Virus record (IMG/VR): IMGVR_UViG_3300027770_000188
Span: 1-30,991 of that record
Direction: 5' to 3' (one strand)
DNA: 30,991 nt
Source of the DNA: a virus
The stretch's first letter is position 1. Each line of letters begins with the position of its first letter. This document shows positions 1-30,991 of the stretch, one piece after another. Position numbers and translations under genes: made by a program. Under the pieces are notes generated by a model, which was given only the letters and a program-made list of their open reading frames with translations, did not search any database and had not been told where the DNA came from.

Positions 1-3000
1 AATCTTTTGATATCTCTACTACAGATTTATCAGCAGCCTCAGGAGCCGCAGCAGCCTTAGGAGCCGCAGCAGCCTTAGGAGCCGCAGTGGTAGCCTCAGG
101 AGCCGCAGCAGCCTTAGGAGCCGCAGTGGTAGCCTCAGGAGCCGCAGCAGCCTTAGGAGCCGCAGTGGTAGCCTCAGGAGCCGCAGCAGCTTTTCTTTTT
201 GCTAATTCGGTTTGAATTAGTTCAAGAGAATATCCTTCCACCTCTAAACCAATAACAACATCTTTTCCAGATAAACCAAGTACAACAAATCGAACATCAA
301 GCTGGGAACGTTCGTCTTCAGGCATTTTATCTACTTCTGCAATTGCTTGTTCAAGTGATTTTGTAGATACTCTTGAGTCAATAACACCCCTTGATCCTTT
401 AAGTATTTTATCTCTAATTTCAATATTAGTTTTGTGTTTAAATTTATTTTTAACAGCTATATCTGCTTGGGATCGCTTAAGAGCTTCATCTTGTGTCTCA
501 TCTAGTACCCAATGAAGTCCAAGCCAATCATTATCAGCAATTGATGAGGCAATTTCTGCTGCTTTTTCAAGTTGCAGTTCAGATATTCCCATTTTCTTGG
601 CTTTTGCCTTAGTTTTATCATTAACTTTAACACTTAGTGTTGGAGCCGCAGGAGCAGCCTCAGGAGCCGCAGCAGCCTCAGGAGCCGCAGCAGCCTCAGG
701 AGCCGCAGCAGCCTCAGGAGCCGCAGCAGCTTCTTCGCGAGCAGCATCAGCCGCATCAGCCTTGTCCCTTGCGTCACGGATTTCGTTTCTAAGTCTATCC
801 ATTATTTCATTTGTGGCTTCTAAAAGAGCACTATCTTCTCCTTCTCCAGCAGCCTCAGGAGCTTTAGGAGGGGGAGTCCCAGTACTAGTATCAACTTTCT
901 TTGGAGATAGTTTAGATCTAAACATTCCAAGTAAAGGAAGATCTAAGAATGAAACTCCAACACCTTTGTTATTAGGTCCTAAAGCAGCTTCTGCTTCGTC
1001 TAATACACCATTTGTTAGGTCTATTTGTTCTTGACCAATACTTCTACCAAAGATATCATTAATTTCTGAGACAGAATCAGCACCCAGTTTAGTGACTAAA
1101 CCTTGAGTTTGTTCTTCTATCTTATCAGCTAAATCATATAAATCCTGATCAGTAACCTGATAAAAATTAGATGTATGTGTGTATTCCCCACCACTATGTT
1201 GAGTTACAATAGTTTTTCCTTTTTTTGCTTGGTCAGATTCTAATAATGATTCTAATAGTCTATTTCTTTGCGATGAAGAAGATCTAGAACTTGGGTCTAT
1301 AGAATCCATAGCAGCTAAATAAAAAACTGCTTCTACATCATCTCTTGATAAAGTAGATACTCCAGTTTCTTCGTTAGTTGTACGATCCATTAAAGCAGAT
1401 AATCTTTGTGCCATGTCAACACGAACACGAAACTCTTGTTTCTTGTCTCCCCCAGACATTATACTAATTGCCTGTGCTATAAAAGGATTTTCCTTTCCAT
1501 TAGCTTGACTGTCTGAAACAGATAGTAAATCACCTAATCCAAGTCTATCTACTTTATCCATAAGAATATTTAATCTAGCTTGTGTTGATAGAGCACCTTT
1601 AAAGTCTTCAAAAGAAACGCCATCTGGTATACCCATAATAACCCTAGTAGCTAAATCTATATCCCTTGCTATACTGGGTTTTAATTCTGGTAAAGAACCT
1701 AATAAACCTACTTTACCTTTGTTTATTTGTCTATTAACATATTTACCCATATTTGTAGTACTTACTCTTTCGCCTACTTTACCAATTAATCTAATTGGGC
1801 CACCAAGAACTAAACCACCAATACCCTCTTCTATAGCATTTTGAACTACTGCTGAAGCACTAAAGTGTTCTTGGAATCCATTTGACATAGCTTCATATTG
1901 TTGAACACCAGATTCTACTACACCTTGTGCTGCTTCTCCAATAAAAAGTGCTGTAGATTTTTGTACAGTTTTTTTAAACAATGAAGTACCAGCTTTAGCT
2001 TCCGCAAAAATACCTCTAGTAGCTGGCATACTGTGCAGTATAGTTTCAGTTATATTGCTAGGAAGTATCTTTTGGGCTTTCCATAAATATTTATTTACTT
2101 GGGCTACTCTTGCACTAATAGATTCAAATTTTTCAAATGCGTTAGCAGTTTTTAATGCTTTTCTAATTAATGAAGAAGATTTTGCTGCTCTCTTCATTAA
2201 TAAAGCAGTTCCACCTATTGCACCATAGGTGCCTCCAGTAAAAAAGGTTAACGCAGCTGTTACCCCTATTTCAGCTAATTGATCATTACTATTAAAAGAA
2301 TTTACAACTAACGGTAAAGCTTGTGCCCCAAAAAAATACTCTAAACCACCTGCTTGTTTTTGGTACTCATTTATTGTAACTCCATATGCGTATTGATCTA
2401 TAGCATCTGCAATAAAATATTTAAATTGTAGTGGAGTATTTGCTGCGTTTTCTACGTCTTTTGGTTTAAGTTGCATTTCATTAAACAATAAATTATGTAA
2501 ACCAGGTTCTGCAATTTCTAATTCCGCTATTGCTTTTTTAGGGTCCCATGATTCTGGTTTTTCACTATCTGCTAAAATATCTAATACAGTATCTCCAGCA
2601 TAGGCACTAAATGGTACTGATCCTTTTAAATTAATTAAAGAAGGAGAACCTCTAATCCAACTCTCTAATTTTTGATCTGTTTTAGCTGTGTCTGTTAACA
2701 TTTCCCTTAAATATGTGCTTCTTGCTATTGCAGTAGCCCATAATTCACCCTTAATTCCACCCCGTGCTCTAACAGCAGCAATTACATTTGCTTGAGCATT
2801 TCTTCCTAATACTTCTGTAAATTGTGGTCCAGCTGCTTCTTTGTCAAATAGTTTACCCCATAAAGAAGCAGCTCTAAAATTCATATTATATACACTTGAA
2901 AAACTATTAGCTGCAGATTTAGGTTGAAAGAATTCAACAGAATCTGAAAACAATGCAACACTTAGTAATGGACTATCTTCTCTATTAATTTTCCAACTAT

Positions 3001-3349
3001 CTAATAACTTAGAAGTTGCTGAAGGATTAGATCCCATTTGCCTTTCTATATACTTTTCCTTATCATCTAAATAACTACTCTTAGCCTTAATATCTATATC
3101 TTCTAATTCTGAACCAGGTATATATTTTCTTTGCTCTTCTGTTCCTCTTAGAAACTCTAAAAAAGTATCGTTTTCTTTTTTTACTTCTTCATCTGTAAGA
3201 TGTAAACCAGGTAAATTAAAAGATACTGGTTTGGTTGTAATAGAATTTTGTGATTTATTTACTAAAGAAGAAATTTTATCTAATGTTAATTGTTCTCTAT
3301 TAGACTTATACGGAGAATTGTCAATATTGAATTGTTGAAAAGTTGACAT
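1..3349 (-). CDS. gp16-like internal virion (ejection) protein, C-terminus off window
   Basis: This reading frame is open from an ATG at 3349 to the left edge (1116 complete codons) without a stop, so the protein is incomplete. It begins MSTFQQFNIDNSPYK. An AAGGAAG ribosome binding site lies inside the end of the upstream gene. Length, position directly after gp14- and gp15-like genes, and hydrophobic glycine/alanine-rich helices near residues 350-385 and 500-520 fit a T7 gp16-type ejection protein, which is injected to form a channel across the envelope. I saw no lytic transglycosylase motif in the part present. Residues about 870-900 and 1050-1105 are repeats of AAAPEA and TTAAPKA units, separated by a charged segment of about 150 residues with normal composition. 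Assignment rests on context and size rather than a recognised domain; a large virion-associated enzyme is an alternative. Confidence 0.65.
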   Translation of the reverse strand, partial: MSTFQQFNIDNSPYKSNREQLTLDKISSLVNKSQNSITTKPVSFNLPGLHLTDEEVKKENDTFLEFLRGTEEQRKYIPGSELEDIDIKAKSSYLDDKEKYIERQMGSNPSATSKLLDSWKINREDSPLLSVALFSDSVEFFQPKSAANSFSSVYNMNFRAASLWGKLFDKEAAGPQFTEVLGRNAQANVIAAVRARGGIKGELWATAIARSTYLREMLTDTAKTDQKLESWIRGSPSLINLKGSVPFSAYAGDTVLDILADSEKPESWDPKKAIAELEIAEPGLHNLLFNEMQLKPKDVENAANTPLQFKYFIADAIDQYAYGVTINEYQKQAGGLEYFFGAQALPLVVNSFNSNDQLAEIGVTAALTFFTGGTYGAIGGTALLMKRAAKSSSLIRKALKTANAFEKFESISARVAQVNKYLWKAQKILPSNITETILHSMPATRGIFAEAKAGTSLFKKTVQKSTALFIGEAAQGVVESGVQQYEAMSNGFQEHFSASAVVQNAIEEGIGGLVLGGPIRLIGKVGERVSTTNMGKYVNRQINKGKVGLLGSLPELKPSIARDIDLATRVIMGIPDGVSFEDFKGALSTQARLNILMDKVDRLGLGDLLSVSDSQANGKENPFIAQAISIMSGGDKKQEFRVRVDMAQRLSALMDRTTNEETGVSTLSRDDVEAVFYLAAMDSIDPSSRSSSSQRNRLLESLLESDQAKKGKTIVTQHSGGEYTHTSNFYQVTDQDLYDLADKIEEQTQGLVTKLGADSVSEINDIFGRSIGQEQIDLTNGVLDEAEAALGPNNKGVGVSFLDLPLLGMFRSKLSPKKVDTSTGTPPPKAPEAAGEGEDSALLEATNEIMDRLRNEIRDARDKADAADAAREEAAAAPEAAAAPEAAAAPEAAAAPEAAPAAPTLSVKVNDKTKAKAKKMGISELQLEKAAEIASSIADNDWLGLHWVLDETQDEALKRSQADIAVKNKFKHKTNIEIRDKILKGSRGVIDSRVSTKSLEQAIAEVDKMPEDERSQLDVRFVVLGLSGKDVVIGLEVEGYSLELIQTELAKRKAAAAPEATTAAPKAAAAPEATTAAPKAAAAPEATTAAPKAAAAPKAAAAPEAADKSVVEISKD
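37..189 (-). repeat. Tandem 18/21-nt in-frame repeats (Ala-Pro-Glu/Lys)
   Basis: Eight consecutive units of 18 nt (cctcaggagccgcagcag or its cctt variant) and 21 nt (ending cagtggtag) occur here, read on the plus strand. They mostly alternate as a 39-nt higher-order unit seen three times. All units are multiples of three and encode AAAPEA/AAAPKA/TTAAPKA on the minus strand, so copy number can change without a frameshift. Confidence 0.95.
658..729 (-). repeat. Four perfect 18-nt in-frame repeats (AAAPEA)
   Basis: Four identical copies of cctcaggagccgcagcag (plus strand) lie inside the gp16-like gene. The unit is the same as in the tract at 37-189, about 470 nt away, so the two tracts probably share an origin by slippage or internal duplication. 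Confidence 0.95.
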
Positions 3350-3353
3350 AAAT

Positions 3354-6300
3354 TTAATTCTTCCTTAATTGTTTTCTATATGATTCTAGATCTACTTTGG
3401 TTGCTTTAGATTGTTTTTCTGCTTCATCTTTAATCCTGTTTATTGTAGCTTCTGAATAGATGTTTTTTGGTACTGGTTCGCCATTTTTTTGATCTACAAG
3501 CATAAAAGCATCGTTTATAGATAATAAAGCAACTCCGTCCATACCTCTGAGAACAAAATCCCATGTTGGTAAATTAGCTCTTTTATCTCTATTATAGGTA
3601 AGGTTTTGTCTTAATTCAGAAAAACCTGGAGTTTTTCTATCTAAACCTTCACTTTTCATAAATGGTAATTTTCCGCCATCTTCTCTGTATTTTATATCAA
3701 TTGCTACTAAAGTATCAAAAAACGATAATCTGCTGTCTATACATTTTTGTATAGTTGCGGGAATATTTCTCATTGGAGGAGAGTCTGTTCCATTTGCCCT
3801 AAACCACGGATCAAGTGCTGCCTTAAAATACTTATCTGACAAATATAAATCGGATAAGATTACAGAACCAACAACAAACATTGGCCCATTGGCTTTACCA
3901 ATAGACTCATTGTTTGGATCTACTAGTTTATCTGGTGTAAATATTTTTTCCAATTCAGCTACATAAATAGGATAACCCATTTTAGTGGTTTCTTGATTAC
4001 CTCCCCAAAAACTAGACTTCATGATTGGTAAAATAGCTAACTGTTTTGCTACTGCATCTTGACTTTCATTTATTAAAGCAAGAGAGAATGTTGATTCTGG
4101 ATCATTTCCATAAACAGTTGCTGAGTTTCCTAACTCAAAAAACTGATTATTATCTGCATCTATTGTAGTTCCTCTAAATGTAATCATAGTATTAACAGGA
4201 CTTACTCCAATACGATGTCCAGCTGATTGTGGTTTATTTGCTTGAGAATCAATATCTAAAACTACATCTATATGATGAGCGTACAATGAAAGATAAGTTT
4301 CACCTGCTTTATTATTTGGTTTTATAGTGCCATTTTGTATCCCATTAAAAAATAATTCATTAGCTAGTTCAAATAAAGCTGGATTATTTTCAGTTGCTCT
4401 TTCAATTATTTGTGCACTTATTTTAAGTTTTTGTTCTGGAGACATGTCTGCTAAAGTTCCTATTGGAAAACTAGCAAGCAATACAGGTTCTAATACTTTA
4501 GCAACATCTTCTTTAGTGTATTTCTCCTGAAAAACTCTATTAATACTAGCAACTAAAATGTCAGGGTCCCATTCTTTATTTCTTGGGGAAATTGGTTTAT
4601 TTGGTAATTTAACATTAGGGTCCATTGCTAATGGTAAAAAAGATGCTTGTGCCACAAATGCTGAAGATATTACAATACCATCTTTATTTTTAAAGAAAAT
4701 GTCCTTTGGATTTGTTTCTCCTACTGTAGCAGTAGCTGCTAGTTGTTTATCTCCAGCTGAAAATCTAGCTAATTCAATAACAATTCCTAGTTGTGCCTGT
4801 ACGCGTTTTATTTCTTCTGGATCATTCATCCCAGCAATCATACCTTCAACATTTGTTTCTTCAGCCCAGTTAGCACCTACTAATGCTCTTGTTATTTGAA
4901 AAGGTAGTCCATGAATTTCAGGTAGTGTTCCTGTAGAGTCGTAAGCACGTTTATAAGCTTTACCCATTAAAGATAGTAAAGTTAAATCGTATTTACCCAT
5001 ATCAGATTTAAGGTAATCCTGATTACCATTTCCTATTCTTTCTAAAACAGTTAAATACATCTTACCAAAAAATCTTTTATCTTCAATAGGGGAATCTGAT
5101 TTTAAAAAAGATCGACCAGTTACTTGTACTTGACTAAAAGTAAATAAAGATTCTGCAGTCCATTGTTCATTTTCAATTGGACTTAGTGGAATTCTTGAAA
5201 TATCTAAACTAATTTTACCATTAATCCAATCATCAGTCCGTTTAGCAAAATCGCGAATTAGGGCATCAGGTGGAGTATCTGTTTTTGGTGTAACTGGGTT
5301 TAAAGAAGGAATATTTGACCAAAGCTCTGGAAAATTGTGTACTATTTCAATCTTTAAATTTTCTATTGCTTGAGCATGTTGTAATATAATAGGAGCATCT
5401 TCATTAACTATATTTATAAATCTAATTGCATCGTTAACTTCCTCTGGTGGAATTTCCTCATAAGATTCCCATTCTAGATCTGGATTTTGTTTTTTCCATT
5501 CATTAATTATCTTTAAACTTTGAAGTGCATTTTGTAGTACTGATTTAAATTGTGAATTTTCACCACTATATAATGATCCTGTTAATGTTGCACTTTGAAT
5601 AGAACCGTTTGCAGCATTATCATTTCCAGTACCTGGTCCCATACTAAATTTAGCTGCTTGCGGGAGTAAAGTATCTGGTTTTATTATATTCTTTCTTTCT
5701 GCTAGTGCTGCTTTTTCTTCTGCTATTTTTTCTTTTCCCGCTGCAATTCCTTGCCTTAGTTGCTCTGCTTTTAAACGCGCTTCTTCTTCTTGTATTCTTT
5801 TGACATTTTTAATACCAGCTAAATCTATTTTACTAGCAACAGTTGAATATTTTCTAAGTAATTCAAAATTATTTAAAGTAAATCCATCATGAATCATTTT
5901 TTTCTGAGCTTCTGGTGTTAAAGAGTTATACCATTCTGCGTAGTTAATTTTTGCTTTTAATACACCTGTATTTTTATCTTCTAAATACAAATCCCTAAGA
6001 TTATTAATATCAACTCCAAGTTTTGTTGATATAGTTTTTAAAGAAGAATCAACACTTGTTTTTAATTCTAATTCATCACCATACAAATCAAATGCTGCTA
6101 CTTTAAGTTCTAAATTTTCAATTGCATCTTCTGCATTTTGATTTATCTCTTTTCTTGTTTTTTCAGAAAGTAAAACATTAGTTCTTCCATTTTGAATAAG
6201 AATTTTTTCTGCTAGTTGATTTGCTGTAAGTCCAGACTGTTTGATTTCTTCTGGAGAAAATCCCATTAAAGCTACTACGCCATTTGCGTTATTACCTTTA

Positions 6301-7568
6301 CTCATCCAATCATTAATTTCTTTTTCTACTATATCTAATTTTTCAATTGGTGTTAAAGAAAACCAATTTGGATATTTTTCTTGTAATCTTGAGTCTGTTC
6401 CAGTTTCCATAGCCAAACTAAATTGCTCATAAACAAGTGGTATGGTATTTTGAATTAAAGATCTTTTTTCTACTCTAGACATATCCATAGTACCAAGATG
6501 TCTAGTCATTGTACCTAAATAAATACCTAAACCATCTATTTTATCAGCAGTATCTTTAAAGTTTGATTGACCTAAAACCAAAGAAGTAGCTGCATTTTCT
6601 TGCACTAGACTTAAATTAAAATCGTTAGCTGCGTCAAAAATTTGTTTAGCTATTTTAGTAGATAGTTCTGGAAGTCTTCTAGTTATTTCTTGTACAACTT
6701 CAATAGGAGTTGTAGCTTTAGCTAGTGGCCTAAGGAATTGTTCTGTAAGTAAGTCATAAACAGTTCCCGAAAAATGTTCTAAATCAGGAGCTAACCTAGC
6801 ATCATCTACCAAATCAAAAAAGGGTTTATATTTACCTATAACTGCTTGATCTCCAGCTCTAGCAGCTTTCTGAAGATCTGGTGATGGTACTGCTATAGAT
6901 TGTACTATTGCTAGTTCAACCATACTTAGTTGATCATCTACAGTCTTTTGGTTTATCTTAGAATTAGTTTCAAAGTTTTTTATCTTAAACCAATCATTAT
7001 ATTTTGCTGTTGGAAACTTACTAGAATATTCTTTATTAAATTGTTGTATTAATTCAGGTGAGTCTGTTCTAGTTTGGTTTCTATCTAAAAAACTAGCCAA
7101 TTCTTTTGTATACCTAGTTTGTTCAAATGTATTTCTAGCTTCGTCAGATAACCATTTTTTATTAACAGAAAGACTAAGTTTTTCTTTCCAAGAATCTCCT
7201 AATACTGGAGTCCATACATCTTTCATCGATGCATCAAGTTGATTTTGTTTTTCTTCTGGGGTTAATTTAGGATCGTTATCTAACTTTTCAAAGTTCATTT
7301 GAACAATATTAATTTTTTCTTCATCAACTCTTTTTCCAATATCAGCAAAAGTATCAATTGCTTTACCAATGCCACCAGCAATTTCTGCGAGTCCTGCATA
7401 CATAGCCGCATCACCAGTTGCAGCAACTTGTTGGGCTGTCTGTCCAAGTTGGATTTGTCCTCCACTTAGTTGAGCAGACTTATAATTTGGTTGTGTTGCA
7501 TTAATTTCTGTATTTGGGGCAATTCGTTTTAATGAAAATGGATTATCTGAAGAATTCATTTGTGACAT
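3354..7568 (-). CDS. gp15-like internal virion (ejection) protein
   Basis: A 1404-aa protein starting at an ATG preceded by AAGGAGAAATAAT. It lies between a gp14-like gene and a long gp16-like gene, the conserved 14-15-16 order of the T7-type internal core, whose products are ejected with the DNA and build the periplasmic tunnel. The protein is largely helical and hydrophilic. It has a small Gly/Ala-rich helix near residues 55-70 and a charged coiled-coil stretch near residues 585-625 (many E-A-K/E-E-A-R repeats). No catalytic motif was recognised. It is nearly twice the length of T7 gp15 (747 aa), so extra domains or a fusion are likely. Role assigned from gene order and general composition, not from a clear sequence match. 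Confidence 0.65.
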   Translation of the reverse strand: MSQMNSSDNPFSLKRIAPNTEINATQPNYKSAQLSGGQIQLGQTAQQVAATGDAAMYAGLAEIAGGIGKAIDTFADIGKRVDEEKINIVQMNFEKLDNDPKLTPEEKQNQLDASMKDVWTPVLGDSWKEKLSLSVNKKWLSDEARNTFEQTRYTKELASFLDRNQTRTDSPELIQQFNKEYSSKFPTAKYNDWFKIKNFETNSKINQKTVDDQLSMVELAIVQSIAVPSPDLQKAARAGDQAVIGKYKPFFDLVDDARLAPDLEHFSGTVYDLLTEQFLRPLAKATTPIEVVQEITRRLPELSTKIAKQIFDAANDFNLSLVQENAATSLVLGQSNFKDTADKIDGLGIYLGTMTRHLGTMDMSRVEKRSLIQNTIPLVYEQFSLAMETGTDSRLQEKYPNWFSLTPIEKLDIVEKEINDWMSKGNNANGVVALMGFSPEEIKQSGLTANQLAEKILIQNGRTNVLLSEKTRKEINQNAEDAIENLELKVAAFDLYGDELELKTSVDSSLKTISTKLGVDINNLRDLYLEDKNTGVLKAKINYAEWYNSLTPEAQKKMIHDGFTLNNFELLRKYSTVASKIDLAGIKNVKRIQEEEARLKAEQLRQGIAAGKEKIAEEKAALAERKNIIKPDTLLPQAAKFSMGPGTGNDNAANGSIQSATLTGSLYSGENSQFKSVLQNALQSLKIINEWKKQNPDLEWESYEEIPPEEVNDAIRFINIVNEDAPIILQHAQAIENLKIEIVHNFPELWSNIPSLNPVTPKTDTPPDALIRDFAKRTDDWINGKISLDISRIPLSPIENEQWTAESLFTFSQVQVTGRSFLKSDSPIEDKRFFGKMYLTVLERIGNGNQDYLKSDMGKYDLTLLSLMGKAYKRAYDSTGTLPEIHGLPFQITRALVGANWAEETNVEGMIAGMNDPEEIKRVQAQLGIVIELARFSAGDKQLAATATVGETNPKDIFFKNKDGIVISSAFVAQASFLPLAMDPNVKLPNKPISPRNKEWDPDILVASINRVFQEKYTKEDVAKVLEPVLLASFPIGTLADMSPEQKLKISAQIIERATENNPALFELANELFFNGIQNGTIKPNNKAGETYLSLYAHHIDVVLDIDSQANKPQSAGHRIGVSPVNTMITFRGTTIDADNNQFFELGNSATVYGNDPESTFSLALINESQDAVAKQLAILPIMKSSFWGGNQETTKMGYPIYVAELEKIFTPDKLVDPNNESIGKANGPMFVVGSVILSDLYLSDKYFKAALDPWFRANGTDSPPMRNIPATIQKCIDSRLSFFDTLVAIDIKYREDGGKLPFMKSEGLDRKTPGFSELRQNLTYNRDKRANLPTWDFVLRGMDGVALLSINDAFMLVDQKNGEPVPKNIYSEATINRIKDEAEKQSKATKVDLESYRKQLRKN

Positions 7569-7579
7569 ATTATTTCTCC

Positions 7580-8260
7580 TTAGTGTGGACCCATACCAGG
7601 TATAAAGGTTGGATTTCCACTATAACTAGTAGCCGCTCCAGCAATACCTGCACCAATTTGCAACATACCAGAAACAACCCCACCAGTAGCAGCTGCATTA
7701 GCATCTCCTAATATAGGTGCTTCATCATACAGTTGGATATTAGGCATAAAGATATTTTCTGTTTGTTGTGAGAGCATATTTTGTGTTTGATTATCAATAT
7801 TTTTAGCTTGGGCTAGTCTATTTTTTTCTAGTTGAACTGCATTTGTTAATCCACTTATAGCTTGCATAGCAGCCAGTGTTCCATACATTCCACTATTAGA
7901 AGATATACCACGTAAAGCAAATGAGGTTAATAAAGAACTTTTTTGATTTCTAAGGCTATCTGAAAGTTCTTTTTGTTGAAAGTTTGTAGAGTCACTTAAA
8001 GATTCTTTATTATCCCGTTGAAAAGAGTATGCAGATTTAGCTATTGCATCATTTTTCTTTAATTGTTGGGCATATAAATAAGATGCTTGGAATTGCTCTC
8101 TAGCATTAGAAAGTGTTTTTTGAGAATTACTTTGAATCCATCGACGATAAGCTGCGTCGTTAGCCTGTTGTATTTCGGCTTTTTTAGCTAGTCCACCAAA
8201 AATTGAACTTGCTCCACCAGCAATAGCTCCACCAATTGCCATAATTGTCATTGGTTCCAT
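7580..8260 (-). CDS. gp14-like internal virion protein B
   Basis: A 226-aa protein with an AAGGAG site 7 nt before ATG. The N-terminus is a Gly/Ala-rich hydrophobic segment (about residues 5-24, IMAIGGAIAGGASSIFGG). A long Gln/Asn/Ala-rich helical region follows, then a second Gly/Ala-rich segment near residues 190-212. T7 gp14 (196 aa) and its marine podovirus relatives have this layout; gp14 is ejected first and is thought to form the outer-membrane part of the DNA channel. It follows terL with an 11-nt gap and precedes the gp15- and gp16-like genes, as expected for the ejection module. The hydrophobic ends and helical middle are visible; the functional assignment follows from the family and order. 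Confidence 0.75.
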   Translation of the reverse strand: MEPMTIMAIGGAIAGGASSIFGGLAKKAEIQQANDAAYRRWIQSNSQKTLSNAREQFQASYLYAQQLKKNDAIAKSAYSFQRDNKESLSDSTNFQQKELSDSLRNQKSSLLTSFALRGISSNSGMYGTLAAMQAISGLTNAVQLEKNRLAQAKNIDNQTQNMLSQQTENIFMPNIQLYDEAPILGDANAAATGGVVSGMLQIGAGIAGAATSYSGNPTFIPGMGPH

Positions 8261-8271
8261 GAATTAACTCC

Positions 8272-9933
8272 TTACCAACCCCATTGGTTTCTTTTTGATT
8301 TTTGTTTTTGATTGGTTGCAACAACCTTTGTAGCACCACTAGTTGGGGCATAGTCACCAGCCCTAAAATTATTAGCCCAGTCATGAATTCTTTTCTTCCA
8401 TTCTTTATCTTTAATGTCTTCAGAAGCCCTCTCTGTATCTAAAGACATATGTGATTTATAGAATTCTACAGCTGCTGCAAGAACGTCTACTCTATCGTCA
8501 TGCTTTAAAGCACCACGACCAGAATGTAATCTAGTTAATTGTATTTGATTTGTTTGATCTTTCATAGCTTTTCTAGCTACGACTAATCTATGCATAGAGA
8601 TTACAGGTTCTAAGGTTGAAATAATTCTTAATTCTTTTTGACCTTTAACTCTATATTCTTCTATACCAACCTTACCACAATGATTTATTAAATAAGGAGT
8701 AAGGACTTTAGTAAATAATCCATCACCAAAATTAGATTCTACTCTAACTAAGGGAATATGGTATTCATTTACTAACTTAGCAATCTTAGCTAAGACATGA
8801 TCATCATACCCACCTTGGATACCCAGTAACTCATGGACAAAGATAACTCCACTTAATACAGAGGAAATACATATGCCTGTCTCATCAGTTCCTCTGCCGC
8901 TGGGATCTATACATAGGTGGCTATGTTGATATTTAATATATTTGTTACTAATAAACATAGGATCACATATGTGATCACCAGTCATACCAAAGCTAGGAAC
9001 ATCTCTCATTGGATTCTGCCCTTGCCAGATTATCTTATCTGGACCAAGCTCAGGATCTAGATCCATGACTATTAGATCCCTAAGCTTTAATGGGTATCTA
9101 TCCGCATCGGCTAGGGATGTTACCAGCTTGTATTGCAGGGCATAGTGGCTAGGGCCGATTTTAGCCCGTCTGGAGCCAAGCTCGTCCTTATTGAACCGTT
9201 CGGGCTGTGTTGCCTCTCCTGCCTCCAGATCCAATCCTAGGACCCAAGGAGCCACGTCCTCTACCTCGTAGGGAAGAGAGGTATCTGGCATCTCGGCAGG
9301 ATACTTAATCATGGGATAGGATTCTTTTAGGATATTGTAAATAGAGTCCTGATAATGGGGTGTACCTAAGAAGATTACTCTAGAGTTCTTATTCCTAATA
9401 CTTTCTAGTTCTGCTAACTTCTTAAGTAAAGCTTCTTTACCAACTGGAGTTTCATTCTTACCCGAGATTTCAATATCGTCTAGGACTACACGGTCAGCGT
9501 GTAAACCTGTGATCTGACCTGTGATGCCTCTAGCAGCACAGTTTAGATCTTGTGTAAACTTGGTTCTAACCGCTAGGTTAAAACCAAGTGCATTGTCTTT
9601 ATCCTCGTCCCGAGGTATCATATAGTGACAATAAGGGACTACAGATAGGATCTTTCTAGCCTGAGAGACAAAATCGATAGCTTTACCCTGGGTATTTGAC
9701 AATACTAGGAAGGTTAAATTAGGGTCCCTAAGCCATTCCCAGCTCGCTAGGCAAGCTGTGATGGTAGACTTACCCGTACCGCGTCCTGCGGCTATGATGG
9801 CATCTGACTGCCCTTCTTGGATCTCTCTGGCTAATTCATACTGTATCTTAGTAGGTTCCCCAAGTCCTAAATGCTTAAAGCAAAAATATAGATGGTTTCT
9901 AAAATCATTGATTACTTCTTGGGGAACTTTCAT
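8272..9933 (-). CDS. terL: Terminase large subunit (gp19 / DNA maturase B)
   Basis: A 553-aa packaging motor ATPase and headful/concatemer nuclease. Walker A is GRGTGKST at residues 50-57, Walker B is VVLDDIE at 149-155, and the coupling motif is FLGTP near 188-192. The C-terminal RNase H-like nuclease acidic residues are visible as CIDPSGRGTDETG (D343, D350), VESN (E399) and KHDDRVD (D479, D480, D483). The C-terminal tail is basic (KQKSKRNQWGW). Length is close to T7 gp19 (586 aa). Its ATG overlaps the TerS stop (TAATG), so the two subunits are translationally coupled. The protein acts at the portal vertex, moving DNA into the prohead. Confidence 0.96.
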   Translation of the reverse strand: MKVPQEVINDFRNHLYFCFKHLGLGEPTKIQYELAREIQEGQSDAIIAAGRGTGKSTITACLASWEWLRDPNLTFLVLSNTQGKAIDFVSQARKILSVVPYCHYMIPRDEDKDNALGFNLAVRTKFTQDLNCAARGITGQITGLHADRVVLDDIEISGKNETPVGKEALLKKLAELESIRNKNSRVIFLGTPHYQDSIYNILKESYPMIKYPAEMPDTSLPYEVEDVAPWVLGLDLEAGEATQPERFNKDELGSRRAKIGPSHYALQYKLVTSLADADRYPLKLRDLIVMDLDPELGPDKIIWQGQNPMRDVPSFGMTGDHICDPMFISNKYIKYQHSHLCIDPSGRGTDETGICISSVLSGVIFVHELLGIQGGYDDHVLAKIAKLVNEYHIPLVRVESNFGDGLFTKVLTPYLINHCGKVGIEEYRVKGQKELRIISTLEPVISMHRLVVARKAMKDQTNQIQLTRLHSGRGALKHDDRVDVLAAAVEFYKSHMSLDTERASEDIKDKEWKKRIHDWANNFRAGDYAPTSGATKVVATNQKQKSKRNQWGW

Positions 9934-10154
9934 TAATAAGCTGCTTTCTTAATCTTAAAGGGAACTGAGTCCTTCATAGCGGCCTCTACAGCCTCAATAG
10001 CTTCGTTAGGAATGGTATTAACCTTATCCTTGTGGTCGCTGAGGATGCCTCGTACCACGGTATAAAGACCAGGGGTTCTACGGTCTGGGTCACTGAGATC
10101 GCTGATTAAGCAGTCTAATAACTTCTCTTGCATTTCATTTAATTTTTCTTTCAT
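9933..10154 (-). CDS. terS: Terminase small subunit (gp18 / DNA maturase A)
   Basis: A 73-aa protein. Residues about 16-48 (LISDLSDPDRRTPGLYTVVR and onward to HKDKV) align by eye with the T7 gp18 core LADLSDHERRSPQLYNAI, including the D-R-R-[ST]-P-x-L-Y signature. It recognises concatemeric DNA and loads the large subunit. Start: ATG with AGGAGAAATAAA upstream, overlapping the stop of the preceding lipoprotein gene as ATGA. The stop overlaps the terL start as TAATG. Slightly shorter than T7 gp18 (89 aa). Confidence 0.9.
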   Translation of the reverse strand: MKEKLNEMQEKLLDCLISDLSDPDRRTPGLYTVVRGILSDHKDKVNTIPNEAIEAVEAAMKDSVPFKIKKAAY

Positions 10155-10441
10155 TTTATTTCTCCTAGGGGTCTATTGTCTTTTACAAAGGAAGGGGGTA
10201 CACAGTACCAACCTTCGGGAATGGTTACAGTATTGTTACTGAGGAACCATTGACCTTGTTGTAGGGTATATACATAGACTCTAGCATTAGGGCCTATCCG
10301 AATCGGACTCTCGTCTGGGATGAATACTGTCCTGCTTCCGCAACCACTCATCAATCCTAGAACCAGCACGACGCAAACGCTCAACATCAACATCAGCATC
10401 GACAGCCATTTTACCTGCTTCAATTTTTTTAAGTAAAACAT
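10151..10441 (-). CDS. Small lipoprotein, candidate outer-membrane spanin (Rz1-like)
   Basis: A 96-aa protein. An ATG at 10441 with TAGGA seven bases upstream is preferred over the TTG codon immediately before it. A basic N-terminus (KKLKQVK) is followed by a strongly hydrophobic stretch (residues about 12-30) and a lipobox-like LMSGC, so lipidation at that cysteine is expected. The mature part ends with a Pro/Trp/Tyr-rich sequence (IPEGWYCVPPSF). Position just before terS, next to membrane proteins, matches the lysis region of T7 (17.5-18.5-18.7). Its first half overlaps the preceding gene in another frame by 155 nt, a layout known for nested Rz/Rz1 pairs. An unrelated phage lipoprotein is the alternative. 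Confidence 0.65.
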   Translation of the reverse strand: MFYLKKLKQVKWLSMLMLMLSVCVVLVLGLMSGCGSRTVFIPDESPIRIGPNARVYVYTLQQGQWFLSNNTVTIPEGWYCVPPSFVKDNRPLGEIK

Positions 10442-10484
10442 CAAATAATCCTACTGCAATTTGCATTAAAATTCTATCAAACAT
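10287..10484 (-). CDS. Small charged protein overlapping the lipoprotein gene
   Basis: A 65-aa protein from ATG 10484 (MFDRILMQIAVGLFDVL); upstream in-frame ATGs at 10508 and 10517 are possible but lie inside the previous gene. The chosen ATG overlaps the stop of the holin-like gene (ATGTTTGA), which supports coupling; no strong Shine-Dalgarno is seen. The N-terminus is an amphipathic or hydrophobic helix, and the rest is charged (VDADVDVERLRRAGSRIDEW). Its last 155 nt are shared with the lipoprotein gene in a different frame. Function unknown; it may be a lysis accessory protein. Confidence 0.55.
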   Translation of the reverse strand: MFDRILMQIAVGLFDVLLKKIEAGKMAVDADVDVERLRRAGSRIDEWLRKQDSIHPRRESDSDRP

Positions 10485-10668
10485 TTGGAGTAGTCGGGGG
10501 TTTGGCATCCTTAGCAAAGATCAATCCAACTCCAGCAATAATAGCTGCAATAGCTGAACCAAAATCTACTACGGTTGCTGGGTCTGCATCAAACATAGTT
10601 ACAAAAACGCTACCAATAGCTACGATAATTGCACCGATACCTGCCATAGTTGTATTACGATTATTCAT
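10477..10668 (-). CDS. Two-helix membrane protein, holin candidate
   Basis: A 63-aa protein with two hydrophobic segments: residues about 8-26 (MAGIGAIIVAIGSVFVTMF) and 33-52 (VVDFGSAIAAIIAGVGLIFA), joined by a short acidic turn and ending in a charged, Pro-rich tail. Size and topology fit a class II holin, and its place between tail fibre and terS matches T7 gene 17.5. The ATG overlaps the upstream stop (ATGA), with AAGGAAACC as ribosome binding site. No endolysin gene is present in the window, so the partner enzyme must lie elsewhere. Confidence 0.6.
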   Translation of the reverse strand: MNNRNTTMAGIGAIIVAIGSVFVTMFDADPATVVDFGSAIAAIIAGVGLIFAKDAKPPTTPNV

Positions 10669-10928
10669 GGTTTCCTTCTTTCTAATTCTAAAACTCTTTG
10701 CTTTAGGTCTTCGAGCATGGCACTATGCCTTGCATCTGTAGAAGACACTTGTATTTGGGCTTTTAATAAATCTTGAACAATAAGTTTTAACTCAGCTATA
10801 TCATTAGTGGTTCTACTTAGTATTGATGTAGTCTTACCTATCTCAATAAAAAAACCACCAACACCAGCTAGAATAACTAGGAGTTGCACAATTTGTAAAA
10901 GTCTATCAAAATCATTCTTTTTTTCCAT
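10665..10928 (-). CDS. Membrane-anchored coiled-coil protein (holin accessory or i-spanin candidate)
   Basis: An 87-aa protein with GGAGAATTACA before ATG. A single membrane segment (residues about 11-29, IVQLLVILAGVGGFFIEIG) follows a charged N-terminus. A predicted coiled coil runs over residues about 38-85 (heptad-like leucines, ending in LKQRVLELERRKP). One helix anchor plus a coiled coil is the plan of inner-membrane spanins and of XhlA-like accessory proteins. Position directly after the tail fibre and before the holin-like gene supports a lysis role, but no residue proves it. Confidence 0.55.
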   Translation of the reverse strand: MEKKNDFDRLLQIVQLLVILAGVGGFFIEIGKTTSILSRTTNDIAELKLIVQDLLKAQIQVSSTDARHSAMLEDLKQRVLELERRKP

Positions 10929-10941
10929 TGTAATTCTCCTA

Positions 10942-13900
10942 TTATTCGTTAGTACTTACATCCATACCACTATAGTTTATAAAATCTACAGATCCATCTG
11001 TATTTAAAACAGATAAACGAATCCAAAGATTAGTGGGTAAACCTAACCTAGTAAACTTAACAGCACATTCATTACGGCCTGAAATTATTTGTGTATCTGT
11101 TCCAGTTCCTACTCCCGATGAACCTACAATTGGATTTGCATCATTATAATTGTTAGGGGAAATTAAGTCAGCTAAACTACCATAAGATTCGATAGGGCTA
11201 GCAATACTCCGTGCAAAATCAGCAGTAATATCTCCAAAACTCCAAGGACCAGAATCAATCTCAGTATCGGCTGTATTTGATTCTCTTATTGGATATACAG
11301 CTGTACTGTTCCACTTTCTAAATATTTTAGCATAACCAATAGATTTTAACCTAGGTACTTGAATACCTAGCGTAATAACATATCTATTAGCTCCAGCAGT
11401 TGTTTCTACTGTTTCGTGTTTAACATAGACACGTGTATTTGATTTATTAAATCTAGATAAAACACGTGCTTGGTCTACCTTTAACATACCGTTTTTAAAG
11501 ATATCACTTTTATTAACTAAAAGAGTTGTGTTAGTACTGTAATTATGATCTGTAAATCCATACTCTAAAATAATAGAAGTTTTTAAAGACGAAACACTAT
11601 CTGTTTTAAAGTAGGGTAATAAACCTGTCTTAGTAACAATTCTATACACATACTCATCTGTAGGGTCTGGCATAAAGTTTATTGCATCTGAAAATAAACG
11701 ATTAGCATCTATATTAAGTAAATGAGTACCAATTAAACCATCAGTTGGCCCTACTGAGTTACCAATAGTATTTGGCCTAAAATGCCAAGGGAAATATTCT
11801 TTTGCTCCTTGAGTTACTGGTTGTGTGTATAAAAATCCAGCATATGGTGGAGATTTTCCATAAAGTCTGTATAAATTAAGGTTATCTGAAGCTATAGTTA
11901 CATTTTGTGTAACCCAATCAACATCAGCTTCATTAAATCTTATGTTATTATTACTAACTGCATCTGTACTCCAACGAGCACACCAATCAGTCCAAACAGC
12001 ATCAGCCTTGTAATAAGCACCTATACCATCAATAGAATAAATAGAAGTATTTGTATTAGTTGTAGGTGCTAGGCATTTTGAATAACCTGTAAATCTTACT
12101 GTGTTTCTTTCAAAACTTCCTAAAGTAGTTAAAGCACTAAGAGTTTTATCAGCTAAAGCAAGTGCTGCTTTGTTGTAATAGATAATTTGCTTAGGAATTT
12201 TCCATAGGCAATTAGAACCACCATCACTAGAATCTTCTAATCTCTTAAATGTATAATTATCTAATCCTGTGTATTCTGAACTAATTAAAAAACCTTTTTT
12301 TAATCTTGATAAAGCATCTCTATCTTTAACTATAGAATCAGTACTAACAGTAGGACGAGAACTAGCAAATGCCATATCTCGTAATCCTAATAAATAATAA
12401 TCCCGATATGATGCTGCATTCTCATCACCAATAACATTTAATGCTGTTGTCAATGTAGCTAAAGATATTATTCCTGGGGCAGTAAAATACACTGAAGTAG
12501 TATCCATTTTAGGAATAGAAGATAAACAAGATGTAGAACTATCTGGAATACTTAGATAAAATGTTTTAATTCCATATCCTTTGACCTTAGATGTGTAAAC
12601 AGGTCCCGCACCAGTAGAATCTGTATCATAAGTAAAATAAGGAGATGTATAATATTTTCTTCCTGAACCATTAGTTACCTGAACACCATGTTTTTTTAAA
12701 GTAGTAGTTCCAATACCATAACCCGCAGCTGAATACAATTCTTCTGGACTATCCCATAAAGCTGTTGCTGGACTCATTAAGTTTTGAGATGATGTAAAAT
12801 CAACTAATGATGAAGTATTTAAAGATAAGTCCCAATGGAACTTAACCTTAACTGGATTAGTAACATTAGCTGCTAACCCTATTAACTGACTGTTAACAGT
12901 AGAAAAGAAAGATTCTGGTATATCTGTACCAGATACGTTTGGCGATGGAAGTGTTTTTTGAAGTATTCTATAGGATGTAACTGGATCAGTAAGGACCCAC
13001 TCATTACTTCCATTTTTAAATTCAGATAATATACCAGAAACTGGAGCTGATATACCAGAACCACCACTATTATAACTAGTATTCAAACCAGAAGCATAAA
13101 AAGTTCTACCACTAAATACTGGATTAGCGGCTGTAATAGTTACAGAAGGAGCAGCATTGGCCCAATTTGTTCCATTGTATCTTAGTATATCTCCAGAAGC
13201 TGCACCACTTACACTAATACCGCTAAGTGATGCAAAGGTTCCAGAGAATGTAGAACTAACAAATTTAGATCCATCCCATACAAGAGCATACCCAACACCC
13301 AAACTAGATAAATCAAATTGAACAACAGGAGGCCCACCAATTATAATAAAACCACTAGAAGATGGATTAATAACAGTCCAATTTGTAGTATCAGCATTAG
13401 GTGCTGTAGTACCTGCACCAACCGTTAAACGTTTATATAATGCTGTTGCTGTTGCTCCTGTGTGTGATACTATAGCATTAATAGCATAACTAGTACCACT
13501 TACCCAAGAAGGAACACCAGTAGATACTGTATAATAAAAATTTTGAGTACCATTAGTAAAGATATTCTCTTGTATTCCAAAGAGTAATTGATTAAAAGAT
13601 TCGTTTAGTTGGGTAGAGGTTAATTTAGCACCATCTACAAAACTATATAACATCCTATCAGTAGGTGTTCTACGCCTAATAACTAACTCACCAGCTGGAG
13701 CAGCCGAAGCAAATACAATATTTTTAGTAGTTGTATTTACAGTATAATTAGTACCCTGAATAAGAAGAGTTTCTGCGGCCAAAGCACTTGCTCTAGAGTA
13801 TACTTTAAGTTGTGAGCTTTCTGGAAATTCACAAATCCAAGCAATGGAGTTATAGCTGTAAGTTAAACTTCCAGTTACAGTATGTACATACTCAACATTA

Positions 13901-13944
13901 GTGAGTAATACGGGATTATTAGATGTATAACTATAGCAAGTCAT
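10942..13944 (-). CDS. Tail fibre with T7 gp17-type N-terminal domain
   Basis: A 1000-aa protein starting at ATG with AAGGAGTACCA. Residues about 15-135 resemble the T7 gp17 tail-attachment domain: the pattern SIAWICEFPESSQLKVYSRA, then NYTVNTTTKNIVFASAAP, then VIRRRTPTDRM and LTSTQLNESFNQLLFGIQE. This part docks fibres to the tail. A Gly/Ser/Thr-rich spacer follows (about 140-330, with a VSGAASGDILRYNGTNW repeat-like unit), then a long distal region without a domain I recognise, presumably the receptor-binding shaft and tip. It is almost twice T7 gp17 (553 aa). It follows tail tube B directly, whereas in T7 the internal virion genes lie between. Confidence 0.88.
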   Translation of the reverse strand: MTCYSYTSNNPVLLTNVEYVHTVTGSLTYSYNSIAWICEFPESSQLKVYSRASALAAETLLIQGTNYTVNTTTKNIVFASAAPAGELVIRRRTPTDRMLYSFVDGAKLTSTQLNESFNQLLFGIQENIFTNGTQNFYYTVSTGVPSWVSGTSYAINAIVSHTGATATALYKRLTVGAGTTAPNADTTNWTVINPSSSGFIIIGGPPVVQFDLSSLGVGYALVWDGSKFVSSTFSGTFASLSGISVSGAASGDILRYNGTNWANAAPSVTITAANPVFSGRTFYASGLNTSYNSGGSGISAPVSGILSEFKNGSNEWVLTDPVTSYRILQKTLPSPNVSGTDIPESFFSTVNSQLIGLAANVTNPVKVKFHWDLSLNTSSLVDFTSSQNLMSPATALWDSPEELYSAAGYGIGTTTLKKHGVQVTNGSGRKYYTSPYFTYDTDSTGAGPVYTSKVKGYGIKTFYLSIPDSSTSCLSSIPKMDTTSVYFTAPGIISLATLTTALNVIGDENAASYRDYYLLGLRDMAFASSRPTVSTDSIVKDRDALSRLKKGFLISSEYTGLDNYTFKRLEDSSDGGSNCLWKIPKQIIYYNKAALALADKTLSALTTLGSFERNTVRFTGYSKCLAPTTNTNTSIYSIDGIGAYYKADAVWTDWCARWSTDAVSNNNIRFNEADVDWVTQNVTIASDNLNLYRLYGKSPPYAGFLYTQPVTQGAKEYFPWHFRPNTIGNSVGPTDGLIGTHLLNIDANRLFSDAINFMPDPTDEYVYRIVTKTGLLPYFKTDSVSSLKTSIILEYGFTDHNYSTNTTLLVNKSDIFKNGMLKVDQARVLSRFNKSNTRVYVKHETVETTAGANRYVITLGIQVPRLKSIGYAKIFRKWNSTAVYPIRESNTADTEIDSGPWSFGDITADFARSIASPIESYGSLADLISPNNYNDANPIVGSSGVGTGTDTQIISGRNECAVKFTRLGLPTNLWIRLSVLNTDGSVDFINYSGMDVSTNE

Positions 13945-13953
13945 TGGTACTCC

Positions 13954-16695
13954 TTATTCAACACTAGTGTTTCTAGATCTAAAGTTACCTAGAATTTCTA
14001 TATTAGATATATTACATGGGGTTGGATAGCTTGATTTGATAAAAATCTTACAAGCTTCAGAATAGGATAGAATCTTAACTAAGTGTTCTCCTACATAATC
14101 AATCTTTAAATCATTAGTAAAATCCAGTAAACTGTTAATATCAGTTGGAAAGAATGTAGTTGAGGTAGCTGTTCTACCTCTACGCTCTACTTCAATATCA
14201 TAAGAACCTGAATTTAAGTGGCGAGTTGTAACTCTTCTTAAGTTTAATACACCTTCGGTTGGACTATCTGCAGTTACACCACTCTTGTAAGTAGATCTAT
14301 AGACTTGTTGTGACAATTCAATATTCATTTCATAAGAACGACCAACATATATAGGAAAACTTGGGGGAGAACTAGTAACGGTTATTTTAGTTAATCCAGT
14401 AATACCATCAGTAAAGACAGAAGTAATTGGTAGATTTAATAAACCAGATGTACCCCATTCTTCTGCGGTTATAACTGTATCTAGAGTTGGATCGTAGAAT
14501 GGTAAGGTTAATGTAACTAATCCACCACCACTGGTCATTTGAGCTACTGGAACTTTGTATAACCAATCAATCATAGGAGTTGCAACGTTTACAGATTCCA
14601 TAGAAGTAAAGTATACGTTTAATGTTTTAACTCCAGAATATCCAGTTCTCTTAGAGATCAAATATAAATCTTTCTCATAAGATTTAAGAGCAAAAATAGA
14701 ATCGTTAGTTGATAAAATCCAACGATGAAAAGCTTGTTGGATAACCTTTTCACCATTAGTTCTAAAGGTAAACAAATAAATTGTATTCTTATTATCAGCA
14801 TCAACAGATAACAAAGTATTAACACCAGAGCTTACTGTAATGGCTCCTAGATTAATAGGCAGATAATCTCTACAATGAGAACTAACTTCCATTGAGGTAG
14901 AGTATTCATCATTAAAAGAACTACCACTAAGGTACATATAAACCTTACCAGCATTCATAAAGAATACGTTATTACCCATCTTCTGAGGAGCTACTAGTTT
15001 AGATGTACTATAAAAGGATGTCGGTCTAAACTCAACACTAAAGGGAGAGATACCACCCTCATTTCCGTTACCACGAACTTCAAATTGAACCGAGCCTGAG
15101 CTAAGGGCAAATAAGATGTTTTGGAATGGGACAATGTGGCTTAGTTTATTATAGGCTCCTACGCTAGCCTGTATGTCAATTGGATCTGAAGCAGTAATAT
15201 TACTGATATCATCTACCCAAAAGTTATAGTAAGCATTAGTTCGACTTGAGAAGATATTGTTATCAGTAGCCATCCAAAGTCTACCCTTCCAGATAGACAT
15301 AGATTGTACTTTTTCTTTCTTTACTACTGAATTAGGACCAGGATTGCTTACTGAACTTCCTGATCTTCTAGGAAATAAAGGCATTTCCTTTATTCTCCAT
15401 TTATTGTCTGTAGCTGTATCTTTATATATGATTAATGGGAATCGTCTATGATCAAAAACTGTATTAGGACCTTCGGATCTAACTCGTTCAAAGTAAGGGT
15501 TTTTAGTCCACCTAGTAGCCCTGTAGAAGCCTGTAGGGAAGGATAGGTAGGGATTACGGACAAAGTATACCTTGCCTAGCCCCAGATAGGCTGTGCTGCC
15601 GTCTCTGTCCTCTGCTGTTAAAGGAGATGACTTGTAATAATGATCTTTAGCCCAATCAAAACCTGTATTTGGAATTGGAATATATTTTGGCTTATCGTAA
15701 TAAGCATTTAAAGTTCTCCATGCTTTGTATCCATTAAAATCTGCAACATCATTTTTTACTAGGGTAGCTGGATACTGTGGAATAATTTCAAAGTTTTCTA
15801 AATTTTGACCTGTTTCTTCCATTTCTAATGTGGTTGGATCTATACTATTAATTATATCATCTCTAACATTTGTCCAATAAGATGAATAATCGGTAATATC
15901 GTCTTCAAGTGCTGGACTAAGTGTAGTTGGATTTTGTGTTCTTTTGTAATTAATAACATCACCAGAGTGAATGTATTGATTACTAGCAAAAGATCCTGCC
16001 CAGTTAACTGAACTATATTCCATTTCTAAAGAAGAATTATTTGGAAGATAATCTAAAGGAACTAATTTATTCCACAATATTAAACCAACATCAAAATCAA
16101 TTGATCCTAGAGTTTCTTGAATACTGGTAGTACCAACATTAGCAACTGTGGTTCCTGCTATTTTATATGAAGTAGATCCAACTTTATTACCAAAAGTAAT
16201 ATATTCAAAAACACCTCTGTTAAATCCTGAGGTATTACTATTAGTAGTTCCTTCTTGAAGATCAACTGTTTCCTTAATCCACTCTGTAGGTTCAATTCTA
16301 TAAACTGTAATAAAATTATCTAGCTTAATGGTTTGTCCACCATAAGTAAAGGAATTTTGCGCTACTGGATCAAAGGTATATCCTGCTCTATTAATAATAA
16401 TACAATAACGATTATAACCATCAATATCTAACCAATGAAAATATAAATTATCTGTATTAAAGTTAGTTGCTCCAGATGGAGAAAATGTTGTACTTGGGTT
16501 AAGATTAAGTACATCTAAATAGGTAGTACTTGCACCCGAAGCAACATAACTTAATGGTGATCTTTTTTCGGCAGACTTCTCAATAGTAACTAAACAATTA
16601 TCAATGTTTTCTGATTCAGTTACTAATCTTTTTGTTGGAGCTTGTCTACCTACTCCTCCGCTTAATGAATTAATTGAGAGTCTTGCAAGTGTCAT
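13954..16695 (-). CDS. Tail tubular protein B (gp12-like nozzle)
   Basis: A 913-aa protein (T7 gp12: 794 aa). The N-terminus MTLARLSINSLSGGVGRQ followed by NIDNCLVTIEKSAEKRSP has the typical gp12 opening, in which a GGVSxQ-like motif precedes an arginine- and glutamate-containing segment ending in K-R-P. The central region (about 470-620) contains SMSIWKGRLWMATDNNIF and HIVPFQNILFALSSGSVQF, blade-like beta-propeller repeats expected of the nozzle. Its ATG overlaps the tail tube A stop as TAATG. It forms the distal tail tube that holds DNA and contacts the host surface. The larger size may reflect added surface loops. Confidence 0.92.
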   Translation of the reverse strand: MTLARLSINSLSGGVGRQAPTKRLVTESENIDNCLVTIEKSAEKRSPLSYVASGASTTYLDVLNLNPSTTFSPSGATNFNTDNLYFHWLDIDGYNRYCIIINRAGYTFDPVAQNSFTYGGQTIKLDNFITVYRIEPTEWIKETVDLQEGTTNSNTSGFNRGVFEYITFGNKVGSTSYKIAGTTVANVGTTSIQETLGSIDFDVGLILWNKLVPLDYLPNNSSLEMEYSSVNWAGSFASNQYIHSGDVINYKRTQNPTTLSPALEDDITDYSSYWTNVRDDIINSIDPTTLEMEETGQNLENFEIIPQYPATLVKNDVADFNGYKAWRTLNAYYDKPKYIPIPNTGFDWAKDHYYKSSPLTAEDRDGSTAYLGLGKVYFVRNPYLSFPTGFYRATRWTKNPYFERVRSEGPNTVFDHRRFPLIIYKDTATDNKWRIKEMPLFPRRSGSSVSNPGPNSVVKKEKVQSMSIWKGRLWMATDNNIFSSRTNAYYNFWVDDISNITASDPIDIQASVGAYNKLSHIVPFQNILFALSSGSVQFEVRGNGNEGGISPFSVEFRPTSFYSTSKLVAPQKMGNNVFFMNAGKVYMYLSGSSFNDEYSTSMEVSSHCRDYLPINLGAITVSSGVNTLLSVDADNKNTIYLFTFRTNGEKVIQQAFHRWILSTNDSIFALKSYEKDLYLISKRTGYSGVKTLNVYFTSMESVNVATPMIDWLYKVPVAQMTSGGGLVTLTLPFYDPTLDTVITAEEWGTSGLLNLPITSVFTDGITGLTKITVTSSPPSFPIYVGRSYEMNIELSQQVYRSTYKSGVTADSPTEGVLNLRRVTTRHLNSGSYDIEVERRGRTATSTTFFPTDINSLLDFTNDLKIDYVGEHLVKILSYSEACKIFIKSSYPTPCNISNIEILGNFRSRNTSVE

Positions 16696-17369
16696 TAAAA
16701 CCTCGTTCTTGTAAAGTAGGCATCGTTACTTAGTATACCACGCCTATCAACTGCTGTTCTAGTTCCTATATCTCCTAAGAAGATTGATCTATTCTTCTTT
16801 TGCATATCAGAAGCACGACCTCTAGAGTAATGGTAGCTTTCTCGCATAGCCATACGTTTATCAATATCTAGATCACCTTGGGTAATCATTTGATACTCTC
16901 TGGCTGCTGATTCCATAATACCACGTTGTAAGGCAGAGTCAATATCATTCCAACCATAAGGTGGATCATCTCCCTCAATGCCTAACATAACAATTACTTC
17001 AATTTTAAGACCACTAGTGTAGGTAGAAAAAACATCAGTCTGCTTGGTGATATTGAATAACCTTGTTGGATTGGACTTAATAGTTGTTTGGATCACCTCC
17101 CCCGTCGTTGGATCAAACAATGGTTCAATAACCTGAGCATAACAAGCAGTAGATGGCAAAAGAATAGTACCGTTAGCTTCTAGCGTATAGGTATTTACAA
17201 ATCTATTATTAGCTACGCCTCTCATCATAGCAGCTTTAATGGTCTGTTTAAGAATGAACTGAGCAACACTGGTATCAACACCAGCGTCCTGATCTAGATC
17301 TACAATCAAATGTTCACCTGACGATAACAACATATGATTTATAGCATCTGTGTAACTATATAAACCCAT
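16695..17369 (-). CDS. Tail tubular protein A (gp11-like adaptor)
   Basis: A 224-aa protein (T7 gp11: 196 aa). The N-terminus YTDAINHMLLSSGEHLIVDL followed by a helix containing ILKQTIKAAMMRG resembles the gp11/gp4-type adaptor, including the A-x-N-x-M-L start and the later WxxFxxNxxY-like region (here NNRFVNTYTLEANGTILLP). It connects the portal to the nozzle. Start and stop overlap neighbours as TAATG on both sides (the 56-aa gene upstream and tail tube B downstream), so all three are translationally coupled. Confidence 0.92.
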   Translation of the reverse strand: MGLYSYTDAINHMLLSSGEHLIVDLDQDAGVDTSVAQFILKQTIKAAMMRGVANNRFVNTYTLEANGTILLPSTACYAQVIEPLFDPTTGEVIQTTIKSNPTRLFNITKQTDVFSTYTSGLKIEVIVMLGIEGDDPPYGWNDIDSALQRGIMESAAREYQMITQGDLDIDKRMAMRESYHYSRGRASDMQKKNRSIFLGDIGTRTAVDRRGILSNDAYFTRTRF

Positions 17370-17539
17370 TATCTAGCTCCTTTCTTTGGATATGGAACCA
17401 ATTTATTTAACAACTCTTGACGTTTTTCACAACCACAATCTTTGGTTGGTTTAATATTTAATGCGTTAGCAACCTTAGCTACTGTATCTCCTAAGCCTCT
17501 TTGGTATGGAGAAATTGGATTGAATGGTTTTAGTGGCAT
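17369..17539 (-). CDS. 56-aa basic protein with CGC motif
   Basis: A complete small frame beginning MPLKPFNPISPYQRGLGD and ending LNKLVPYPKKGAR. The start has a good CAGGAG site seven bases upstream (TCAGGAGACTTTATG), and the stop overlaps the tail tube A start (TAATG), which strongly supports translation. The middle has DCGCEKRQELLNKL; CGCxxR-type short proteins of this form are common between capsid and tail genes of aquatic phages, as far as I recall, but their function is unknown. It is the first gene after the capsid terminator. A zinc- or metal-binding role for the two cysteines is only a guess. Confidence 0.8.
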   Translation of the reverse strand: MPLKPFNPISPYQRGLGDTVAKVANALNIKPTKDCGCEKRQELLNKLVPYPKKGAR

Positions 17540-17551
17540 AAAGTCTCCTGA

Positions 17552-17588
17552 GAAAAAAATACCTAGGGGGCCTTTCGACCCCCTAGGT
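17552..17588 (-). terminator. Intrinsic terminator after the major capsid gene
   Basis: A perfect 10-bp stem (plus-strand arms acctaggggg at 17561-17570 and ccccctaggt at 17579-17588) has an 8-nt loop and is followed, in minus-strand sense, by an ATTTTTTT tract (17553-17560). It sits about 20 nt after the capsid gene stop, the same place as T-phi after T7 gene 10, and should lower transcription of the tail genes relative to capsid. Confidence 0.92.
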
Positions 17589-17607
17589 GGTTAATGATTA
17601 ATTACTA

Positions 17608-18930
17608 TTAGGCAGTAACGTAACTACCTCTGATTGTAGCGCAAAGTTCTGGACGAAGAACACCAGCACCACCCATGATGCTAGCAACAGTAAAGAATGT
17701 GCCTCTACGGACATCCTTAACTGTTTCAACCTTCATACCTTGTAACCGTAGCGAACAAATAGCTGATTGCTGCCAAATAAGAGCTTTAACTGGTTTCAGA
17801 GTTTGACCAGTTTGAACAACACCTGCAGCATCTACTACGGTAGTAGCAGTATCATTAGTTCCGTTATACCAATTAAAATTATATTTAACGTCGCCTAAAT
17901 CTTTAATTAAGCCAACGTTAATAGATGTAGCTATTCTACCAGTAGTAGCAGATACAGCTCCTTGTGCAGTATTGGCACCACCAGCACCGTTATCACTAAC
18001 TACTCGTTGATGATCAAGTTGCTGAATATGGTTAGATTTTACAATCTTAACACCCATATACTCAAGAGTATCTGGAAGATTAAACATACTCTTGCTTAAT
18101 GGACTGCCAAGTCCACCAGCCTCTGCTACGCCGCCAAAGAATGGACGACCAGCACCGCCTACAAGGCCAGTAGAGTCACGGGCAATACCAAGAGCACGGA
18201 TGTCATGGAAAGCCTGTGGAGTCACTGCACAGTATACACCAGTAAGGGTAGCGTCAATTTCAGAAAGACGAACCATATAACGCTCTAAGTAATCAAGAAG
18301 AAGAAGCGCAGCATCAGCTCGTTCAGTTGAGGTTGCTCCTCTTAAACCTAACATGTTAAAAGCATTAACTGCTGGGAGAATAGATTCATCTACACACATA
18401 CCCTGATAACCAGATGAAAATGGACTACGAGCAGCAGTTACAGAACCTAATGCAATCATGGAAGCAATTTGCTTATCACGAATGTAACTAAGTTGTAAAC
18501 CAGCTTGACGGGCTAGTTCTGAACGATAATCCCATTGAGTAATCATGAGAGAAATATCGTCTAATTCAAAGAATGATGCCATTGGACGCTGATCTAGTGA
18601 GATGTCAAAGTAACCAGCAGTTGATGCATTAGAATCTCCTAAAAGTTCTTCACCAGCCTTCCAAACACCTTTATGACCAACGGTTCCAGTAACAGGAAAT
18701 CGTTTAGTGGTGCCTGATTCAATGGTTTGTGTAGTTACCATAGGTTCAAAAATATTGTATTGATCGTAAGCATTAAGTACTTCGCCAGACCATACTGGAA
18801 GCCAGTATTGTTCTGTTCCAACTGCTCCTGGAGTTGCTGAAGTAGTATTTGCTGCCGCACCGCCACCAATCCAACCGTAGGTTTGCGAAGGTGCGGGTAC
18901 AAGTTGTGATGCTGATAATGAGTCTGCCAT
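17608..18930 (-). CDS. Major capsid protein (gp10-like)
   Basis: A 440-aa protein, longer than T7 gp10A (345 aa). It matches the gp10 pattern by eye: WSGEVLNAYDQYNIFEPMV, then TTKRFPVTGTVGHKGVWKAG, then DISLDQRPMASFFELDDIS and YRSELARQAGLQLSYIRDKQ, corresponding to the HK97-fold N-arm, E-loop and spine helix order of the T7 family. It assembles the icosahedral shell around scaffold and portal. An AAGGAG site lies 8 nt before ATG and is preceded by a complementary leader segment. The gene is flanked by scaffold upstream and a strong terminator downstream. Codons look more GC-rich than in the neighbouring fibre genes, as often seen for conserved, highly expressed genes. Confidence 0.95.
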   Translation of the reverse strand: MADSLSASQLVPAPSQTYGWIGGGAAANTTSATPGAVGTEQYWLPVWSGEVLNAYDQYNIFEPMVTTQTIESGTTKRFPVTGTVGHKGVWKAGEELLGDSNASTAGYFDISLDQRPMASFFELDDISLMITQWDYRSELARQAGLQLSYIRDKQIASMIALGSVTAARSPFSSGYQGMCVDESILPAVNAFNMLGLRGATSTERADAALLLLDYLERYMVRLSEIDATLTGVYCAVTPQAFHDIRALGIARDSTGLVGGAGRPFFGGVAEAGGLGSPLSKSMFNLPDTLEYMGVKIVKSNHIQQLDHQRVVSDNGAGGANTAQGAVSATTGRIATSINVGLIKDLGDVKYNFNWYNGTNDTATTVVDAAGVVQTGQTLKPVKALIWQQSAICSLRLQGMKVETVKDVRRGTFFTVASIMGGAGVLRPELCATIRGSYVTA

Positions 18931-19037
18931 ATTTGTTTCTCCTTATATAGAAACTATTGTTATTTGAAAATTATAAAACGAAGGAGAAAACCTTAATTGT
19001 TCTGTGTCCTAGTATTTGTTACTAAGATTATACAGAG
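18931..19037 (-). promoter_or_regulatory. Capsid gene leader with anti-Shine-Dalgarno sequence
   Basis: A 107-nt gap between scaffold and capsid genes. In transcript sense, TTTCTCCTT (18989-18981) is perfectly complementary to AAGGAGAAA (18944-18936), which contains the capsid ribosome binding site; 36 nt separate them. Two TATAAT hexamers occur (19032-19027 and 18975-18970), but neither has a convincing -35 element. The RNA pairing potential is seen directly; any control of capsid translation is inferred. Confidence 0.4.
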
Positions 19038-19964
19038 TTAACGATTTCTAAAACCGTACCGAGATGTATTAATTGTCATTGCCTCTACTGCATTTCTATA
19101 TGCAGAGTCTACCCGAAATCGTGGATCTCGTAAAGCAGCTTGTTGTTCAGCAAAACTATTAAACACCTGTACGGATTGTGGAACCTGAGATTGATTAACC
19201 CGATTGTCCATTGGTCTAGGTTCCTGTGAAGGGGCCTTTGGTGGGTTTTGTTGCTCGTAGCGTGCCTTAAGTCCTAGGAGGATATTCTTATAAGCATTTG
19301 TCTGTAGAGCGCGATTAGTAGCAGAAACTTCTTCAGCAGTCAGGTTGTCCTGTGCCCATTTGAACATTCGTTTTAGATTGTCATTGCCTCCGACAACCGA
19401 AGCCGCATCGTCCCATGATTGCTTTGCCAAAGCTTTTCTACCTTTAATTAATTGCTCAATAATAACTTCATCCGCACCCATCTTTTCTCTAATTTCTTTT
19501 CGAGTAGCGTCACTTACGGAATCTGCTGAGTCAATTTCTTTACCCCAGCGGACCCAATCTTCTGCGCTAATCTTATTAGAGACTGATTGTGGAATTGTAG
19601 ATGCAACTATTTTAAGATCTTCAGCAATGCCTGATAGATCCTCTACTACCTCAGGTACTGCCTGAGCAACGGGAGGTGAGTCCTTATAATCAGGATTGAT
19701 CACCCCATTTTGATTGTATTGTTTTTTTAATGATGCATTTTCCTGTTTAGCCTGAGTGAATCCTTTACGGGCTTCAAGAAGGCTATTGAACCAAGCATCA
19801 GATGATTTGAAGTTACTAGGGATCTTTTGTCCCTGATCTTGAACGTACTTCATGAACATTGCACGTTCGTGTGTTGTAACTGGATCTTCTGTTTGAATTG
19901 GTGTTGCTAAATCTGGCTGAGTCCCTACAGGTTGGGATTGTTCAGCATTATTAATTTCTGCCAT
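19038..19964 (-). CDS. Capsid assembly scaffolding protein (gp9-like)
   Basis: A 308-aa, mostly hydrophilic and helical protein, almost the same length as T7 gp9 (307 aa). It lies directly upstream of the major capsid gene. Features include an acidic, Gln/Pro-rich N-terminus, a KGFTQAKQENASLKKQYNQN-type coiled region near residues 70-90, and a basic C-terminus (RFRVDSAYRNAVEAM then SRYGFRNR) of the sort that contacts the capsid protein. It guides prohead assembly and then leaves. The start has AAAGGAG 12 nt upstream. Assignment rests on size, composition and position more than on a specific motif. Confidence 0.85.
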   Translation of the reverse strand: MAEINNAEQSQPVGTQPDLATPIQTEDPVTTHERAMFMKYVQDQGQKIPSNFKSSDAWFNSLLEARKGFTQAKQENASLKKQYNQNGVINPDYKDSPPVAQAVPEVVEDLSGIAEDLKIVASTIPQSVSNKISAEDWVRWGKEIDSADSVSDATRKEIREKMGADEVIIEQLIKGRKALAKQSWDDAASVVGGNDNLKRMFKWAQDNLTAEEVSATNRALQTNAYKNILLGLKARYEQQNPPKAPSQEPRPMDNRVNQSQVPQSVQVFNSFAEQQAALRDPRFRVDSAYRNAVEAMTINTSRYGFRNR

Positions 19965-19992
19965 TTATATAACTCTCCTTTAAGATTATTCG

Positions 19993-20112
19993 TTATCGTG
20001 AACGAGTCTTAGTTTTCTTAGGTAAATTTGGGTTTGGTTTCTTTGTATCTGGCTTAGGTCCAGTACGATTCTTGACATAATCTAAATCTGCTTTTGTGTT
20101 TTTATTATTCAT
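19993..20112 (-). CDS. 39-aa lysine-rich protein
   Basis: A small frame beginning MNNKNTKADLDYVKNRTGP and ending LPKKTKTRSR. Its ATG overlaps the stop of the previous 60-aa gene as ATGA, which is the main support for expression. It is Lys/Asn/Pro-rich and strongly basic, with no recognised domain. Nucleic-acid or capsid binding is possible but unproven. Confidence 0.5.
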   Translation of the reverse strand: MNNKNTKADLDYVKNRTGPKPDTKKPNPNLPKKTKTRSR

Positions 20113-20291
20113 TTCTTCTTCATCTTCTTTCCAGCCTTTTTCTTAACTGGGGCTTTCTTCTTAGGCATTGGTTGTTCTTGAGGCATTTGTCCCATTTGTG
20201 ATTCCATTGATCCAGGACCCATGCCTGTTGGCATACCGCCCATACCGCCCATACCGCCCATACCGCCCATCATTTGTTGTAATCTGCTCAT
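20109..20291 (-). CDS. 60-aa Met/Gly-repeat protein with polylysine tail
   Basis: The N-terminal half contains four MGG units (residues about 8-20) and further Met/Gly/Gln residues; the C-terminal 18 residues are almost all lysine (KKKAPVKKKAGKKMKKK). The stop overlaps the next ATG (ATGA). The Met/Gly part resembles the Gly/Met/Gln-rich C-terminal tail of the portal protein in this genome (MQLMGQGGMPNG), so a virion or DNA-associated role is conceivable. The ribosome binding site is weak (GAGATAA). No known family recognised. Confidence 0.6.
   Translation of the reverse strand: MSRLQQMMGGMGGMGGMGGMPTGMGPGSMESQMGQMPQEQPMPKKKAPVKKKAGKKMKKK
20232..20267 (-). repeat. Four 9-nt tandem repeats (GGCGGTATG)
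   Basis: Four perfect copies of cataccgcc (plus strand) encode Gly-Gly-Met on the minus strand inside the 60-aa gene. The unit keeps the frame and could expand or contract by slippage. Confidence 0.95.
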
Positions 20292-20299
20292 TGTTTATC

Positions 20300-20728
20300 T
20301 CATTTCTTAAGTTTGTTAAAAATTACTTTACCAGTTTTATGTAAATTTGATTCAAATGTTGATAAGACAGTGATACCAGAGTCTATAGAACAACTACCTT
20401 CTATGTAATCATAAATACTATTAGAATTTTGATCGGTGGTTGACGTAACTAAATCATATGTATTATCGTCTGGATTATTTATATCAGCTAATACAGTACT
20501 ACTAGTTCCTGTATCTTTATTAACATATGTAATAACGTTTAAATTTAAATTAACTGTATTTCTTGCAGATACTAAAAACGCATCTAATCTATTTGTTTTT
20601 AAAGATGCAGCTCTAGTTACTATACCAGCACTTGATAGAGTGCCTCTATTTTTTAACGGAGAATTATTAAACTCTACGTATACTCCATAAGCTAAAGCAT
20701 AAGCTTGTTGAATTGTTGTTAATGCCAT
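20300..20728 (-). CDS. 142-aa short member of the cap-sharing surface protein family
   Basis: The N-terminus IQQAYALAYGVYVEFNN parallels FPQALALAKGANYNF and YPQLLALARGANFFYNF of the two upstream genes. The C-terminus HKTGKVIFNKLKK parallels their HNTGIQILKKLK and HNTGLILLKKLK ends. The middle (about residues 25-125) is short, Thr/Asn/Ser-rich and probably beta, and lacks the large lectin-like domain of its relatives. A GTGAGGTA ribosome binding site overlaps the stop of the preceding gene. Function unknown; probably a virion surface or tail-associated protein, the ends perhaps serving for attachment or folding. Confidence 0.75.
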   Translation of the reverse strand: MALTTIQQAYALAYGVYVEFNNSPLKNRGTLSSAGIVTRAASLKTNRLDAFLVSARNTVNLNLNVITYVNKDTGTSSTVLADINNPDDNTYDLVTSTTDQNSNSIYDYIEGSCSIDSGITVLSTFESNLHKTGKVIFNKLKK

Positions 20729-20736
20729 TTTTTACC

Positions 20737-21915
20737 TCACTTTAATTTTTTTAATAAGATAAGACCCGTATTGTGATAACTAATTTCCTTGTCATCTAAG
20801 GTTGTTGTTGTTGAGGTATATGGATTTGGAAGCAAAACTAACTTTTCTACCGTCATTGTACATGGAAAAGTAGGTACATTATTAGGTAAAGAATCACTAG
20901 TAGATCTTTGTTCTCTAACAGCGCAACCAGCATTTAATGCTGCTTCATCAAATTCAAAATCAGGAATAGAAGAATAATCTATAGATGCTATACTAGTTCC
21001 ATTAGCATACCATGTAATTGTAGTTCCAGCCCAAACTACTCTAAGTTGTTGACTAACATGGGCGTTTAAACCTGTTGTTGTAGATAAAAAAACGTCTTTG
21101 ACACCAGTACTAGATCTAAGACCTATTATAATTGCATACCAAGTCCATTGTCCGCTTACATAGAATGGGTGAAATCCAATCATATTTCCTGTTAATCTTG
21201 CCATAATGCCACTTCCTGATGGATTATATAAAACATTTACAACTTGAGGACCATGTTCCCTAAAATAACCAACTACAAATCTACAATCCGAATACGTATT
21301 ATTACCTTCTAATGGATTTAAAAAACCAGTAAAAGTTAAATCATATGTATTAGGTGTAGCTGTACTTATACTTCCTTGAAGGCTACTCATGTATGAGTAA
21401 TTAGTGACAGTATTTGTATAATCTTTTAAAGCTGATGTTAACATGATTCTACTGCTAACGGTCATTGTAGGATTGGTTGATAAAACAACAGATTTATTTG
21501 TAAGTTTAAATAATCCAGTTTCTCTTGGTAAAGAAGCCGTAGCTTGAACAATTAACCAATCACCTATTTTAATAATTAGATAGGTAATTCCATTTACAAC
21601 ATAATACGTAGTTGTAGTTGATTTCATACCTAACGAAAAATTAGATGTATCACTTAAGTTACCGCCATATTTATAAATTAATTGTGAGTTTAATAAATCA
21701 GTGCTAGTACTTTTATTATAAACTATTGTACCTGATGATGCTAAACCAATAGCATAATCTGGATCAAGTGCAGCTCCATTATATGGTCGATCTTTAAAAC
21801 GAAAACCACTAGAAGCTGTTAATGTATTATAGTTAATTCCCTTATTAGGAAGGAAGTTATAAAAAAAATTAGCACCTCTAGCAAGAGCTAATAATTGGGG
21901 ATAGGATACTTGCAT
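20737..21915 (-). CDS. 392-aa cap-sharing protein with lectin-like middle
   Basis: Opens with YPQLLALARGANFFYNF and closes with YHNTGLILLKKLK, the same end motifs as its neighbours. The middle contains GQWTWYAIIIGLRSS, then QQLRVVWAGTTITWYANGTS, which aligns with GQNYTWYAVVKAANS and QKLKVNFTDGVVTFYANDM of the preceding gene. This looks like a concanavalin/LamG-type beta sandwich (about residues 150-350). The start ATG has GTGAGGTAGTT upstream, where the TGA stop of the previous gene is part of the ribosome binding region. Likely a tail- or capsid-associated carbohydrate-binding protein; the fold is inferred from pattern only. Confidence 0.8.
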   Translation of the reverse strand: MQVSYPQLLALARGANFFYNFLPNKGINYNTLTASSGFRFKDRPYNGAALDPDYAIGLASSGTIVYNKSTSTDLLNSQLIYKYGGNLSDTSNFSLGMKSTTTTYYVVNGITYLIIKIGDWLIVQATASLPRETGLFKLTNKSVVLSTNPTMTVSSRIMLTSALKDYTNTVTNYSYMSSLQGSISTATPNTYDLTFTGFLNPLEGNNTYSDCRFVVGYFREHGPQVVNVLYNPSGSGIMARLTGNMIGFHPFYVSGQWTWYAIIIGLRSSTGVKDVFLSTTTGLNAHVSQQLRVVWAGTTITWYANGTSIASIDYSSIPDFEFDEAALNAGCAVREQRSTSDSLPNNVPTFPCTMTVEKLVLLPNPYTSTTTTLDDKEISYHNTGLILLKKLK

Positions 21916-21922
21916 AACTACC

Positions 21923-23335
21923 TCACTTTAATTTTTTAAGGATCTGGATACCAGTATTATGGTATTGAGTATCTGAAAAGGTAATTTCAGTATTTGTATC
22001 TTCATAATTATTAGCACCAAAAAGTAAACCAGCATCAAATGTAATGGAACCAGCAGTAGCGTGGTTAGCTGGTGCAGTATAGATATTATTAACAACAGTA
22101 AAAGTTGTTGAGTTAGTAATTGCTCCAATAAATACTCCTGTTGTGCTTGTAAGAGCATTAAAAGCACCACCTCCAGTACTTGTTTTTTCTACACGCATAC
22201 CAACACTAAGTCCAGTTGTAGTACCAGTAGTTAAGGTAACAACATTAGTACCAGTAGCTAAAGTAGCAATTAAACCACCCTTACCACCAGCTGGTAATTG
22301 TCTCCAAGAAGCTGCTTCTTCTACATATATAGAAGCAACTCCAGCTATATTGTTTGTACCATCATCTCCACCTTTTTGTGATAATACACCAGCATACATA
22401 GAGTTAGTTGTGTTTTGTATAAAAATGTTAGGTATATTAGCTACAGTTACTGTAGCAACAGGAGTTACCATATCATTAGCATAAAAAGTAACTACTCCAT
22501 CAGTAAAATTAACTTTTAATTTTTGTGAAGAAAAAGCCGAAAGATTTGTATTAAAGCTATATAGATATTCGTTATCATTAGATACACTGTTAGCAGCTTT
22601 TACAACAGCGTACCATGTATAATTTTGTCCACCTATAGCTTGAACTGGAATAAAACCAAAACCATGTGTTGGACCCACTAATGTGTTTAAAGTTGGGTCT
22701 ATTATACTAAAAAGGTGATTATATGTATAACCAACAAAAAAAGTTTTTTGTCGTGTTTTAGCTGAATCTATAGTTCCATCTCCAGCAAGAAAATCACTTT
22801 TTTCTACATAACCCCTATAATACATGGTAGCATTTGCTTTATCTGTAAACTGTAACCATCCTACTACTGTGCTTGATGAAGGATTTATTAAAGTTCCAGT
22901 TCTATCATAAAGAGTATCATGTATTATACTACGAGTAACACCAATTAAACCAGGTCCACAAGTTATTTTTAATTTTGTACCATCAGAAGATACTGTTCCG
23001 CCAGTTGGGCTAGTAGCATGTCTTTGGATTTCATACCAATTTCCCAAGCTTTTTCCATTAGTCCATTTCATAGCAGTATCTACTAAATTACCACCAGTTC
23101 TATATACTAGTTTTGAATCATTAACAGTAGTGCTAGAAGCAAGGGTGTATAAAACAGCCGCAGAATTTAGTGCATTAGGTGCAGAGTTACTAAGTACAAA
23201 CGATGGTTGATTTAGTCTAATGGGTGTTGCAGTACTCAACAATGTAGCTAAATTAATTCCAGGAAATTTACCTGGAAAATTATAATTAGCACCTTTAGCA
23301 AGAGCTAGTGCTTGTGGAAATGAAATAGCTGGCAT
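21923..23335 (-). CDS. 470-aa cap-sharing protein with lectin-like middle
   Basis: An ATG at 23335 (MPAISFPQALALAKGANYNF) is chosen because GGAGG lies 8 nt upstream; a TTG five codons earlier would overlap that site. It ends YHNTGIQILKKLK. Residues about 190-330 hold the lectin-like region shared with the next gene (GQNYTWYAVVKAANS, QKLKVNFTDGVVTFYAND). Residues about 345-440 are an extra Thr/Gly-rich beta domain (TLATGTNVVTLTTGTTTGLS and onward) missing from the 392-aa relative. It is therefore a paralog with an inserted domain. Role inferred as a virion surface or adhesin component; it has no signal peptide. Confidence 0.8.
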   Translation of the reverse strand: MPAISFPQALALAKGANYNFPGKFPGINLATLLSTATPIRLNQPSFVLSNSAPNALNSAAVLYTLASSTTVNDSKLVYRTGGNLVDTAMKWTNGKSLGNWYEIQRHATSPTGGTVSSDGTKLKITCGPGLIGVTRSIIHDTLYDRTGTLINPSSSTVVGWLQFTDKANATMYYRGYVEKSDFLAGDGTIDSAKTRQKTFFVGYTYNHLFSIIDPTLNTLVGPTHGFGFIPVQAIGGQNYTWYAVVKAANSVSNDNEYLYSFNTNLSAFSSQKLKVNFTDGVVTFYANDMVTPVATVTVANIPNIFIQNTTNSMYAGVLSQKGGDDGTNNIAGVASIYVEEAASWRQLPAGGKGGLIATLATGTNVVTLTTGTTTGLSVGMRVEKTSTGGGAFNALTSTTGVFIGAITNSTTFTVVNNIYTAPANHATAGSITFDAGLLFGANNYEDTNTEITFSDTQYHNTGIQILKKLK

Positions 23336-23356
23336 TGATGAGTCCTCCAATTTTAA

Positions 23357-24229
23357 TTAATTTCTTCCATTAGGGTTGACTGTACAAAAGACAAGTTTAC
23401 TTACATCTGTTGCTGCTGCTCCATTTGCAATTATACAACTACTAGCAAATAGATTTTTAAAGCAAATAATATCTAAACAAGGAATTGTAACAATACCCAC
23501 ACCATCTAAAATTAAATCAGCAAACGTTAGTGTTGCTGTTCCAGCTGTAGGAACTACATGTGTTGTACTAGCTGGTAATACAAAGGGAGTCCAACATGGA
23601 GTTGTTCCAGTTGTTCCAGTAGATACAGCAGTTACATCCATATTAATAGTGTAGTAACCAAAACCTTTAGATCCAGTACCATCTGGTAGTGAATCTACAA
23701 TACCAGGTTTAGCTAAACCACTATAGGGTGTTAAGTCAGCTATTCCAGGATCTGTTACAATAGCTAAATCAATTCTTGATGTAGAGTTACTGGCTCCAGT
23801 TACTAACCAAGTTCCATTAAAAGCAGGTACGCCACTTCCACTAATTGTTACTTTTTGTCCAACAACACAAGCAACAGGTAATAGTACGTCTGGAGCAACT
23901 GCAGTAATAGTAGTACGTAGAACACCACCTGACCAAGAAACAAAAGAAACTGCATAAGTTTTAGGACTTTCTTTTGCAATAATTCTTGCGCCTGTAGGAA
24001 TTCCAGTAATACCCTTAATAAATAAAAACGGAGAAGTGACTAATCCTGCTAATGTAGCAGCAATAGCACCAGCAGCAGCAGCTCCTCCAGTTACAATTAA
24101 CTCTCTTGCATTTCTAAAATTTGGAGTTGTTGTTGCGTTTGAGAATTGTACTGTTAAGTTACCAGCTAATGCTGTTGTTCCTAAAGTAGTTGTACTTAAT
24201 ACGTTAATTGAACCTGATGAAGGAATCAT
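23357..24229 (-). CDS. 290-aa beta-rich structural protein
   Basis: A Gly/Ala/Thr/Val-rich protein with alternating hydrophobic residues. A Gly/Ala stretch near 48-65 (GGAAAAGAIAATLAGL) and repeated beta-like motifs (KVTISGSGVPAFNGTWLVTG near 128-147) are visible. The latter form (GxGxxxFNGTWxVT) is common in phage tail and surface proteins. Cysteines cluster in the last 60 residues (CLDIICFKN, CIIANG, CTVNPN). Its ATG overlaps the stop of a 22-aa gene as ATGA. It begins the transcription unit after the hairpin-rich gap. No family is recognised; a head or tail decoration protein is a reasonable guess given the neighbours. Confidence 0.75.
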   Translation of the reverse strand: MIPSSGSINVLSTTTLGTTALAGNLTVQFSNATTTPNFRNARELIVTGGAAAAGAIAATLAGLVTSPFLFIKGITGIPTGARIIAKESPKTYAVSFVSWSGGVLRTTITAVAPDVLLPVACVVGQKVTISGSGVPAFNGTWLVTGASNSTSRIDLAIVTDPGIADLTPYSGLAKPGIVDSLPDGTGSKGFGYYTINMDVTAVSTGTTGTTPCWTPFVLPASTTHVVPTAGTATLTFADLILDGVGIVTIPCLDIICFKNLFASSCIIANGAAATDVSKLVFCTVNPNGRN

Positions 24230-24294
24230 TTCTTACCTCCGCAACCACAAGACATCTTGGGTTTCTTTTTAGTTGTTGATTTTTTCTTAGACAT
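24226..24294 (-). CDS. 22-aa lysine-rich peptide with CGCG motif
   Basis: A short frame MSKKKSTTKKKP followed by KMSCGCGGKK. The stop overlaps the start of the 290-aa gene (ATGA), and AAAGG lies about 10 nt before its ATG. The CGC motif and basic nature resemble the 56-aa protein at 17369-17539. It may be a real small virion peptide or a leader peptide that couples translation of the next gene. Confidence 0.45.
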   Translation of the reverse strand: MSKKKSTTKKKPKMSCGCGGKK

Positions 24295-24297
24295 TAT

Positions 24298-24336
24298 TTA
24301 TAGCCTTTCTTTATTATAACATGCGTCTTTAGCCAT
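24298..24336 (-). CDS. 12-aa leader ORF, possible remnant
   Basis: MAKDACYNKERL then stop, with a strong AGGAG 9 nt before ATG. The beginning recalls a small phage and giant-virus protein family starting K-D-A-C-Y-x-K-V-K (from memory), so this could be the truncated head of such a gene, or a leader peptide. Expression is unproven. Confidence 0.25.
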   Translation of the reverse strand: MAKDACYNKERL

Positions 24337-24386
24337 AGATTCTAACTCCTAGGTTATTTGTTGAATTTTCATCCCACCAACCACAC

Positions 24387-24449
24387 ATTAATAGGTTACA
24401 GGATTCTATTAATAATAGTGGTTAATTTAGGTAGGAAGAGATACCTAAA
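24387..24449 (-). other. Two inverted repeats in the 24295-24501 gap
   Basis: Two perfect 8-bp hairpins are visible: attaatag/ctattaat (24387-24394 with 24406-24413) and tttaggta/tacctaaa (24426-24433 with 24442-24449). Neither is followed by a T tract in minus-strand sense. They could be RNase processing sites, as between T7 late genes, or part of a promoter or attenuator region. The rest of this gap holds only the small frames listed separately. Confidence 0.45.
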
Positions 24450-24494
24450 AAACAATCTGAGGTTCAATAGATTTAACTAGAACACTGCAGATTG
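24447..24494 (-). terminator. Putative intrinsic terminator after the cohesin/dockerin gene
   Basis: In transcript sense, CAATCTG (24494-24488) pairs perfectly with CAGATTG (24459-24453). Inner complementary segments GTTC/GAAC and TAG/CTA extend a bulged stem, directly followed by six T (24452-24447). It lies 8 nt after the dockerin gene stop and would separate this unit from the following structural genes. Confidence 0.6.
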
Positions 24495-24501
24495 GGTGGG
24501 T

Positions 24502-25233
24502 TTATTGAGTCCAGTTATTAACCAGTAAGGCTAAGTCCTGTGAGTTTACTGTGCCGTCTCCGTTAATGTCATGGGGATTAGGTTTAAAACTAGTAGATCC
24601 CCAGTCGGCTAGGAGTTCACCCATGTCTTGAGCTGTTATTAAACCATCATTATTAAAATCACCCTGTAAAGCAAGACCAACAGTTGTATTGGTTAAAGAA
24701 CCAGTAACAATGTTTCCACCTACACAGCAACCATATACAATGCATTTTGCTGGGTATTGTGGATTAAGGGGTAGGTTGTCATATAGGATAACTTCTGATT
24801 GACCTAATCCAATTACTTTAAAGACAAACTTACACATCTGGGCTGGCTCTGTGGTTACAATCCATTGGTAACCTAGTACTCCATAGCAATAGAACATCCC
24901 ATTACCATCCTGTGGAGGAACTACTTCGTTACATAGAGTATAATCATTATTAGGAAAGGTAGAGTATCCAGCCATAACTCCAACATGAGATCCAATTAAG
25001 GATACTCCTAGGAGTTGTAGTTTGGTATTGTCCCATCCAAAGGGTACATCAGCCACTACAAACCTCTGTGGGGCATTCTCAGCTGATACCATGAGCTGTA
25101 CCTCAATGATATCATCTAGTGCCACAGCCTGTTGTGGGGTTACTAGGGATAGGTTAAGCTTGGCTGTGGGGTCGTTTTGAGCCATAGCCATATTGGTCAG
25201 ACATACTAAAAAAAGACAAAATAAAAGTTTCAT
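24502..25233 (-). CDS. Secreted cohesin-like plus dockerin type I protein
   Basis: A 243-aa protein. Residues 1-18 (MKLLFCLFLVCLTNMAMA) are a signal peptide with an AxA cleavage site, so export is expected. Residues about 25-180 look like a cohesin-type beta sandwich (LNLSLVTPQQAVALDDIIEV, then PFGWDNTKLQLLGV). Residues 191-243 are a dockerin: loop 1 DFNNDGLITAQD (192-203) and loop 2 DINGDGTVNSQD (222-233) have the calcium ligands in place. Each is followed by LLxxW/LVxxW (LLADWG, LVNNW). This dockerin style is typical of planctomycete surface and extracellular proteins. The start has AAAGGAAC; the gene directly follows fibre genes and ends at a terminator. It may mediate calcium-dependent attachment at the host surface. 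A virion role is less likely with a signal peptide. Confidence 0.85.
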   Translation of the reverse strand: MKLLFCLFLVCLTNMAMAQNDPTAKLNLSLVTPQQAVALDDIIEVQLMVSAENAPQRFVVADVPFGWDNTKLQLLGVSLIGSHVGVMAGYSTFPNNDYTLCNEVVPPQDGNGMFYCYGVLGYQWIVTTEPAQMCKFVFKVIGLGQSEVILYDNLPLNPQYPAKCIVYGCCVGGNIVTGSLTNTTVGLALQGDFNNDGLITAQDMGELLADWGSTSFKPNPHDINGDGTVNSQDLALLVNNWTQ

Positions 25234-25242
25234 ATAGTTCCT

Positions 25243-25644
25243 TTATAAATCTAAGATTTCTTCTTTTCTAGCTTCAGTTAGTAGATTAATACTAACTAAA
25301 TAATCCATAGCTTGTATTGTTGTTGGGTTTGTTGTATTGATTTCTTGGGCAGCTTGACTTAATTGTAAAAAGTCTGCTACATTGACATCAGTAATAGCTT
25401 CTAATCTAATTGCGGCTCGTTCTTCTGCTGTAAACCTTAATGTAAAGTCATAAGCTGTAAAAAGATATCTAAATGGATCATGGTGTGTAAATCTAGGTGA
25501 ATTCATTGGAGCATATATATCACCAATATCACAGATTTCAAACTCACCTAATGAAAGTAGTTCTGTTTCATAGGGCCAGACAAAACCCGATGGGGCTTCT
25601 ATTACGTTTACTACAGTAAAGTTAATGATTTCTGCGTATCTCAT
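25243..25644 (-). CDS. Tail fibre-associated protein
   Basis: A 133-aa protein beginning MRYAEIINFTVVNVIEAP. The C-terminal half has LRFTAEERAAIRLEAITDVN, then FLQLSQAAQEINTTNPTTIQ and LLTEARKEEILDL. This FT-x-x-E-x-x-A-I...INxxxPxTxxxxxxLxxxxLLTxxRxxEIL pattern is one I know from small phage proteins next to tail fibre genes, where they may be assembly factors or distal fibre components. It follows the large polyglycine fibre gene by 8 nt and has TAAGGAGAACC before ATG. The link to the upstream fibre is by context; biochemical function is not established. Confidence 0.7.
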   Translation of the reverse strand: MRYAEIINFTVVNVIEAPSGFVWPYETELLSLGEFEICDIGDIYAPMNSPRFTHHDPFRYLFTAYDFTLRFTAEERAAIRLEAITDVNVADFLQLSQAAQEINTTNPTTIQAMDYLVSINLLTEARKEEILDL

Positions 25645-25652
25645 GGTTCTCC

Positions 25653-28097
25653 TTAAGTAAAATAAATTATTGCATACCCTACGCCACCTACGCCACCTGC
25701 TCCACCACCTGTAAATCCTGCTCCTCCACCCCCTGCTCCTGACCCATTAAGACCTGCTCCCCCTACGCCACCTACGCCAGTGGCGTGTGAAGCACCTCCT
25801 CCTCCTCCTGGCCTACCCCAATCATGGATATTTCCTCTAGTATTGGTAGCTGCTCCTCCTACGCCTCCTGGGGCTACACCACCAGAGATATTGGCATCAG
25901 CAAACGGATACATACCAAAAGATGCACCACCGTTAGTTGCAACATTGCTTGTATTAATTCCTCCACCAGAACCACCACCATATGGAGACATAGATAAACC
26001 TACAGCAATAGAAGATGTTTGTCCACCAAGGGAACCAGCACTGACTGAACCTGAGCCACCTGTGCCTCCAATATAACCTTGTGTTGCTCCAGTACCTCCT
26101 GTAGTTGTTGTTCCAGTAGCAGTACCTGCTCCACCTATACCACCAGCACCCCAGCAAAGTCTAGTTGCAGCTACTCCATTATAGGTAGCTGTAACAGTTG
26201 ATGTTCCTCCGTTACCACCAGTTCCTGCTAAACCAGATGAGGATACAGGACCAGCACCAGATAAACCTCCAGCACCAGCAGTAAATGTCAATGTTCCTGT
26301 TATATCAGCTACAGCATATTTTAATATATTTACAGAACCCCCTCCTCCTCCTGCACCACCACATCTATTCTGTCCGTTACTATTCCATGAACCACCACCT
26401 CCACCACCGCCTCCACCACCACAAACTATTGTTATAAAGGTAGCACCTGCGGGTATTGTTATACCAGAAGTAGTGGTAGCATAGAATGCTCTAGTTGGGG
26501 TAAATCCACTAGATATGGTTGCTGGAACCCAAGCTGTATTATTCCATTGAATAACTTGATTTAAAGTAGCACCTGTTTGTGTAAGATCACTGAGGGCATG
26601 AGTATGGCTAGTAGGAGTCCTTGAATTAGATAATCTTGAATCATCTGCTCTTACTACTTGAGTTGCATTACTAACACCTGAAGTAACAAAATCTACAGCA
26701 AATGTTCTATTGGCAGATAGATCTCCACCACCTGTTAAACCTAGTCCTGCTGTTAAAGCTAAAGTGTCTGGAACAGGGGATGTAGCTATGGTAGCTAATT
26801 CACCAAGAGCGGATAGTTTAAGACCGTTGCCAATAGTAATGTGTTGACCTACTCCAGTTCCTCCTGTATTCCATCTACCAAGTAATCTCATTTGTGGTAT
26901 AGATGTTATATCTGCTATTACATGAGTATGGGTAGCAGCGGCTATACCAGCTGATGATAGTGATCTATTGACCCACTCTGTTGTGTTCCATTGTAGTACA
27001 TCGTTATTAGCAAGGGAAGTTAATGCTGTATTAATCAATACTGAGCTAGGTAATCCTACAGTAATAACAGATCCAACTGTAGTTACTTCAACTTCACCAG
27101 CAGTACCTACTACTGTAGTTCCTGTTGGTAAGACTCCTGAATCTTTAAGTCGTATACCAAAAAAATCAAGTTTAAAGTCAAGGTCAGATGGAGTACTACT
27201 ATTTAAATTTTCAAATCTAATTCCAGTATTTAAAAATCCTGTAGGAACATTTGTTGAAATTACAACTTCAGTTCCACCATTAATAGTAAAGCCAACACTT
27301 GTTGCAGTTTTCTTTTGAATTTTAATGGTGTACCATGTATTATTTGCTATTGCAGTCGTTGTTCCAGTAGTAGTTGTCCCGTTATTTACAGTTGGGGTCC
27401 ATACTCCACCGCGTGTACCTACTATAAATATACCTTGTGAAGGTGAATCTGGATTGTCAAATAAACCTAATTTAATATTGTATCCATCAGTCGGACTAGC
27501 CGTTGGAGTTTTTATAGTAAAGTAAACAGTATTAAAATCAGTAAAAATAAACGAATCAATTCCAGGTGAGTTGGTCATTGACATATAACCATACCCATAT
27601 CCAGAAAGTAATCTAACAAGAACAATTCCTAAGTGTCCTGTTTCTGAATCATTTTCAAGTATATTTAAACTACTAGGAACTAAAGTATTACTACTTGTTG
27701 TTCTAGGTCCTGAAGAGTATGAGTAAGGACTTAATGTACCAGATTCATTGCCATTACTTTGAGCAATAAAATTATCCCATATAATAATGGGTTGATCTGG
27801 ATCACTTGGATCTATACCTCCACCGCCACCACCTACTGGATTGTTTTCTAAATCTTGAATTCTAGCTTCCCAAGAAGTTATATTGGTTACGTCTAGTTGT
27901 TGGTTTAAAAGAATAGTAGTTGAGTCAGTCTGAGTAGATACATTACCTAGGGTATTACCAATAGTAGCGAGATTTTGCGTTGTTTGTTCAACAAAGGTAT
28001 TAAGGTTAACTATAGTACTATTGTCAGTAGCACTTGTTGTACCTTGTAATTTTCGATCTTCACGACGTGCATGAGCTGATTGTTTGCGATCTGTCAT
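25653..28097 (-). CDS. Tail fibre/adhesin with lectin-like domain and polyglycine tip
   Basis: An 814-aa protein. Residues 1-90 form a charged N-terminus and short coiled coil (WEARIQDLENNP) ending in a GGGGGG hinge. Residues about 100-320 look like a LamG/concanavalin sandwich (NNTWYTIKIQKKTATSVGF). Residues about 325-540 are fibre spacer repeats (DVLQWNTTEWVNR, QVIQWNNTAWVPA, two SHTHALSDLTQ/ATHTHVIADIT copies). From about 540 to the end comes a glycine-rich domain opening with SGITIPAGATFITIVCGGGG and holding many Gly runs. This C-terminal type occurs at fibre tips and resembles polyglycine-II adhesins such as gp38 of S16-like phages. It is translationally coupled (ATGA) to the 48-aa gene. 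It is probably a receptor-binding or head-fibre protein, in addition to the gp17-like fibre. Confidence 0.85.
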   Translation of the reverse strand: MTDRKQSAHARREDRKLQGTTSATDNSTIVNLNTFVEQTTQNLATIGNTLGNVSTQTDSTTILLNQQLDVTNITSWEARIQDLENNPVGGGGGGIDPSDPDQPIIIWDNFIAQSNGNESGTLSPYSYSSGPRTTSSNTLVPSSLNILENDSETGHLGIVLVRLLSGYGYGYMSMTNSPGIDSFIFTDFNTVYFTIKTPTASPTDGYNIKLGLFDNPDSPSQGIFIVGTRGGVWTPTVNNGTTTTGTTTAIANNTWYTIKIQKKTATSVGFTINGGTEVVISTNVPTGFLNTGIRFENLNSSTPSDLDFKLDFFGIRLKDSGVLPTGTTVVGTAGEVEVTTVGSVITVGLPSSVLINTALTSLANNDVLQWNTTEWVNRSLSSAGIAAATHTHVIADITSIPQMRLLGRWNTGGTGVGQHITIGNGLKLSALGELATIATSPVPDTLALTAGLGLTGGGDLSANRTFAVDFVTSGVSNATQVVRADDSRLSNSRTPTSHTHALSDLTQTGATLNQVIQWNNTAWVPATISSGFTPTRAFYATTTSGITIPAGATFITIVCGGGGGGGGGGSWNSNGQNRCGGAGGGGGSVNILKYAVADITGTLTFTAGAGGLSGAGPVSSSGLAGTGGNGGTSTVTATYNGVAATRLCWGAGGIGGAGTATGTTTTGGTGATQGYIGGTGGSGSVSAGSLGGQTSSIAVGLSMSPYGGGSGGGINTSNVATNGGASFGMYPFADANISGGVAPGGVGGAATNTRGNIHDWGRPGGGGGASHATGVGGVGGAGLNGSGAGGGGAGFTGGGAGGVGGVGYAIIYFT

Positions 28098-28240
28098 TTA
28101 CACTTCCTATTAGCACTTAGTTTATTATCTGCAGAGTCGCAGTTATGCCGTGCTTTGAAAGATTTGCAAGCTTCCGTACTATAGTTGTTACCATAACCTG
28201 TAGCTCCAAAGTGAATGATTTTTTCTTGTCCATTAGCCAT
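28094..28240 (-). CDS. 48-aa basic protein with two cysteines near C-terminus
   Basis: A small frame MANGQEKIIHFGATGYGNN followed by YSTEACKSFKARHNCDSADN and ending NRKCK. An excellent GGAGG lies 8 nt before ATG, inside the portal gene end; it overlaps the portal stop by 8 nt and the next start by ATGA. The segment SFKARHNCD followed by a Cys-Lys end resembles small phage proteins with an F-x-A-R-H-x-C-D motif and a later S-C-K motif (recalled, not searched). Function unknown, possibly a zinc- or nucleic-acid-binding virion peptide. Confidence 0.75.
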   Translation of the reverse strand: MANGQEKIIHFGATGYGNNYSTEACKSFKARHNCDSADNKLSANRKCK

Positions 28241-29843
28241 TAGGCATACCTCCTTGACCCATTAGTTGCATAGCTTGTTGTGCCATTTCAGGTGGAATAT
28301 TTTGACCACCTGTCGCTTGTAGATCTGCTTGAGCGGCACCACTCATAGCATTAGCAGAACCCTGTGCAAACATCTTTTGCATTTCCATCTGCTGTTGTTG
28401 TTGAGCTAGTTTCTGCTTTTCTTCTGCAATTTCTTCTGCACTACGTACCCAATTGTTTGCATCAAATCCCATAGATGTAATTAAGGCTCTAGCATATGCT
28501 TCCCATTTAAAACTAGAAGCAGCTTCTGGAGGAAGATTGCGAACCATTTCACCCATCTGCAGTAACTTAGTAATATCAGATTCTCTAGATAGAGATTGTA
28601 AACCAGTTAAGATTTCAATATTAAGAATACCATTATTCTCATCAAATTGTTCTTTCATTCTTTGATCAACTTCATTATTTTCAATCATTAGATAGATTGT
28701 TCTACGAATAATTGGAATCATAAAGTCTCTAGCAATAGACGAGAATGTACCACCTAAGATTGTTTCTAGTTCATTACCTACGGCTCTAACAGCAGTAGCA
28801 GTAACTCTGTCACCTGTAGGCATGGCTGAGGTCTGTAGTAAGAATCCTTGACCTACCTCTTTACGCATTGCATCTACAGCCGCAGCACACGCTTGTAGCT
28901 GAGGGTTAATAGTGTCTCCTGGGGTAATGACAAAGATATCTTGTTTTCTTGCACCAACCCATTGGCCGTTTTGTGCTATAGAAAGATCATCAATTTCAGA
29001 GATACCAGCTGGATCTACACCCATAAAGAATGTAGAGGCTGCTGCCATACCTTGAATCATAGCACGACTATATGATTCTAAGGTTCTAATATCTGAATAG
29101 ATATCTTCTACATGGCTTCGACCATAGTCTTCACCAGCAACACTAGCCCAACGAAGGATAATATAAGGAAGAACAGTATAGTATCCCGTATCAATGATCG
29201 TTCCGTCAAGTTCTTTTTCAACTTGCCACGATAAGTCTTGACTTTGCGAGACTCGGATATATACCGTTTTATAACCAGTTTGTTTTTCTTCACCCGAAAG
29301 GAAGTCATACGCACTTGCAGCCTCCTCGTTACTAGGAGAAATGTATTCAAGATAAATAAATTCTTTAATAGAGCCATTTACATCTCGACGAACAACAAAT
29401 TGATCTAATCGAATAACACGGAAAGAAAAATCATTTTCCATTACAATTAATACATCGCCAATAACAACTAAGTGTTGAATAGCTAAGTAAGATATCTCTC
29501 GCAGGTTATTAGAAATAAGTTTTTTATATACTTGAAAAGATAGTTTACTTAAGTACTCACCCACTTCGGCTTCTGGTTCTCTACCATTACGAAGACCAAA
29601 TGTAAAAAAGGGAGTATCATTTAATGGAATTAAAACACTAAGAATTTTACTAGCAAGAGATGTAACACCTCTTGATTGTACAGATGAATAAGTCTGAACA
29701 AGATTATCCTCTCCAGATAGAGATTGAAACGGTAATAGAGTTGGTACAGTTAATGCAGAACAAGCTCGGGATTTATTTAATTTTGATTCGCGTTTTGCAT
29801 TTAGAGTAAACCATCTATCCTTAATAGTCTTTTCAGCTTTCAT
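28233..29843 (-). CDS. Portal / head-tail connector protein (gp8-like)
   Basis: A 536-aa protein, the same length as T7 gp8. It has the T7-type portal pattern: LTVPTLLPFQSLSGEDNLVQ then YSSVQSRGVTSLASKILSVL near residues 30-75, and the NGQWVGARKQDIFVITPGDT region followed by GDRVTATAVRAVGNELETIL near 290-360. It forms the dodecameric ring through which DNA enters and leaves and nucleates prohead assembly. The C-terminal tail is rich in Gln, Met, Ala and Gly (residues about 475-536). AAGGAGAGAAT precedes ATG. Unusually, it is separated from the scaffold gene by about 8 kb of surface-protein genes. Confidence 0.95.
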   Translation of the reverse strand: MKAEKTIKDRWFTLNAKRESKLNKSRACSALTVPTLLPFQSLSGEDNLVQTYSSVQSRGVTSLASKILSVLIPLNDTPFFTFGLRNGREPEAEVGEYLSKLSFQVYKKLISNNLREISYLAIQHLVVIGDVLIVMENDFSFRVIRLDQFVVRRDVNGSIKEFIYLEYISPSNEEAASAYDFLSGEEKQTGYKTVYIRVSQSQDLSWQVEKELDGTIIDTGYYTVLPYIILRWASVAGEDYGRSHVEDIYSDIRTLESYSRAMIQGMAAASTFFMGVDPAGISEIDDLSIAQNGQWVGARKQDIFVITPGDTINPQLQACAAAVDAMRKEVGQGFLLQTSAMPTGDRVTATAVRAVGNELETILGGTFSSIARDFMIPIIRRTIYLMIENNEVDQRMKEQFDENNGILNIEILTGLQSLSRESDITKLLQMGEMVRNLPPEAASSFKWEAYARALITSMGFDANNWVRSAEEIAEEKQKLAQQQQQMEMQKMFAQGSANAMSGAAQADLQATGGQNIPPEMAQQAMQLMGQGGMPNG

Positions 29844-29852
29844 ATTCTCTCC

Positions 29853-30254
29853 TTATATTGGACGACTAATACTTTCATATCCTGGTCGTTCGATTGTTGG
29901 CATTGCTAGGTTAAAACCACCACCAAAGTCATTAGACTCTGACTTTGATTGACCAGTCATTTCACTAACAAGTGCTGTTTCTTGTTGTTGTTGTTTCTTA
30001 TATCTTTCTTCTTTAGCGGCTGCTGCTGTTTGTCTATTTAGATATTCTAAATTACGTTGACGATCAGACTCAGCACGAAAGCGAGATTCAGCATCAATTT
30101 GGTATTGTTGTTGCATAGCCATTTGTCTACCCATCATTTCTTCTTGTTGACGCATTTGTCCAGCAACATCAATGTTTCCGCCACCACCGCCACCTTTATA
30201 TTTCTTTATTTCAGGTAATTGTTTTAGTTCAGACATCATTAAAAAATTAGGCAT
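29853..30254 (-). CDS. 133-aa Gln-rich protein upstream of portal
   Basis: An ATG at 30254 (MPNFLMMSELKQ) is preferred, since AGGAG lies 8 nt upstream; a longer version from 30281 (142 aa) is possible. The start overlaps the end of the 60-aa gene. It contains a Gly run (KGGGGGGN, about residues 21-28), then a long Gln/Met/Arg-rich helix (EEMMGRQMAMQQQYQIDAE) with coiled-coil character, and a KKQQQQE stretch. Similar Gln-rich proteins commonly precede the portal gene in T7-like aquatic phages, but their role is unknown; a minor head or connector-associated protein is plausible. Confidence 0.7.
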   Translation of the reverse strand: MPNFLMMSELKQLPEIKKYKGGGGGGNIDVAGQMRQQEEMMGRQMAMQQQYQIDAESRFRAESDRQRNLEYLNRQTAAAAKEERYKKQQQQETALVSEMTGQSKSESNDFGGGFNLAMPTIERPGYESISRPI

Positions 30255-30429
30255 AACCGTTTCTCCTTTCCTGTTGTTCAAATAAAGTACGTAATTTTGA
30301 GATAACTTCTAATTGACCAGCTTTAAATCCCCTCTCGTAATCCTTTAATTTTAAGTCGCTTGGTTGCAGGGATATCGCCTTCTCCAGATACTGAATCAGG
30401 TCCTTGTTTATGTTCAACTGTTCTTTCAT
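30247..30429 (-). CDS. 60-aa helical protein
   Basis: MKEQLNINKDLIQYLEKAIS followed by a segment with KDYERGFKAGQLEVISKLRT. It is amphipathic helical and looks like a genuine protein (the YERGFKAGQ pattern occurs in small phage proteins). It overlaps the 71-aa frame by 107 nt in another phase and the next gene by 8 nt. AGAGAG lies about 6 nt before ATG as a weak ribosome binding site. Function unknown. Confidence 0.55.
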   Translation of the reverse strand: MKEQLNINKDLIQYLEKAISLQPSDLKLKDYERGFKAGQLEVISKLRTLFEQQERRNGYA

Positions 30430-30538
30430 TTGATCTCTCTAGTAATAAACCATTTATGTAACTAAGACACAACGAAAGGTCAGGGTCCCTAATGGACCCT
30501 GCCTTCCACTTCTTCAATAAAATTTCAAGCTTGTTCAT
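30323..30538 (-). CDS. 71-aa small protein, C-terminal half uncertain
   Basis: Starts MNKLEILLKKWKAGSIRDPD and is helical to about residue 36 (LCLSYINGLLLERS). The rest, which shares DNA with the 60-aa gene, is low in hydrophobic residues and may be an out-of-frame tail. Its ATG overlaps the end of the 75-aa gene by 14 nt. Either both overlapping genes are real, or a frameshift has split one gene. Confidence 0.45.
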   Translation of the reverse strand: MNKLEILLKKWKAGSIRDPDLSLCLSYINGLLLERSNERTVEHKQGPDSVSGEGDIPATKRLKIKGLREGI

Positions 30539-30752
30539 TTGTTTTTACCATTATATTAAGATGAAAGTCCTTTTTATTAGGACTTATTTTATTCTCTACT
30601 AATTGTTCTTGGAGGTTATCCAAGAAAATGTGCACCATTTTCATGTTATTGAAACCAACATCTAATTGACAATTGGTTAGTTTTGCTAATTTAATAGTTT
30701 CGGCTAACGCCATGTCCATATCATACTCTGTTTCAACATACATCTGAGACAT
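30525..30752 (-). CDS. 75-aa hypothetical protein
   Basis: MSQMYVETEYDMDMALAETI followed by a segment with LTNCQLDVGFNNMKMVHIFL and ending KTNEQA. AAGGAG lies 7 nt before ATG, only 10 nt after the nrdJ stop, so it is in the same operon. It is mixed helical and slightly acidic at the N-terminus, with no domain recognised. Confidence 0.65.
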   Translation of the reverse strand: MSQMYVETEYDMDMALAETIKLAKLTNCQLDVGFNNMKMVHIFLDNLQEQLVENKISPNKKDFHLNIMVKTNEQA

Positions 30753-30762
30753 AGTGTACTCC

Positions 30763-30991
30763 TTAACTTACCTCACAACCACCTGCTGTACAAGCAAGGG
30801 CGCGAGCATTTGTGGTGCCATCCTCTAACTCATATAGTGAGAGAAGACTAAAATCAACGCTGGTTGGCATAGTACTCTGCATTTTATCATACTGTTCTTC
30901 AGTAATCATTTCAAAGGGTGCTTGCTGATATACATGGTTATCCCTCGGTAAGAAAGAAATACCAGAAATTGCTTCCCAATGTTTCCATACC
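30763..30991 (-). CDS. nrdJ: Class II ribonucleotide reductase, C-terminal fragment
   Basis: The last 75 residues of a gene entering from the right edge. The frame reads VWKHWEAISGISFLPRDNHV, then YQQAPFEMITEEQYDKM, and ends ALACTAGGCEVS. This is the characteristic C-terminus of monomeric adenosylcobalamin-dependent ribonucleoside triphosphate reductase: ISGxSFLP, YxQAPxExI, and a terminal C-x4-C pair that shuttles electrons to the active site. It makes deoxynucleotides for phage replication and needs vitamin B12, so the host must supply or import it. The active-site part lies outside the window. It stops 10 nt before the next gene. Confidence 0.88.
   Translation of the reverse strand, partial: VWKHWEAISGISFLPRDNHVYQQAPFEMITEEQYDKMQSTMPTSVDFSLLSLYELEDGTTNARALACTAGGCEVS

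Follow-up and report, generated by a model that had tools for sequence, protein, structure and literature searches.

Repeat-bearing linker and lone facing cysteines in presumed ejection proteins of an uncultured T7-like phage clade

How large ejection proteins exit a narrow tail and stay connected is unsettled for short-tailed phages; according to PMC8954989 and PMC10172136, other short-tailed phages probably pass their ejected proteins through the narrow channel partly unfolded. The DNA analysed here (the window, a whole virus record of 30,991 bp representing an uncultured T7-like phage clade) raises this question in a concrete form. At one end it encodes a presumed ejection protein, P3, in which two repeat tracts precede a C-terminus that is missing, the gene being truncated by the contig end because the window is the entire record. 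What do these repeats do, and what lies at the end to which they lead?

Genomic setting and the repeat tracts

The terminase large subunit (TerL), portal, tube and nozzle proteins of the window matched T7-type families in Pfam and PHROGs, and the gene order P1-P2-P3 was found both in the window and in the relative G001, with the counterparts of gp14 and gp15 assigned by position only (Table 1). That the P3 gene belongs to a T7-like module for morphogenesis and ejection, with P3 as its third ejection-module protein, is supported; P3 is presumed to be an ejection protein, its presence in the virion being read from gene order. The gp16-like identity given to P3 in a sequence-only reading of this DNA reduced to position, since no transglycosylase or gp16 family match was obtained and a fourth protein of 3,999 aa follows in the relative.

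Table 1. Features of the ejection module in the window
Feature	Position (bp)	Strand	Remarks
P3 (P0001), repeat-bearing protein	2..3349	(-)	1116 codons seen, open at contig end
P3 conserved core, residues 1-816	902..3349	(-)	alignment A3, 10 homologues, 23 invariant columns
First linker tract, AAAPEA repeats	653..730	(-)	18-bp unit x4.3, 100% matches (Tandem Repeats Finder)
Charged 150-residue segment between tracts	191..640	(-)	small helix/strand bead, conserved in L002
Second linker tract, AAAPEATTAAPKA repeats	31..190	(-)	39-bp unit x4.2, 95% matches (Tandem Repeats Finder)
Start of P3 C-terminal tail	2..30	(-)	Cys-bearing part in relatives falls beyond the window
P2, gp15-like by position, 1404 aa	3354..7568	(-)	no family match
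P1, gp14-like by position, 226 aa, no Cys	7580..8260	(-)	no family match
Terminase large subunit (TerL)	8272..9933	(-)	phrog_38 E 6.1e-82, PF22530 E 6.4e-34

Relatives were located with TerL as the anchor. The TerL search returned 80 loci, in which P3 was read where enough sequence followed; one further P3 (L110) was found by the profile of P3 itself, and more diverged P3 proteins were located through gene order. Loci that were short or unlisted, among others L026, L030, L038, L042, L043, L048, L055, L071, L077, L079, L080 and L082, were not read. A search with the P3 core matched 14 of 50 records. TerL proteins of isolates were at most 38% identical to that of the window among the 30 matches listed, and all 2566 were below 60%; among 50,697 phage records, neither P0001 nor the first 1500 residues of P4 found a match, and no isolate of the clade was found there.

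The missing end of the gene was recovered from a 69,006-bp virus record (L002/G001), whose P3 core was 94% identical to that of the window. Its whole P3 (L002:8001-11687, 1228 aa) continues for 35 residues past the last codon of the window, which places the part missing from the window at about 35 codons, and the gene of P4 (3,999 aa) begins 3 bases after the P3 stop codon. Across the relatives, the P3 and P4 genes overlap or lie at most 15 nt apart. By eye, proteins resembling a T7-type RNA polymerase, a primase/helicase and a DNA polymerase were also recognised in G001.

Neither Pfam nor PHROGs gave a reliable match for P1, P2, P3 or P4. P0001 and the P3 of L002 matched no family in either collection, bar one PHROG at E 0.023, and the best PDB matches of the P3 profile (E 0.0064, an engineered endonuclease) and of the P4 profile (E 0.012) were judged to be chance. 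The best Pfam match of full-length P4, PF10263 (SprT-like), had an E value of 0.068, below the cut-off, and no PHROG fell below 0.3.

Several further features were recorded. The P4 of G001 (L005:3917-15916, 3999 aa) contains a stretch at about residues 585-763 that resembles a DnaQ/RNase H-like exonuclease (FDLEW, GHNILG, RSLDT). The motifs were recognised by eye in a confident strand/helix stretch; Foldseek gave RNase H-like matches only at E 0.48 and above, and in several relatives a scan for the motifs did not recover the full set. The same protein has a HEISH metallopeptidase-like motif, with the SprT-like match falling at residues 2636-2669. A 389-aa collagen-like protein with GPTGPTG/GATGATG repeats is encoded in the tail-gene region of G001 (L007:5249-6418), and no counterpart was seen among the listed window ORFs of at least 80 aa. 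In the window, a 243-aa ORF (24502-25233) contains 3.3 Cys per 100 residues and has by eye a dockerin-like C-terminus (GDFNNDGLITAQDMGELLADWG ... DINGDGTVNSQDLALLVNNW), features that are unusual for a phage structural gene. A perfect 9-bp tandem repeat (CATACCGCC x4.3) lies at 20232-20270, near the capsid and scaffold genes on their 5' side.

Both repeat tracts noticed in the sequence-only reading proved genuine: Tandem Repeats Finder delimited them, and bases 1-729 contained 158 repeated 15-mers, whereas none of 200 base shuffles contained any. The charged segment of about 150 residues said to lie between them was likewise recovered, giving the order AAAPEA tract, segment, AAAPEATTAAPKA tract from the N- to the C-terminus. 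The repeats use approximately one codon per residue (Glu is GAG in 8 of 8 cases, against GAA in 48 of 55 in the core), so that one DNA unit was probably expanded recently. An assembly artefact is an unlikely source of the repeats: L002, a separate record, carries its own, different repeats. Assembly does break down at the P3 linker repeats: the window stops 30 bases beyond its repeat tract, and L019, L044 and L068 stop within theirs. The segment between the repeats matched no Pfam family, and when it was sought in viral contigs, none of 52 pattern matches was confirmed.

In the AlphaFold2 model of the window P3, the pLDDT of both tracts was about 27-38 and secondary structure was absent, a picture that fits a flexible linker, low pLDDT being compatible also with a polyproline-type extended rod. 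Values were below 50 throughout residues 877-906 (AAAPEA tract) and 1059-1116 (AAAPEATTAAPKA tract). The 150-residue segment was modelled with helices and two strands at moderate to low confidence. Most of residues 80-350 of the core reached pLDDT 70-94, and residues 355-459 fell below 50. Hydrophobic 19-mers occurred near residues 320-460 in most homologues, but L002 and L027 had no segment that passed the cut; in the window protein the only one above the cut lies at residue 1019, which is not in the core. Residues 1-6 of P4 were also below 50, and the P4 N-terminus is thus modelled as probably flexible.

Lone cysteines at the facing ends of P3 and P4

All 18 complete P3 proteins, which form 12 groups below 50% identity, contained exactly one Cys each, located 1-7 residues from the C-terminus. 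Were each single Cys placed at random along its protein, it would fall among the last 7 residues in all 12 representatives with a chance of about 1e-26, a value that ignores shared ancestry. The eight P3 proteins cut by contig ends, including that of the window, were all free of Cys, which agrees with a sole Cys at the terminus. On the other side of the gene junction, the first 400 residues of all 15 P4 N-termini in alignment A6 included one Cys each, located between positions 3 and 6, and this Cys was the sole invariant column of the alignment; a sixteenth P4 N-terminus, that of L123 (G033), had Cys 4. Five full P4 proteins (3999-4172 aa) contained 3, 1, 2, 2 and 4 Cys, and in an alignment of four full P4 proteins the terminal Cys was the only invariant one.

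The P2 proteins (n=12) had 0 or 1 Cys, never terminal. As a control, the corresponding large proteins of six isolates (T7, HTVC025P, Limnohabitans phage, BB8, CRP-403 and S2B) were examined: 11 of 12 were free of Cys, and in the twelfth the single Cys lies 172 residues before the end. Position and size were the basis for assigning the S2B pair, the Limnohabitans pair, CRP-403 gp33 and HTVC025P gp38, which are hypothetical in their records. Avoidance of cysteine may be general among T7-like ejection proteins. The small ejection protein of T7, gp14 (L129:1729-2319), has its only Cys at residue 2, and T7 gp15 and gp16 have none. The literature covered, consisting of titles and abstracts with few subscription papers, contained nothing on terminal cysteines or disulfides in ejection proteins, and term searches found neither 'cysteine' nor 'disulfide' in the review PMC8954989 and in PMC12633501. 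In other parts of the virion, for example the tail and portal-vertex proteins of crassviruses, disulfides have a stabilising role according to PMC10172136.

Two phages further removed from the window seem, by gene position and profile comparison, to have P3 and P4 as a single ORF. In G050 and G051, whose TerL proteins were 52-54% identical to that of the window, one ORF of 3242 or 3258 aa occupies the place of both genes; L075 and L078 begin the same fused ORF, which is open at their ends. The N-terminal 560 residues of the fused ORF matched the P3 profile (probability 94.5%, P 7.7e-8, 249 columns), and the C-terminal 650 residues matched the P4 C-terminus weakly (probability 25%, P 7.6e-4, 264 columns). 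The crossed comparisons of the two halves were negative (0.4% and 0.6%); when P4 and the fused ORF were compared as profiles over their whole length there was no match, and the C-terminal pieces alone aligned, weakly. The fused ORF contained 0 or 1 Cys (position 2283), and the terminal Cys pair was missing.

Taken together, we consider the chances about even that a disordered linker tethers the P3 core to a Cys tip that couples to P4, most likely by a disulfide. P3 would consist of a folded core, a disordered and rapidly remodelled Ala/Pro/Glu linker, sometimes with beads, and a short Cys-bearing C-terminal tail. The Cys tip would pair with the N-terminal tip of P4, for which a disulfide of two otherwise lone cysteines is the most likely chemistry and not the only one. 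On ejection, the P3 core, probably inserted into the membrane, would lead, and P4 would trail, anchored by the tether, with both chains behaving as one string in the way that the fused ORF does by peptide bond. Coupling of P3 to P4 is suggested by the facing termini; we infer membrane insertion of P3 and exit of P3 before P4. If so, the lone-Cys pair on facing ends of adjacent ejection-module proteins offers a testable form of covalent towing and a sequence signature for it.

A more specific version, which we put forward tentatively, is that the module encodes an N4-like ejection polypeptide in two pieces, the tail Cys of P3 being disulfide-stapled to the 4,000-residue P4 so that both leave the capsid as one tethered string. 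On this two-piece disulfide reading, wrong pairing would be prevented, since other cysteines are nearly absent; a limit is that some P4 proteins have 1-3 additional Cys. A disulfide would also need matched copy numbers, and the comparable T7 proteins are unequal, at about 12 gp15 and 3 gp16 according to a note in the record. The bacterial cytoplasm is reducing, and the P3-P4 disulfide would therefore have to form late.

It is rather unlikely, in our estimation, that the terminal cysteines function otherwise, in P3-P3 or P4-P4 disulfides, in metal binding or in docking on the portal or tail, with the linker as a mere spacer. The same sequence conservation would be expected under such roles, the Cys position drifts by several residues, and P3 and P4 are probably oligomeric, as the T7 proteins are; against this, the products of adjoining genes carry the two lone cysteines at ends that face each other, and the pair is missing where one ORF spans both.

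Variation of the P3 linker

Coupling through the tips leaves the linker itself to be accounted for. The P3 proteins of the window and L002 were 95% identical with no gapped columns over the first 720 residues, against 78% identity and 130 gapped columns beyond residue 720, and the number and content of the repeats differ between the two. Relative to the window, L002 carries an extra insert of roughly 75-100 residues, which matched L015 (39% over 89 residues). Over their first 720 residues, L051 and L060 were 96% identical, with 10 gapped columns; beyond, they had 383 gapped columns, owing to an insert of about 370 residues within the L060 linker. This insert (L060:19768-20967), missing in the close relative L051, showed no significant Pfam family. 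Where one protein of a pair was truncated (L044/L046 and L053/L060), the gapped columns were left out of account. The close pairs L054/L074 and L033/L034 had 0 and 1 gapped columns, their length hardly changing, and linker variation is therefore not universal.

The linker regions of L061 and L029 had a 92-residue stretch in common at 53% identity. This module (L029 about 1040-1150, L061 787-877), shared despite distant P3 cores and by eye also present in L110, matched no Pfam family, and its identification as a WYL-like domain was withdrawn. The P3 cores of L029 and L015 were 25% and 19% identical to that of the window. To judge from these alignments, small domains, or beads, are evidently exchanged within the linker region.

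Of the 18 complete P3 proteins, 15 had a tract of at least 16 residues rich in A/P/E/T/V/Q/S close to the C-terminus, and tract length across homologues ranged from 0 to about 90 residues. L033 and L034 have TQGTPIDTGA-type repeats in place of the Pro/Ala tract. L110 lacks a Pro/Ala tract yet keeps the terminal Cys; the linker is therefore not strictly needed. This homologue, together with the one-codon usage and the lineage-specific repeat units, is what would be expected if the repeats were neutral slippage in a tolerant linker, with no role and separate from the terminal Cys. We regard that explanation as quite improbable, given that low-complexity tracts recur at the same place in 15 of 18 distant homologues, against 2 of 12 proteins of the isolates, in which they are short and located elsewhere in the protein.

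Very improbable is the rigid Pro/Ala spacer serving as a periplasm-spanning ruler, which the sequence-only reading had suggested. Its composition, the tracts flanking a folded segment and an extended rod compatible with the predicted disorder all fit a ruler, but a ruler is hard to reconcile with a tract of such variable length, with the replacement of its composition in L033 and L034 and with the insertion of beads of 75-370 residues. Homologues without the repeats and with the same function, named in advance as telling against the proposal, do exist in the same genomic position, 'same function' being read from gene order. That the Cys codons are kept by a nucleotide signal for translation coupling at the P3/P4 junction is scarcely credible despite the close spacing of the genes, since Cys is the last to seventh-last residue of P3 and residue 3 to 6 of P4, a varying spacing that makes a fixed DNA or RNA motif hardly possible.

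The P3 repeats thus look like a disordered, fast-changing linker and not like a ruler, and their action as a tether is well supported. This suggests that Pro/Ala repeats in ejection proteins are exchangeable tethers rather than rulers.

Comparison with known systems

In its Pro/Ala/Glu/Lys composition, the P3 linker resembles periplasmic spacers of the TonB/TolA type. The likeness drawn earlier to such spacers holds for composition and fails for family, as no TonB or TolA family match was found; in P3 the linker lies between core and tail, with neither length nor composition conserved.

With the T7 ejectosome (gp14/gp15/gp16, Autographiviridae), the module shares the order of a small, a large and a larger protein in the structural region, and the proteins are nearly free of Cys in both. 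It differs in having four genes instead of three, the last one giant, and P3 showed no family match and no transglycosylase domain. The lytic domain of T7 gp16 is a transglycosylase; the record of this protein (internal virion protein D) reads 'with endolysin domain'. Unlike P3, T7 gp15 and gp16 have neither a terminal Cys nor a low-complexity linker.

The virion RNA polymerase of N4 (gp50, Schitoviridae) differs from the present proteins in being one chain, where we find two, the break between them being flanked by lone terminal cysteines. P4 gave no match to an RNA polymerase, and no sequence similarity between the systems was found. The arrangement of parts may be alike. As described in a preprint (PMC12633501), gp50 has an N-terminal domain able to enter membrane nanodiscs and a low-complexity linker of about 100 residues (907-1006) that could span up to 250 angstrom, via which the giant enzyme part remains membrane-anchored. 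Set beside gp50, P3, its linker and P4 would correspond to the anchor, the low-complexity linker and the giant part, distributed here across two genes, and the same order of parts may recur within one ORF in G050 and G051.
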